Assembly: GCA_964017065.1 (NCBI GenBank)
Contig: OZ024786.1
Span: forward strand, 4,441,781 to 4,505,780
Direction: 5' to 3'
Source of the DNA: Haliclona indistincta
Taxonomy: Eukaryota > Porifera > Demospongiae > Haplosclerida > Chalinidae
Length of the DNA stretch: 64,000 nt
Shown: positions 1-64,000 of the stretch, in pieces
Numbering within the stretch: position 1 is the stretch's first letter
Layout: every line of letters begins with the position of its first letter
Translations under genes and position numbers: made by a program
The notes under the pieces: generated by a model
What the model was told of the DNA's origin: nothing
Database searches by the model: none
The model's input: the letters and a program-made list of their open reading frames with translations, nothing else

Positions 1-239
1 CGCCTCGTATTCGGACAGAAAATAAGATATGAGGACTACTATGAGCTGTAAGAGGACTACTTATTGTCGAGCCTCGCCTTGCGGTAAAAATAGTTTACAA
101 TGCGTAGGCGAACGCCATAGCGCAACATTTGCCCGCGAATATTTCAACGTGTCTACTTGCCAGGCGAAGACTTCACTTAAATGTTGTGAGTTTGCTAATA
201 CAAAACAACACTTGCCATCGAAAATTATTGTAATCGTAG

Positions 240-879
240 GTGTGTGTGACATGGGGAACAAGAGAATTGTCAGGAACAGGCATATTAGCAATGGTTGTAT
301 TCCAAAGCGAAAATATCAGCGAATATCAGGAGAGTATACCTGTTGAAAACAGAGAACCTAATGTAGAATTTTCTTGTGAAACTAATAGTATGATGATCGA
401 TGGTTCAAGAATTGTGAACATTTCACAACTTGAAAAGTATTTTGATGAACTGACTCATCATGTTTCTCAGTGTGATAATGCAGGCAAAGTAATGCTTACA
501 GCAGAAAAGAAAGATGGCCTTGCATCAGTAGTAAGTACCCAGTGCTCCTCTTGTGGATTTAAGATCAATCTTCAAACTTCACGCAAAGTCTGCTGTGTGA
601 CTGGATACCGCGGATGGGAGGTGAATCTTGCAGCAGTTTGGGGCCAGATGACTACTGGTGGAGGGCATTCCACTCTCACAGAGTCAATGGCATATCTTGA
701 TGTACCCGTGATGGCTAAAAAGTCTTTCATGACGACAGGGCGAACAATTGGCGAGTGGTGGAGGGAGCGTCTTCAGCAGTCCATGGTAGAAGCTGGAAGG
801 CAGGAAAGAGAATGTAGATTACCATGAAGGTGTCCCTGCCATCACCGTGATAGTTGATGATACTCGCCTCGTAAAATGA
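240..879 (+). pseudogene. Mutator-like transposase N-terminal domain, frameshifted and truncated
   Basis: The reading frame from about 300 to 823 shows the layout of the Mutator-like transposase domain that is multicopy in invertebrates: GSRIVNISQLEKYF, a four-cysteine pattern (HVSQC, then CSSCGF), the stretch GWEVNLAAVWGQMTTGGGHS, PVMAKKSFMTTGRTIGEWW and MVEAGRQERE. The next conserved block (NVDYHEGVPAITVIVDD, 811-861) is in another frame and stops at TGA 877, so there is an indel near 810. Nothing after this block (the DDE core) is present. Family assignment is from recalled motif order, not a search. Start codon at 240 is arbitrary; the gene is probably a dead fragment. Confidence 0.7.
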
Positions 880-1195
880 AAAGTGGGTGTGTCGTGTTTA
901 TGCGCACGAATTTCAAGCAATGAGTGGTTGTAGTGCTAACTAACTATGTCATGGTCATTCTTTACCTTACCTGGTATCGCCTATAGTGTACATTTGTTCA
1001 CTAATAGTTTTCCAGTTAGATATTCTTCTACTGCGGAGCTCACATGTGGAGCAAAATCAATTCACAGTCATCATTATTATAGAACACTATAATTGCTTGA
1101 ATAATGAACAGTGAGAATAGCAGTGTGATAGCTAAAGCACCCTAGCAGAAATAGTTGATATACAAATTTAGCTACTCAATGAATAGTTAATCAGC
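880..1195. other. Non-coding AT-rich stretch
   Basis: No coding signal or recognisable repeat seen on either strand. Confidence 0.4.
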
Positions 1196-1640
1196 TCAAT
1201 GCTTTCTCCACTTATGTCTATTACATTTTGAACGCAAGGTGAAGCATGCCGCAAATATCACACGAGTATGGCTTCTCTCCAGTGTGATTATAATTATGGA
1301 TGTGACGTTGCATATCATATCACTATCTTTGGTAGAATCTACACAATGAGGGCACTGGTATACTTTAGCTTGATCAGGTGAATACTTTGTACGCATAATG
1401 GTTATTGAGATTCCTATCAGATGTCCTCAGATTGGTTGCTAGTACGCCTAAGGCTTCACCCTGCTCTTCCTGCTGTGCTAGGGGTCCACCTGGCTTCGCT
1501 GTTGGGAGAAGAACTAGATTGAGTATTGCGCTGCCCACATTCCTCGTATGAGTAAGGTTTTTCTCCGGTATACGAGTACGGATGTGATACTGCAAAGTTA
1601 CATCACTATGTTCAGTACATAAGAACAGGTATGTATATAT
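1196..1640 (-). pseudogene. C2H2 zinc-finger gene relic
   Basis: Reading the minus strand across frames gives C2H2 fragments joined by the classical linker: YQCPHC, then HNYNHTGEKPYSCDICG near 1265-1310, then FTLRSKCNRHKWRKH ending at the stop near 1196. Further upstream on the same strand (about 1560-1620) is CTEHSDVTLQYHIRTR followed in another frame by YTGEKPYSYEECGQ. At least three fingers are represented, but they lie in different frames and have lost ligands, so this is a decayed zinc-finger gene. The TGEKPY linker makes the family assignment secure; which gene it came from cannot be told. Confidence 0.6.
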
Positions 1641-2052
1641 AGCCATAGTGAATAGTGCAATTGTATTGATGGTACATTTCATAGCTAATTGGAGAGCTAT
1701 GGCGATACTGTGGGAAGAAGGAAACAAAGAACACTAATATGACATCAAAGTGGAAGGACTTGTTCCCTAAGATTTTGTCGTATGCTAGTAGAGAGGCATC
1801 AAAACCGGAAATAACATCTTTGTGTGCTACAATTAACAAACATCCACTGAAGGATTGGTCAGGTCAGCTAGAATACCATAATTAACTTTATTAATTTTTT
1901 CAGATGATGTACTTAGTATCAAGATAATGTGCTTGATGATGCTGTTAGTTCCCGATCATAAAAGCAAAGTTTCAAGTGATATACTCATCAAAATAATTCC
2001 AGTAAGCTCATCACCTTATGAAGTGCAGTAAACCTTGATTTTATTATCATAG
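1641..2052. other. Intergenic or intronic AT-rich DNA
   Basis: No coding signal recognised. The last bases (TTATTATCATAG, ending 2052) make a good splice acceptor for the exon that follows. Confidence 0.35.
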
Positions 2053-2340
2053 CCTTCTCTACACGTGGACACAGCTGCTGCTGGTATAGGACATCCCACC
2101 CTTTTGGTAAAAGAGGTGCCTGGAGCTGTTGAAGTATTTTTGGTTTGTGAGGACCATGTTCTAACAGGCTGTACTGGAATGGAGGCCCCTATTGTACTGC
2201 TAGCTGCTTACTATTTTTTCAACGTGAGCTACCCAAAGGGCACCGTTTCCTTCTTTACTGCTCTAGAGATCAAGCTTTGTGATCAACTCAAAAGAAAATT
2301 TCCTGCAACCGTTTCAAACTTCATCATGGGCTTGAAGTGA
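2053..2340 (+). CDS. Terminal exon of an uncharacterised family (C-terminal YYFFNVSYPKG segment)
   Basis: The frame is open from an AG acceptor at 2052 to TGA 2338-2340, about 95 residues. The string IVLLAAYYFFNVSYPKGTV and the trailing hydrophobic/Lys-rich segment resemble the C-terminal end of an uncharacterised multicopy protein found in fish and invertebrates, sometimes next to SAM-domain proteins; that link is from memory and unverified. No catalytic motif is visible. Upstream exons were not found, so this may be an orphan exon or a fragment carried by a repeat. Confidence 0.4.
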   Translation, partial: PSLHVDTAAAGIGHPTLLVKEVPGAVEVFLVCEDHVLTGCTGMEAPIVLLAAYYFFNVSYPKGTVSFFTALEIKLCDQLKRKFPATVSNFIMGLK

Positions 2341-2548
2341 CAAAACTTAACTCATAATGTATACTCCTGAGTCCTCGGTCCTGTAACTCGTGACATTTCT
2401 TTCCAAACTATGCTAAAACTATTTATAATACTGTGTCTATGGATAGTCTATGCTAAAACATTGTTTGAGACGTCATAATGACATAAACACGCGGTGGACA
2501 ATTCTGATTGGACAATATTGTTTACGCGCATTTGCAGCATTTGCAGCT

Positions 2549-2718
2549 GACTTCATCCTCAGCTTGTTCAACCTCCTCTCTTTGACTTCATCCTCAGCTT
2601 GTTCGACCTCCTCATCTTCAACTCCTTCGACTTCATCCTCGGCTTGTTCAACCTCCTCACCTTCAACTCCTTTGACTTCATCCTCAGCTTGTTCAACCTC
2701 CTCAACTTCTACCTCTTC
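2549..2718. repeat. 45-bp minisatellite
   Basis: One 30-bp partial unit and three 45-bp units, each beginning GACTTCATCCTCAGCTTGTT (G or A at position 13). Both strands are open through it: plus codes for Ser/Thr-rich STSSSACS repeats, minus for Glu-rich EEVEQAEDEVKGV repeats. The minus reading (start 2754, stop 2473) looks like a natural acidic coiled coil, but neither strand has flanking gene evidence. Confidence 0.75.
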
Positions 2719-2845
2719 ATCACCAAACAACCCTGCATCAGCCTCTTGTTCCAACTCTGACTGACTGGAGGTATGTCTATGGAATTCCAGAAGCCTTGCT
2801 AATAAACTCTGTTCCTTTTTAGCACTTGCGTATTCCTCCTCTTAC

Positions 2846-3333
2846 AAAATATATGCCATCGTAGAAACATGGTTATCGCCCTCAATCTTCAATAATGAAT
2901 TTCTACCGTCTGACTCCACCACTTATCGTAAAGACCGTGAAAGCCGCGGAGGAAAAGTTTTATTAGCAATCCACAATTCTCTTCCCTCTACTCAACTACA
3001 GTCACCCCCAGAACTCGAAATTGTCTCAGTCGAAATACAGTTCAGACATCCCATTGTCCTTTGTGTTGTGTATGTTCCTCCTAATTCTAACTCTAGTTAC
3101 TGGTCTGCTCTCCTCCCCAAGCACAAATGTTTGTGAACTTACTCAGGTCTCTCACCCTGTATTACAATCTGATCACTTTATCATTTCCTTTAAATTTCTC
3201 TCTACATCTACTAATCCCCAACCTCATCTAAATAATCCCTCCTCTAAATTTGCCTTCAAAAAAGCTGACTTTGATGGCCTTTCCTCATATCTCTTAGATG
3301 TTGACTTCAGCTCGTACTATAATTCAACAGACA
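2846..3333 (+). pseudogene. LINE (non-LTR retrotransposon) endonuclease remnant with internal deletion
   Basis: From 2846 the frame reads IYAIVETWLSPSIFNNEF, then DRESRGGKVLLAI, EIVSVEIQFRHPIVLCVVYV and PPNSNSSYW, the N-terminal half of an exonuclease-endonuclease-phosphatase (APE-type) domain of a LINE. A second frame then gives HPVLQSDHFIISFKF (the SDH catalytic motif of the same domain) and FKKADFDGLSSYLLDVDFSS, the linker before the reverse transcriptase. The middle of the domain is deleted and the two parts are out of frame. No reverse transcriptase follows. Dead 5'-truncated and internally deleted copy. Confidence 0.75.
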
Positions 3334-3639
3334 TTGCTCGGCTCATTGCCGCTGGCTACAACCTGTCGCTCTACTCTTTTACGCCAGTTGTACCGTGTCT
3401 GTCGAGAAGGCTTCATTGTTTGGCGATACGGGCCACGGGACTTCTTAGACAAGGGAGGGTCACTGTCAGAGAAATTCGAGCTCATAGCTGCTGTACGCAC
3501 GCACTTGTATACTCCGTAGCCGTAACCAAGCGAATGCACTGCAGGCCACACCTTTACATTTGAAATTGCGCGGGCTTTTACAGCCGATACACCGTTACTG
3601 CTGAAGTATAGTAAAGAGCTACTAAGTGACCATGCTATC
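3334..3639 (+). other. Short open stretch of unknown nature
   Basis: A frame at about 3340-3519 reads RQLYRVCREGFIVWRYGP and continues to a stop at 3519. It does not continue the LINE and was not recognised. It could be an exon of another repeat or chance coding. Confidence 0.25.
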
Positions 3640-6230
3640 ATGGAAAACTCGTGGGTGGTTGCAGAATGGTCTGAAGACCAAAGTCTGACAGTAATTCCTG
3701 CCTCCTGGGTTATCAAACCAGCAAAATTGCCAGAGAATTTCCCGGTAACAGGCACCTGTTACTGGAAAAAACCCAGCCAGCGCCATGGCATGAGACTACT
3801 CGCTGCTTCAAGTAAGTGAAGATTTGATAATGAGTATGTGCGTCATTCCATGCACGGAACACTGTAGACTCTAAAGAAGAACTAGAGAGCTTCTTGGATT
3901 CCATTGAGCCGGCAGCGAGCTCGCCCACGGTCACTGTGACCGCACTACCATCCAACAAGCTGGCCAGGAAGCCGACGACCAAGGTGTCTCAATGCAAAAA
4001 AGACAAAGCCAAAAAGCCTAAGGCAGGTGACAGTGAAAGCGAGAAAGCCAAGCAAAAGCTGGCACAAAGCGCTAGCTTACAAGCTATGACTAATGCCATC
4101 ATCAAGTCTGCCGCACCCGCGACACTCACTCCGAGGCCATGCTCTGAATGTCAAGCAAAGAGGATAAGAGCTGCAAGATGCTTGTGATGTGTTGGCAGCT
4201 AAGAAGAGGCAGGTTTTGCGTTTGCAAACCGAGCTAGGTAAGACTTGCACCGAATTTTTCATGTAGTAATATTTTTTGTTTACAATAGATGAGCAGCAAA
4301 AACAGGATAAATCGACGTCACTACAGGGAAGAGGTACTCTTAAAAGATAACCAATGCTATAATGATTACTGCCGCCACTGAGTTATATAGACAACAAAAC
4401 AAAGTCTTGAGCACTGACTGAGTGGTACATGCATGTTAGCGAAAGAAAGTGCATGCATTAATAGCCATAATAGCCATGTTATTTCTTTTCACCGAGATGA
4501 CATGTCAAACTGTAAGTTAATCAGCATTTCAGTATATGAATGTGTCGCGTCTTGTCTGAATGAACACATGTACGCATGTACACAGCTTTTAAATCGTTCT
4601 CATGCAGGCTCTCTTATGTGACATGCCTTGGATCCTCAGCATCACACCTCTTTGTTTATTGCGTTTCATAATTTTCAGCTTCAACAGTCTCTCAAGAGGG
4701 AATCAGCTTCCTCAAAAAAGTTGAAGTTTTATGAGGAAGACAGTGACAGTGAGGTATATATACCCATAATGTTTTGCCAGTATTATAAAAAACTTTATGT
4801 ATAATAATTACAGGAAGAGCTGAGTAGTTATGAGATGATGATCAAGAAGAGAGTTGCTGAAAACAAGAGAATGATCAGTGAACTAGGGCTAGCTCGCAAA
4901 GTACAAGTAATTTTTTAATTGTTATAATAAAAATAACAGTCTCGTGCATCATAACAGGCTTCTAGCACTAATGGCAAGAGTCATCAGCCTGAGACTGCAG
5001 CTGCCACTGTTAGCTTCTCTTCTCCCTCACCTACCTCACACCTTCTCTCCTCTGGCTCTGCTCTGCAGGTAAAAATGTAGATAAACAATTGCTTACAAGC
5101 TAACTCCATACTGTGTTATCACAAACCTGCAGAGCAGAGCCAGAGGCAGAGAGAAGGTGAGAAGAGGAAGGTGGGGGAGAAGTGGTAGCAGTCTCACATG
5201 CTTTTTTCCTGATGTTTTCTGTTGGCATATGTAAGTTTATGTATAGAGGTGTTGTTTATTCTTACAGTATGTTCCTTCTCTGGAGCTTCAGTGTATGTCT
5301 AAAAAGGTTCACAGGTTTATATAAACTTAATAATGCCACAATAGTTTATTTGCTATAATTATACCTTTTCTTTTTTCAGGGAGCTGCATATACACAGCAT
5401 TCAAGTAACAGAAAATTACTATACATAATACTTAAGTTATTAAATGCTGAGACAAAGCAGAGACTATAGAGCAGCGTGATCCCAAGACATGAACAAAGCG
5501 AGGTACATGAGAGCAACAGCAACCACATTTACACACTGTACTCCAAGTTGTGGTTTATTTACATGTAGTTTGCAAGTACAAGTTCATAACAAGACTTGTA
5601 TGATAGATAAACAATTCTTACTAATTCTACATGCATGTATACTGTGTTAGGTCTTGTTATGAACGTGTTTGCCACTATATTATTTGCAAACTACATGTAA
5701 ATTAACCACAACTTGGAGTTGTATGTGTGTAAGTGTACTTTGTTCCTATTGTAGCTATCAGCAGGTAAAAAAAGTTACAAGTACGAGGTGAGCCAGTCTG
5801 ACCTCAAATGGAGCAGGAGGCGTTCACAGTGGGACACGGAGAGGGTCAATAAACATAAGTTTTATTATTTCGCAACACCGCTTTAGAAAAAAAGAATTAG
5901 TTCCTGGGCACGGTGTATTCATTGCCACCTCCAAACTCGTCCAGGCAGAAATGGCTTCAAAATCAACATCAACAGGGCTCATGCGAGGGTTGGTGTCTGT
6001 TTGGTACAGCAGGCAGAGGCTGGCTGCCTGCTCTACCACAACAGGCATCAACACAACCATAAGGACAGCCATTTACAGTAAATTATGATGATAGTATTAA
6101 TAATTGTTTCTACTGTGATTTTATAGCATACTGTTTGGAGAAGTATCCGTCTAGCAACATAGACGAGTTGAAGAGGGACCTCACATCTAAATGCTGTGAA
6201 CAACGAAGGAAACAGGCACAGAAAATGTAG
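3640..6230 (+). CDS. BEN-domain protein, multi-exon gene
   Basis: Exons are read from coding sense plus GT/AG ends: 3640-3811 (MENSWVVAEWSEDQSLTVIP...), 3868-4237, 4289-4333, 4679-4753, 4814-4906, 4958-5068, 5887-6077 and 6127-6230 (stop TAG). The last two exons splice in phase and give a BEN domain: LVPGHGVFIATSKLV, TGLMRGLVSVWYSRQRL, TTTGINTTIRTAIY, then LEKYPSSNIDELKRDLTSKC and RRKQ. BEN domains bind DNA and act in chromatin and transcriptional regulation, so a nuclear role is inferred. The middle is Lys/Ser-rich with a predicted coiled coil (EELSSYEMMIKKRVAENKRM). Problems: a frame change within exon 2 near 4165 (frame 3868-4165, then ELQDACDVLAAKKRQVLRLQ), which could be a missed mini-intron or an indel, and a phase conflict before 4679. 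Domain call strong, exact model uncertain; small extra exons may lie in the gaps 4334-4678 and 5069-5886. Confidence 0.7.
5020..5170. repeat. Inverted partial copy of exon sequence in BEN gene intron
   Basis: The 3' end of the exon ending at 5068 (…GGCTCTGCTCTGCAG) reappears in reverse complement at 5131 (CTGCAGAGCAGAGCCAGAGG…) and the match continues imperfectly over about 30-50 bases through AGAGAGAAGGTGAG. The pair can fold into a hairpin with a loop of about 60 bases that contains the 5' splice site. Confidence 0.7.
5531..5730. repeat. Foldback (MITE-like) element in BEN gene intron
   Basis: Left arm from 5531 (ACACACTGTACTCCAAGTTG, then TGGTTTATTTACATGTAG TTTGCAA) is mirrored in reverse complement to 5730 (TTGCAAACTACATGTAAATT, AACCACAACTTGGAGTTG). 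An inner pair (CATAACAAGACTTG / GTCTTGTTATGAAC) extends the stem. It lies between the coding exons 4958-5068 and 5887-6077. Confidence 0.7.
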
Positions 6231-6354
6231 ACTGACTCAGAAAGTACCAGGCTCCGCTCTGCAGCTACAATACTATTAACTTGATCAGTATAATTATATG
6301 CGTGATGCATTTATAGTATTATTATTATGCATCAATTAAGCCATTTCAAGCATA

Positions 6355-6725
6355 AATGCTACATGCGAATGTCCTGGCCAGGAACACATTCATGTAACAT
6401 GCATGTTACATGAATGTTATGCATGTTACATCCACCTCTAATGACATGCACTATCCATGCATGTTACATTCATGTAAAATTAATGTAACATGCTTGTTAG
6501 ATGCAGATCACTCTACATGCATGTAACATGCAACATGCGCAGGCTACATTAATGTAACATGCATAAAAACGTCCCAAATCCCTGCATGTTACATGAAACC
6601 TGCATGTTACATGCATAATGCTAAGCAGTTGACATAACTATGCTACATGCATGTAGTATACATGCAGACACATGCATGTAAAATCTAGTAAAGTACATGT
6701 AACATTCATGTAACATGCGTGGAAT
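6355..6725. repeat. Irregular array of palindromic ATGCATGT/ACATGCAT motifs
   Basis: About 370 bases are dominated by variants of TACATGCATGTAACATG in both orientations, spaced irregularly rather than as a fixed unit. It lies directly downstream of the BEN gene. No coding frame. It looks like a degenerate satellite or a microsatellite-like expansion of a self-complementary core. Confidence 0.7.
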
Positions 6726-8174
6726 TTTGTACAGGGCACTTTTAGTGACATAGATTTCTCTTTAAAACTTCATGCAATAGGTACAGTAGTAATCAATCCA
6801 TCACATTCTTGACGTTTGAGGTGTTCCGCAGTATTTTGGCGACGCCAGAACAGTTGCCAATATTGTAAACAAAAAACGCCATTCAACACACCACGAATTA
6901 AATCAGACTGTATAAGTGCAAGAGCTCAGTGGGCTGAGCATGAATTGCAGCTGGTGAGTATGCGTGCATGCATGGTATACTAAACTCATAGTGTTCTGCT
7001 ATAACTAGCATCACTGGCTCGATCACCTTGCCTCTTCGAAACGTAAATCTAAAAATTGCTTTGCCAGCCGAAGAGTGGGAAGACATAGGTGGTATGCAAG
7101 GCCAGCTAAGAAGCGGATGGTGCGAGATCATAACAAAGATAATCAAGAAAAGCAAACAGCTACTGCTCACTTGGTTTCAGAAAGGGATGGATAAAAAAAG
7201 ACTATGTTCTCGAAAAAAGGCTTCAGTAGTCTTCAGAGCAAGAGAATATTGATGTTTGTCTAGTCACATGTGACATAACGGGCACTAGAGTCAATAGATT
7301 TCTGGCAACAGAGATGATGCAAGTGACACTGCATCTGCCTATCAAAAATCTCTAGTGAAGGGAAGCAAGTAATTATTGTACATGCTAGAAAAAAATTTCG
7401 TTACAAATTTCAAAGCTCTTTCTATTACCATATATCAACTATCACCTTCATAGTGGCAACTTTCATCCATAAGTTGCTCCAGAGAGAAACCTTGCTGTGT
7501 TAGATAGTGCTTCATGAAAACTCGCTAGGAGCATTTTACAGAATACGGCACACTAATTAGAAATATTCGCCTTCCTGTAACATACAAACCCAGACCTTGA
7601 CATCACATACAGTTTCAGCTCAGTGTGAACTAACAAGGAAGAGGTGCGTATTGAGGGAACAGGAGTTGATATGTCAAGATGGCTTAACCGAGAACCCACA
7701 CGATAACTTGCCTAGTTGCAATAGTCGAGCGGTACATAGCAACTGCAAGCATTTCTTTGAGCACTACATATCGTTTGTCTACTTCTGTTGATGTTAAATT
7801 TAGTACACTGGATGTGAAGAGAATGCATGAGTCAATAAGACTACAAACCAACCATGATGATGAAAGAGCTCATGTAATAATGCTCATCCTCACTTTTTCA
7901 TCAAGCCGAGAAAATAACTAGATCGACTGTCCGCCTTTTGAGAAATCAAAGCAGCTATTGAGCTGCTGTCTGTTTTGAACAAGTGAGCAAAAGCTTTTCA
8001 ATAATAAAACTACTTGCAATAACCTTCCTACACATCGAATTCAATGGAGGTAGTGTAGCTCCTGAACCACCCCCTCCTCCTAACACCAATGTCCCAGCAC
8101 ATGTTGCAATTGATCTGAAAACCACCTCATTAGAGACCTTTAGATTCAAAACGCTTAACGGGTGAATGAGCATA
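6726..8174. other. No clear gene; contains one copy of a dispersed repeat
   Basis: Short open frames (for example 7028-7252 plus, KIALPAEEWEDIGGMQGQLR) were not recognised. About 7300-7480 is related to 24670-24840 (shared TTTCTGGCAACAGAGATG, CTGCATCTG, AAGGGAAGCAAGT and CTATCACCTTC), so it is a copy of a dispersed repeat. On the minus strand that repeat encodes FIVDFVTKLCAIHQDD-like sequence at the second site. Confidence 0.4.
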
Positions 8175-8577
8175 AAAAGCATTCTCGGACGCCGTACAAG
8201 CTAAAAAGCAGCCCTAGAAAGCTCCAGGGGGTTAATTGATGGTACAGTTCGCAGGAAAGCATGTCCAATAAAGAACCAAAGAGTGACATTCAGTGGTCAC
8301 AAGAGAGCGCATTGCATGAAGTTCCAGATTAATACTGATGATAAAATTATTTGTTGCTATGAATATTTCTATTTTATTCTATTCTTTCTTAGTTGCAGCT
8401 CCCAATGGACTGATAGTTCATTTGTTTGGTCTGATTGACGGCAAGCGGCATGATGCGAACATAATGGCTGACAGCGGACTTGCTGTTAAACAGGTCCAGT
8501 TTAACCAGCCGAACAGTAAACCAGATGTGCTCTACGGTCAACAAATCCTGTATATGGGATTTCAGCAAACATCTTAG
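8175..8577 (+). pseudogene. PIF/Harbinger (HARBI1-like) transposase fragment
   Basis: Frame at 8229 reads GLIDGTVRRKACPIKN then VTFSGHKRAHCMKFQ, the first catalytic Asp region and the GHKR.H motif of Harbinger DDE transposases. After an AT-rich 65-base interruption ending in TTGCAG (possible intron remnant without a good donor), 8397 on reads APNGLIVHLFGLIDGKRHDA, the second Asp region, and LYGQQ where LYGD.AY is expected. The Glu-containing end and the N-terminus are missing or unrecognisable. Truncated copy. Confidence 0.75.
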
Positions 8578-9272
8578 CTCCTTACTGAGCAGCACAGCTC
8601 ACATAACCACAGAAAGATTATACTGAGCAGAGTTCTCACTCTGACTATCGTGCTCGCTGCACTGTACAGCCTCCTAGCTGTTACGCATGACTATCGCCAA
8701 CGCAATATACAGCGTGTATAATATCATTCCAAAACCACATGTGGTCTGGAGACTCAACTCGAAGAAAAATGTGTTATTTTGGGGTCCTAAAAAGGGATTG
8801 AGCTAAAAGTACCGATATGTCCTGCTCTAGACAGCTTACACTACTTCAATTTTATAATGGTATGTGATATGTTATGTATTAAACACAAAACTACACAAGC
8901 TTACTAATAAGTCCTTGTTCACTTTACTAGTATTACTAACTAGCTAACTACCAATGGGCGTGAACTGGTCCCAAATACATGGTTTCAGCTGCAGCACTAT
9001 TCTGCTAGAGCTGGTTTGAGCACACGTGACTTCAGGTAGCTGATGGAGGTCCTGATAGACTTGCCAATGCTGCTGCTGTGGGCTGGTTTAACCAGAATGG
9101 TTGTCACGATGGGTTTAGTGAAGGCAGGGAACAGATATAGGCGACGTTATCAGGTAATTTTTTCATTTTCAGCTCTGAGTGCTGGGTAGATAGATAACCG
9201 GCAGCAGACTGATGGTGACAGACATGATAGAAGCTGCGAAAAGATGTAACAGAGCTTTATTGACGGCCTTCG
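8578..9272. other. Decayed sequence downstream of Harbinger fragment
   Basis: No frame matches the rest of the transposase; nothing else recognised. Confidence 0.35.
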
Positions 9273-9841
9273 TTATTCTGGCATTGAGTAATGCATTGAG
9301 TAATCAGCTTGATAATAACAATCATGGATGAACTGTGTATCACCTGGAAACCAAGCACGCATGCAGGCATACTGCTCGAATAAGTCTTCTTCGGTGCGGA
9401 GAGTATGTTCGTTTGCTTGTTCGCCAATGATGGCGATTGTAATCACAGTTGTGATTAGTGTTGGTACAACGATTGCAATGATCACCGTTGCCTATTTCAA
9501 CTCTTTTCCATAGTGGAGCAAAATGGGTATGCTGATTGCTATCATGAAGGTAGCCAAGACCATCTACGTAGCCTCAAGTTGACTTTCAATCTATCAATGA
9601 GATTACCCTGATAGAGCAGGTAAGACGGCTGCTGTAACCAGTAGAATAGTGCGGAACCAATTGCTTTGAAAGTTTCTGTAATCATAAAGTTGGCAAGAAG
9701 GAACAGGGTGCTTTTGTTCATTTTCTTGATAGCTAGTATTTTTGCAGCACAGTAGGGGATGATGATAGCTGCATAACATGACTGATGGCACAACAAACGT
9801 TTGAAATACTTGACAATATCTTTGCTGAGATCGTCCATGGA
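9273..9841 (-). pseudogene. Possible multi-pass membrane protein gene on the minus strand, interrupted
   Basis: From ATG near 9838 the minus strand reads MDDLSKDIVKYFKRLLC followed by hydrophobic segments CYAAIIIPYCAAKILAI and STLFLLANFMITETFKAIGS; in another frame come VLATFMIAISIPILLHYG, a TAG, then VIIAIVVPTLITTVITIAII and a soluble acidic end (EQANEHTLRTEEDLFEQYAC) to the stop at 9273. Up to four membrane segments are predicted by eye. The frame change near 9560 and the internal stop suggest a pseudogene or unresolved splicing. No family recognised. Confidence 0.3.
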
Positions 9842-10289
9842 ACACTGTTTGCTGCTGATGGAAGTGTCAGTATGTTGTCATGGAGCTCACTTTTATAGGC
9901 ACTCACCAATTGCCTAAAATTGTTCTTTGTGGTGTTTCTGGTGTTATACTGCCCACGCTAGCTCACACTCACATGTACTACTAATCTTTGAAGTCGTCAC
10001 GATATTTTGTAGCCACCGTTGTAAGAGAATTGAGGACCTAGAAAACAGAAGTATAATACTAAAAGTAATTGGGAAAATTGATCATCTGGAATTACCACCC
10101 TAGGTACGTGGAAGTCCAAGAATTATTGCGATGACACGTTTTGATGCGTGAACAAAACGACATTCTTCGAAATCGCATGACATTTTTTCGCACGGACATC
10201 AAAACATGGCTGTTTATTGTCTTGTACTGCCCAAATAATTAAGTTTCACAATTTAAATCTTCGAATGGACCTATAAGATTCTCCATCAA
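9842..10289. other. Non-coding stretch
   Basis: Nothing recognised. Confidence 0.3.
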
Positions 10290-10498
10290 GTGTTGCGGCC
10301 ATGCCTTACTAAAATGCTGCTGCTACATTGGTGCTCAGGGTACACGTCTATTAGTTTTATCTCAAGATGTGGTGATTGTGATGGGTGTTTGTACAATGAA
10401 GATTGCGGACAATGTGTGAACTGTAAGGACAACCCAAAATTTTGGAGGGAAAGGAAGACGAAAAATTTTTTGCATAAAGTGGAACAATAAGCTTTAGG
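10290..10498 (+). pseudogene. CXXC-type zinc finger, frameshifted
   Basis: The frame reads RCGDCDGCLYNEDCGQCVNC then KDNPKF, a textbook start of a CXXC domain (RCG.C..C....DCG.C..C.D..KF). At KF the frame shifts: the expected GGKGRRKIFCIK is in the next frame (10441-10490). CXXC fingers bind unmethylated CpG. The second CXXC sequence in this window (42.6 kb) is part of an OTU gene, which suggests this is a remnant of a related gene. The final Cys ligand (R.C) is not found. Confidence 0.7.
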
Positions 10499-10559
10499 CA
10501 TACTCAGTGCATTGTTGACCGATTTACTGTGGTGTCTACATCCCATTAGAAGAAAATAT

Positions 10560-11141
10560 TTTTATGTACAGATATCTGGGCAGATGCACACGATGGACAT
10601 GTAGTTGTACTGTCTGTCTCCATTGTTGGTGGTCCGAGTGACTTGTAGTGAGCTAGGAGAAGAACTGTGAGTGCTAATGGGCCAACACCAACTCCAATAG
10701 CACAAATTTTGAATGGCGCACAGGAGTTCACTACTAATCTCAAACAGCAGGCATTCACCATTTCTTCTAGAAACAAAACAACAACACTGTGCCCTGCAAT
10801 AACATCCAATGCAGACGAGGCAGATCTGCGGGTATGGCTGCACTGTAAACATTCTCAGGGCACAAAAGTTCTCATCTACTCACCAGACACTGATATTTAT
10901 CACATTGGAATGACCAAAATACCATCAGAACTGACCAACAAAGATGTCATTGTCTAATATCAAAATGTTTCACTGAAAATTCTAAATTCCTCTATCAGAA
11001 TAAACTACTTAAATGCTTCTATACAGATTCTGAGTTAATACCAGTTCCAGAGATGATGCGACCACGAGTTATGCAACCCATCTACATGTCAACTGGCTGT
11101 GACTACGTCTCATCTTTCTATAGCATTGGAAAAGTAAAGGT
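10560..11141 (+). pseudogene. PIN/FEN1-like nuclease family relic
   Basis: Three pieces in changing frames: DIWADAHDGHVVVLSVSIVG (10570-10645); then 10780-10957 with TSNADEADLRVWLHCKHSQG and KVLIYSPDTDIYHIGM; then 11083-11141 with MSTGCDYVSSFYSIGKVK. The EAD.R...H and SPDTD.Y.IG blocks plus GCDY....GIGK resemble the acidic active site and helix-hairpin-helix region of XPG/FEN1-like PIN nucleases, as seen in an uncharacterised multicopy family of sponges and cnidarians. Frame changes and stops make it non-functional. Sits just downstream of the CXXC relic, maybe one former gene. Confidence 0.5.
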
Positions 11142-11983
11142 TTGGCTATTCATTTTCATCAATAGAACAAGAAAAATGCTTTCTAGAACCGCGACTGGTG
11201 GGCTTTGGGAGTGTAGTAGGTATGACGCAGTACAATCTTGTGTCTGAGCAGCAAGTACTGGTAGAGGAAACACCTCAAACACTATTTGAAGACAATAACG
11301 ACAGTATACCACTGCATGTACATCGACTACCCCAAGTCTTCAGTAGTCATCTAGAGTGTGGTCAGCCGGCACATGGTCGTGCACCCTACACTGGCTGTGT
11401 GTCTCTTTCCCTCCCACTCTCTCCTTACATAACTGTTACTTATAGTTTATTTGTTTGTTAACTGTTTGTGTTGTCAGTTCTACTGCGCTCGTGAGAGCGT
11501 GATATTCACTTGGGCCATTGCCAGTGGTAAACTCCCTCCAATGACTCGTGTCAGCCTCTGTTAGCTCCACTGATAGGGATAGTAGGTATAAACCAATGTA
11601 ATACTACCGGGCACACCACAATCCAACCATAACTACCACTTAGACTATGTACATCTGTGTAACGATCTGTTAAAGTATCCACAAGTCTGTGGATCAGGCC
11701 AATGGTTGACCATGAGACTATATGTGGACTGTTGTTCGCTTGTTTGTGCCATTGGGGGAGTGGCCCTTGCGAGACTACTAACCAGACCACCTCATTTCCT
11801 AATAGATTTGGGTGTAAAGTACGTCCAACTGATTGGCGTACCTTGATAACAGTCATTAATGATCTCTTATCTTTTTGGAAACAATATTTCAGCCAAGACA
11901 GACAATTGAAGACCTTGTCCATCATGGTCAAACATAAAGACGGTAACTATTCGTTAGCCGATAAAACGCTCACATAAAGTTTA
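11142..11983. other. Mixed decayed sequence
   Basis: Open frames at 11198-11461 and 11702-11977 have no recognised motif. The second runs into the Harbinger relic that follows and may include its N-terminal remains. Confidence 0.3.
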
Positions 11984-12125
11984 CTCCAGGTATCCAAAGA
12001 AAAGGTGCACCTATTTCATCTTGCATTGGTTTTATAGATGGTACTATAAAGTCAATTGCTCGACCTGTGGTCAATCAGTGACTAGTATATAGTGGGCACA
12101 AACGAGTGCATTGTCTCAATAAATT
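11984..12125 (+). pseudogene. Second PIF/Harbinger transposase fragment
   Basis: The frame reads GAPISSCIGFIDGTIKSIAR then, after one in-frame TGA, VYSGHKRVHCLN. This is the same first-Asp plus GHKR.H block as in the 8.2-kb copy but from a different, divergent element. Nothing after it continues the domain. Confidence 0.65.
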
Positions 12126-12211
12126 TATTAAGTAAATAATCTATTTATTATTCAACATGACACAGCAGGTTTGCAATCATTTTCTAATGATCAGAACAAG
12201 ATCAGAACAGT

Positions 12212-12320
12212 GCTAAAGGTACAGTTTTTGACCCTCGGGCAGCCTGGTCTGATGTATTTTTGCCACCAAGAAAATGTGCTATATTTGGTGTGTGTTGCAA
12301 AGGAGTGTCAAAGCAGGTTC
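12212..12320 (+). pseudogene. Short fragment of a transposon-type protein (GVCC motif)
   Basis: Frame reads FDPRAAWSDVFLPPRKCAIF then GVCCKGVSKQV. This resembles a conserved block in an uncharacterised multicopy invertebrate family (DUF7869-like, from memory). About 33 codons only; flanks do not continue. Confidence 0.3.
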
Positions 12321-13435
12321 ACAACATGACAGTATTAAGCATTCAAAAAACATATCACCTCCAAATGAAATTAATCTTGAACATGAAACGTAGATGCACA
12401 TCCTGATATTCCACTGAGTAAAGTGAGACAGAATTTAAGTGAAGCTAATTTAAAGTACAAGGATGTAACTTGATGTTAACTGCTCTACAGCAATTAGGTG
12501 TCACTGATATCAAAACATTTAACTTGCAGGAATTCATAACCGTTAGGTTTAATAATTATTTCCATTAACATTCCAACCTACTATAACTTGTAGAGCCAAG
12601 GACCAAACACTGCAAGAACGATAGCCGCTTCCAAGAATTTCCAAACTCGCTACACTTGTAGTTTTCAAGCAGTTTGCGTGTAGTACGTTTCCAAGTCTGT
12701 AAAGTGCTTGCACACTGTAATTAAGTAGTATACATATTCGTACACCTAGGACAAGTAGTGTACAAACTTGCACAGAAGCAATATCCAGTTTCCTAGCTAG
12801 TTCGCCATTCAAGCTAAAATTGCATTCCTGCATGCGCGCGGGTATTAAACTTTGAACTTTTGAACTCCAGTTTCACAATGCGTTTACACTAATAGGTGAT
12901 TATTCTGTGTAATACAATATCTAGTCGTCTGTTATAACAAATTTTACAGCAAGCGCGACAAGTGTGTCGGTGGGTTAATATTATTATTATAAACATTAAT
13001 TGGAAGTATGATGATGGTCAATTAGCTTGAGCACCCCCTGTGAAGATTCCTAGAATCACCACTATCATAATATATTACATAAATATATCAATATTATTAA
13101 TATATCACTGTGCCTCCTAGTACAGGTATGGGCATCTAAAGACAAACTTACATCAGACCTCTCTACAGTACACATTTATTACAGATAGTATATTAAACCA
13201 GTTACCATAGCAACAACAATTTTTTGCAACACAAAAAGTTCACTTTCTATGATGGTTTGTGTAAAAGGCTTTGGGTGGATAACTCAAGCCTGCCTCTTCT
13301 CTCAATGAGCTCACGAGTTGCTCTTTGTGAGTTGCACACGAGAGAACATATGAAACACATATGACATCTAACTATATTCCACTATCAAATACAAAGATTC
13401 ATCGTGATTCAAATTTAACTGTATGCAAGGTATGG
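12321..13435. other. Long non-coding AT-rich stretch
   Basis: No convincing coding frame. Contains AT-rich runs such as the TATTAATATATCA region near 13070-13110. Confidence 0.35.
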
Positions 13436-13642
13436 TGAATGGGTGAAGGCAACGTACATCTGGGTAAATGGACAGCGATGTCCATTGCCCAAGATGGATT
13501 TGGTTTACCTATTTTTTCATCCTCTGTGTTTTCTTATTTCATTACTGGCGACATCTCTGCGGAGGTATTTGTGAATGAAGTGCCGCACCCAGGAGTGAGA
13601 CAATGCATTAGTGATGTAAGGTTGAAAGTTGATTATACATAA
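13436..13642 (+). pseudogene. Small open frame, possible HECT-like fragment
   Basis: Frame reads GKWTAMSIAQDGFGLPIFSS then SVFSYFITGDIS and EVPHPGVRQCIS. The pattern of a small helix followed by G..LP.F...VF.Y resembles the divergent HECT N-lobe of G2E3-like proteins; this is weak recall. No catalytic C-lobe found. Confidence 0.25.
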
Positions 13643-14174
13643 AATTAACTTATTATCAATAAAAGGTTCAACATGCTGAAGATGATGAATCACACGAAAG
13701 AGCTGCTTGCATGATCAATTATGCTGTTCTGCTGCTTGCATGCTATGGTTCTGCTGCTTGCACGCTTCCATGACACCGTTTTGATGCTTCCATGTATCTG
13801 CTGCACGCATACGTGCTGTCATATGCATAATTGCATGCTAGTATACATGCTATATTCTGCACGGAGGCATCAGCACCTTTGGTGCTTTATTTTTACTCAT
13901 CAATATTTTTCTCAGCTTGAGTGAGAGCAACATATTCATACAGTATCCAAATGCAAACATCATCAGCGGCTGGCATCTTTGCGAAGTCCCACCCAACTAC
14001 CCAATCAAGGTATTTAACAACATGACATTTGCCCATCATCTTTATGAATCAGTTTTTACATTTAAAAAATAATTGAGCTTGAGCTTAATGAGCTTGAGCA
14101 AATTGATTTGTACTTTATATCGGTGAGTGACCTGTCAGTACCTCAACTTATAGACAAGCATGACAAGGTTAACG
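13643..14174. other. Non-coding, with repeated TGCTGCTTGCATG motifs
   Basis: 13710-13770 contains GCTGCTTGCATG three times with variations. The string GCACTTTTGGTGCTTTATTTTTACTCATCA-like sequence occurs at 13873-13905 and again at 14731-14766 followed by ATTTTTACATTTAAAAAATAA (also at 14051-14071), so pieces of one repeat are scattered here. Confidence 0.4.
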
Positions 14175-14698
14175 AAGATGAGTTTTGGGATTTGGTGAAA
14201 AAGGTATAGTTGTGAAAGGCCTTTGTGAAGGTAATTGCAGTATTTGGCAATTTTCTGTGTTAAAATTTAAATCAGGACGCACCAATCGATACGAAGTGAC
14301 GCCTTCGTATACCTTCTGGGCTCCTTGGATTGGAAGGAATGTTAGAAATAGTGAAGTAGTGTTCAATACAGAACACAGAAAGTGCCACCGAGAGGAAGAT
14401 GAGAATGAGCTGTGCAATTTGGAAATCAGTGAGGACAGATTGATCAAACTCCTGCATGGCAACAAGGTATAAACTGAATTTAATAATCACTTTTCTACAT
14501 AGCACATAATTTTATGCATCTAGTACATGTATGATTGTTGGAACAATTGTATGCAGGTTGAAGTAGTGCGTAGTCTGTGCCGCCAGTGTGGTCTACCTGA
14601 CAAGGGGTCAAAGGTGGAGTGTGTTTTAAGGCTTCAAAAAACCATTTGTAACAGAAATGTATACAATAAGGTTTTCTCAAAAATTTGGGGTGCTTCAG
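14175..14698 (+). pseudogene. HMGXB3-like family fragment (SAP-like block)
   Basis: Exon 14180-14466 contains TPSYTFWAPWIGRNVRNSE and VVFNTEHRK then EISEDRLIKLLHGNK with a GT donor. Exon from 14556 (after TATGCAG) reads VEVVRSLCRQCGLPDKGSKV, VLRLQKTICNRN and YNKVFSKIWGASG, ending in a GT donor at 14699. The SAP-like helix and SKIWGASG are typical for a multicopy HMGXB3-like family of sponges, cnidarians and fish, where they are followed by GWA...CPCG; that next exon is not present. Likely truncated copy. Family assignment from memory of the motif order. Confidence 0.5.
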
Positions 14699-15438
14699 GT
14701 GTGTTTCACTAATTTGTACGATAATTTGGAGGCATCTGCACTTTTGGTGCTTTATTTTTACTCATCACTATTTTTACATTTAAAAAATAAATTTGCATCA
14801 GTGTAGCAAGGATACCAAAAATTAATAGCAAAATGAATAGTACCTTAAGTTAGAAATTAATTAAGACAGATTTTCGAAAAATAAAAATGTAATTACTCTC
14901 TCGAATGTCCACAGACAGATTGTGATAAAAAACGGAAGACGGAAACCAACTAGGTCTCACACAACTGCCGCATACTCAATAAGTTAGCCTTGTTCAGTGT
15001 ATGGTATACCTTGTTTGTTCATCCACTCATAACTTTATATTTGCCAATTGCACATTTTTAGTCAGAGTCCCGATAATAATAAAAAGTTTCATATTTTCAG
15101 TGTCATAGATAGTGTTTAGGGTTGGGAGTGCATTCCTTGGATGGTGTGCAGCTTGTCAACCGCACCACACGAAAATATGAGTAGCTTGGGGACCAAGGAG
15201 ATCATACCAAGTGGATGGTCGGTAGAAAGTGTGAAGGGCTTCACACAGCATTGGTGACAGTAAGCAGTCCAACTGTATCCTGCTGGGCGGTTATCGGTCC
15301 CGGTACTAGTACTGTGTTTGTCATCAGCAATGCCAAGGGAGTGGTTCACGTGTATTACCCAACCCCATCTGCATTATGTGGTGTCAGGGGTGCTCTAGTA
15401 TTCCGACCCTAGCAACATTAAATAATTAAATAATAATA
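14699..15438. other. Non-coding stretch
   Basis: An open frame at 15215-15412 (VFVISNAKGVVHVYYPTPSA) is not recognised. 14731-14790 repeats a segment seen at 13873 and 14051. Confidence 0.3.
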
Positions 15439-15660
15439 GATTCCCATTCTAAATGGATCAAAACATCTTTTGTATCATCTACAACATCACAAGCAACCAA
15501 GAAACTCGCTCTTTATTTGCATGGTTTAGGATACCGTCTGCCGTAGTTCATGGAATCAAGAATAAGACTTCCCTTCCTTATCACCCTTGATTAGCTGAAC
15601 GTGCAGTCCAAGAAAGGTCTCCGTAAAGTAACTGAAGGTAGAGGGAGAGGAATGGCTGCC
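15439..15660 (+). pseudogene. Ty3/gypsy integrase remnant
   Basis: Frame from 15439 reads DSHSKWIKTSFVSSTTSQAT then KKLALYLHGLG, the integrase core stretch that begins with the first catalytic Asp (D.HSKW). Next, in another frame, SLPYHP and LAERAVQ (the PYHP..NG.AER motif, with NG lost to a stop). The region is riddled with stops. Dead copy. Confidence 0.65.
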
Positions 15661-16465
15661 GGGTCATGTGCTGTGTCCTTTGATATCAAGTTGACGGACT
15701 TCAGGCTGTGGAAGCGGCTTTAAAACCACAACTTAAAAGTAAGAACAGCTTGACAGGAGCGAACACTCAAACTGACATATTCAGCGACTCATCTCGATCT
15801 AATATAAGACTGGATACTCTTCCACGAACTCTCAACCTCGTTATCCCCTTCGTACACTGACCGTCCCAAAATAATCGGTACAGCCCAAGTTCCAACTAAG
15901 GAAGGAATGATGTGATGTACTGACATTATGTGTTTATTGTGGTTTGTTTATTGTTAAGTACATAGGACCCTTTAGTGTTTAGATGAACTTGTGTTATAAG
16001 GACATCTGTCTAATGTGTATTATTTGCAGCATTATCTGTTGTATTCTGGTATCGTAAATATGAATGGACATCATTTCTTGCCCCACATTTCAAGAGGATT
16101 CCTGGTATGAAGCAATACAATAGAGACATTAATTTTTGAACCGCACGGGGAACGTGTAACGTGTAGACGTCACGTGAGCTGCTCTCACAGGTACAACTAC
16201 GCGTCCTTTTCCCCGTTACCAACGTGTAGCAGGTGCTCTAGCCGTCAACCTCTTCCCTGAAGTTTATACGAACGCCTCAGCATCGCGTTCTCCGTCTCCG
16301 GCCACCTCAAGGTTGAGCTAAAGGGAAGGGGGTGCCGAGAGAGGCTAGAAAGGCTGATAGGGAAACTTCGCTCTGAGGACAGCAAGGCACTAAAAGGTTA
16401 GTGGACGGATATAGGCTAAATTGGAGTAGCTTGTTTTAGGACGGCTGAGTGGGCGACGTCGCTGT
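15661..16465. other. Retroelement 3' remains, possible LTR start
   Basis: TGTGATGTACTGA at 15911 matches the sequence right after a gypsy pol C-terminal tail at 61204, so both may mark the 5' edge of a 3' LTR. The second LTR copy was not found for either. The rest is not recognised. Confidence 0.3.
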
Positions 16466-16885
16466 GTATACACAGCTTTCAAAGGGATATGCAGAAGAAG
16501 TTAGAGGGAGAAAAAGCAACAAAGCTGCAAAAAGGAATAGATGAGAAGACCATGGCTGAGGAGATGAGAAAATCAGTGATGGAAGACTATTTCTCGTAGG
16601 CTATAATAATTATAATAATTGTGCATAACTAATTTTTTTTATATTAGAAAGGAAGAGACGGACGACAGGGCATCAAAGTTGTCAGCAGTAGAAATGCTAG
16701 AGAACAAGTTCAAAATGAAGGCAGAATTAAAGGAAAAAGAGCTTGAGTTGAGGCAAAAAGAACTAGAATTGAAAGAGAAACAGATGGAGCGAGAATACGA
16801 AGAGAAGCAAACAATGGAAGAAGAAAGAAAGAGAAGAATGGAGATGGAATTCGAAGAAAGAAAAACAAAGCTTGTCCGGACATAA
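16466..16885 (+). CDS. Two-exon Lys/Glu-rich coiled-coil protein fragment
   Basis: Exon 1 after ACACAG (16471) reads RDMQKKLEGEKATKLQKGID then EMRKSVMEDYF. A 54-base intron (GTAGGC...TATTAG) leads to exon 2 with KLSAVEMLENKFKMKAELKE, KELELRQKELELKEKQMERE and a stop after KLVRT at 16885. The product is a long charged coiled coil. Such EL.L..KELEL tails occur in Myb/SANT-type proteins encoded by Harbinger elements and in host proteins; no Myb domain is seen upstream. Function unknown. Confidence 0.4.
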
Positions 16886-17039
16886 TGTCTGATCAATAAA
16901 AAGCCTTGCCCTCATGTATGTGAATACAGTTGTGTCTGGCTCCATGCTGACTGAAACATTGCGTGTCTTGTCGTGCTAGTGACAATCCACAGTCCTCTCT
17001 CCCTTCAGATGTTTCAGTATCGTCTGCACGTCCTGACAT

Positions 17040-17330
17040 CGTCATGCGTGAGGGTAATGTGATTAAGATCTCAGAATTGACAGTATGCTCAGAGAGGGTT
17101 TTGATGAGGCGAGATCAAGAAAAATAAATAAACATGCTTATATCCAATTGATCTCTGACTTAGAGGCTCAAGGTTTCAAAGTAAACTATTTAACCATTGA
17201 AATTGGCTCGTTGGGTCATTATGCATCCGGTGCCACCAATGCCATCTCAGGTCTCCTGCCTACACTTTCCATTTGGAAGAGGCCTAGGAAAACGATCAAG
17301 ACTAGCATCTTACCACTTGTGAAATACTGA
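17040..17330 (+). pseudogene. Possible LINE reverse transcriptase C-terminal tail
   Basis: Frame reads KHAYIQLISDLEAQGFKVNY then IEIGSLGHYASGATNAISGL. A KY..L...L...G.......EIGS.G pattern resembles the end of ORF2 of some non-LTR elements. Nothing upstream supports a full reverse transcriptase. Confidence 0.3.
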
Positions 17331-17727
17331 CATACACTCAAATGACATATTTATTCACTGATTATTATTTATCAACCTTGAAATTATAATGTGAACAAGC
17401 TAACAAGGACCTCTTACTGATTTCTGGCGTGTGAGGTGTAATGTGATATTAGCACAGCGAACAGGTATGTGTTCATTAGAACTCTAGTTTGTCTTTAAAT
17501 TTACGCGCGCAAGAGCTAGCTGGAAAGAAACGACACGCCCATAAACACATGTTCATAAATTATTTTGATCCCGCTGAGAACATCTCGGATCTTATTAGAT
17601 GTCTTCCACTGCACACTTTCCATTTGGAAGAGGCCGAGGAAAACGATCAAGACTAGCATCTTACCACTTGTGAAATACTGACATACACTCAAATGACATA
17701 TTTATTCACTCATTATTATTTATCAAG
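17263..17727. repeat. Direct repeat pair of about 115 bp
   Basis: 17263-17376 and 17613-17727 share ACACTTTCCATTTGGAAGAG, then AAAACGATCAAGACTAGCAT and the following run to TTATTTATCAA with two or three differences. The 235 bases between are unique. Could be the two ends of an element or a local duplication of the LINE 3' end. Confidence 0.75.
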
Positions 17728-17949
17728 GGACAGACGGTTCCAATTTTTCAACATCAGCTTTACCTAGATTACACCTAGATCACCTAGACTATGGAACTCT
17801 CTTCTCCCTATTGCTAAACATAGTTTGATTTTTCAAAGCACATGGGAATGAAGCCGCTGCAAGCTGGTGATCAGTTTAGGCGTTTCCATGATGATGTGAA
17901 AGATGTCTTGCACTCACTGTGGTTGCGATAAAATCACTCCCTCCAGTTA

Positions 17950-18318
17950 CTAACGGCTGGCAACCCTTCTAGTTCATTTTCCCCTGCCTTGGCTCTTGCT
18001 CCTGTCTCGACGCCCGGTTTGCCAGTGGTACCGATCCAGCAGATTCGGGCTGGGAGGTTAGTGGAAATGCGAGACCTGATGCCTGATAATATTCAGGTGA
18101 GGAGCCACTTTGAGGAGCTGAATAGTTCGATTGGTGTCCAGCTCTTACCTGTTTCTTCTCGTCTTCGAGTTGGGATGTTCCTACTCTTGCTTTCTGGGTC
18201 GCTTGCTATTTTTCATTTTTGGCTGTAGGCACTTACGATCCGGTTACGAGAAACCGCCTTGCCTGTGCTATCTTGATTGTGAAGAAGGCTACTCGCCATG
18301 GAGGGTCTGGGAATAATT
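17950..18318 (+). pseudogene. DIRS/Ngaro-type gag relic
   Basis: Frame reads VPIQQIRAGRLVEMRDLMPD, RSHFEELNSSIGVQLLPVSS, then in another frame YDPVTRNRLACAILIVKKAT and RHGGSG. The same order is in the gag of the 32-38 kb element (QQIRAGRFIEMRDILRDN, RSHFEDL, LLPVSS, REAMQHGGQGW) and at 63.1 kb. Truncated before the zinc knuckles. Confidence 0.7.
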
Positions 18319-18479
18319 AATTATAATAGTGTAACAACTTCGCCAGCTTGGATTAATTTCTTTATTTCGACAAGTGACATTCAATTTTACGTGACATTGA
18401 TGATGAGACTCAGGCTCGATTCAGTGGTAAGACCCCGTGTAATAGAATTAAATTCTCATTGTCTTCATCCATGATAGAC
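18319..18479. other. Left flank of the 165-bp inverted duplication
   Basis: No feature recognised. Confidence 0.3.
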
Positions 18480-18912
18480 ACAAGAAAGAAAAAGATTTCT
18501 TACGAAATCAAAAGGATGTAGGGATGAAGATTAGCAATGAAGAAATCTTGTCACTGGTTCCCAATGTAAACCAACAAGGAAGTAGCACGGAATGGTAACA
18601 CAATTGACTGCCTAATAAACCATAGATCCCTACATCAGTGGCTGCTGTGCTGGCTACAGCCTGTCAGCTAGCTGGCTGTTGATTGACACCTGACATGCAT
18701 TTAACTTGCATTGGAAGTTTGTAGAATTCTGTTTCATGTCTTATGTACAGCCACTGATGTAGGGATTTATGGTTTATTAGGCAGTCAATTGTGTTACCAT
18801 TCCGTGCTACTTCCTTGTTGGTTTACATTGGGAACCAGTGACAAGATTTCTTCATTGCTAATCTTCATCCCTACATCCTTTTGATTTCGTAAGAAATCTT
18901 TTTCTTTCTTGT
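18480..18912. repeat. 165-bp near-perfect inverted repeat with 103-bp spacer
   Basis: Arm 1 is 18480-18644 and arm 2 is 18748-18912. Comparing them base by base I found a single difference (CATAGATCC versus CATAAATCC). The spacer contains TGACATGCATTTAACTTGCA. No open frame of note in the arms. Transcription would give a long hairpin RNA; the near identity suggests a recent inverted duplication or gene-conversion-maintained palindrome. Confidence 0.95.
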
Positions 18913-19506
18913 TTGTATCCTTTTTTCTTAATTTTATTCATAATTATTATTATTAATAACAGATTTAAAAAATTAATTTTTAATAATAATTAATTTTTTG
19001 AAAAGTTTCTTGAACTTGTTTTATAATGAGTTTGGTCGAACAATGTCATTGGTATGATCATCACCTACAAACAAAAAATAATTAGTAAGTCAGTCAAGTA
19101 AGACTGTAATCTATGTTTGGTTGAGTTTCAGCAATAATCATATAAGCTAGGAAACTGTCTTGGTTTCCCTAAAATGAATGTGTTAACCAGCCACAATGGG
19201 TATATATACCCAGCAACTCTACTGGCCAACAACAAGGTGCAGTCTTACAGAGTGGAAATAATTAGTCTGGTTTTGTTTTTACTTGTACTAAAGTTAAAAA
19301 TTATAATAGGACAGCAATTACACCATGCTGTATATATACTGGTGAATTCTGTGTTAAATATCATGATCCCTGTAATGTGTGTGAAGACATTCTTATTGTC
19401 TGATTCATCATCGATGGTTTTTGCGCATAAATTATTTACTGTATTATTTACTGTGTACTGTAATACCTCACAGGGAGTATGATTCTTGATATTCCCGGGT
19501 GGGCGA
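18913..19506. other. AT-rich stretch with one unrecognised open frame
   Basis: 18940-19000 is nearly pure A/T (TTAATTTTTAATAATAATTA). The frame at 19174-19482 contains a hydrophobic segment (VEIISLVLFLLVLKLKIIIG) but no family was recognised. Confidence 0.3.
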
Positions 19507-19686
19507 TATGTAGTCAGTAGCGGATCCAGAGGGGGTTCCAAGGGTTCCATGGTACCCCCCTTTGTCTAAACGCACTGTGTGTATTTATGTCAACCCAGAC
19601 CCGCCTGCTGTTGTTTATTACCAGAGGTTTATTACAATGTCTGGAACCTCCCTTCAAATTTTTATAGATCCGCCACTGTATGTAGT
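19507..19686. mobile_element. hAT-type MITE with 8-bp target site duplication
   Basis: Element 19515-19678 (164 bp) begins CAGTAGCGGATCCAGAGGGG and ends GATCCGCCACTG, so the terminal inverted repeats match over 12 bases with one mismatch. It is flanked on both sides by TATGTAGT (19507-19514 and 19679-19686). An 8-bp duplication and a CAGTGGCGGATC terminus are hallmarks of hAT-derived MITEs. No transposase inside. Confidence 0.9.
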
Positions 19687-19988
19687 TCGTCCAGCTTCTG
19701 GAATGACTACCCGGCTGCCCCACAGTAGACAGCCATCAAGAAGACTCAGTTCTGTCCAGTCTGTTTGTCTGTTTACTACAGCAATAATTGCAACTATGCA
19801 ATCAGAAGTCAAACAGTGCTAACCACATATAGCTGCTAACTTCCTTGCGCATTTTTTCTCAGGGCTTGCGATGCTATACGTTTACTGTAGTATAATAACT
19901 GATGTTTATTATTAATAATTTTATAATTATTGTCCAGGAATGATGAGCAGTGTGAAGGTTAAATTCAATCATAAATCATAAATCATAA
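19687..19988. other. Non-coding stretch between two MITEs
   Basis: Nothing recognised. Confidence 0.3.
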
Positions 19989-20208
19989 TTAGACCATACC
20001 ACGTGACTTTCGACCAATCAGATCGCTCAAAAAGTGTGCATTAAATAGCTTAATGCACACTTTTATTAATGCACCTCGCGGATTAAGTTCTTAATGCACA
20101 CTTTTATTAATGCACCTCGCGGATTAAGTTCTTAATGCACACTTTTATTAACGCGCACTTGAACAAAATAGCAAGAACTCGGTCGGAAAGTCACCTGGTA
20201 TGGTCTAA
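19989..20208. mobile_element. MITE with internal 41-bp tandem repeat
   Basis: Termini TTAGACCATACCACGTGACT and, in reverse complement at the right end, TTAGACCATACCAGGTGACT form inverted repeats of about 27 bases. The interior has two exact 41-base units (20049-20089 and 20090-20130) starting CTTAATGCACACTTTTATTA plus a partial third. The TTA/TAA edge fits a Harbinger- or mariner-like insertion, but the target duplication is not diagnostic. Confidence 0.8.
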
Positions 20209-20309
20209 ATATTACATAGAATTTATTAGAATCTCAGTGTGTGACTACAACACCTCTCTCTGTACAAACAAGCATCCTTATAAATAGGAAGCTGTGTGGT
20301 CAGCTAGTG

Positions 20310-21200
20310 TGCTGGCTGCAATACAAATGACTGTGGTAGATGTGTATACTGCATGGGCAAATGGCAGACCTGGCAAGAATAAGAAAGCTTGTGAAGATGT
20401 CAGCAGTAATGTAATTATACCATCAGTATACCATTAAATAATACTTGCATGTACAATTTAGTATAATTAATTTTATTGTTGTCTCTCTATCATGCAGTAG
20501 CCAATCCCCATCTAGTTGTCATTCCAATAGCTTCTCCAGCAGTCACTCCATCTGCTACTCCCTGTCCAGCCATCACTCTTATTACTCACTCATCTACTCC
20601 AGTTGTTAAGCAACACCAAACAGCACTACAGCCAGCCATAAGCTGTACATTTACTCCTTCATCCTCTATACTCAGGAATCTGATCTTGCAAAACAGAAAT
20701 GAAAGATAAAGTCTATCATTGGCGACGGCAACTGCATGCTTAGAGCAATTGGCGTCATTGTCTACAAGTCTGAGTTTAATCACCAGCATGTTCGACAACT
20801 ACTTGTCAATGATGTATCAGAGAACAAGGCCTGTTTTCAAAAGATTGTAGACCGTAGGATTGCATGAGCATTAATTGAAGAGCTCATTGGGCGTATGCGG
20901 TATAACAGATGATGGGGTACAGTCAGCGATGGGAATTCTGGCCATTGCTTCTCTCCTACAGATACCAGTTTACACATGTTCACCAGATGGCAGCCACAAC
21001 AATGTCTATCGTTCGATCGATACGATAATAACCTCGATAACTCTCTCGTGACCTGAGTCCGCACTTTCCTACAGATGAATCCTACCCAAAAGGCGCCGAT
21101 GACCTCAATCATCTGGAAGTGGTACACACGGGCACCTACCACTACGACTGCGTAAAGACGGACTGTATTCCCAAGAAGAACCAACTCAGTCGAACTCAGT
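20310..21200 (+). pseudogene. OTU cysteine protease pseudogene
   Basis: 20700-20870 reads SIIGDGNCMLRAIGVIVYKS then HVRQLLVNDVSEN, with the OTU catalytic motif DGNC. Stops follow (TGA at 20866 and 20909), then in a shifted frame GILAIASLLQIPVYTCSPDG (20935-21000), and finally DDLNHLEVVHTGTYHYDCVK at 21095-21160, where the catalytic His lies in the HYD motif. Order and spacing match the intact OTU exon at 42.8-43.4 kb. A Pro/Ser/Thr-rich exon (20495-20690) precedes the domain as in that gene. Multiple lesions; not functional. Confidence 0.7.
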
Positions 21201-21498
21201 AGTAGCTGCATGTACGTACGTTCATTCATTGTAGGAGGAGGAGTACGAATAATTAATTTTGTGTGGAACAGTTTTATAACGGGACTCGTTCGGCCGGATT
21301 AGCGAGGGTGCATTAAACACACGTGATCTTGTCACGGCATCCATATATACACATATACACGTGGGATCTACATGTGCGCATGCTTAGAGTTTCATTTGCA
21401 CGTGTGTCCATATCTCCAATCCTGACAACTAGACTATTGAGTTCAGTAAGTCTCGTTTTAGATTGTGTTAAATTAACAGCTTTCGTTCTGTTTTACTA

Positions 21499-21735
21499 GT
21501 GGCATCTACTTCAATATCGACTAGAAGTCGCGGCGGCCGTGGCGGTGGCGGTGGGAGCAGAGGTCACGGTCGTGGTCGTGGAAGAGGCGGCGTCAGTAGG
21601 GCTTTAGTTCAAGAAATAGCCAACGGTCAGTTGAGAATAGTGAATATGACAAATTTTGTGGGAGAAGCAATCGGGCTTATACCGTCGGGCTGTCAATTTC
21701 ACTTTATAGAGCACGGGCGTAGTACCTGTGCTTAA
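21499..21735 (+). CDS. RGG-rich N-terminal exon of an unknown protein
   Basis: After a pyrimidine-rich acceptor-like TTTTACTAG the frame reads MASTSISTRSRGGRGGGGGS then RGHGRGRGRGGV and QEIANGQLRIVNMTNFVGEA to a stop at 21735. RGG/RG boxes usually bind RNA; nothing more is seen. TE-encoded proteins in this window also have RG-rich parts (30.55 kb, 32.46 kb), so an element origin is possible. Confidence 0.35.
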   Translation: MASTSISTRSRGGRGGGGGSRGHGRGRGRGGVSRALVQEIANGQLRIVNMTNFVGEAIGLIPSGCQFHFIEHGRSTCA

Positions 21736-22272
21736 TGTTGTTTACATTGGATCATTTTTACTGACGTCATAAGATGGGAAACACACGTGTATATGAATTA
21801 GTATGCAAGCTTACTAGTAATTCATGTTGTATTGGGCGTTGTTGGGTTGAAGTATAGTAAGTAGGCTTGCATGGTGAATGAGATGAATGCCGGTTCAAAT
21901 GACAATCTATGTAGAAATGTTACTAGCTAGCTTGTTATTGTATCAATAGCTAATCAAATTCAGATGTCATGTACCAGGAGCACATGATGAGAACGAATGT
22001 CATCCAATCTATTACCAAATTCTTAGAGCAGAAAGTCCATATGGTGCACAAGATCATCTGCTATTTTCAAATACCTGTGCTAATCTATGTTCTCGCTAGG
22101 TCTTTTTTTGAGGGGTTTTACCCCCTTGGATTGTAGCAAAATTCCCTTGGATAACTGCAAAAAATGTTTAACTAAGGGATAGTAAAAATAGGTATTAATA
22201 ACATACCAGTTAGGTATGTTACCTGTAGTTAAAATTCCCCCTTGCAATTGGATTTGAATTTCTAGCGATGGT
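21736..22272. other. Non-coding stretch
   Basis: No gene recognised. Contains ATACCAGTTAGGTATGTTACC-like imperfect palindromes near 22200. Confidence 0.3.
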
Positions 22273-22690
22273 TTGCCAACAGGTGCGGGAAGAAAAGGTG
22301 GTGTAGCAAAGAAGCGTAAGCGAGTATCGCTGTCTGTTGAGACACGTTCAATTCGTCAGTGCCTAAATCATCAAGCAGTAGGACAACACTCACAACAGCC
22401 GAGTCCCTCAAAAAATCCCTTTGTTCTTAAATTGAAGAATAATCACATTAAGGTCAGCCAGTCATGCAGGTTAAATTATGAAGGGGAAAACAACACTTTG
22501 GTTCTCGCGCAGAACGAAGAATGATCTCTAACTTGTCGACAGGAATCCAGTTTCTTGGAAGAGACCAACTCTCACTATCACCTAAAAGTATCTTGTATTA
22601 AAGCTGCTGACCCCAATTTCCAAGGACCCAAACTTGTGGTACGCCAGCCCATCAAAGAGCAACTGACAACCTGTCAAAGGGTGTACCTTT
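22273..22690 (+). pseudogene. C-terminal module of a multicopy transposon-type protein
   Basis: Frame reads GAGRKGGVAKKRKR, NPFVLKLKNNHIKVSQSCRL then stops at 22524; later frames give SHYHLKVSCIKAADPNFQGP and LVVRQPIKEQL. The order basic GRKGG...KRKR, NPF.LK....I..C..CR, SN.HYH...CI..A.P.F, L.V matches a C-terminal module attached to many invertebrate and fish transposon-type genes (recalled pattern, no name). Decayed copy. Confidence 0.45.
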
Positions 22691-22936
22691 CCATTTGTTT
22701 CCAAATCAACACTTGATCAATTACGATAATAGTATTCAGCTGTTTTCACTTTGCATCATTGTAACCATTTCAGTTATCAGTTCATATATACTCAAAAATA
22801 TACTGTATTTACTCCAGCATGCAGGACTCTCGTTCTATTCAGTTGATCATTTTCCTCTCAGAACAAATTATGACTAAGTTGTCATAAACTTCTTTCATCA
22901 TAATGATATGGACACAATTATATCATAAATAATAGT
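22691..22936. other. Non-coding AT-rich stretch
   Basis: Nothing recognised. Confidence 0.3.
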
Positions 22937-23066
22937 TAGATACCGAGTCGAGGGTCATACGGGATTTATAAACCCGACGCGGTTGTTGTGACGACCGAGC
23001 GTAGCGAGGTCGTTACTTACCGCAGAGGGTTTATATATCACGTATGACCAGCGGACGAGGTATCTA
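22937..23066. mobile_element. Short foldback MITE with 39-bp inverted termini
   Basis: Left end TAGATACCGAGTCGAGGGTC and the reverse complement of the right end (TAGATACCTCGTCCGCTGGT) continue to TATAAACCC, about 39 bases with several mismatches. The centre contains ACGACCGAGCGTAGCGAGGT, itself partly palindromic. Whole unit about 130 bp, TA or TTA/TAA flanks. Confidence 0.75.
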
Positions 23067-24475
23067 AGTTATTTATAGCATAGCAACAGTACTTTTGATG
23101 CAAAAGCTACGATGGAACGCTCTCTAGCTTGCTGGCTTGAGTGTCCAGAGCTGCTGCGTTTTTGCCCAAGACGACGACGTTTTTGACCCAACTACTCAAC
23201 AAGCTACGGCTAGTCTTCCAACAGCAATAGCTTTTATCCCAGCTACTACGTACTACCACCACCACAACCACCGTCCGTCGCGCAGCTCGCTCTCAGTGAC
23301 TTCCATCGCCGGATACTAGCCCAGCCCTTGCGAGCTCAACCCTTTCATCTACTACCGCTAACCTCCGTCTTGACATACCACCCACCAGCTTTTTCCAGAA
23401 TGCCTCTTCACCAATAACTAACTCCAATCCACTCTCTCATCTACTACTGTTCCAGTATTTCCATCACCACTAACCAGCTCCTCCCTCACTGCCTCTTCGA
23501 CACTATCCAGCTCTGTTACAGCTATCTACCTACTCTGCATCACCTAGTAGCTCCTACCATCAGCAGCAGCAGACTTCTAGCGCTAGCTCTAGGTTCACTG
23601 TACCTAAAACAAATCAGCAAATCTCTGCAGTCATCATTCACCTGCTTTCTGTGTTGTATTCCGACTTTGTTTACACAGCAGTTATTATGAATAGTATTAT
23701 CAATCATGAATTCCATAAAATAACACAATGACTTGTAGCCAGGTCATATGAAAACCCTTGGGTCATATGAAAACTCACGGGTCATATGAGAAATATAACC
23801 CGGCAACTGGGCAATCTGATTGGTCAAACACTCGTAGCTATGCTATAATAATAATTACTGCTGTTATGATTAAAATTAATAATGGCTAACCTGACACGTA
23901 CATGCGTACAGTGATAGCGACAGAATCTGTGAAACAAGTTGAGGTGTTGTTACCGCTGAGTGGTTTAGCTGAGTGGCCAAATTTTTAACGATTATACAAA
24001 AGCGTAGTGCATTTCCGTTTTGACAGCAGCATAATGGTTTCAAATAGCTAGCCTTTATCTGAAGCCATTGATCTGTAAACGTATCAACATTCAGTTTTGT
24101 CCCATCAAGAATAGCTGAACCACTACAAATAAATACCAATAATGCATTGAATAACAATATATAGGACACACATGGCCAAGCCAACTCATGCTGGGCTGAA
24201 GGTGACTTCTCAATATCATTAAGGCGTTTGCTGTGGTCCATGATTTTCATACAGGCCACTTTGGAGGTCTATCGATCAATTCACAGCAGTATCTACAGCG
24301 GCATTATAGCATTAGTATTCCTGGCAACAGCTGCTTGTGTAGGAGCCACAGTATAGAGGCACAGCGATATTCTAATTACCCTCATCATCCTCCTACATGG
24401 AAGAAAGTAAACAAAGAAACATACCTGATCAAGGCAAGGACACTCTGAAGTTCCTCACAATTCAGAGCTATTGAA
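23067..24475. other. No clear gene; short repeat of GGTCATATGAAAAC
   Basis: 23137-23319 codes for an unrecognised frame (QDDDVFDPTTQQATASLPTA). GGTCATATGA occurs three times in 23745-23790. On the minus strand 23876-24259 there is a 127-codon frame with one hydrophobic segment (SYILLFNALLVFICSGSAIL); no family recognised. Confidence 0.35.
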
Positions 24476-25257
24476 GTTTATTGACTTGCGAGCGCAAGCC
24501 TCCAAGGACAAGATACCTGCTGAGCCATCTAAGCGTCCAAGAGTTGAAGACGCCTGTGACACTATTGAAACCAGTTTATGTTGCAACACCTACTGACACT
24601 TGCATCGCTTGTAAGGCAACGAAGAATCCCCTTCTGCCTTTCGTTCTCTCTCATACACGAGAGATAGATATGCTTTTTTCTGGCAACAGAGATGGTGTTG
24701 GCGGCACTGCATCTGTCTATCAAAAAATATCTTGAGAAGGGAAGCAAGTTGCTTGACATCTACAGCGGCGTCATCTTGATGAATGGCACATAATTTCGTT
24801 ACAAAGTCTACAATAAATAAGCTATCACCTTCTTGGTTGCATGACACACATTGGTGATGAACTAAGAATGCCAAACGCTGTCCTACAACACCTCAGAAAG
24901 GGCAGCTTCAGTGTTCGCTTCACCAAAACAGAATGACACGGTGCGGCATTAGACGAATGCCACGAGGTGAAGATTAACAAGGATGCCAAGCATGCTATTG
25001 TACGACCTAGCAGAGAGTGCATGGCAATCACATGGCTTTGCAAGCTATATGTGGAGTAATTTGACTGATCAGTTTTTCCAGAACACTGTGAAGCCACAGC
25101 ATTCTCGCACAGATCGACTAGCAAGGACAGAAAGGCGCATACAAACATTCATGCTGTCATTTCAAACCATGGCATGTGTTTTGATAGGCAGGAGAATCAA
25201 GGTCTGTGGAATGTGTTAGTAGCGAAGAAAGCGACAGAAAGGGCAGTACAATGATCT
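24476..25257. other. Decayed transposon-type coding pieces
   Basis: Plus frame at about 24472-24590 reads LLKFIDLRAQASKDKIPAEP; the minus strand 24590-24874 reads FIVDFVTKLCAIHQDDAAVD with cysteine-rich ends and is related to 7.3-7.5 kb. Plus frame 24983-25219 is open but unrecognised. These look like 5' parts of elements whose later parts lie downstream. Confidence 0.3.
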
Positions 25258-26640
25258 GATGAGGTGTAGGTCAATTGGCAAGAAAGGGCTAGAGCAATAC
25301 ATTCCAAAAAAGTACTTACGAATAGCCAGCGCAAATCCTCCAGTAAGAGTGCATTTCACAAGAAATACTCAGGTACATATACATTATCAATACAAAATTG
25401 ACATGCATTGCAAATGTATTATCATCATATTTTATTCAGATGATGATATGATTTTCTTCAAGTGGTTTCAAGAAAGCATTTAGTCACTAAGAATTACATA
25501 TGGAAAAATTGAGCGAAAGAAATGGACAGAACCATCATTCATCATCTAAATGATGCCCAGTCTGTGTCACTAGGACTTAAACGTATTTTCATTGTTCCTG
25601 TCACACAGATCCTGGATCATAAAAGAACGGATGATATCATGAGCGGCTATTGTTATGGTGATGCAGTTTTAAAGAGTATCCACTATTTTCAAAAGATCCA
25701 AAAGCACTTCAAATTCTGGTATCTTACGATGACGTGGAAGTTGTTAACTCACTGGGCTAATACACAATGAGGCATAAACTAGGTGAGCAAAACGTACAAA
25801 CCAGATCAACGATAATGGTGCACCTACATTCTACTACACACTCGCCAACATATCACATGAGCATCGCTCATCGTTGACAATGATTCAGCTGTTAGCAATA
25901 ATGAAGTCAGTAGATGTTGCTGAATATGGGATGGATGTGATTCTGAAATCGTTCGTATAGGATTTGGCCAAATTAGAATGTATGAGCATTTTTAATAATG
26001 TAACTGAACATACTAAATGTATTCTAATAAGATGAGGATGTCAATTTTGACATCAAGGGAAGAAGATACAACTTTAGAGGGTCACTTGCGTTAGTATCGG
26101 CAGACCATTTAGCTAGTCAAGCAAATGGAGGCTACAAAGCACTGAACAGTGCCTTAAGGAAGTGTCGCCATTGCATGGCAGTGCGTCTACCATGTCAACC
26201 AAGGTATAAATTTTGTTTATCATTATTCATAATTAAAATACTTTTAGCAACAGAATTTGAGCCAAGAACTAGAGAAACACATGCAAGTCACAGCATGTTA
26301 CTGAACACATCCAGCTCACAAGATTTTGCCATCACATATGGTTTAACACACGACTCGATCCTGAACTCATCTCGTTTCTTCAATGTGACAAACGGTCTCT
26401 CGCCAGACTGCATGCATGACATCTTAGAGGGCTGCTTGCAGTATGAAGTGAATGAGTTACTACGATCTCTGGTAGAGCGGAAGTTCATCAAGCTAGAGGC
26501 TCTCAAAAAAAGGATAGAACTCCTCCCATATTCTCAGCCACTAAACCAAGCCCTAATATATCGCTATCCACTTCTGATCACTATCAGAAGCAAAATGGTA
26601 TCAATAATGAAATGCGCGCGATTTCACTACTGATAACTAG
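25258..26640 (+). pseudogene. MHDILEG-family transposon-type gene, copy 1
   Basis: Coding pieces in order: IGKKGLEQYIPKKYLRIASA (25272), DDDMIFFKWFQESI (25438), VPVTQILDHKRTDDIMSGYC (25595), DPKALQILVSYDDVEVVNSL (25690), then after a GT donor FYYTLANISHEHRSSLTMIQ (25830), MKSVDVAEYGMDVILKSF, then NFRGSLALVSADHLASQANG and RKCRHCMAVRLPCQP with a GTATAA donor (26205), then FFNVTNGLSPDCMHDILEGC (26368-26430). This order is that of an uncharacterised protein multicopy in sponges, cnidarians and fish, probably a transposase-related gene. In-frame stops (for example within ...NSLG*YTM) and a deletion relative to copy 2 near 26073 show it is decayed. Confidence 0.6.
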
Positions 26641-27263
26641 TCAGTAGAAAAACTGCAAGCTGTGTTGGTTGTAGACCAAATAGCAAAATTAAAAAGACAA
26701 GCGGGGTTTGCCTAGTGTTATTGTACATTCACCTTCCTTGTCATACTTTAAGACTCAAATCATAAACTATCTTACTTCCGTTTAATTTGTTTCTTTGTTT
26801 TATCGCTATTATTATTATTGTTTTTTTTTGTTTGTTTTTTCTTTTAGGTGTCCCTTAATATTAGCTCTAGCTATTGGGATTACCTCACCTTTCAGTGTAA
26901 ATTAAAAAAAAACACTTGATACTGGAGAAGTATTTCATTATGGTGCCGATCGGCTGAAGAACCCGATTTTGTGATTACAAACAAACAACTTCAAAATCTC
27001 ACAAAGTGCCGATTCTGTACATCCTAGAAATTTGTACATCCTGGCATGCATCAAATGTTTTTATTTATTGTCCTATCGGGTATCGGTACAGGATACTATA
27101 CTAATATTCCTAAGAATAATCAACATTGTGATGACAACAATAAAAACTTTACTACTGTCTTAGCTCTATAAATGCAAAGATGCACAGACACCTCTTATTA
27201 GACACTAAATGCTATAGCCAACTCTCAATGAGACTATGCATGCATGCTTGCTATACACAGGGC
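25690..27263. repeat. Segmental duplication, copy 1 (uninterrupted)
   Basis: This 1.57-kb segment is repeated at 30915-32289 plus 38386-38680. The match starts around GATCCAAAAGCA and ends at CACAGGGCTCA, with indels: copy 1 lacks about 50 bases after GGGAAGAAGAT and about 80 bases near 26703. It contains the intact insertion site of the Ngaro-like element (about 26970). Confidence 0.9.
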
Positions 27264-27679
27264 TCATGCATACCTAAGTCTGAGGTAGAGGTACGAGTTC
27301 TCTTAAACAGAGGGAGTGTGATACCCTCGAAATGTGAGCCTATTAACAGCCAGCCCCTTAATGCTTCTCATATCAGCACTCACCCACACCTCATTGGGTT
27401 AGAAATAGGCAATTATTGTGCACACCAAAAGATGCAGTTTTACGATTTCTACAGGATGATGTTCAAGCAGTAGAGGAGAGTTACACAATACGAGCCCTAA
27501 ACAAATAGGCCTCCTTGTCCTCTACTTATTCGTAGCGATCATATACCAAAATTGGCAAAGGCTAGGAAGGCCAGGTGTGGCTCCTCACAGTCCAGGAGGC
27601 CAGCACAGCAAGAGCAGTCGACGGATCGATCACAATGACGATGGCTGACCACAAGATGGTTCGGTCACGCTGAGCAGCC
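27264..27679. other. Non-coding stretch
   Basis: Nothing recognised; an open frame crossing 27180-27473 has no motif. Confidence 0.3.
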
Positions 27680-28024
27680 TTGCTGGTGCTCAGTGAGACG
27701 GATGGTGAGTTGCTGAGCCACTACCTGCACAGCATCAAGCCGGGTATTCCAACTACATCCGAAAATTCCGACGTTGCACTACTAAATTCGCGCGGCAAGT
27801 CACTTGGCAATTACTCAGGCCTTCTGAAGACACTTGCAAACGTTGCCATCTATGCCGGTGCTAGTGCAATTGGAAGGAGGAAATGGAAAAGCTATTACGA
27901 GGGCTTAAAAAAGGCTATTAAAACCCCCCAAGACAATAGAAAAAGTGACAGTTTTTTTAAGCTAACTAATGACTGTTATAAGCGCCCAGAAAGTAGAATT
28001 TGGGTAGGGTTTGTTGCAGATTGA
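27680..28024 (+). CDS. Unrecognised open frame
   Basis: Open for 114 codons, SETDGELLSHYLHSIKPGIP then GLLKTLANVAIYAGASAIGR and KRPESRIWVGFVAD, ending TGA. It has natural-looking composition but no ATG start and no known motif. Could be an exon of one of the flanking element genes. Confidence 0.25.
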   Translation: MLVLSETDGELLSHYLHSIKPGIPTTSENSDVALLNSRGKSLGNYSGLLKTLANVAIYAGASAIGRRKWKSYYEGLKKAIKTPQDNRKSDSFFKLTNDCYKRPESRIWVGFVAD

Positions 28025-28388
28025 TTCCCTGATGGCTTGAGAGTCTGTGATATGAGGGAAAACTAGCTGCAGTGATTCCTAATTGTTGCCCATGGGTTAA
28101 TGTTTGAGACATAATAAATCAAAAATGGCTATTCTACTGTGCTTCTCCGCTCAGTTTTGTTGATGAGTATGCCCCAACTATCGAGGATTCGTATCGTAAA
28201 CATTGTCAAAGTGTTCAAAATTATAGCAAATTACGAACGTTCCAGGCACTGCTCCTACTCTACCAGTAGAGCAAAGAGTAGCTGAAAAGCTCGTACGTAG
28301 ACTGCTTGCCAAGAGTGAAGACAATACCATCACAATATCACAGGAGGAAAGGTAAGACACAAAGCAATTACTAATGTAGCTTTGTTTA

Positions 28389-29390
28389 GCCAATCAATCT
28401 GGTTCACATACCCATGCAAGGGAAGAGTCCTGTCAGTTGATGCTTCTCACAAAACAGTGAAGCGCAGAGTTGAGAAGGTCAATGAAATGAGAGAGACCGT
28501 CAACCTTGATGTTGAAGATGAGATTAGAGCACTGTCGAGGGAGAAGCGTGAAACACTGCTAAAGGAGACTGCTCTGCCACTAGCTATTCCAACAGATCAC
28601 TCTTTGGCGATCAAGTCCAGTCTATCCATTTCTTGGAATAAACTATGAAAATTGAGACGGTAATGACAATACGATTTCAATTAACTATTGACCTTAGGTG
28701 GCTAAAAGTTTTCAACATATCCATGGCTAGCGAGAGAAGGCAAAGAGTATTGGCCAAAGAAACCACAGGAGATGGCAATCTGAGAGCAGAGATGCATCCC
28801 TTTGCGTTCCCATCAAGTGGCAAAGGACCAGACGAGTTCCGAGAAGCTCCATTTGTTTATGTGCCGAATCTAGTAGCAAAGGTTGCAGACACACTGACAC
28901 AACATGAACGGTACAAGAGTAACCATACATTTATAAACAACTATACATCAATAACACAGAGATCGGACCATTCAAGTGTTCTTTTCAGGTGACTACGAGT
29001 TTCTTACAGCTATGTATGGCTTATCTGGAGCTAGGGTAAGACTATAAATTTCTCTAATCTTAAGTCACATCAAAAAATAATATAGGGAGACATAACTGTC
29101 TATGGTGCACTATACGCAGCTCTGACCTGAAAACACCTAGACACCTGAGAGGTACTCAAACTGCTCACACTCTCAGCTCTATTGCAAGTGACCACAAAAG
29201 GTTCATGGAAGCAGGGGAAACCAGGGAGAAGTGAAAGAGTTCAATAATGCACTGAGAGAACCCCTATTCACCATTCCAATAGACCATGTGAGAAATACCG
29301 AAATATTATTTATTGTAAGCCTCATCTAACTGACAACAGATCTGCTTCCCTGGTCTCCACATCACTTTGGGAGTTTCTACAGGCTATTTA
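28389..29390 (+). pseudogene. GGDKG-family transposon-type gene fragment (multi-exon)
   Basis: Exon 28389-28648: HKTVKRRVEKVNEMRETVNL then LSISWNKL. After an AG at 28697: WLKVFNISMASERRQRVLAK, FVYVPNLVAKVADTLTQHER ending in a GT donor near 28918. After TTTTCAG 28987: GDYEFLTAMYGLSGAR, donor 29036. After ATATAG 29085: RHNCLWCTIRSSDLKTPRHL, TLSSIASDHKRFMEAG, then a stop in frame. After ACAG 29340: CFPGLHISLGV. This is the order of an uncharacterised family (YVP.L..KV, SGDYEFL..LYGLSG, CLWC, PGLHI.LG) widespread in fish, cnidarians and sponges. The central GGDKG exon is missing and the fourth exon is frameshifted. Confidence 0.55.
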
Positions 29391-29660
29391 TATTTAGTCT
29401 GTTCATTCATCGTCTAACCTATAATTATTTATTTCAATTCTGCACCTTATGTAGTGTGTTTTACAATAATAATAATAATAATAATAATAGTAGACAATAG
29501 GTGGTTTACAAGGTTTGACGCTTCTGCTACTAATGAGTAAGATCAACATCTTGAGTCTTATAATTACAACCAATCTTTTTAATCTTTTTCACTTAAAACT
29601 CTTCTCATTTGCTCTTGCTTTGCAGTGTCTCTTGACTCATTGAAATTTAGAGGGAACCTT
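29391..29660. other. AT-rich spacer with (AAT)n microsatellite
   Basis: ATAATAATAATAATAATAAT repeat at about 29466-29490; nothing else recognised. Confidence 0.5.
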
Positions 29661-30740
29661 TAAATAAGGTTAACCGTCTGCCGCGCCCCTAAGGCACGAG
29701 CCCGGCCGAGGCAGCCCCGCCCTGGAGCCGGGCTCGCATGCGCACTCTCTTACACGTACGCGTGCTTGTACCTCAGTCTGCAGCTGTCTCAAACCAAGTT
29801 AGTTGGGCGAGAAGCTGTGTTGTTCGGAAGCTAGAAGCTGTTTTTGTATCTGTCTGCATCGCTATGTCTTCCTCGGGATCGTCTTTGCCCACTGTCACCC
29901 CGGCGTCGACGTCGGTTCCCTCGTCCTCGGCTACCTCGGTAGTAACTGTCTCGGGCACGGACTTCCAGTCAGCGATCCAGTCGGCGGTTCAGGCAGAGCT
30001 GGCCAAGGCTCTAGCCGCCTCTCTACCCGGGCCATCCGGTGTGTCCGCCGGTAAGCCTTTGTTGTATTTTGTCTCTCTTTCTTGCCATCCCTCGTCTCGC
30101 ACGCATACCGTGCGCTCTCCAAGCCCGGGCCCCTTCTCTTCCTCTTCTTCCTCCTCCTCCTCCTCTCTCTCTCTCTCTCTCTCTCTCTTCTTTTTCCCGG
30201 CGTCAAGTGTCCACGGCACTCAAAGCCCGCTCTGGCGGAGTCTGCCATTCATGGTACTTCTCACACTCTCTCCCCTCCTCTCTCGCTGCAGGCTCCGGCG
30301 CCCCGGCTCCGGGGTCAATCTCAGCGTCTGTCCCGGCTCCCGCCTCTCTGGCGTCTATCCCCATATTCTCACTGGGAGCTCCCCTGACCTCTTCCACCTC
30401 GGTCGCCAGCTCTACTCATCAGGCGATCCCGTCACTATCGTCACTCCACTCCTGGTCAAGAGGTTGTGGTGAAGCCACCGGCACAGTCACCTCTAGACGA
30501 TGACCAACCACCACCGCCTCGTACTAGGCCTCGCCGCCCTCCTAAAAAAACAATAGAGGTAGCAGAGGTAGAGGGAAAGGCCGAGGTGGTGGCACCAGAG
30601 GAGGTCACAGTGGCACCTGCATTAGTGGCCCTAAAACTGAAGTAGAGGGGAGCGACGTAAAAGGAGGACATCGTCGCCGCAACTGCCGTTCGGCGTGGTA
30701 TAGACATCACTTGGGCCAGGGAGGCTGGGCAATTGTGAGT
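29661..30740 (+). mobile_element. 5' fragment of a DIRS-order element: gag exon 1, CT-rich intron, exon 2
   Basis: The start TTTAAATAAGGTTAACC (29658-29675) resembles 61753-61770 (TTTAAATATGGTTAACC), the front of the element at the right edge. From ATG 29863 the frame reads MSSSGSSLPTVTPASTSVPS, then VSGTDFQSAIQSAVQAELAK and ALAASLPG, matching MVQATVQSELARILGSLG in the other element. A GTAAGC donor (30051) opens an intron containing a CT tract (30150-30190); the acceptor CTGCAG (30291) leads to GSGAPAPGSISASVPAPA. The second exon soon goes out of frame, and 30550-30740 has RGSRGRGKGRGGGTRGG. No gag core, RT or recombinase. Truncated copy. Confidence 0.5.
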
Positions 30741-30914
30741 GAACTTGTATTATACATTATATAATAATAATTATTGTCACTGACTTTCTTTTATATAGGT
30801 GGAATATCTAAAATTACAAACAATAATTATTATCACCATCACCATCATTATTAATTATGGTCTCTCTCTCTCTCTCAGTGATGCTCATGATCTATATTAA
30901 CCCCAAGGAACTGG
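30741..30914. other. AT-rich and CT-repeat spacer
   Basis: Contains a CTCTCTCTCTCTC run at 30861-30877; otherwise nothing. Confidence 0.4.
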
Positions 30915-32289
30915 AAAGATCCAAAAGCAATTCAAATTGTGATATTCTACGATGAAATGGAAGTTAACCCACTGGGCTCATATACAATGAAACATGAACT
31001 AGGTGAGTAAAACATACAAACCAAGTTCAATTATAATAGTGCAGATACATTCTACTACACACTCGCCAACATATCACACGAGCATCGCTCATCGTTGACA
31101 ATGATTCAGCTGTTAGCAATAGTGAAGTCAGTAGATGTTGCTGAATATGGGATGGATATGATTCTGAAATCGTTCATAGAGGATTTGGCCAATTAGAATA
31201 TATGAGCATTTTTAATAGTGTAACTGAACATACTAAATGTATTCTAATAAGATGAGCGTGTCAATGTTGACATTAAAGGGAAGAAGATCATGTACAAAAA
31301 GGATTTTCGTCTTCAACTCGTTTTTCTACCCCAAGCTGATACAACTTTAGAGGGTCGCTTGCGTTAGTATCGGCAGACAATTTGGCTAGTCAAGCAATTG
31401 GAGGCTACAAAGCACTGAACAGTGCTTTAAGGAAGTGCCGCCATTGCATGGCAGTGCGTCTACCATGTCAACCAAGGTATAAATTTTGTTTATCATTATT
31501 CATAATAAAATAGTTTTTAGCAACAGAATTTGAGCCAAGAACTAGAAACACAAGCAAGTGATAGCATGTTACTGAACACATCCAGCTCACAAGATGTTGC
31601 CATCACATATGGTTTAACACACAACTCGATCCCGAACTCGTCTCGTTTCTTCAATGTGACAAACGGTCTCTCGCCAGACTGCATGCATGACATCTTAGAG
31701 GGCTGCTTGCAGTATGAAGTGAAGGAGTTACTACGATCTCTGGTAGAGCGGAAGTTCATCAAGCCAGAGGCTCTCAAAAAAAATCGGCACCATACCAAGC
31801 CCTAATCTATCGCTATCCACTTCTGATCACTATCAGAAGCAAAATGGTATCAATAATCAAATGCGCGCGATTTCACTACTGATATCTAGTCAGTGGAAAA
31901 ACTGCAAGCTGTGTTGGTTGTAGACCAAATAGCAAAATTAAAAAGACAAGTGGATATCTGCTATGTCGACTGGAAAATCAACAAAGGAGACTTTAAGGAG
32001 CTTAAGTTATTGTTATTTGGAATTCTTTGCCTAGTGTTATTGTACATTCATCTTCCTTGTCATACTTTAAGACTCAAATCATAAACTATCTTACTTCTGT
32101 TTAATTGTTTCTTTGTTTTATCGCTATTATTATTGTTTTATTTTTGTTTTTTTTCTTTAAGGTGTCCCTTAATATTAGCTCTAGCTATTGGGATTACCTC
32201 ACTGTACCTTTCAGTGTAAATTAAAAAAAAACACTTGATACTGGAGAAGTATTTCATTATGGTGCCGATCGGCTGAAGAACCCGATTTT
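30915..32289 (+). pseudogene. MHDILEG-family gene, copy 2 (left part of duplicated segment)
   Basis: Second copy of the 25.7-27.2 kb segment. Pieces include DPKAIQIVIFYDEMEV, FYYTLANISHEHRSSLTMIQ, MKSVDVAEYGMDMILKSFIE, RKCRHCMAVRLPCQP and FFNVTNGLSPDCMHDILEGC (31650-31705). It keeps about 50 bases after 31290 and about 80 bases near 31950 that copy 1 lacks, so it is nearer to the ancestral form. The segment is interrupted at 32289 by the Ngaro-like element and resumes at 38386. Confidence 0.65.
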
Positions 32290-32417
32290 AATGCCATTTA
32301 TACGTAGAATAAATGGAGTTAATGACCCGGGCACTCCCCCATTGTATTGGGAGGCGTCCTGTAGGCGTGGCTAGTGTGTGCGCGTGCTGAGCTCCTTTCA
32401 CCCTCGTCGTGTCTCCC
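32290..32417 (+). repeat. Split direct repeat A1
   Basis: Starts AATGCCATTTATACGTAG and ends CTCGTCGTGTCTCCC. Identical by eye to A2 (37674-37801). Confidence 0.92.
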
Positions 32418-34656
32418 TTTGTTATCCATCTCAATCGTCGTCAATACTAGTTCGATGGCTGGAGGCAGGCGTGGGAGAGCCCGCGGGTCTCGGGCAATGG
32501 TGACACCAAGATCATCGGCCGCGCCGATGTGTGTATGTGTGTGTCTGTGTATGTGTGTGTGTCTAGTTTGTGGCGGTATAATTATTATGTCTCAGCATAG
32601 TGCGTGTATGTGTTAGTATTGCGTGACCAATTTGTCAGTCTCGTCACGGTGTTGTCCTTTGTTATTTACACGGTGTTGTCTTTTTTGTTATTGTCATGCA
32701 TGCCCGGTGCGTGTTAACCGATTAATTGTAAACGTTGCTCCACCCACGTCACGCGATGGCTGATTTTGAATTGTGACAGCTATCTCGGTACTGCGCTTTG
32801 TCCCTGCTCTAGAGGCTTCAGCGCGGAAGCTAGAGGTACGAAAATGTTTTCTCAACCTGTGCTATACCCAGGGCTACTGTTATTTGCCCATCAAAACTTC
32901 AGTTGGACCGTCAAAGCTATCTGCTACCATTGTACACGTACGCGAGGAAATGTTCTTCGCTTCTTCCCTACACCACGCAGCGTAAGCTGTACCAGGAACC
33001 TTCTGTGTTGTTCAAAACTAGACCTTGGCCATTGTAGAAGACTCTGTGAGCGTGATAACGACATCATCAACGGCTTTCAACTTGTACCGGGCGTGTCTAC
33101 TCCACCTACTTACCGCCATTTTTCAAATCATGTTGCTGTAACTTGGAGAGCAGTCTGTGCCGCTTCTACTCGCCTCTGCGCGTTTGCTACAACTAAGTGA
33201 GTGTTGTCTATCATACCAGTGTACTCCAGAGCTCTGCTAATAAACTTCTAAGCTTTGTATGACACGTCAAAGCTACTCGCCAGCAAGTGATGGCGGACGA
33301 GTGAGTTGTCATGCTTCTCCTTCGTGTTGCTCTGTGTACACGGCAACTACAGCCTTTTAGGATGTTTAGAACTTGACCATGGTCATTGTGGGAGCCTTTG
33401 TGTGTGTGTTACTAAGCAGAACTGCTGTTGACAACCTTGTTGGAGTTCATTTCTGCCTCAACTATAGAACAGAACTAATTTCCAGGAGAATACAGCTTTG
33501 TTGCTGCATACTTTGTATCACTATTTTACACTTCCAACAGCTTATTAAGTGTTGTATAACATCTGATTTGCCTTGAGCTATCTACTAGCAAGCTATTGAG
33601 TTATTTGTGACAACCAGCGTACATGAGCGACGTGTGTATCGTCAGGATGCTCAAGCTTGCTATGGACGATCGTATTCTTTAACAAGTGCTGAGAACTACC
33701 ATGCTATCTGCTGATATTCGCTGTCTGCTCAAGATCAAAATACTTCTTCAAGCTTTCCATTACTTTATGTTGATTGCTGTGATTGATAATATTATTCAAA
33801 CACACACCACCCTCTTCTTCCTGGGTAGCAAACTGTCTGTGAGGCCATGTGTAGCACTCATCTCAACAGCAAAGCTGTGTAGACACTGTACTATTGCAGC
33901 AAGAAGCAGTCAGTTATCACAGCTTGGTGGGCGTTTGTTTACACAGACTAAAGCGTGTTAGAAACCACAATAAACAAGTTAGAATGCTATAGCAACTATG
34001 TTTCATCGTTGCCAAGGAGTATTGGCTGCAACAAAGCAAGTTGGCTGGCGCTAGCTGTAACTGTTTCGAGGTAACGAAGACGCGCATATATATATGTGCG
34101 TCGCGTATACGGGTGGATTTCATTGCGCATAAATATATGCGCGTCGCGGTATGTAGGGTTAAGGGTACCGACTCAGTATCCTCGGTGTACTTTGGGAGGG
34201 ATGTTTCTCTGGCATCTATGTATTTGTGGTAATCGGACTGTGCTGATCCGAGGGGGACCAACGCTACGCCGTGGGTATTAGCGCGGAGTATTGTGTGTTC
34301 TGTTTGCGACTTGCTGTCGCCTGTCCATCCTGCTGGTTGGTGGTGCTGACTGCTCTCTTGTGTGTTGCATGAAGTGATTGTACATCCAGGTTAGGCCATG
34401 GGGAGTTAGAGCGATGTGCATGCATGTGGCGTTTGAAACGGTAGAGGTACCCACAGTATCTGTGTCGCACATAGATCGGTGTCATTTATATGGTGTTCTT
34501 ATACATCCATCAGAGAGTACTGCATCTTTGCGCGCCCGCGTCTCGAGCAATACTTCGTAGTGTTTGCTATCTGGCCCCAATTGTTACCCCACTGCCTAGG
34601 GTGGTACTTGAATGTGCCCTTCGACAAGTTTCACCTGGCTGTTATCCTTGTCATAG
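32418..34656 (+). other. 5' leader/intron of the Ngaro-like element
   Basis: About 2.2 kb between A1 and gag. ATG at 32456 opens MAGGRRGRARGSRAMVTPRS followed by a GT-rich run, which could be a short gag exon 1 spliced to the acceptor TTGTCATAG at 34656 (inference from the two-exon gag in related copies). An open frame 32766-33200 (144 codons) is unrecognised. Two related stretches (GACCTTGGCCATTGTAGAAG near 33027 and GACCATGGTCATTGTGGGAG near 33375) hint at an internal duplication. 34080-34150 holds two palindromic GCGCATA...TATGCGC motifs, each followed by GTCGCG. Confidence 0.5.
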
Positions 34657-35672
34657 GTCCCAGCTCATTGGGGTCCATGCCTCCTCCAGGATCAATTGGC
34701 TCAGTTCACCTCTCTACCACCCCTCCTGGATCAGTTTCCGCAGGCGTTACCATGCCTGGTGCTCCAGTCACCTCACAGCAGCTATTCGGGAACCTCCTGG
34801 GCCCCGACTGGTTACTCCCAGCTATAACGACGTCAGGCGCCACTAGCTTGGCAATGTCGGTGCGGCCGGTACCGGCGCGGCTGGTGCAGCAGATCCGGGC
34901 AGGGAGATTCATAGAGATGAGAGATATCCTGCGTGACAACGCTGCAGGCAGGTCCCATTTCGAAGACCTACATGGTGGATTTGGGGTTCACTTACTACCA
35001 GTGTCATCAAGGCCGAGTGTCCGCGAGGTCCCTTCGCTGCCCTCCTGGGTTTGCTGCTTCCTCACATATCTGGCTGTGTTCACTACAGATCAAGCGACAT
35101 GCAAGAGGGCTACATACGGTCTGTTGGTTATCAGGGAAGCGATGCAACATGGCGGACAGGGCTGGCTTGACTATGATCGCTTGTTCAGGCAACAGGCGGC
35201 CATTAATCCCAGCATGCAGTGGAATGCTCTCCACCCAGAGCTGCAGGCAGCGACCATCCTTAGTCAACACACATCTGGAGGTACCTTTTGTACGGTTTGC
35301 CAGGAACACGACCACAACGCATCCCAGTGTGCGATGGCCCAACTCCAACCATCAACTATCCGTACTTCCACTACCATGTCACGACAGCCTGGGCGTAGCA
35401 TGGGCAGGATATGCACCTCCTGGAACGAAGGTGCGCGTATCTATCTGGGAAGCTGTTCCTTCTGTCATGTTTGCTCCAAGTGTTATCAGCAGTCCCATCG
35501 TGCTAAGGATTGCCACGCCCCAGCCAGATCCAGACCAAGCGGCCCCAGCGGAGCCAGAGTGTCGCAGAGCTCATCTTCACCACTCCCCTCTACACCTGGC
35601 AAAAGCACCTACGTATGTACCTACCACATTTATCGCTCGGAGCGTCTCAAATCTCAGCTTGTTAACCACTGA
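34657..35672 (+). CDS. gag: Gag-like protein of the Ngaro-like element
   Basis: The open frame runs through 34657-35672 after an AG acceptor (an upstream ATG at 34479 is in the same frame). N-terminal part is Pro/Ser/Thr-rich; then VQQIRAGRFIEMRDILRDN, RSHFEDLHGGFGVHLLPVSS, a helical core ending in REAMQHGGQGWLDYDRLFRQ, and two CX2CX4HX4C zinc knuckles: CTVCQEHDHNASQC (about 35289) and CSKCYQQSHRAKDC (about 35475). Between them ICTSWNEGAR keeps the outline of a CCCH finger that is intact in the related element at 63.6 kb, but its second Cys is replaced by Arg. A Ser/Pro-rich tail ends at TGA 35670-35672. It would package element RNA. It appears intact. Confidence 0.8.
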
Positions 35673-36027
35673 GCTACTCAGTATCTATCACTTGTGAACC
35701 ACCTTATACTGTTATTCTCCGTTTTATATTATTCAATGGGCGGCTCAATAGTATCTCTTATTCATTATCTGTACCACATGATTTTGTCCTTTTATCACTA
35801 TGTGCTGTGTGGGAAAGGTGTATTTATCATCAATGTGTCAAGAAGCGTACGAACGTTAATGTCAACTGGGGCATGTGTCCGGGTCACCCGTTATGAGGGC
35901 ACAGTCAGTCCGAGCCTACCGGTGTGGTGTCTAGTATGGGATACCTGGGGAACCGTGAGGAGTTGCAGTGGCCTGTTGTAGCAAGCGCACCTGCTTGGTT
36001 GTGTGTATACCGTTTCTGTATCTGTAG

Positions 36028-37001
36028 ATCCATCAGTTGGACCACTCTCCCAGTTGACACGGTACTTGTTGGGAGTCGGGACCAGTGGATACGTGCGGAT
36101 GGCCAACCTTCGCTGCCTCTCCCACCCTCCACACCCACCTCCACCCAATCATCTCAGCTGGTCAACCTGTGCCTCTCCAATTCGTACTCCCATGTTAGCT
36201 GCCTACCTTTGCCGCCACCCAGATAGGGAATTTGTTTCTTTTATCCGGCACGGGCTTGTCCAGGGATTCCATGTAGGCTATAATGTTATGTCATCGGGGG
36301 CGAGGCTGAGGTCAGGATGTCGTAATCATCCATCGTCATTGGCCAATGCTCAGGTTGTCCGAGACTGTATTGTAGAGGAGATATTGGCAGGCAGGATGGT
36401 AGGTCCTCTGTGCCTAGCACCACACAGATCAATCCACTGCTGTCCAATCGGTCTTGTTCCTAAAGGACGAGGATCGGGTCAATGGCGAATGATTGTCGAC
36501 CTGTCATACCCGGAGGGTCACAGTGTGAACGACGGCATCCTCTCATCGTTGTGCACAGTAGATTATTCATCGGTGGACAGGGCTCTTCAGTTTATCACTC
36601 GTCTTGGAAGAGATACCTTGCTCCTTAAAATCGACCTGAAGAGTGCCTACCGGATAGTCCCACTGCACCCCCAGGATCAATACCTATTTGGTGTCACTGG
36701 GGACAACTGGGTATATGTTGATCAAGCATTGCCCTTCGGTCTGCGCTCTGCGCCTGTGATTTTCACGGCCGTGGCAGATGCTATTGGATGGGCGCTTCTG
36801 GAAGTGGGATTACACTTTCACATTCATTATCTGGATGAGTTTCTGTTTTTATCCCCCCAGCTGGAGGACTCGCTGATTCAAACTCTTGGCCGCTGGCACT
36901 CGGTGGCATTCCAGCGATACATTCGGACGCCAGCCCACCAGTTAGCAGCCTCCACTACACGGCTCCTTCCCCCGGACCTCACCTCAGGAATACCTACGTG
37001 A
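36028..37001 (+). CDS. Reverse transcriptase N-terminal half fused in frame to tyrosine recombinase C-terminus
   Basis: After a TCTGTAG acceptor the frame runs to TGA 36999-37001. RT motifs of the DIRS type: CCPIGLVPKGRGSGQWRMIV, DLSYPEGHSVNDGI, LLLKIDLKSAYRIVPLHPQD (first catalytic Asp), VDQALPFGLRSAPVIFTAVA and HIHYLDEFLFLSP, where the canonical YLDD box reads YLDE. Immediately after, LEDSLIQTLGRWHSVAFQRY and IRTP match the last block of a tyrosine recombinase, with the nucleophile Tyr in QRYIRT. Thus RT thumb, RNase H and the Arg/His part of the recombinase are deleted, and the remaining ends are joined in frame near 36865. The product cannot be a full RT or recombinase. A CCCCCCAG at the joint could also be an acceptor, but no donor pair is evident. 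Confidence 0.8.
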
Positions 37002-37288
37002 AGTCACTATATCCAAGGCACAATCGGTGACCTATCTTCCCTTGGTCGACATTGACTATAGTATAATTATTGACTGTAGCGGACCCCTTCGTGTATTTAG
37101 CATTTGTTTTGTTTGTGTTTTTTTTTTGTATTGCATGTATAGTATATCCTGTTAGCCTTTGTACGTCCCATTCTTCTCCATTCTCTTGTATTTTCAGTCA
37201 TTTGCTCTGAGTATAAAGGAATATTTATTGCTAATGGTATTCATGAGTGTCATTGTGAAATGCGTCATCCTGAGGGTTGGGGAGTGTC
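37002..37288. other. Spacer between pol remnant and B1
   Basis: Short AT-rich stretch with a T run near 37115-37125; no gene. Confidence 0.4.
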
Positions 37289-37674
37289 TGGGCATTGGTG
37301 TCGAGGGTCGACATACACTCCCCCATATATGTCTGCCTTCTGGGGTTTGGGGCTTCCGTGACCGGTGCCCCTGCCCGTGAAGGTATGTTGTTGTGTCTCG
37401 AAAGTGTGTGGTGTACCGCCTGTGTAAGGTGGTCATGTGCACGTGTTTGGCGTCCCACCTACACAAGGTGGTTGTGTGTTTGGCGTCCCACCTACACAAG
37501 GTGGTTGTGTGTTTGGCGTCCCACCTACACAAGGTGGTTGTGTGTTTGGCGTATATGTTCTATGTGTATAGTGTCAGCACTAGGGGGGGAGTGTCCCTTG
37601 TGGCTTTACCAACCACACCCCTTCCACAAGAGTGGTTACGGGGTCACGGTTGATGGAGTCACGGGCTTCATTAA
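37289..37674 (+). repeat. Split direct repeat B1
   Basis: Starts TGGGCATTGGTGTCGAGG, ends GGCTTCATTAA at the junction with A2. Contains three exact 33-base units (GGCGTCCCACCTACACAAGG + TGGTTGTGTGTTT), each with the palindrome CCACCTACACAAGGTGG, plus one divergent unit ahead of them. Confidence 0.92.
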
Positions 37675-37801
37675 ATGCCATTTATACGTAGAATAAATGG
37701 AGTTAATGACCCGGGCACTCCCCCATTGTATTGGGAGGCGTCCTGTAGGCGTGGCTAGTGTGTGCGCGTGCTGAGCTCCTTTCACCCTCGTCGTGTCTCC
37801 C
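37674..37801 (+). repeat. Split direct repeat A2
   Basis: Second copy of A1, abutting B1 with a shared A. The B1-A2 junction is the sequence expected at the joint of the circular intermediate. Confidence 0.92.
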
Positions 37802-37999
37802 ACCCATCCCATCCCCTAAGGTGAGTTATTTATGTTACTACTCTTTTTATTTACTTTTCCTTTTAGATGTGTGTCCTTTACTTTGTTACATGTCCGTTAC
37901 TTGTGTGTGTGTCTATATGTTTATATGTCTGTTCGTCATCGTTGTCATGTGTCCGTAATTTGTTTGTTCACTCTCCACTCTATGAGTGTGAGCGCCACT
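37802..37999 (+). other. Unique spacer between A2 and B2
   Basis: 198 bases, T/G-rich, no gene. In split-repeat elements this is the region present once between A2 and B2. Confidence 0.6.
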
Positions 38000-38385
38000 T
38001 GGGCATTGGTGTCGAGGGTCGACATACACTCCCCCATATATGTCTGCCTTCTGGGGTTTGGGGCTTCCGTGACCGGTGCCCCTGCCCGTGAAGGTATGTT
38101 GCTGTGTCTCGAAAGTGTGTGGCGTACCGCCTGTGTAAGGTGGTCATGTGCACGTGTTTGGCGTCCCACCTACACAAGGTGGTTGTGTGTTTGGCGTCCC
38201 ACCTACACAAGGTGGTTGTGTGTTTGGCGTCCCACCTACACAAGGTGGTTGTGTGTTTGGCGTATATGTTCTATGTGTATAGTGTCAGCACTAGGGGGGG
38301 AGTGTCCCTTGTGGCTTTACCAACCACACCCCTTCCACAAGAGTGGTTACGGGGTCACGGTCGATGGAGTCACGGGCTTCATTAA
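38000..38385 (+). repeat. Split direct repeat B2 (right end of element)
   Basis: 386 bases, same length as B1, with a few C/T differences (for example GTTGTGTC/GCTGTGTC and CGGTTGATGG/CGGTCGATGG). Ends CTTCATTAA at 38385, where duplicated host sequence resumes with TGATTACAAAC. Confidence 0.92.
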
Positions 38386-38680
38386 TGATTACAAACAAAC
38401 AACTTCAAAATCTCACAAAGTGCCGATTCTGTACATCCTAAAAATTTATACATCCAGGCATGCATCAAATGTTTTTATTTTACTGTCCTATCGGGTATCG
38501 GTACAGGATACTATACTAATATTCCTAAGTATAATCAACATTGTGATGACAACAATAAAAACTTTACTACTGCCTTAGCTCTACAAATGCAAAGATGCAC
38601 AGACACCTCTTATTAGACACTAAATGCTATAGCCAACTCTCAATGAGACTATGCATGCATGCTTGCTATACACAGGGCTC
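38386..38680. repeat. Right part of duplicated segment copy 2
   Basis: Matches 26972-27263 from TGATTACAAACAAACAACTT to CACAGGGCTCA with few differences; beyond that the copies diverge completely. Confidence 0.9.
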
Positions 38681-41600
38681 AAGCTTAGAATAATGAGTAA
38701 TATTTGAAAATAATTATGTCGCACTATCGAAAATTCGTTCCTCAATTTTTCATTATTGTCAGCTGTCTTCGTTTGTGGATTACCATGTTTTTATAATCAC
38801 TTCTGATTTGACTTCTACATCTCTGTGTATGTGCTAATACACAATCTCTCTGAATCTGTCATTATTGGCTGCTGCAACGCTAGAGGTAGCTCAAAAAATT
38901 TCATACAGTTGTTAACTACTAGTTAATAAGTATAAGTAATGGGTTTTTCTTCCTTGGAAAACGAACCCATCAAGTATCTTGGCACAACAGCCCCAACTCA
39001 ACAAACAACAGCTAACAAAATCAGCCAAGATCACAGAGACCAAAAGAGATCACCAGCAAAGGCTAGATCATTCCAAGAGCCTCATTAACAAGGTCAAACC
39101 TTTAATGATGACCTAGACACTACATCGGCCCACAGGGCTGCCTCAAAACTACCAGACTCCTCTATGACATTGAAATTTTCGTGACTGAACAAGAAACAGT
39201 TGTAGTACAAGCACAAAAACACACACATGAGAATAAAATACTACAGGACAACACTGGCAAGTGAGACAAATCGAAACGTGACTTGTGATCACAGACTAGA
39301 TGCTGCCAATACTGCAGCTACTGTATACACTAACTAGTAGTTATTAACACCTGAAGTACTAGGAATTAGTTCTAACAGCATAGGAGATTTCAGAAAGCTT
39401 ACTCGGCAAGTTTGCCCAGTGCTATAGTGGAGGATTGATGTCAGATGATATCAGCATCCTATAGCTGCTTCTGCCAAGCCATCATCTACAGCTATCACCA
39501 CCAAAGATTTGATTGAGAAATTAAACACATTAACATTATTTGCATCTTCGCATAACAGGGCTTACTTTACAATTAACAGTGTGAGTTCGTAAGCTCCCTT
39601 TGGTTATTAGCGCTGTTACTAGTGTTGGGTAGCTTTCTTGCTCGCTCCTGAGAAGCTGTTGAAATTCTTTTTTTCAACTTTCCTGTTACACACCCCTCAC
39701 AGAATGAGAGTGTAAAACCTTAGGCAGTTGGATCCCAAAGGCTAGCTTCTAGTGTGTCATTATTTTGATGCACTAGCATTTCCCAGTCTGAGATGCCAAG
39801 TATTGATCGTGCATACTCTACGACTATTTCTTATTGGTAAATCCTCAGAACCATGTTGCTCATGTTTCTTTTCTAATTTGCAGTAGCCTAACCTCTCTTT
39901 GTTTTTCAGTCTCTGCACCACGTTGCTCATGCTCCTTCTCTCTCATTTGCTGTAACATAACCTCTCTCTGTTTCTCATTCACAGCTGTTGCTGCTGCCCT
40001 ACTTTAAACAAAAGATGAATCGCCAACCTAGTAGTCTTTTTTCCTGACTTGAACACCTTGGAGTTAATTGGGGACAGAGGAGGCACCAAATTGGGAAAAC
40101 TTTCTTCTACTTAAAAAAATGCCAGACTAGTCTTCGCTCCAAACTGCACTAGGAGTACCGCTGTCTTCCAAGAGGGTCTGATAGATGATTACTTACAGAC
40201 ATTCAGAGAGCTTTACCCTGACTTCTCAACAACACGTAAACAGCATTACATGGAACACATTCGTCAATGGATACTAAAGTATGGAAATTGAACACTAAAT
40301 ATTAGCAAACTATAACAGATTAATGGACAATTTACAGAAGTGAACCACTAACTAGATTCTGGTGCATGAGCCAGGAGATATTACAATAGCTGACTCTAGT
40401 GGTCTCCTACCAATCTTTGGAGAGACTGAATGGATCTTGTTCATCCACAATGAGTGGCACTTTGTCTGCCAACTATTCAACACAAACACATGATACAACA
40501 CAAACTATCATGCATATGAAGTTTCGTATCATTCCTCAAGCGCACCTATCATTATTTGTCAGCTGTCTTCGTTAGTGGAATATCATGTAATATATCGTAA
40601 TACATGCAATTCTTTTGTACCTTTAAAAATATCAAATTCCAGAGCACAATCAATTTTAATTCATTGTATCTGACAACTAGGACAAACAAACATACAGCTC
40701 AGTGTCACAAGCTCATATGTACACAGTTCGGTTGCAATTGATGAACAGCACGTTTGGGTGGAGCTGCGCTGCACAAAGTTCAATATTCCACCCACAATAT
40801 TCTACAAGCCACCATCTTATGGCAGCAAGAGATCATGTGACTTTGAGAATCCAGCTCCCAAAAGAAGATCAGCACAATTATGATAAGCAGAGTGAGCCTG
40901 AACTGCTCTCAGAGTGAGTCTGAACTGCTAGTAATGCTTCTCTGATTATAATTATGTATATAGGTGGTACGTAAAGAATAATATTGATACCAAAGCAAGT
41001 GAGAAAATAAGTGCACTAGATGCACTTTTGGACTGAAATGATGAAGATTTCTCCAATATATCAGACATCAAAATATGAAGCGTTTTACATTCTGGAATAC
41101 TTTGCTCCCAAATCAGTGGAATTTACTTACCATGGGGTACTTCCAGGTCTCGCAATAATAAATATAATTTTAAACCACATTAAAATCCTAATAGCTAAGA
41201 TAGCGAATAGCTAAGACGGCCAACATCACCAAAACTCAAGTCAAGGTACAAAGTGCATACACCATATCATGTGCAACATCATCCGATTCTCACTTTGTTA
41301 GGTCTGGCAAAAACATTCGTGTTCGGTATCGGCGTAAAAAAGGACAGCCTGGATATCAACCACTACAGCAGGTGTATTCGCTATCGAACACGAATGTGAG
41401 AATGGGAACAAAGAAAGGCTAGTTGGTAGCATTGCATTCAACAGGTGAATCTACAATGTGCCGTACTACATGAAAATTTGTGTTTTCTAGTTCGTGCGTG
41501 TCAAATTAATTTGCTTATGCTCTTGTGCTGCATGTTCATTATTATATAACCATTATTTGGTTATATGTTTGTATAGCGTGTATTTTCTTTATCTTGGTAG

Positions 41601-41876
41601 CTGCTTCATCCGTCTCATTCTTTAATTTGGTCTTAATCTCCTCTAGTGGTCATAATATGAACCTGCACTATATCACGTGACTTATGATTAATATCACATT
41701 ATCACTTAAATTCGTCCCACGGACTCGTAAGTACGAGTACCATGAGGCACCTCACTCAACTCCTTAGCGGTAAGGTCAGCACGAGCTGACGCTATTTTAA
41801 GACCATCAATCTGTCCTCGCGCCATCTTCATCCGTTGTGTGGTCTCATGAATGTGTATATACTTCATCACGTGCAG
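38681..41876. other. 3.2 kb without a confident gene
   Basis: The minus strand at about 40005-39770 reads AVNEKQREVMLQQMREKEHE then AETEKQREVRLLQIRKE and, after a stop, RVCTINTWHLRLGNASA; the E..QRE.RL...R repeats are typical of N-terminal regions of Helitron- and other TE-encoded proteins, so this is a minus-strand TE relic. Plus-strand frames at 40702-40917 and 41020-41214 are unrecognised. 41300-41400 contains ACATTCGTGTTCGGTATCGG and its near reverse complement GCTATCGAACACGAATGTGA, giving a hairpin of about 100 bases. Confidence 0.35.
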
Positions 41877-43403
41877 GTTAGGCTTGCTATATCACACTAC
41901 AATGAAAACAATGGCAGGAATAAAGCAGAGAGCAAAACAGGAGAGAAATGGTGCTCAATTATGTACCCTATGAACAAATCTGGTGGCTACATAGTTAAAG
42001 AAAATTCCAGCAAAGAGTTACCTATGGTAAGATAACATTGAATTCATTACATGGTGTCATAATACTCGAGTCTCTAAAGTGCCTCAGTTATGATTGCACT
42101 GAGGAACACTATGACGACTAGGCTGAACTGAACACTAACCTTGATCAGCTAACTGCCACACTACGAGCTAAGTTGCCTCAGAGCGAGGGACTAATAGTGC
42201 GACCAGAACTAGAGAAGCAAACTGTTTCCAGACACAAAAGAAAAGTATCTCTAGCCATATCAAGCATTCCCAAGAAGGCAGCTGTTGGACGCAAGAAGCT
42301 ACATTCATCTTTTAGAAACAGAGTTGGGATGAAAGCCGCCAAGCAAAGGAAAGCTCAACTGAAGATTATAACGAATAATTATAAAAAATTAATAATTATT
42401 ATTATTGAATTTCATTAGGTTAGTAGTCACTGTGATCAGTCATTATCAATCAGCAATCCTGTGGGTAACAGTAACACATCACAGGTATGACAAAAAATTA
42501 ATTATAAACAAAATTGATATTAATAGGACGTTCTGTTTCTTATAGCAATCCAGAGTCAGTATGCAAGTTTCTGGTCGTGCTGTTTTAGGTAAAAAAACCA
42601 TTATGCAAATCCTTTCCATTCACAAAATCTTATTCAGGTCAAAAACGTCGAAGAAGTTGCAATTGTGATCCCTGTCAGAGAAAAGACTGTGGTCTATGTC
42701 TCTACTACAAAGACAAGAAAAAATTTGGTGGTCAAAACAAGCTGAAAATAAGATGTGTAGAAAGGCAGTGTATACAGGAAAAGGTTATACGGACTAAAGT
42801 AATAGAATAAGCTTACACGTCAGCTGTCTTTAACAGGTTGCAGTTTTACCAGTGGCTACACAGAAACAAAGAGTACAATCAGCTCCTGCTTCACCATTCA
42901 TTACCCTGTCTCAACAATACAGGAAGCTAAAAGAGATAAAGGGTGATGGTAACTGCCTGTTTAGAGCATTAGATTATTTTGCATATGGCACAGAAGAGTT
43001 GCATGACACCATGCGCAGACTGCTGGTGAAGTTTGTCAAAATGAATACTGAGATATTCCGTCCATACGTCTTCCATAAGACTTTGGAGGATCATATTGAC
43101 AACATGCAGCACAACAGGAAGTGGGGAACACAGGTGGAACTCATAGCATCAGCTTCTCTGTTCGAGATGGATGTGTTCGTTTTTACTGATACTTACGGCA
43201 GTACATGTTCCGAGTATAGGTGGATGAAGTACTCCCCTATAGACCCCAGGAAGTTAACATTCCCACCAGCTGATGAACGCCCTAGTGATTTGGACAACAT
43301 CAATCACATGGAATTTTGCCACAGGCTAGGTGTTCATTTTGATTGTGTTGTCAGCAATGCCGATGGAAAGCTACCTCTTACAAAACCTCAGCTCCAGGAT
43401 TAG
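41877..43403 (+). CDS. CXXC zinc finger - OTU cysteine protease, multi-exon gene (5' end not found)
   Basis: Exons: 41877-42026 (VRLAISHYNENNGRNKAESK...), 42122 to at least 42322 (basic, LSL/Lys-rich), 42419-42484, 42546-42588, 42638-42783 and 42837-43403 (stop TAG). The phases of the last four exons agree exactly. Exon 42638-42783 is a CXXC-type finger: KRRRSCNCDPCQRKDCGLC, KKKFGGQNK, IRCVERQC; compared with the canonical pattern the first Cys is displaced and the Cys after CG.C is Tyr (CLYY). The last exon holds an OTU domain: IKGDGNCLFRALDYFAYG (catalytic Asp and Cys), TQVELIASASLFEMDVFVFT, and CHRLGVHFDCV with the expected catalytic His. OTU proteases remove ubiquitin; CXXC fingers bind CpG DNA, so a nuclear deubiquitinase-like protein is inferred. 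The donor of exon 2 is unclear. It may itself be of transposon origin, since a decayed relative lies at 20.7 kb. Confidence 0.75.
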
Positions 43404-44150
43404 GGATGGACCACACTCAGCCACTGACTATATGTTCCAGTTCAATAACACTGCTCTTTTCTACTCTATTATGGTTGATGTTTTGCGATTTGTAGTCGTA
43501 CTGAATTTTGACAGAAGGCTAGGCCGTCAGTTAGCCGTAGTCTGCCCGCGACTTCCCTTCTATCCCAGTCACATAATCACTTGTCGATGCGGGACGAGGA
43601 CAATGGAACGGCCGGGATTTGTTGCCGAGAGCGGTATGGATAATGAGTAGCTGGAGACGACTATAGAACGGAGCGGCCGTGATTAAGAGAGTAGGCGTGC
43701 CTAGCAATTTCACGTGACAGGGGACATGAAGTGACCTGAAAAATGTATCAAATACAAAAGCAACGTTGCTATTGTCTCCTCAACCTTTTGAGAAACTGAA
43801 CTACACCATTAAAGTGATGAACCCTGGTCGCAAGAGAGACTACGCAATGAAAAAATCAAGGCAATCAAATTCAGTCTATCTTTTAGTTTATACAAGATCT
43901 CGCTAGAATTAGCGCTTGGTGCTCCATCTATTGTCAAATGTAACTGGTCGTCGTCTTTCACCAATAGACAAAAACTGTATAAATAGCGATGTTGATCACA
44001 CGCGGTGGAGCAACATGATAACAGACAAAACAAGATCACCAATGTCATCACAAAAACTGGATGACTATTGTACCTCTGTGGATCTATGCTACAGTAGACT
44101 CTAGTACTGGTGCTGTTGAAGTGAGCTACATAGCTACACATACTAACCAT
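43404..44150. other. Non-coding downstream region
   Basis: No gene recognised; 43330-43650 is open but overlaps the OTU exon in another frame. Confidence 0.3.
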
Positions 44151-44164
44151 GAGTTAGGTTAGGT

Positions 44165-44480
44165 GTGAGTGAATCCAAGCACCTCCTACTTTCAAATACC
44201 ATCAAAGAGAGCATGTCCATCAAGCTGCAAGAAGGAATTCCAATAAAGAGAATCATGGATGGTATGACATTTAAGTCTATTAAGTCTATTCTAGAATTGG
44301 TTACAATGACCAGATTGATGTACACCAAGAGCACCTTGTTGAATGATATGGTGGAACCATGACTTTTGTTGACGTAACGTACAAAGTAACCAAGTACGCC
44401 ATCCCACTATGTATGAGAACTAAATTCTGTGTCTTATTAACTGTCAACATCAATATACATACTTATCTAATTTTGAACTC
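44165..44480 (+). pseudogene. Possible MULE-type DDE transposase fragment
   Basis: Frame 44165-44360 reads LLLSNTIKESMSIKLQEGIP then IKRIMDGM; after a stop, 44359-44450 reads FVDVTYKVTKYAIPLCMRTK. The second piece resembles D.TYKT.KY.LPL, the first-Asp region of MULE-related transposases such as those near CaRF/ZSWIM-type proteins. Weak, from memory; interrupted by a stop. Confidence 0.35.
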
Positions 44481-44754
44481 AAAAGCTCGCGTGGGCCAGC
44501 CAGCAGGGGAGCATCTTGCTGATGAAATTCAAAAACCACCTCCTGTAATGCACTTCCAATGTGTGATCTAACTGTTCTTCCGGACACTAATCTATCACCA
44601 GGACTGGTTCGACATAGGATGATAAATACCCACTCTGTATTATATGCTGTACATTCTGCCGTCAGTGTGAGGTGAATGCACGTTTTTCTTTTGTCTTCCT
44701 AGTGAAATTTACGGTTGACAAACACTCTATGAAGTGATCTCTCATTTTTGTTTG

Positions 44755-45347
44755 GTGATGACCTAGCCTCGTACCCAGGCCTATTGAGGAGAAGAGTTAA
44801 GGCCTGGTATCTACTGTTTGCGCATGCGCGGGTAGCGTTGGAATTCCACCGCCGCCGGTTATCATCGTACATGTTTGCAGTACGTGATGAATATTCATCG
44901 GTTTTCTTAACAGTTCGTGAAGCTCTCCTGTTTGCAATCTACTCTGATGACTGTATTGTATCGTCTTTTCTTGAAGCTCTATCACATTAGCAGAAGTACA
45001 ATTTAACAATTGAGTGCTGCTGGTAGCGGAAACGAGCGACATCGATCGACAATAGCAGCGTGAAATGTCACGCGATTAAGCACTATCGCGTATGCAGGCT
45101 CATCACAAAGTTATTCACCGAATCCAGAGCTAGAGCTGACGATCAAGCCGCTTCTTAGCCAGTTGTTTATAGGCTTAATAACTTAGGTGTGGCAGAGGTG
45201 TGGCCAGAATAACTGCTACCATGTTTTCATGACGCAATCGGAATATTTTACAGTAAAATACACGGATATTTAGCGCATGCGCAAGCAGTAGATACCAGGC
45301 GCTTATTTCTTGTCCCCTAGCGCCTGGGTACGAGGCTAGTGATGACC
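44755..45347. mobile_element. MULE-type MITE with 9-bp target site duplication
   Basis: Element 44764-45338 (575 bp) has inverted termini starting TAGCCTCGTACCCAGGC and, after a divergent stretch, sharing GCCTGGTATCTACTG and TTGCGCATGCGC (about 67 bases overall). Both sides carry GTGATGACC (44755-44763, 45339-45347). A 9-bp duplication and long inverted repeats are typical for Mutator-like elements. No transposase inside. Confidence 0.9.
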
Positions 45348-46219
45348 CTGCTACCGTATCCCATGATCAAACAGCAAAAAAGCAATGGCAAAGCAGCCAC
45401 AATTATCACTTCTCTACTGAATTTGCACATGCAGAAAAGTCGTCTTCCTCTTCCAGGATTCAGCTGATTTTTAAGAGTGGGATGGATATCCTATGGTAAA
45501 AGAGAGTCATATAGGATAAGATACTGAGCAATGATGAGATGACCATAGCAACAAACATTGTGAAGTGGTGTATTGCCATACTTGTTCTCACATAATGAAT
45601 TACAGGCCCCTCTCTGATGAGATACAGAACAATGTTGAGGTGACCATAGTAACAAGCCGAGAGTCAAATTCCAAGAGTCGTCAGTTTTTAATAGTGTAAT
45701 TCATTATGTGTGTTGAATAACACATACCAAGTCAGTCCGGAACCAATCAGCAAGGTTACACAGTTTGCAGAGTGTAGATGGTGTGTCCTAAGACCAACTG
45801 CACCATGAAGTGTGTATCTCCAGAATGTGGAAATCTGTGTTACCATCTGTACAAATGTGACAGCTTATGCTATGATTACACGAATTGACACATATATAAA
45901 CACCTACACAGAGTCCATTCAATGAAAGATGCCACCACAGAGTTCGGCACAGAAGGAATGCTCAGCACAGAGACAGACACAGAAGGGAGAGGAAGGAGTA
46001 TAAAGCACACATTGAAATAACTGAGTTAACTTTGTATTCCAATTACGGCGTTGAATAATAAGAATAATAGCGTTTGCAGAATTTTCAGAAGAGAGAACAA
46101 GCATAACTTCCTATAAGAACAGTAAATCAGGATTAGCAGAAGCAGACGTACCCTCAAATGGTCAAGAATTATTAGAACTAACAGGGCATGGCAGTTTCTA
46201 TGTACAACTTTACTCTCCT
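45348..46219. other. Spacer with a small inverted-repeat element
   Basis: 45588-45604 (CACATAATGAATTACA) and 45698-45714 (TGTAATTCATTATGTG) are inverted, enclosing about 95 bases; possible small MITE. GATGACCATAGCAACAA at 45538 is repeated as GGTGACCATAGTAACAA at 45638. Confidence 0.45.
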
Positions 46220-46425
46220 TCTGATACTCCATCTGTACTGCCAGGTCCCTCTGACACTCCGACCACATTGCCGACTCCCTCTGACACTCCAATCACACTG
46301 CCAACTTCTTCTGACTTCGATCTCATTGCCGACTTCTTCTGACACTTCGATCTCATTGCCGACTTCTTCTGACACTTCGATCTCATTGCCGACTTCTTCT
46401 GACACTTCGATCTCATTGCCGACTC
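46220..46425. repeat. 30-bp minisatellite
   Basis: About seven units; the last four are near identical (CTTCTTCTGACACTTCGATC + TCATTGCCGA), the first three divergent (CTCCCTCTGACACTCC...). Plus codes for LPTSSDTSIS repeats and minus for NEIEVSEEVG repeats; coding use is unproven. Confidence 0.85.
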
Positions 46426-46813
46426 GACTCCCTATTGTATACTGTAGGTTAGAAAGCCACAATGGATTACTAAGAGGTATTCATCTCTATGGGAATCAAG
46501 TAGGGACGCTTCCACTAAGATGGCAACAATAGAGCATGTGAGGTTCATCTGTTCTGGTGGGATACTTAGCAATGGCAAAAGGTAAGTGCATGGTTGCGTA
46601 TTTATGAATGGGAGTATTGGCTTTGCTCTCGCTGAATAATTAATTCGTTACTACGAATAATAACATTGCAGTAAGTATAAGCAGTGAGTCTTAGCAACCA
46701 TAATTATTTTTTGTACATTCAACATGAACTCTAGTTGTCGATATTATATTTACTAACATGCACAATTAGAGTTAATGTACTTTACCTTCATATTGACATG
46801 CTTCCTATTGCAG

Positions 46814-47578
46814 GTGTGGGGAAGACCTTGTCCGGCTGTACCATTCTCTACCTGAGCAGCATTTTTTTAATTCAATACCTATGCAGACTCTTCTCAGCTA
46901 TAAGCGGATCTATCAACCATTTGCCATGAGAAAGGTTATGAATAATTGAATGTATATGAAACTACTACAATCATCATTACAGAGCAGGGGAACTGTTCTC
47001 TTGAAAGACTTAGCTGTACAGTTAGATGGAATAGGCACAGTACCTCTCTCTACTCTGACTACTTCAAGTTTTTCTATTAACATTGGTGAATTACAAGATC
47101 AAGAAAAGTTACAAGTTTATGACTCCTTTATCGCCAAGAATTGCAAATCAGTAGATGTTGGGAATTATGTCAGCTATTCTGAGGATGGCACTAAGGTCAG
47201 AACACCTAGAACTCTCACACTTACAGTGTATCATTACCTTTTATGCTGCAGAAACTGTACGGTGAAGTGGTGGCTTGTGTACAGACCAGTGCTGGCAACA
47301 AGTATTGCTTTGTGCGTCCATTGGAACTTCTTTCTGTCAGTAATGAGTACAACTGCCCACTCCTGATTCGTGCGTACACAATCAAACGTATTAGAGAAAT
47401 GTGTGTTGCTTCTGCTGTATCTATTATGCACGAGTGCACAAGTACTTGTACATTTTCTGATCAGTTACAACCACAAACCATAGAGAGAGAATCCGTAGTT
47501 CATAATAGTTTAACTTTTGAACAAGGCTTCACTAATGACATGTTTAGCTTAAATGTATATTGTTTAAATACCCCCTAG
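46814..47578 (+). CDS. Multi-exon gene end of unknown function
   Basis: Three exons with good ends: after ATTGCAG 46813, GEDLVRLYHSLPEQHFFNSI and LLSYKRIYQPFAMRK; after ATTACAG 46982, SRGTVLLKDLAVQLDGIGTV to YVSYSEDGTK with a GT donor at 47194; after CTGCAG 47250, KLYGEVVACVQTSAGNKYCF and VRPLELLSVSNEYNCPLLIR, ending in TAG 47576-47578. The middle and last exon resemble the conserved C-terminal part (GE...V, F.V..L, Y.V) of TE-linked sponge genes, but no named family fits. Upstream exons not found. Intact frames suggest a recent or functional gene. Confidence 0.45.
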
Positions 47579-47969
47579 TTGATCAATTGTCTGTGTTTCT
47601 TATTATTGTTTTGTAACACCAATTATCTATATTGTAAATAACAGTGAACTGTCCACATTGGGAGGCCATGTGATTGGTGGGAATTAGTTTAGTTTGCATG
47701 CCACGACGTCAATATAGGACTGTTGCTACATGAGAGTAAAGCAGTTCTCGGATCGATGTCGTGTCATTATTGATTCAAGAATGATTCAGCATCAAATACA
47801 GCGTGTATTACAACGTTGACACAACTGTCGTTACTCAAACAGCTGAAACGACAATGAATAAATATATCGAATCGATACCGTATCACTCCGGATTCGACGC
47901 CAAGTTTTTGGCTGTGTACAATGATGAATATTAATAAGTTGCATGGGTCACTACAGTCACGAGGTGAGT
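47579..47969. other. Non-coding stretch
   Basis: Nothing recognised. Confidence 0.3.
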
Positions 47970-48200
47970 CAGATATCCTTGCTACTGTCTGTCTTGGATC
48001 TGTCTTGCTATTGTCTGTCTTGGATACTGTCTTGTTACTGTCCGTCTTCAACTGCCTTGCTACTGTCCGTATTCATTTTCCTTGCTACTGTCTGTCTTGG
48101 ATACTGTCTTGATACTGTCCGTCTTCATCTGCCTTGCTACTGTCTTGCTACTGTCCATCTTAATTTGTCTTGCTACTGTCGGTCTTGGATTTTGCTTAGA
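47970..48200. repeat. Degenerate tandem repeat of CTTGCTACTGTC(T/C)GTCTT units
   Basis: Motif CTTGCTACTGTC recurs about seven times with spacers such as TTGGATACTG or CATCTGC; composite unit about 40-60 bases. Open plus frame gives LATV/LLLSVLD repeats, judged a by-product. Confidence 0.75.
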
Positions 48201-48455
48201 TGTCTTTATCTCCTCCGGCTAAGAGAAACAGAACTCAAACAGAGTTTTTCACTTTCAATAGTAAGGAACAAAATATAATACAAATGAATGTATTGTTGTC
48301 TTCATAGCTTCTCCTGATTCTCGGGCTTCTAAGTCAACATGCATACTGAATGACTTTGAAGATAGATATTCAAACCGACATTTCTATTTTTATAACTATC
48401 ACTGCTAGTAGAGGTACACCACCATGACGTCATTGACCCTTGTGACGATGATCCC
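48201..48455. other. Non-coding stretch left of piggyBac end
   Basis: Possible exon after TTCATAG (48307) reading SPDSRASKSTCILNDFEDRY; unrecognised. Confidence 0.25.
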
Positions 48456-49307
48456 TTAACCCATTCGTTCCGAATGTTGCCTTTTTACACACTTCCGCGC
48501 GAGTACGAATGTTGCCTTTTGGCAACAATTTTCTTTACGCGCCTGTATCACCTAACAGTGAAGTCGCCATAGCAAAAAAAGTTGACACAACTATGGAGGA
48601 TTGCTATTAGCTACCATTACAGCTGGTAAGAAGCTTTCTGGGTCTATTTTAGCGTCGTACTGAGCGCGACAGTACACGCAGTTGAACGCGTTGCTGACAG
48701 CAATGTATACATGAAACGGGGTGACCTTCTTTGCGAGCGCGAAGATGCACTTTACAGGCGAAAGCGGGGCGGCAAGTACCAGGCGATACCAGCGACTAGT
48801 TTAGTATCGCTTACACTTACTCTTCTACTCGATACTAAGCTTTTATAAGTGCGGAGAAAGACTATGGCGAGTAGCAGAGCATTGTACTTACACGGTAGAA
48901 GAAGTGCTAGGTATGATGAATGAAGAGATTGAGCTGGATATTGATGAGCCTATGTGTGATGGAAGTGACGATGACTTGGAACCAAGCACAGAAATGTAAG
49001 CAAAATCAACAATAAACATAACAAAACAATACAATGTAATAATTATTTCTTTCATTGACTCCTTTCACTTTGAAGTTGTCCAGGACAAGCATTGAGGTAA
49101 ACAAAAAGATTAGTAGCATTTGTCAATAATGCTCATAATATTCTTACTTTCAGTGATGGTGAAAAGAGTAGCGAAGAGAGTGGTGAAGAGAATGAAAGCA
49201 GAGAGCGCAGTGAGAGCAGAGAGCACAGTGAGAACACTACAGCGAACTAAACAGTCCACAGTATGTGCATTAGTGTGTAAGTATAGAAACATGCAAAAGA
49301 CGTAGCT
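48456..49307 (+). mobile_element. piggyBac-type element, 5' end and transposase N-terminus
   Basis: A TTAA at 48456 is followed by CCCATTCGTTCCGAATGTTG, a piggyBac-like terminus; the subterminal motif CGAATGTTGCCTTTT recurs at 48505-48520 and ends in the palindrome TTGCCTTTTGGCAAC. At 48886 the frame reads TVEEVLGMMNEEIELDIDEP then MCDGSDDDLEPSTEM, a GT donor, and an exon DGEKSSEESGEENESRERSE; acidic EEVL.M...EE N-termini are usual in piggyBac transposases. The DDD catalytic core is absent. Truncated; a Harbinger-type MITE lies just beyond. Confidence 0.6.
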
Positions 49308-49364
49308 CAACTTTTCTGTTGCTTCTTCTAGAGAAGACAGCTTCCAATTGGCCAATGTTCTTTC

Positions 49365-49989
49365 TTAAGGTGTGTCCACACCTGAACTGGATTCGAACCG
49401 GTTTGCAAACCGAATTGATCGATGCGAATCGAAATCGCATTCATCCCGTCCACACTACTACTGACGAAGCGGTTTCAACATGCATGTTTGCACATGATAG
49501 TCACGCGTATACCAACACAGGATGGCGGTACCGCGAACTGCACTAGCTGTGCTTTTCTTTCTATGGATGGCTCTCAGGCGCACTCGAACGTCCAGTGTTT
49601 CGCGTAGGATGCTGATTGAAACAGCTCATGCACGAGCACGGAGAAGACGAACGTAAGCATACTACAGCGCCCAGTATTCGCCTAACAGCGCCCAGTATGG
49701 ACCTAACAGCGCTCAGTAATGCCAGTATTCGTGGCAGTCTGGCAGACTAGTAGCAAGTAGATAGACTGGCAGACAACTCCGTCTCGATGATAGAGCAAAC
49801 CGCACCTCGTTTCTGGCCGTATGCGCAAAGCGCAATTGCGCGATCCGGATCGAAACCACCTCTGGAGGTGGATTGAGCTGAATCCGGATTCGAACCGGAT
49901 TAGCCAATGCGCATTAGGTGTGGACGCAGTCAATGCGCATTCGATCCGGATCGAATGCGCATTCACTACATAGTGTGGACACACCTTTA
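49365..49989. mobile_element. PIF/Harbinger-type MITE with TTA target duplication
   Basis: Element 49368-49986 (619 bp) has inverted ends AGGTGTGTCCACAC / GTGTGGACACACCT, perfect over 14 bases, flanked by TTA on both sides (49365-49367, 49987-49989). Subterminal parts are full of GGATTCGAACCGG and ATGCGCATTCGATCCGGATC palindromes. The 3-bp TWA duplication fits Harbinger. No transposase inside. Confidence 0.88.
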
Positions 49990-50119
49990 CTTCCCATATT
50001 CATTGTACATGGGTAAAGCATCTAGGTTTAACGAAGACGAATATACAATATTGTGATTTGCCAATACAATATTTTCTCTCTCTAACAGGTTTTTATCATC
50101 CTATCAGTTATTTGTGGCT
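49990..50119. other. Short spacer
   Basis: Nothing recognised. Confidence 0.3.
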
Positions 50120-50452
50120 TGCCGCTATTGGTGCAAGTAGACCCTCGGACGCTCAATTGCCGTAAACCACTTCTCCTGTCCACTTACAGCCTTCCTTGTG
50201 GTGCTAGCAGCGAAATTTGAGGTCATTAATCTCACGCTGGAAGAATTTATCAAGATGAGCGCTGGAGAGAGCATCAGGTTCCCAACATACTGGACACTCC
50301 TTCTCGCCACTAGTGAGAAGCTGAGTGTGGCACTGCTGACAAACATGATGGCCACACTTCACGATCTGGTATAGCTCTGTTAGTAGCTCAAAGCAAATAG
50401 GACAGAAACGACTCTTTGGAGGCTCAGTGATGAAGTTGTATTGGGTTGCCAT
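50120..50452 (-). pseudogene. TRAF-like RING finger protein, truncated by a stop
   Basis: ATG at 50452 (minus) starts MATQYNFITEPPKSRFCPIC; the RING ligands follow: CPIC, CGHHVCQQC and CPVC, then LDKFFQREINDLKFRC and TAG at 50204. Without that stop the same frame continues HHKEGCKWTGEVVYGN and another stop, the expected start of TRAF-type zinc fingers. RING plus TRAF-type fingers indicate an E3 ubiquitin ligase in TNF-receptor/TLR-type signalling. Two stops close together suggest a pseudogene; an 82-residue RING-only product is possible. Confidence 0.65.
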
Positions 50453-50721
50453 GATACACAGTACGATTTCTAAGGAGGCACACATGCCCAAACAAAGCAA
50501 CATTCAAAGGGTTGCCTATTGAGCCGGCCGACTCCTATGTGTCAGTAACAAGTTTAATTAATCATATTCATATTCATAATAAAAATACTGTAGTAGTTAC
50601 TGTGAGTGGTTATTAGTACCACTGTAAAAGCAATAAATAATAAATCAGCTAGAATAGACCTCTTTCATGTAAGCAATAGTAATTTCTCAACTTGTTTCTG
50701 GTAAAAAAAGGCAAACATTGA

Positions 50722-51150
50722 AACCAGCATGCACTACTGGCAAAGTGTACCGTATGTGGCCTTGTTTACCCCAAAAGCAACAAGTGGAACACCGTTAGCA
50801 CTACTTTGAGTAAAGATGCAGAACTTGGCCTAGGCTCAAGTGAAAGGGTCGAAAGAATGACTGCCAAAAGTCTGGTTATGGCCAAGTCTTCGACCAAGTT
50901 TAGAAAGAGGAAATACTCTGACCTGGAGGCAAAGGCACATGCAGTGCTCAAATATCTTAAGCTATCTGAGGAAGAGTACCAACAACAGCAATGTAATACT
51001 GGTGCTGACCGCGAACCATCACCCACTCCACTAGGTGACAATGAAATGTTTGTGTCAACATTTTATACCACCATTCTTATTCCCTGTCTTCGCCAATATT
51101 TTACTGATGGGCGGAGTAGTTTGTTGAGCAAGCTGTGGAAAGGCCAAAAG
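50722..51150 (+). CDS. Exon with zinc-ribbon-like CX2C start and Lys-rich helix
   Basis: Open frame ends at a good donor (CAAAAG|GTAATA at 51150/51151). It reads LAKCTVCGLVYPKSNKWNTV, then ERVERMTAKSLVMAKSSTKF, RKRKYSDLEAKAHAVLKYLK and FVSTFYTTILIPCLRQYFTD. The KF+KR+.SDLEA.A pattern may be a conserved motif of a larger invertebrate family that I cannot name. No ATG; internal exon of an incomplete or decayed gene. A possible later piece is at 52226-52295 (AQKDEISLLKVTIDNLDELL). Confidence 0.4.
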
Positions 51151-52600
51151 GTAATACCGTAAATAAATAGTAGGAACTAAGTAATTCTGCCTTTTGGAAT
51201 TAATCATATCTTTCAATAAGTAGCTCAGTTAGTTTATAAAATATCTCTGCAAGACAACTGAGTTAGTTCATTGTGCAAATCAAACAATTGAAATTTAACT
51301 GGGCTTGGACGGGGTCATAGAAGTCTAATTACGAAAAATGACATATTTGTGTTGCTATGGGAGCCTCAATTTTACCACAAATTTTTTTCACTAATCTTCA
51401 TCTTGAGTGCCTGTGAAAAATATGTATGACATCATAAAAATATATTTCAGACAATCCCCCTTAACCACTTGTAAGTTGTGCAATATTTGAACTTCAAAGC
51501 TGTTTCCAACATTCATATTAGCTGCTTTGATGTGCATTGTATATGATTCTGTTGCTGCTTTGTACATGTACAGGAAGAGCAGGTCCCTCAAAGATGATGC
51601 TTCATAACTGTTTCGAGCTACCCATTTACTTCCAGAATCACAAGTTGTTAACAACTTCAGAGATTATGAACATCGTCCTTAACCCTGACTTGTCTGTGAA
51701 ATTCATTTGCAAGTGAACTCCAATAAGTGTCAACTGCAACGCATTTAACTTTATATGTACCCACCCAGCTGACAGCTGTTCAAGTTTACATACAGATGCA
51801 TTCTGTACTATCAGAAAAGCTTGATTCGGCTTTCCATGTTTTCCAGTTACCCCTGCGGCTCTCCCAATTCACTAGGATTGGGAGAGCCCGATTTAAATGT
51901 CATTTTGCTGTTTTAGACCTCTATTTGAGCAAGTTCCCGCTTCAGTCAAGTCAAAGGATATTTTCTATTTGCAACTCTTAATACAATACATAAAACACCT
52001 GACATGATTTGCTTGGTCAAAAATCGGTTGCGTTCGTTTTGCTCTGTCCTATAATAGCTCTTTAACCCTCAAAGCACATGTTTGAGGGTTGCGGATGGTA
52101 AACACAATCATGTCAATAGAAATTTTTGTATAATAAAGAAATTTTTAGTACAGTAAAAGTTTAATAACTTACATGTGGTATGAATTTAAGAAGATTAATC
52201 TCTTTGTCTTTTCCTGCAACTGCAAAGGCACAGAAAGATGAGATTTCCCTTCTGAAGGTAACAATTGATAATTTGGATGAACTTTTAGATGAAAGGTAAA
52301 TATCTGTGATTGGTATGGAGGGATGACTGTGATTCAAACTATCTTCGCTCTATTCAATCGTGTGGGCTGGAATTTTGGTTTAACACTTTATAGAAACCAC
52401 TTTAGACTCACCAAAGAGAGCTTTCAGCTCTGAAAAATTATTTGATCAATCCTAGATGACAGATGTTTAAAATCTGTGTAGATCTGGAATGCCTCTCTAA
52501 GAGTTTGATTTGCAGTCAATCAAAATGAGAATATCTTCATTATTGTTTAATTTTTCTATAATTTAAATTTATAGGCTCCCATACCCTACTCAAGAAAGTG
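51151..52600. other. 1.4 kb without a confident gene
   Basis: Two perfect small hairpins are visible: GGCTCTCCCAAT/ATTGGGAGAGCC (51857-51889) and AACCCTCAAA/TTTGAGGGTT (52064-52090). Open frames on both strands (51391-51654 minus, 51727-51981 plus) have no motif. Confidence 0.4.
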
Positions 52601-52626
52601 AAGAAACAGAGACAGTCTTGCATGGA

Positions 52627-52876
52627 GAGGCATCAGCCTAACATGGTAGGGAGGCATCAGTCTAACATGGTAGGGAGACATCAGTCTAACATGGTAGGGA
52701 GACATCAGTCTAACATGGTAGGGAGACATCAGTCTAACATGGTAGGGAGACATCAGTCTAACATGGTAGGGAGGCATCAGTCTAACATGGTAGGGAGGCA
52801 TCAGTCTAACATGGTAGGGAGGCATCAGTCTAACATGGTAGGGAGGCATCAGTCTAACATGGTAGGGAGACATCAG
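52627..52876. repeat. 24-bp minisatellite, about 10 copies, open on both strands
   Basis: Unit GGCATCAGTCTAACATGGTA + GGGA, with G/A alternation (AGGCATC versus AGACATC). Plus codes for HQSNMVGR repeats (frame 52598-52903), minus for SPYHVRLM repeats. As 24 is a multiple of 3, the array stays open in any stop-free frame, so this is weak evidence for a gene. Confidence 0.9.
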
Positions 52877-53156
52877 AGACATCAGTTACATGTAACACTT
52901 TAACTCATGCCATTTGTCTTCGTCGTTATTTTTTTCCTTTTTTGCCTAACATTAATTTTTCAGTTTTGCCTAACATCAGTTTTGTCACTCCTACAAAGGC
53001 TTATAACACTCACCAACACTTGCTTCCAGCTGAAGTTTATGTGTAGATTGTATTGGCAGGAATGATGCTGCTGCCAGTGCAACATCAAGCAGTGCTCCAG
53101 TGTTTATGGTACCTAAGTGCTCTTGATGTCATGATTGCAGAATTATTGAAAGTTGG

Positions 53157-54062
53157 GGCACTAGTGAGTGAGGATGATGCAATAGACTACACCACAGTTG
53201 ATCAGGTCATTCCAATGAACATAACAGTTCGCTGGGTGACTATAGTGGTAATCCATATGCAGCAGATCTAGAGGACGAGTAAAACTAATTTGCCAGACAA
53301 CTTGCGTTGCATTTAACTGCAAGACTGTCAAGAGGCTTGCTGCTGTATACATACGCATGACAAGGGATTGTGGCATGACAGATGATCTTAGTGACGATGA
53401 GTATACTCTAATGACAATGGGAAGCCCTTCAGAATGTCCAAGTTACATGAACGAGTCACCTCCTCAGGCAGTCAGGCTGCTGTGTTCCCAACACCTGTAT
53501 ACTCTCAGACACCTCTAGCGAGAAAACTTGCGTTGTGTTGTTACTGAGCAGCTTATTACCTTTTTATCCTACAAACAACTATTTTATTGATTGCTTACAA
53601 TGTAGCTGTCATTAATTTATTATAACCCTTTGACTTTGTTTGAACGTGATTCAAACCAAGTACCTTCAAATGTTGTCTAGGCATTGAAGGAGGTATAAAC
53701 TATTGTAAATCATTCTGTACACATGTTTAATTGTCATCAAACCATCAAAGATTTGTCTCATCATGGGACTTCGTGCTGTAATAACCAGTTTATGGTAGCC
53801 TTTGGTATCGACCACCGGCTAACAACACCTTACCACCTCAAGCAAATGCTCTTGACGAACCAGAAAATGATCAACAGTCTGTCTAATTTGTCAAAGAGAA
53901 TCGCACTACATGGGACGAGAGGCTGAGTGAGGTGGTGTACGCGTACAACACAACAGTCTACTAAGTACACACCATTTCAGGTTATGTATGGAAGAGTTGC
54001 TCGACTGCTAGTAGACATCAATGGCAGTGCAAACTATGAACCAATGAATAAATTAAAAATTT
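53157..54062 (+). pseudogene. Duplicated segment, copy 1, with gypsy integrase remnants
   Basis: 53157-54045 matches 56218-57071. Within it 53800-54060 gives FGIDHRLTTPYH, then in other frames SLSNLSKRIALHGTRG, STKYTPFQVMYGRVARL and SANYEPMNK, the end of an LTR-retrotransposon integrase (TTPYHPQANG...W...L...V.AYN......T.Y.PF.VM.GR). Stops and indels throughout. Copy 1 has extra bases (GGATTGTGGCATGACAGATG at 53365) missing from copy 2, and is cut off after 54045. Confidence 0.6.
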
Positions 54063-54138
54063 GTTAAATATCTCCCTTGAGACATAAAAGTTCTTCAATT
54101 CCTGATGGAGTGCTGCTATACTCCCTGTAGGTTCTACC

Positions 54139-54440
54139 AGCGGCGGATACACCTACATGCAAGATCTCATTGCGCTGGAGGCTTGCAGACATGATGTGGC
54201 AAGGGTAGTTCCTCTACCCCTGTGTATCCAGCAGATATCCACTCCGCTGGTATTGAAAGCATGGAGACAAGCTCTGGAACCGCATCCCGATAGGCGGTTC
54301 AGCAGCCATATTCTGTCGGGGACAGCAGAGGGTTTCAGGATTGGATTTGACAGATAGTACCCTCTCAAGACAGTGTCCAGAAACATGCCATCAGCAAAGA
54401 AGCAGCGTTCGATGATGATGACAGAAGACAGTAAGAAAAT
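54139..54440 (+). pseudogene. DIRS-type reverse transcriptase N-terminal fragment
   Basis: Frame from 54157 reads ISTPLVLKAWRQALEPHPDR then RFSSHILSGTAEGFRIGFDR, TAG, and NMPSAKKQRSMM. The same region of the 36-kb element reads IRTPMLAAYLCRHPDREFVS and FIRHGLVQGFHVGYN, so it is the N-terminal part of a DIRS-order pol. It ends at a GT-like edge near 54430; the catalytic part is absent. Confidence 0.7.
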
Positions 54441-55239
54441 CATGTATTCTAATGCATAGGTTTTACTGTCTTTCCACTTAGATATAAATGCGCCGGAAGA
54501 GCAGGAGGAGGTAGTACTAGAGCGGTGGTTTGAAGGTTACTTAAACTTTGCACCTCACCATTAGATTTGGATTGGCAATGTATTTGGGAAGAAGATGCTC
54601 CTCCTGAATAGAGTCTGCTACTATCTGAATCTGCTATACTATCTGAACAGTTACTAATAATGAAATAATAACATTAATGTTAATGTTAATATTAATTTTA
54701 GAATGCTTTTAACAATAGAATACAGTCACATCAACTCAGTATCTAAAACTATAGTAACTGTACTGGAAAGATAGTTTGCTCATCAACTAAGTAGCTGGTT
54801 ATGTATTAGCCAACACTACAGCAGCACCTTCCTTGTCACAAGCATCTGTCAGTGTAAAATGATAGTCAATTTTACAAGTTGAATTTTCAGCTTAACACAT
54901 GTATCCCAAAGTCAGGTGCCTTCTGAGTCCATGACCTCTATAAGAACAGTAGCCGTGTTCGCAATAGGTGAACGTGATTCACACTAGTATCTAAGACAGA
55001 AAAGACCATCCTCTCCATAATGACTGACAAACAGAACCAGCTGGATCAATGAGACAACTGACTTAATAATTATGTATGTATGCATGTAGCCTGTGATGAT
55101 TCTTGACAGTATCTTGACGACTGATGTAGCAGATGTGATGTAGCACGTGCTGGTTTGTGTTAAAAGTTACGCGCATGGGCGTGAATACCATCATAGCGCA
55201 TGTGCCAACAACACTCCGGCGATCGCGACAGTGGAAATC
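54441..55239. other. Non-coding stretch
   Basis: 54480-54560 has a possible exon (APEEQEEVVLERWFEGYLNF) after ACTTAG; unrecognised. TTAATGTTAATGTTAATATTAA repeat near 54670. Confidence 0.3.
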
Positions 55240-55722
55240 ATGATGGAAGAAGGTATGCTAACTAGTCTTTGGTTTTTCTTCTACAGTACTGCATCATGTT
55301 TATTTTACAGACAGGTACGAGCAGGAGATGGTGGAGTGGTTGAGGGGGAATTTGGACAGATTTGATGAGGACGATGATGATGTGGAGTGGCTAAGAGTGA
55401 ATTTAGAATTATTTGGGAGCATTGGAGTCCCACGTGGGACCACAATGCTCCCGCTTCACCGATTAGACCCTTGGGTCCTAGTGTGGACGACAGCTATCGA
55501 GATGACGGCTGCTTCCAGACGGAGGACCAAAGGGAGTATTACTTTGAAGCACTGGACTTCGAGGACATTTTTAACAATCCTCGGGGTCCCTTTGGTCCTC
55601 CTTCTGGTCCTCCTCCAGCCAAGAAACCTCGCTTGGTATGTTTAGTTCTGTATACTGCTATGGATTAGTACATTTCCCTGCAGGATGATGATGGTGGTGC
55701 TGCTAGTGCAGAAGAAAACTAA
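55240..55722 (+). CDS. Three-exon gene for a small acidic/Pro-rich protein, one frame change
   Basis: Exon 1 55240-55252 (MMEE), exon 2 55311-55635, exon 3 55684-55722 (DDDGGAASAEEN, stop TAA). Phases agree between exon 1 and the start of exon 2 (DRYEQEMVEWLRGNLDRFDE), and the end of exon 2 (SGPPPAKKPRL) joins exon 3. Inside exon 2 the frame must change near 55390: VEWLRVNLE in one frame, then SEFRIIWEHWSPTWDHNAPA, FQTEDQREYYFEALDFEDIF in the next. So either an indel or a sequencing error. No family recognised; KKPR could be a nuclear localisation signal. Confidence 0.4.
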
Positions 55723-55854
55723 ATAACTATGTTACTCTTCTTAAAGTAATAATTAACTGTTACTTGTAAAATCAATGTTTTAAACCTTTTTGATTATTGT
55801 TGTTATCTGCTGTGCTCACATGTGGGTGTGTCGGCGAAGCAGGCGTGGCTCAAA

Positions 55855-55918
55855 GTGCAAGCCCATCCCGTCTTGCAAGCCCATCCCATCCCGTCTTGCA
55901 AGCCCATCCCATCCCATT
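55855..55918. repeat. Short tandem repeat CAAGCCCATCCC(ATCCC)GTCTTG
   Basis: Three units of 18 or 23 bases. Confidence 0.85.
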
Positions 55919-56217
55919 AAACAGTAAACCCGACTATAATACTCAACAGGAAAACACTTTGTCACAGATGAGCTCAACTTTGCCAGAGTATGTTGTTAAT
56001 TGATTGGAATTATAATAATAATTTGATAGTCCATCCTCTTTACAACGCAAGGCTCACGAGCTAGCAAGTCATTATGAAGTTGTGTATCAACTCACAATGA
56101 TCTAGAGAAATTTATATGCGTGACTGGAATAGAAGAGCCCGATATCAACATGTTCTGAAAGTTCAGTTACTGGTCAGATAATCAGTATCCTGCTGGACTA
56201 TAATCAAGTGAAATTGA
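55919..56217. other. Spacer left of duplicated segment copy 2
   Basis: Nothing recognised. Confidence 0.3.
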
Positions 56218-57290
56218 GGCACTAGTGAGTGAGGATGATGTAATAGACTACACCACACCACACCACAGTTGATCAGGTCATTGCAATGAACATAACAGTA
56301 CGTTGGGTGACTATAATGATAATCCATATGCAGCATATCTAGAGAACGAGGAAAACTAATTTGCCTGACAAATTGCGTTGCATTTAACTGCAAGACTGTC
56401 AAGAGGCTTGCTGGCAATGGTGCTGTATACATACGCATGACAATGGGAAGCCCTTCAGAATGTCCAAGTTACATGAACGAGTCACCTCCTCAGGCTGCTG
56501 TGTTCTCAACACCTGCATACTCTCAGACACCTCTTGCATGAAAACTTGCGTTGTGTTGTTACTGAGCAGCTTATTACCACTTGTCCTACAAACAACTATT
56601 TTATTGATTGCTTACAATGTAGCTGTCATTAATTTATTATAACCCTTTGACTTTGTTTGAACATGATTCAAACAAAGTACCTGGAAATCTTGTTGAGGCA
56701 ATGAAGGAGGTATAAACTATTATTAATCATTCTGTACACATGTTTAATTGTCATCAAACCATCAAAGATTTGTCTCATCATGGAACTTCCTGCTGCAATA
56801 ACCAGTTTATGGTAGCATTTGGTATCGACCACTGGCTAACAACACCTTACCACCTCAAGCAAATGGTCTTGACGAACACTACAACCAGACTATGATCAAC
56901 AGTCTGTCCAATTTTTTTTAAGAGAATCGCACTACATGGGACGAGAGGCTGAGTGAGGTGGTGTACAACACAGCAGTTCAAGAGCCTACTAAGTACACAC
57001 CATTTCAGGTTATGTTTGGAAGAGTTGCTCGACTGACAGTAGACATCAAAGGCAGTGCAAACTATGAACCAGAAAGCAAAGCGGAAGAGTTCAATGCTGT
57101 TGATGAGAGAGATGAAGAGAGGGCTATAGAGAGAAAACAATTGGAGGATGATGTCAGGAAGAACATTGCTGTTGCTCAAGAGAAGCAAAATAAATATCAC
57201 ACGCAAAAGGCGACGAAGAGGAAAGCTGGACTATCAGTGGGAAGGGACATTCAAAGACACAAAGTCCCTTAGAAAAGGGTTATTCCATCC
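56218..57290 (+). pseudogene. Duplicated segment, copy 2, with longer gypsy integrase remnant
   Basis: Matches 53157-54045 and extends further. From 56820: FGIDHWLTTPYHLKQM, then 56958 on VYNTAVQEPTKYTPFQVMFG, RVARLTVDIKGSANYEPESK, AEEFNAVDERDEERAIERKQ and AQEKQNKYHTQKATKRKAGL, the integrase C-terminus with its basic tail. The PYHPQANG.DER motif is frameshifted (CACCTCAAGCAAATGGTCTT in the other frame). Confidence 0.65.
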
Positions 57291-57339
57291 AACAGACACT
57301 CAAGAAATCAGAGTATGTTGTAATTGTTGTTGTGTTAAT

Positions 57340-57536
57340 CAAAACTCTACTACTTGAAATGTGAGAAAGTGAAAGACAACCAAGTCTATGTGAGTGATGC
57401 TCGTTTGTCTGAGTCGAAAGAGTTTGTGTGGCATAGACGACTTGGTCATCTAAATGAAAGAAGTCTCAACACTAAACGTCTGTCACGAAACGTCTTGATT
57501 TGTCAAAATAAAACCACCAAATGTGCTGTTATTTAA
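57340..57536 (+). pseudogene. Ty1/copia GAG-pre-integrase fragment
   Basis: Frame reads LYYLKCEKVKDNQVYVSDAR, then FVWHRRLGHLNERSLNTKRL, ending TAA. WHRRLGHLN is the signature of the zinc-binding pre-integrase domain of copia-type polyproteins. Only this domain is present, directly after a gypsy relic, so two LTR superfamilies are joined here. Confidence 0.65.
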
Positions 57537-58319
57537 TGAGATTCATGCTCGTTAACTGGCATTGTTACTGCGACACCACTGACACAAATGTCCCAGAGTA
57601 ATAGTCACACCTCTTGTCTACGTGTGGTTTTCACACTTGTAATAGTGGGCTTGTCACGTTTGGTCCGGTGGAGAAAGGGTAGTGGTAAAACCAGGAACGG
57701 GAAACGAGGAAACGGGAAATGCATCACTGTACCCTATATTTTAATAGAGTTGAGATCAGTCGCAGTGTTGATAATCAAATCATATATGCATATTATTATT
57801 GAAACTTTTCATAACAAATTGAAGTAAAAGCAAGCAAAGAATTAAAAATTATGCTCTAGTCCAATTAAAATCAGGAAAAGCTTAACATTTTATGGCTATC
57901 CAAAGACAGACCTAAACAAGAAATTGCTCAGCATCAGGTATTCAGAAGTTGACATCTATTGAACAGGCCATAATTGACATTCAAGATATCATAAGGCAGT
58001 AGTGGATGGTACAAAACCATGTCCTACTAGGCAAATACTACTATCAAATGGTCGATGAAAACCAAGACAAAAAATAAAGGACTCGGCTATGGGTGAATAA
58101 CTTCAACATTACTCCAGTGAAGAGGTATAATCACAATAATGCAAAAGTACCAAAAATAATAATCTTTACCACAGCTGGATGATCTAATCAAAACACTCAT
58201 TGATGAAATACAGGTATGCAATGTCAAACTAAATGAATTGGAGGAATTTGGACTTGCAAATGATGTGCTCTTTTGAGAGAGATATTAATAATTATTATGG
58301 TTACTTTGAGAGTAGCTTT
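57537..58319. other. Non-coding stretch
   Basis: Nothing convincing; a small possible exon at 58170-58275 (LDDLIKTLIDEIQVCNVKLN). Confidence 0.3.
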
Positions 58320-58760
58320 AAGGACGGTTAGCCGCACCTCATACCATATCAGCTACAACGCATATAGTATCCTCAGCTAGACAGGAGGCCGCCGCCCCCT
58401 GCTTGTGGCGCATGCGCAGAACTGCAGTTAAGCACGCCAGTTGCGACATAGAGAGCGAGAGGTCACCTCCGAACAGTACAGCTCGCTCTCTTGGTTTCTT
58501 TTTTTTGTTCTACCTTTATGTGCCACCTAGTAGTTTCTGTCTTCCACCGGGATTAGCCCGGTGTGATCGTGTTGGCACCTCGATGCTCCGCCCCCGGAAA
58601 CTCCTCCCTAGACCTGGGGGCGTCGCTCTCGGGGCAGGGTAAAGGAGTGTCGACAAGCCCATGCCATACCCCGAACTGGTCTGGTTTGAAGGAGCAGTGA
58701 CATCAGACGATTCAAAAGCAATTCTTGTATTCATGATGGAGAGTACGATCATTGCTGTTT
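58320..58760. other. GC-rich block resembling the 5' end of DIRS-order copies
   Basis: Begins GCTTTAAGGACGGTTAGCCG, like 29655 and 61751 (CTTTAAAT..GGTTAACC), and is GC-rich with GCATGCGCAGAACTGC as those elements are. Frames are unrecognised; likely a solo or deleted end. Confidence 0.35.
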
Positions 58761-58995
58761 TGAACTAGTACAAGATATTGAGATTTATTGCTAGACATGC
58801 AATGAACCATTCTCCGTGTGTAAACTATTGAATTTTTTGGTTAAAGGTATCTGATCGAATACAGTACATCCTCACTAATCCGAAAAGCCCTGTACCAGTA
58901 GACTAGAGCAACATGCATGTTAGATGAGAAACAATATTAATGATATTCAAAACCATGCTGTAATTGTTTCTGTGTGCCTTTGAAGTAAGCATTGA

Positions 58996-59845
58996 CATAA
59001 ATGCTATGAGTTCGATGGTTCCAAACTACAAGGAGATGATCTCATTCAGTATTTAAGTAATTGTAATCGTGTTTTGGCCGATAAAGCTTGTCTCTACCAC
59101 ATGAAATGTGAAAAAGCTGAGAGACAAGTCTATGATGAAGCACTAGAATGTAGCAAGAAGATACAACGTGTAAGGGAATTTTATAGGAAAATGCTTTATT
59201 CAGACAGCCGGTGTGCTGTTATGTTAAGGCGAGCTATTCAATCAAAAAAGTTATAATAATTAGTTGTGTGTAAATTATTACGAATAATAATTATTATTGC
59301 GATCTCCATACGCAGCTGCAAATATGGTGTTTAAAAATTTCAGGTTTCTGCATCCTGGCGCACAGTACCATCCTCAATTCAATCAACAACAACAGCAGAT
59401 ATTGCACAATGATCTAAATCAAGAAAAACAGCTACAGAGTGCAGTAGTAATGCTTAACCTGGAACGGTCACACTGACATCTCTCTGGTCGTCAGGCAAGT
59501 CAAAAGTAGATGAAAAGAACTATCACTATGAAAGTGACTTGGATGAAGACACTGTCAGTTTTCCTTATTATCACCTATCACTTATCTGTCGTCTACACAC
59601 CCCAATCCCATGTGCTGACCATGGAGCAAAACCCAAAGCTTGGCGGAATGCATTTACAAGGCATAGCCTAGATGAGTTTAGTGTTGAAATACTGCCAAAA
59701 GACATTATATGCAAATCATGCTACAACATGCACATAGCAATACTAAATCACATTGATTGCCAGAGTCCAGCACAGATAAGTTTGAAATCTGCTTTTTCTA
59801 TGAAGTGTCTACACAACCAACAAAAGCAGTCCTTTCAACTGTAAT
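58996..59845 (+). CDS. Two exons of an uncharacterised Cys-containing family
   Basis: Frame 58996-59257 reads CYEFDGSKLQGDDLIQYLSN, CEKAERQVYDEALECSKKIQ and VREFYRKMLYSDSR, MLRRAIQSKKL, stop. A later exon (about 59490-59844) reads PIPCADHGAKPKAWRNAFTR, HSLDEFSVEILPKDIICKSC and YNMHIAIL. The pattern C..CGAKPK....TRHS, then D.IC..CY..H..IL belongs to an uncharacterised invertebrate family with TE-like copy number (from memory); here C..CG reads CADHG, losing one Cys. Continuation near 59870-59999 (DRAVLLTKQLNSYNCQSEDA). Confidence 0.4.
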
Positions 59846-59999
59846 CTTCATAGCTAAACAACTTCAAAAAGACAGGGCAGTCCTACTGACAAAGCAGTTG
59901 AACAGTTATAATTGCCAAAGCGAGGATGCTGTAGACATGCAGAAAAATCTGCTACAGCCAATGGCTAATGAATCACATGTGCAACCATTAATTCTATGA

Positions 60000-61049
60000 A
60001 CTATCAATGTGTAGTGAAACGACTTGGTACACAGAATAATGGTGATCTTTTGAAAAGCTTGTCATTAGCCACATGCAAACTGAGTAATTTAATCATGAAA
60101 CTTATCAGAGCAATAGAGATTCATCACTCTTAAAGAAACATTTACAAACTCTGTCAGCTTCCATTCGACGAACAGACGGTGCTGCAGATGACAGTAGTCA
60201 AGATTTTCTTACATTTAAAGATTTGAAATCATTTATGAGGTGACCTATGGAAATTGGCAGCGGCCAGGAGTTGGGGTAAGATAGACAATGACTGAGGCTC
60301 GCAACTACCAGGTGTCAGGACCATAATTATGTCATCAACTTTACCGTCGGCCTGCACAAGACTACCTCAAGTCTAGGGCCGGCAGTGATAATAATGAAAG
60401 GCCCTGCACGTGCAGCATTCATCCACTATGTGGAAAACGTTCGGCCAAGCCTGCCAACCAGCTAAACTGATTCAGAGCTTGCTCTGGTCATCAAGAACGG
60501 GCGCCCACTAACCAACTACACCGACTTGGTGAAGATGTTTTTGAGGCGTTACAACCTCCCCCTTCTTCCAACATTGACAACAGCCATGAAGGCGGGAAAA
60601 CGTCCTTTTTAGATAGGGAGAAGACCCGAGAAAGCATGGAGAAGTTGTCGAGACACACGTCTGACAGCATTTCCACCACCGTAAAGTACTATCGCCTAGC
60701 CAACAGGAAGCAGTGGCAACACATGCTACTATTACAGAGGTGACAGCTTCCTGTAAGTTTTGAAATTCATCACAACTATACTTTCGATGCAATTTTTCCA
60801 ACAGCTAACCCAGTCACTGAACTCCGGAGGGGATTCAGTGAAGAGACTATCTATGAGATGCGGAACTTCTTTGCTGAGGAGATCCGGCAGCAGAGGAGGC
60901 CACGTCTAAGAAAGTGCCATGATTTGTTGATTAATTTCAATTTTGTCAACAAAAAGACAAGCAGATAAATATATTATTAAATTTGATCCTCGTCCTGTAA
61001 ATCAGTACTAAAAAAGAAATTGAAAAAAGTATCCACCTCCATGTGTAGA
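60000..61049. other. Decayed coding pieces, unassigned
   Basis: Plus frames give DLVKMFLRRYNLPLLPTL (60520), REKTRESMEKLSRHTSDSIS (60617) and, after ACAG 60805, LRRGFSEETIYEMRNFFAEE (60820-60880) followed by CHDLLINFNF. They look like exons of one element gene but are in different frames. No family named. Confidence 0.3.
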
Positions 61050-61059
61050 TTTATAATGA

Positions 61060-61193
61060 GTTGGATGATCTTCCTTCTCCAGTTCCCGATCCACCTACTG
61101 CCCCACCTGCTCCAGCTGTTCCTGTTGCTCCGACACTTCGTCGTTCAACTCGTCATCGCAAGCTGCCCGAACGTTACAGTCCAACTCCTTAAG
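61060..61193 (+). pseudogene. Ty3/gypsy pol C-terminal tail
   Basis: Frame reads DDLPSPVPDPPTAPPAPAVP then LRRSTRHRKLPERYSPTP, stop TAA 61191-61193. The RRSTR.R..PERYSP tail is typical for the end of gypsy polyproteins in marine invertebrates. TGTGATGTACTGA follows at 61204 as a candidate LTR start. Rest of the polyprotein absent. Confidence 0.6.
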
Positions 61194-61208
61194 AAGAGAG
61201 AAATGTGA

Positions 61209-61750
61209 TGTACTGAACAATGTAGTTAACTCTTAATTTCCCAGTAATACAAAATTGGAGTAAACTATTTTGTCCGCGAAACTAACGCACTAGAAGGGCC
61301 CAAACGTTTCTATTGCGTTAAGACCCCTTCAAGGAATAGCTGGAAATACATTGCGTTTGTTAAATTAGAAAAGAAATTTCAGAAATTTCAACAGAAGAAG
61401 TCATCGCTTTACTCTGCGAAGATAGTGAGATTAGTGACAGTGTTCACTCCTTTAGCTCAGGGGCTATTGGCCTCTTGGAGCCAACAGAAGTGTCTGAAGC
61501 ATCAGAAGAACCAAAATCCGAGGAATTGGTTGAGCAGCTATTGAGTGAATTACCGAGCAGAGCTGTTTTATTACTTTGTGCATGTATAGACATAGAGAAA
61601 AAATTGTGAAACTCTTGGTAGTTTTACTGAACAGTTTCTCATACATGTTCTACTATTCAATGCTAATATCATTATTTCCAACCATTAACCACTCTATAAT
61701 GAATCACTTTTGATCAAAATTGCTTCAAAATTTGGTTTATAAAATGTTAT
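61209..61750. other. Spacer with one acidic open frame
   Basis: 61368-61605 reads EISTEEVIALLCEDSEISDS then EPTEVSEASEEPKSEELVEQ, stop. STEEV..LL.EDSE acidic N-termini occur in piggyBac-like transposases, but no terminus or core is visible. Confidence 0.3.
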
Positions 61751-61959
61751 TTAGAGAGCTTTAAATATGGTTAACCTCACTGATCCCTATGCCCCCCGGG
61801 TGGTGGGCGACGCCCCGTCACGTGGGCGGGTCCCCGCACGTGTGCTGAACAACACGCATGCGCTACCTGAGCACATGTACTGTTCACACATCCCGCGCGA
61901 GGCAAGCTGTGTGAGTCTGCTGTTCTGTTCTGTGAATCCGTGCGAATCATCTCCAAGTT

Positions 61960-62175
61960 ATGTCTACAGCCTCCAGTATGCCGCCTGCGACGGACACAGG
62001 ACCTACTATTACAACGTCTACTGCCACCTCGCCGCCGGTACCAGTGTCATCTGGTTCTGTGCCCCTCACCACAGACGCTGTCACGGGAATGGTTCAGGCC
62101 ACTGTGCAGTCGGAGTTGGCGCGTATCTTGGGCTCACTGGGTTCTTCAAGCGGTACTCCGCCGAGTTCCTCAGGT
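61960..62175 (+). CDS. gag: Gag exon 1 of the right-edge DIRS-order element
   Basis: ATG 61960 starts MSTASSMPPATDTGPTITTS; then AVTGMVQATVQSELARILGS, LGSSSGTPPSSS, and a GTATGA donor at 62174. The 29.86-kb copy has the same arrangement. The competing frame 61767-62273 shares the region but has no family support. Confidence 0.6.
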
Positions 62176-62846
62176 ATGAGTGCAGTACTGTTAATGTGTG
62201 CATGCGCTCCCTCGCACCGGAGCTGCCCCCTACGTGTCTTAGTTCGCCAGACAGCGCTCACAGCAAGGTCTGAGAATTACTCCACAGACACGCCGGGTAC
62301 CCCAAAGGCCGGGCGCTTGCATGAATCTGACCTCCCTCCCTCTCCCTCTTCTCCTCCTCCTCTCCCCCTTGTTTTTTTTCTTCTTTCGTGCTTCTCCCAT
62401 CTCTCTCTTCTCATCCTCTCATTTATTTTCTCACTTCCCCCTTTTCTTTCGCGCTTCCGCTATCTCTCTCTTTTCTCTGTCTCTCTCTCTTCTCATCCTC
62501 TCATTTCTTTTCTCAGTTCCCCCTTTTCTTTCGCGCTTCCACTATCTCTCTCTTTTCTCTGTCTCTCTCTCTTCTCATCCTCTCATTTTCTTTCCTTTCT
62601 CACTCTCCTCGGCTAACCTTCTCTCAAGGTCTAGCAACGGCTGCCACGTCCAGCCTAGTCAGTTTGCACGATAAGCCCACTCAGTACTAAAGCCCACCTA
62701 TCACCGGTGGCTCGAGAAATCTGCTCCTCCCTGTGCGAGGAAGCGCAGACATGCCCTCCTCAGAGTTAGGATCGGCAATCGATCCATTTTCCTACATCAA
62801 TCTTACATGGTTCCCATGGTTACATGCTACCTGTTCCCTCTGCAGG
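62174..62846 (+). other. Pyrimidine-rich intron of gag
   Basis: About 670 bases with a strong C/T bias on the plus strand from 62320 to 62625, containing two nearly identical units (TTTCGCGCTTCC + (A/G)CTATCTCTCTC and CTCTTCTCATCCTCTCATTT). Acceptor CCCTCTGCAG ends at 62846. Confidence 0.6.
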
Positions 62847-63766
62847 TACAACCATTGCCGCCTCCACGGCTAGCAGTTTTCTCTCTATGCCTTCCTCCTG
62901 TGCTCTGGGGAGCATTCCCACATGGCCCCTGGGCAGCAGCACTCCCCCAATCTCACTGTCTGGAACCACCCCCACGCCCAGTATCCCGACACTGCAAACG
63001 CTGCTGGCGTCTGTTACTGGTAACTCTATCGGAGCCATTCCAAAGCCCAAGCCCTTGGCTTATTCACCAGTCCTACCGCCGATCCCAGCAAAGGCAGTGG
63101 AAAAGATCCGTTCTGGGGCTTACCTTGACCTGAAGGAGCTGCTGCCGGACAACGTCACACTCGTCGAGCGCATCCAAGGCCTCGGCAACGCAGTGGTTGT
63201 TCATTCCCCCCAGAAAACTGTGAGGCTGCGCTCCATCTCAGACCCACTCACCTGGGTTTTCTACTTCCTATCATTCATGGTAGCGTCAAGCGACTGCCAG
63301 ACAACACGAGACATGGCAGCTTACGCTCAAATTGTGATCCACCAATCTCGCAAGCATTCGGGGGGCGGGTGGCTTGCATATGATCAGCTGTCCATGGAAC
63401 GACCTAGCGCCATCTATCATGGCCGCAACCGTCCTCCGTGCTGGGGAGTCGTGCTCACTGTGCCATCTCCCGGACCACACAACGGACCAGTATACAGAGA
63501 GCAACCAAAAAGCTAAGCCTGCTCCCCCAGGACCCAGCAAGTCTCAACGCTATAAGCCATACCCATCGGCTAGCCCCAAAGCATCGGAGGAAGTCTGTCG
63601 CCGCTTTAACAAAGGCACCTGCCCGTTCTCTGCGGCCTCTTGCCCCTATACACATGCTTGCTCATCGTGTAATAGCATTGGCCATGCCCTACCACGGTGC
63701 CCAGGGAAGCGGGAAGACAAAGGAAGGCTACCTCCTGCCTTGATCCCGGCTACATCCAAGCCGTAA
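62847..63766 (+). CDS. gag: Gag exon 2 with CCCH finger and zinc knuckles, frameshifted once
   Basis: Reads GTTIAASTASSFLSMPSSCA, then VEKIRSGAYLDLKELLPDN, SDPLTWVFYFLSFMVASSDC and GGGWLAYDQL (63394), and continues in the next frame with WNDLAPSIMAATVLRAGESC. There follow CSLCHLPDHTTDQY (a knuckle with the last Cys replaced by Tyr), CRRFNKGTCPFSAASCPYTH (CX7CX6CX3H finger) and CSSCNSIGHALPRC (CX2CX4HX4C knuckle), stop TAA 63764-63766. The single frame change at about 63397 inactivates this copy unless it is an assembly error. Confidence 0.7.
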
Positions 63767-64000
63767 ACTTCGCTTCAAGGGTGCAGGAACGGACACCAGT
63801 GGCATAGTCGCCATCAGTTACATAACCATTACTCATCAAACACTCATTATCCTGCTGCCATGGGGTATTCATAATCATATCCTCATTATCATCATCATCA
63901 CTGATTCAATAATGATGTCCCCAGAGGGACATAAATTAATATTCCCAGTCAAAAAAAAAAAAAAAAGTATTCACATAACTGCTCTCCTTCCGTAGGCGGA

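What the first reader, a model, noticed from the sequence alone, without database searches (positions are those of the whole stretch)
32290..38385. Ngaro-like retrotransposon with fully preserved split direct repeats (A1...B1-A2-B2)
A 128-bp repeat (A) occurs at 32290 and 37674 and a 386-bp repeat (B) at 37289 and 38000, in the order A1 - genes - B1A2B2. A1/A2 look identical, B1/B2 almost so. This is the diagnostic architecture of tyrosine-recombinase retrotransposons of the Ngaro/VIPER kind, and the identity implies recent activity in this genome.
Basis: partly seen in the sequence, partly recalled or inferred. Interest (0 to 1): 0.8.

Follow-up and report, generated by a model that had tools for sequence, protein, structure and literature searches.

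The report
Deleted Ngaro-like retrotransposon with complete ends
This is a jumping element of a known but little-studied kind, in a probable sponge genome: its unusual repeated ends are complete, but most of the enzymes it needs to move have been deleted, and the ends share short conserved hairpin-like blocks with other families in the same genome.

Summary
In detail: A1 (32290-32417), B1 (37289-37673), A2 (37674-37801) and B2 (38000-38385) form A1-internal-B1-A2-X-B2; A1/A2 match 128/128, B1/B2 383/386. A Ngaro-like YR retrotransposon fits: split direct repeats downstream of YR, RT before YR, no methyltransferase found, no evident target duplication; no labelled Ngaro reference was available for a tree. 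'Fully preserved' is wrong for the coding part: a ~1.7-kb deletion fuses the reverse transcriptase to the last 46 residues of the recombinase, and a ~1.45-kb TTAA-flanked repeat sits in the 5' region. A second copy with the same deletion and insert has unrelated flanks, so the defective form moved, presumably helped in trans. A complete 3' end is the exception: 2 of 10 two-ended copies found in two families have A2-X-B2; 8 end at a single B. Four families share conserved blocks: a GGGGAGTGT...ACACTCCCC hairpin at B1, a different stem-loop before B2, and an inverted repeat flanking the B|A junction. I infer that these set RNA ends and mark the recombination junction; untested. New member of a known kind, with a possible new cis-element.

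The parts
32290..32417 (+). A1, left split direct repeat
   Evidence: 128/128 identical to A2; 7 of 9 left ends printed (this one included) start at the same ATGCC, L028 and L037 depart
32418..32717 (+). 5' region after A1, with the start of a short ORF (MAGGRRGRARG...)
   Evidence: aligned, in pieces, in L025-L027; ORF compared by eye with L026
32714..34162 (.). nested mid-repetitive insertion flanked by TTAA (TTAA at 32714-32717 and 34159-34162)
   Evidence: 40 places scored of 361 candidates, 38 of them outside the window copy and L025; absent from L026/L027, which carry a single TTAA at the empty site
34437..35672 (+). gag-like open frame with two cysteine/histidine knuckle motifs (motif read by eye)
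   Evidence: relatives in L026/L027; no Pfam match
35982..36860 (+). reverse transcriptase, truncated; YLDE in place of YLDD
   Evidence: RVT_1 E=6.2e-11; 272/292 identical to L027
36861..37001 (+). last 46 residues of the tyrosine recombinase with the presumed catalytic Tyr (RYIRTP), fused in frame to the RT by a ~1.7-kb deletion
   Evidence: 44/46 identical to the YR end of L026; 1693 and 1695 bp lie between these points in L026 and L027 (coordinates)
37279..37287 (+). pre-B1 box GGGGAGTGT
   Evidence: 4 of 4 families; 8 of 9 F1/F2 copies read, L028 has a change
37289..37673 (+). B1 repeat
   Evidence: 383/386 identical to B2
37315..37323 (+). B-early box ACACTCCCC, complementary to the pre-B1 box
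37443..37552 (+). 33-bp tandem units in B1 (3.3 copies); the same array in B2 at 38154-38263
   Evidence: period-33 arrays also in F2 and F3, none in F4
37586..37614 (+). B-late box GGGGAGTGTCCCTTGTGG..TTACCAACC (also in B2, 38297-38325)
   Evidence: 2 matches in the window, 0 in 100 shuffles, up to 3 mismatches
37674..37801 (+). A2 repeat; the B1|A2 junction reads ATTAA|ATGCC
37715..37722 (+). A box GCACTCCC, inverted relative to the B-late box across the junction
37802..37999 (+). X, spacer between A2 and B2; apart from its last ~60 bp matched only here
   Evidence: 40 of 45 candidates scored
37973..37996 (+). pre-B2 box with its own stem-loop (CTCCACTCTATGAGTGTGAGCGCC)
   Evidence: conserved at the same place in 4 families, F4 with changes in the stem
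38000..38385 (+). B2 repeat, right end of the element
   Evidence: 9 of 9 right ends printed (this one included) read CATTAA and then differ, except that L039-L041 share flanks with each other

Best explanation
A young, non-autonomous Ngaro-like tyrosine-recombinase retrotransposon that kept complete split direct repeats but lost RNase H and most of the recombinase. Shown: architecture, deletion, nested insert, a second copy of the same derivative elsewhere, conserved blocks. Inferred: RNA starts near the right border of A1 and ends near the left border of B2. The internal B1|A2 junction is the template from which the missing ends are restored, giving a circle whose B|A junction the recombinase inserts at a target without duplicating it. 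Enzymes of fuller copies did this in trans for the window copy and L025. The different contexts of B1 and B2 would let transcription pass B1 and end at B2.
For: Repeats. Deletion and RT-YR fusion. Same derivative at C1:8.0 Mb; 1.5 kb of flank on either side gives no BLAST hit to the window's flanks; 29 substitutions in 5378 aligned sites. Fuller relatives with RT and YR frames. RT across a 100/100 branch from two elements of the same genome with a methyltransferase-like domain. No evident target duplication in the 9 copies whose two flanks I read. Independent family with the same plan. B1/B2 border within 2 nt of the same TGGGCAT in 4 of 4 families, next to a conserved stem-loop; no AATAAA/ATTAAA in X in 4 of 4.
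Against: No transcript, circle or new insertion was seen. No labelled Ngaro sequence was available for the tree. The copies with a single B (8 of 10) are not predicted by the simple cycle. F1 left flanks mostly share T(T/A)A but F2 left flanks do not, so no common target core supports the junction model. X has no known role. Poly(A)-like hexamers do exist nearby: AATAAA in A of F1, ATTAAA in A of F2, AATAAA 47 nt before B1 in F3, and ATTAAA at the extreme right end of F3 and F4, so ordinary polyadenylation is not excluded and in F3 could even act at B1.
Confidence: 0.82

Rival explanations
1. The element proper is A-internal-B, and A2-X-B2 is a separate short element lying next to it, so the split repeats are an accident of two neighbouring insertions.
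For: 8 of 10 two-ended copies found in families F1 and F2 have only A1-internal-B.
Against: L032 (F2), L038 (F3) and L043 (F4) have B1-A2-X-B2 with their own sequences; the pre-B2 box is conserved in place; no free A-X-B of F1 or F2 was found (searches that give lower bounds).
Confidence: 0.06
2. Copies with one B arise after insertion by ordinary homologous recombination between B1 and B2, as solo LTRs do.
For: B1 and B2 are near-identical direct repeats 711 bp apart; Ngaro copies that lost all or part of their repeats are reported in Xenopus (PMC9210276, passages) and isolated AB repeats in Cafeteria (PMC8547959, passages).
Against: It hits 8 of 10 copies including young ones (L025; L034, about 99.3-99.6% identical to L032 over its internal parts). 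Diagnostic sites in B do not separate this from loss at insertion.
Confidence: 0.55
3. Copies with one B are made at insertion, when the recombinase resolves a circle with two identical B|A junctions into A-internal-B and A-X-B circles.
For: The two junctions of the proposed circle would be identical, and young copies already lack A2-X-B2.
Against: It also predicts free A-X-B insertions; none was found for F1 or F2.
Confidence: 0.3
4. The element belongs to the DIRS/PAT group.
For: PAT elements also have split direct repeats (PMC4157794, passages).
Against: No methyltransferase domain in the F1 and F2 frames scanned; L046 and L048, elements of this genome with a methyltransferase-like domain, are about 27% identical in RT/RH and lie on the other side of a 100/100 branch.
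Confidence: 0.05

Closest known systems
Ngaro-like retrotransposons (zebrafish, sea urchin, Xenopus, Cafeteria)
   Same: A1-[ORFs]-B1A2B2; gag, RT/RH, YR order; no methyltransferase; Xenopus DIRS-53_XT has A 236 bp and B 152 bp (PMC9210276, PMC8547959, PMC4157794; passages)
   Different: X spacer of about 160-320 bp between A2 and B2 in four families; 33-bp tandem units in B of three families; L027 has RT, RH region and most of YR in one frame; no SGNH hydrolase hit in the frames scanned
VIPER-like retrotransposons and SIRE (trypanosomatids)
   Same: A1...B1-A2-B2; SIRE corresponds to A2 and B2 with an exclusive internal region of ~30 bp, so a spacer between A2 and B2 has a precedent (PMC6681497, passages)
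   Different: the VIPER table lists gag, YR, RT/RH; here RT precedes YR
PAT and DIRS1-like retrotransposons
   Same: YR; split direct repeats (PAT); complementary internal regions and a short circular junction (DIRS1; PMC3266345, passages)
   Different: they carry a methyltransferase; DIRS1 has inverted terminal repeats

Membership tests
Ngaro-like | split direct repeats in the order A1 ... B1-A2-B2 | tested here: met
   also L032
Ngaro-like | internal repeats downstream of YR | tested here: met
   YR remnant 36861-37001 precedes B1; in L026 the YR frame precedes its single B
Ngaro-like | RT/RH and tyrosine recombinase encoded | tested here: met
   RT: RVT_1 in window, L026, L027, L032. YR: no Pfam match in the F1 frames; L032 YR matches Phage_integrase at 23.9 bits, under the cut-off of 27.1, and P0063, 42% identical to L027 over 90%, matches over it. 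RH rests on position and a sub-threshold RVT_3 match in L032. The window copy keeps only part of RT and 46 residues of YR
Ngaro-like | no methyltransferase domain | tested here: met
   none in F1 and F2 frames scanned; none of the 16 genome hits to PF05869 lies in the copies described here
Ngaro-like | no target-site duplication | tested here: met
   9 copies with both flanks read (window, L025-L028, L032-L035): none evident by eye; a 1-3 bp overlap cannot be excluded in F1
Ngaro-like | RT groups with named Ngaro sequences | not testable with these tools
   no labelled Ngaro, PAT or VIPER sequences were at hand; only separation from two methyltransferase-like elements of this genome was tested
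VIPER-like | gene order gag, YR, RT/RH | tested here: not met
   RT precedes YR
DIRS/PAT | methyltransferase domain | tested here: not met
LTR retrotransposon | same repeat at both ends | tested here: not met
   left ends carry A, right ends carry B in the 9 two-ended copies read

The most novel reading that the evidence does not exclude
The split direct repeats hide a set of alternating inverted boxes: GGGGAGTGT before B1, ACACTCCCC early in B, GGGGAGTGTCCC late in B, and CACTCCC in A. At B1 the first two close a hairpin. At B2 the same B sequence follows a different stem-loop. The late-B and A boxes bracket the B|A junction. This would be a switch that ends the RNA at B2 but not at the identical B1 (perhaps without a poly(A) signal), and a recombinase-binding inverted repeat, giving direct-repeat elements a counterpart of the DIRS1 internal complementary regions.
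Probability: 0.3. Interest if true: 0.65.

Novelty: new member of a known kind. Interest (0 to 1): 0.42.

Why it matters
How split direct repeats let an RNA rebuild both ends of the element is a model; in the passages I read I saw no direct test of it. Four families in one genome with the same repeat borders and the same short blocks point to where the RNA should start and stop and where the recombinase should bind, so the model can be tested by sequencing RNA ends and circles. The near-identical defective pair suggests that incomplete copies can be moved by others, and the 8 of 10 single-B copies may explain why some published consensus sequences of such elements lack the 3' repeats.

Tried and rejected
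Considered and rejected: LTR element (no two-ended copy read has the same repeat at both ends); chance neighbourhood of two elements (L032, L038 and L043 have the same plan); assembly duplication; known RNA family or ribozyme in the repeats (Rfam gave no match over a gathering score); DIRS/PAT and VIPER (membership table). The 33-bp units were considered as a coding array; I read them as structured filler of B, but F4 lacks them. Covariation of the small B stem is weak evidence: 2 of 7 pairs changed on both sides, 93.9% of cells paired; of 500 shuffles 101 reached the paired percentage, 35 the both-sides count, 366 the number of pair types and 24 the covariation score; slid versions paired 4-53%. 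Hairpin z-scores were -2.24, -3.12, -1.59 and -4.57, so F3 is not significant. At first I looked for poly(A) signals only in X and the start of B2; a wider check found them in A of F1 and F2, before B1 in F3 and at the extreme right end of F3 and F4. The first F4 comparison gave A1/A2 130/135; four of the five differences lie in the last 12 bases, at the border, leaving 122/123.

Copies left out of the 2-of-10 count because they lack one end, were read only in part, or belong to other families: L029/L030, L031, L036, L037, L039-L042, L044 (fragments), L038 (F3; A1 not found in the stretch fetched), L043 (F4; complete, single copy), the three further loci, and loci that have both a B1-start and an X/B2 hit but were not read (C8:7479117, C1:11064823, C4:12628608).
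Full report
Observation. Self-comparison of 31000-40000 returns two direct repeat families of 25 nt or more and no inverted pair: A (32287/37671) and B (37289/38000). A1/A2 are identical over 128 bases and B1/B2 over 383 of 386. The order is A1 - internal - B1 - A2 - X - B2. B1 abuts A2 directly (ATTAA|ATGCC), but 198 bp, X, separate A2 from B2.

Host. The window lies in a 144-Mb genome without a name. The named relatives with RT and YR in one protein are from Ephydatia muelleri and Amphimedon queenslandica (42% identity each), so a sponge is likely; this is inference.

The coding part is broken. The frame 35982-37001 gives RVT_1 (E=6.2e-11). Its first 292 residues match the RT of L027 (272/292) and its last 46 match the end of the recombinase of L026 (44/46). 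In L026 and L027, 1693 and 1695 bp lie between these two points (coordinates): the rest of RT, the RNase H region and most of YR. The RT motif reads YLDE here and YLDD in L026, L027 and P0001. A ~1.45-kb repeat sits between TTAA copies in the 5' region; 40 places were scored of 361 candidates, 38 of them outside the window copy and L025; L026 and L027 show the site without it. The gag-like frame 34437-35672 is open and has two cysteine/histidine knuckle motifs read by eye; Pfam gives no match.

The derivative moved. L025 (C1:8.0 Mb) carries the same nested insert and the same deletion. Its flanks look unrelated to the window's over 200 bp, and 1.5 kb on either side gives no BLAST hit. The two copies differ at 29 of 5378 aligned sites, gaps (18 columns) aside; B1/B2 plus A1/A2 of the window copy differ at 3 of 514, so both insertions look about equally old. 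Since the derivative lacks most of its enzymes, help in trans by fuller copies is the likely reading; no helper was tested.

Copies with one B. Five copies of this family (F1) have both an A left end and a B right end: the window, L025, L026, L027, L028. Only the window has A2-X-B2 (1.0-2.4 kb was read beyond B in the others). In a second family (F2), L032 has all repeats (A 117/117; B 404/406 plus one 33-bp unit of difference), while L033-L035 and a copy at C1:16957974-16963558 have a single B (the last was judged from hit tables, not read, and has an extra piece of the B array inside). That is 2 of 10 complete. X of F1 (but for its last ~60 bp) and X of F2 (but for its last part, next to B2) were each matched only once (searches that give lower bounds). 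Loss by recombination between B1 and B2 is the simplest reading; resolution at insertion is the alternative. Published parallels: loss of all or part of the repeats in Xenopus (PMC9210276), isolated AB repeats in Cafeteria (PMC8547959), and Repbase consensus entries of VIPER and TATE without 3' repeats (PMC6681497); I saw passages only.

Insertion sites. In F1, 7 of 9 left flanks printed end in T(T/A)A before ATGCC (L028 and L037 depart) and 9 of 9 right ends read CATTAA; in F2 the 4 left flanks end in C or A before ATACATG and the 4 right ends read GTTAA followed by C, T, T or G. No target duplication is evident in the 9 copies with both flanks read.

Classification. L027 holds RT, the RH region and most of YR in one 844-aa frame; RT/RH frames of F2 and F4 match it at 60-66% and their YR frames at 56-63%. 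YR and RH assignments rest partly on these likenesses: the F1 YR parts have no Pfam match, the L032 YR frame matches Phage_integrase just under the cut-off, and P0063, a 42% relative, over it. No methyltransferase was found in the F1 and F2 frames scanned. PF05869 hits 16 other places of the genome, two of them over the cut-off. Of these I used L046 (over the cut-off with its neighbours) and L048 (27.3 bits, cut-off 28.1): about 27% identical to L027 in RT/RH and across a 100/100 branch in a tree of 26 rows (19 rows were my choice from the 120 listed of 1394 hits; L046 was flagged for its letter make-up). This fits Ngaro-like by structure; without labelled Ngaro sequences the tree cannot name the group.

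Conserved blocks. In the four families whose 3' ends I could read (F1 window, F2 L032, F3 L038, F4 L043), the same blocks recur in the same places: GGGGAGTGT just before B1 (8 of 9 F1/F2 copies read; L028 has a change); TGGGCAT at the start of B; a small stem; ACACTCCCC; GGGGAGTGTCCCT with TTACCAACC late in B; TTAAAT at the B|A junction; CACTCCC in A; and, before B2 only, a CTCCACTC..GTGTGAGC(G/T)CC block with its own stem-loop (F4 departs in the stem). Inside boxes that I drew after seeing the alignment, 185 of 288 ungapped columns are identical in all four, against 112 of 648 outside (sums over). Genome-wide, GGGGAGTGT-N(0-24)-GGGCATNGGTGNCG has 15 matches and none for the reversed pattern; late-B - TTAAAT - CACTCCC has 7 and none reversed: the four families and three loci alike among themselves. 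RNA folding of the B1 hairpin gives z-scores of -2.24, -3.12, -1.59 and -4.57. Covariation is suggestive at most.

Mechanism, inferred. In the published model as I recall it, RNA runs from A1 to B2 and the internal B1|A2 copy restores the missing ends. If so, the border at which A1 and A2 stop being alike should lie near the RNA start, and the border at which B1 and B2 begin to be alike near the RNA end. The A border falls at or just before a pyrimidine tract in the three families where A1 and A2 were both read (F1, F2, F4), and the B border within 2 nt of TGGGCAT in 4 of 4, directly after the pre-B2 stem-loop. X holds no AATAAA or ATTAAA in 4 of 4. Against a special 3' end: such hexamers do occur in A of F1 and F2, 47 nt before B1 in F3, and at the extreme right end of F3 and F4. 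I still think it likelier than not, on the borders alone, that the B2 context marks the 3' end; that the B1 hairpin hides a signal is a guess. The late-B and A boxes form an imperfect inverted repeat around the junction and could serve the recombinase. None of this was tested.

Literature. Searches for Ngaro with split direct repeats (8 papers), Ngaro with sponge (14), YR retrotransposon terms with circular/hairpin (29, 15 listed), split direct repeats with circular (3) and DIRS with Porifera (6) listed no paper whose title, or the start of whose abstract, describes such boxes or sponge Ngaro elements. I read passages of five papers, no whole paper, and the library lacks most subscription journals.

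Verdict. A real, young, defective Ngaro-like element with rare complete ends: a new member of a known kind. The conserved blocks are the part worth following.

Noticed in passing
61936-63516: Two open frames resembling the gag-like protein of this element (by eye), probably another YR element cut by the window end.
   Followed up: no
29693-30645: Open frames, the first resembling the N-terminal gag part of the 61936 frame (by eye), a possible remnant upstream of the element.
   Followed up: no
26031-26633 and 31521-31805: Repeated transposase-like fragments (SPDCMHDILEG motif; CACTA-like from recall).
   Followed up: no
32714-34162: TTAA-flanked ~1.45-kb mid-repetitive sequence with at least 38 further places in the genome (40 scored of 361 candidates), perhaps a piggyBac-type non-autonomous element (from recall).
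   Followed up: partly
L039, L040, L041: B fragments without internal sequence, followed by near-identical flanks, suggesting that a B end was carried along with another repeat.
   Followed up: no
L038:1-2485 and L043:1-3000, 9270-9901: ~172-bp tandem arrays beside two Ngaro-like elements.
   Followed up: no
window B1/B2, L032 and L038 B repeats: Tandem units of about 33 bp with partly different sequence but predicted to form hairpins in three families.
   Followed up: partly
window versus L025: Substitutions are uneven: 2 in 1445 sites of the nested insert, 21 in 2696 of the internal part.
   Followed up: no
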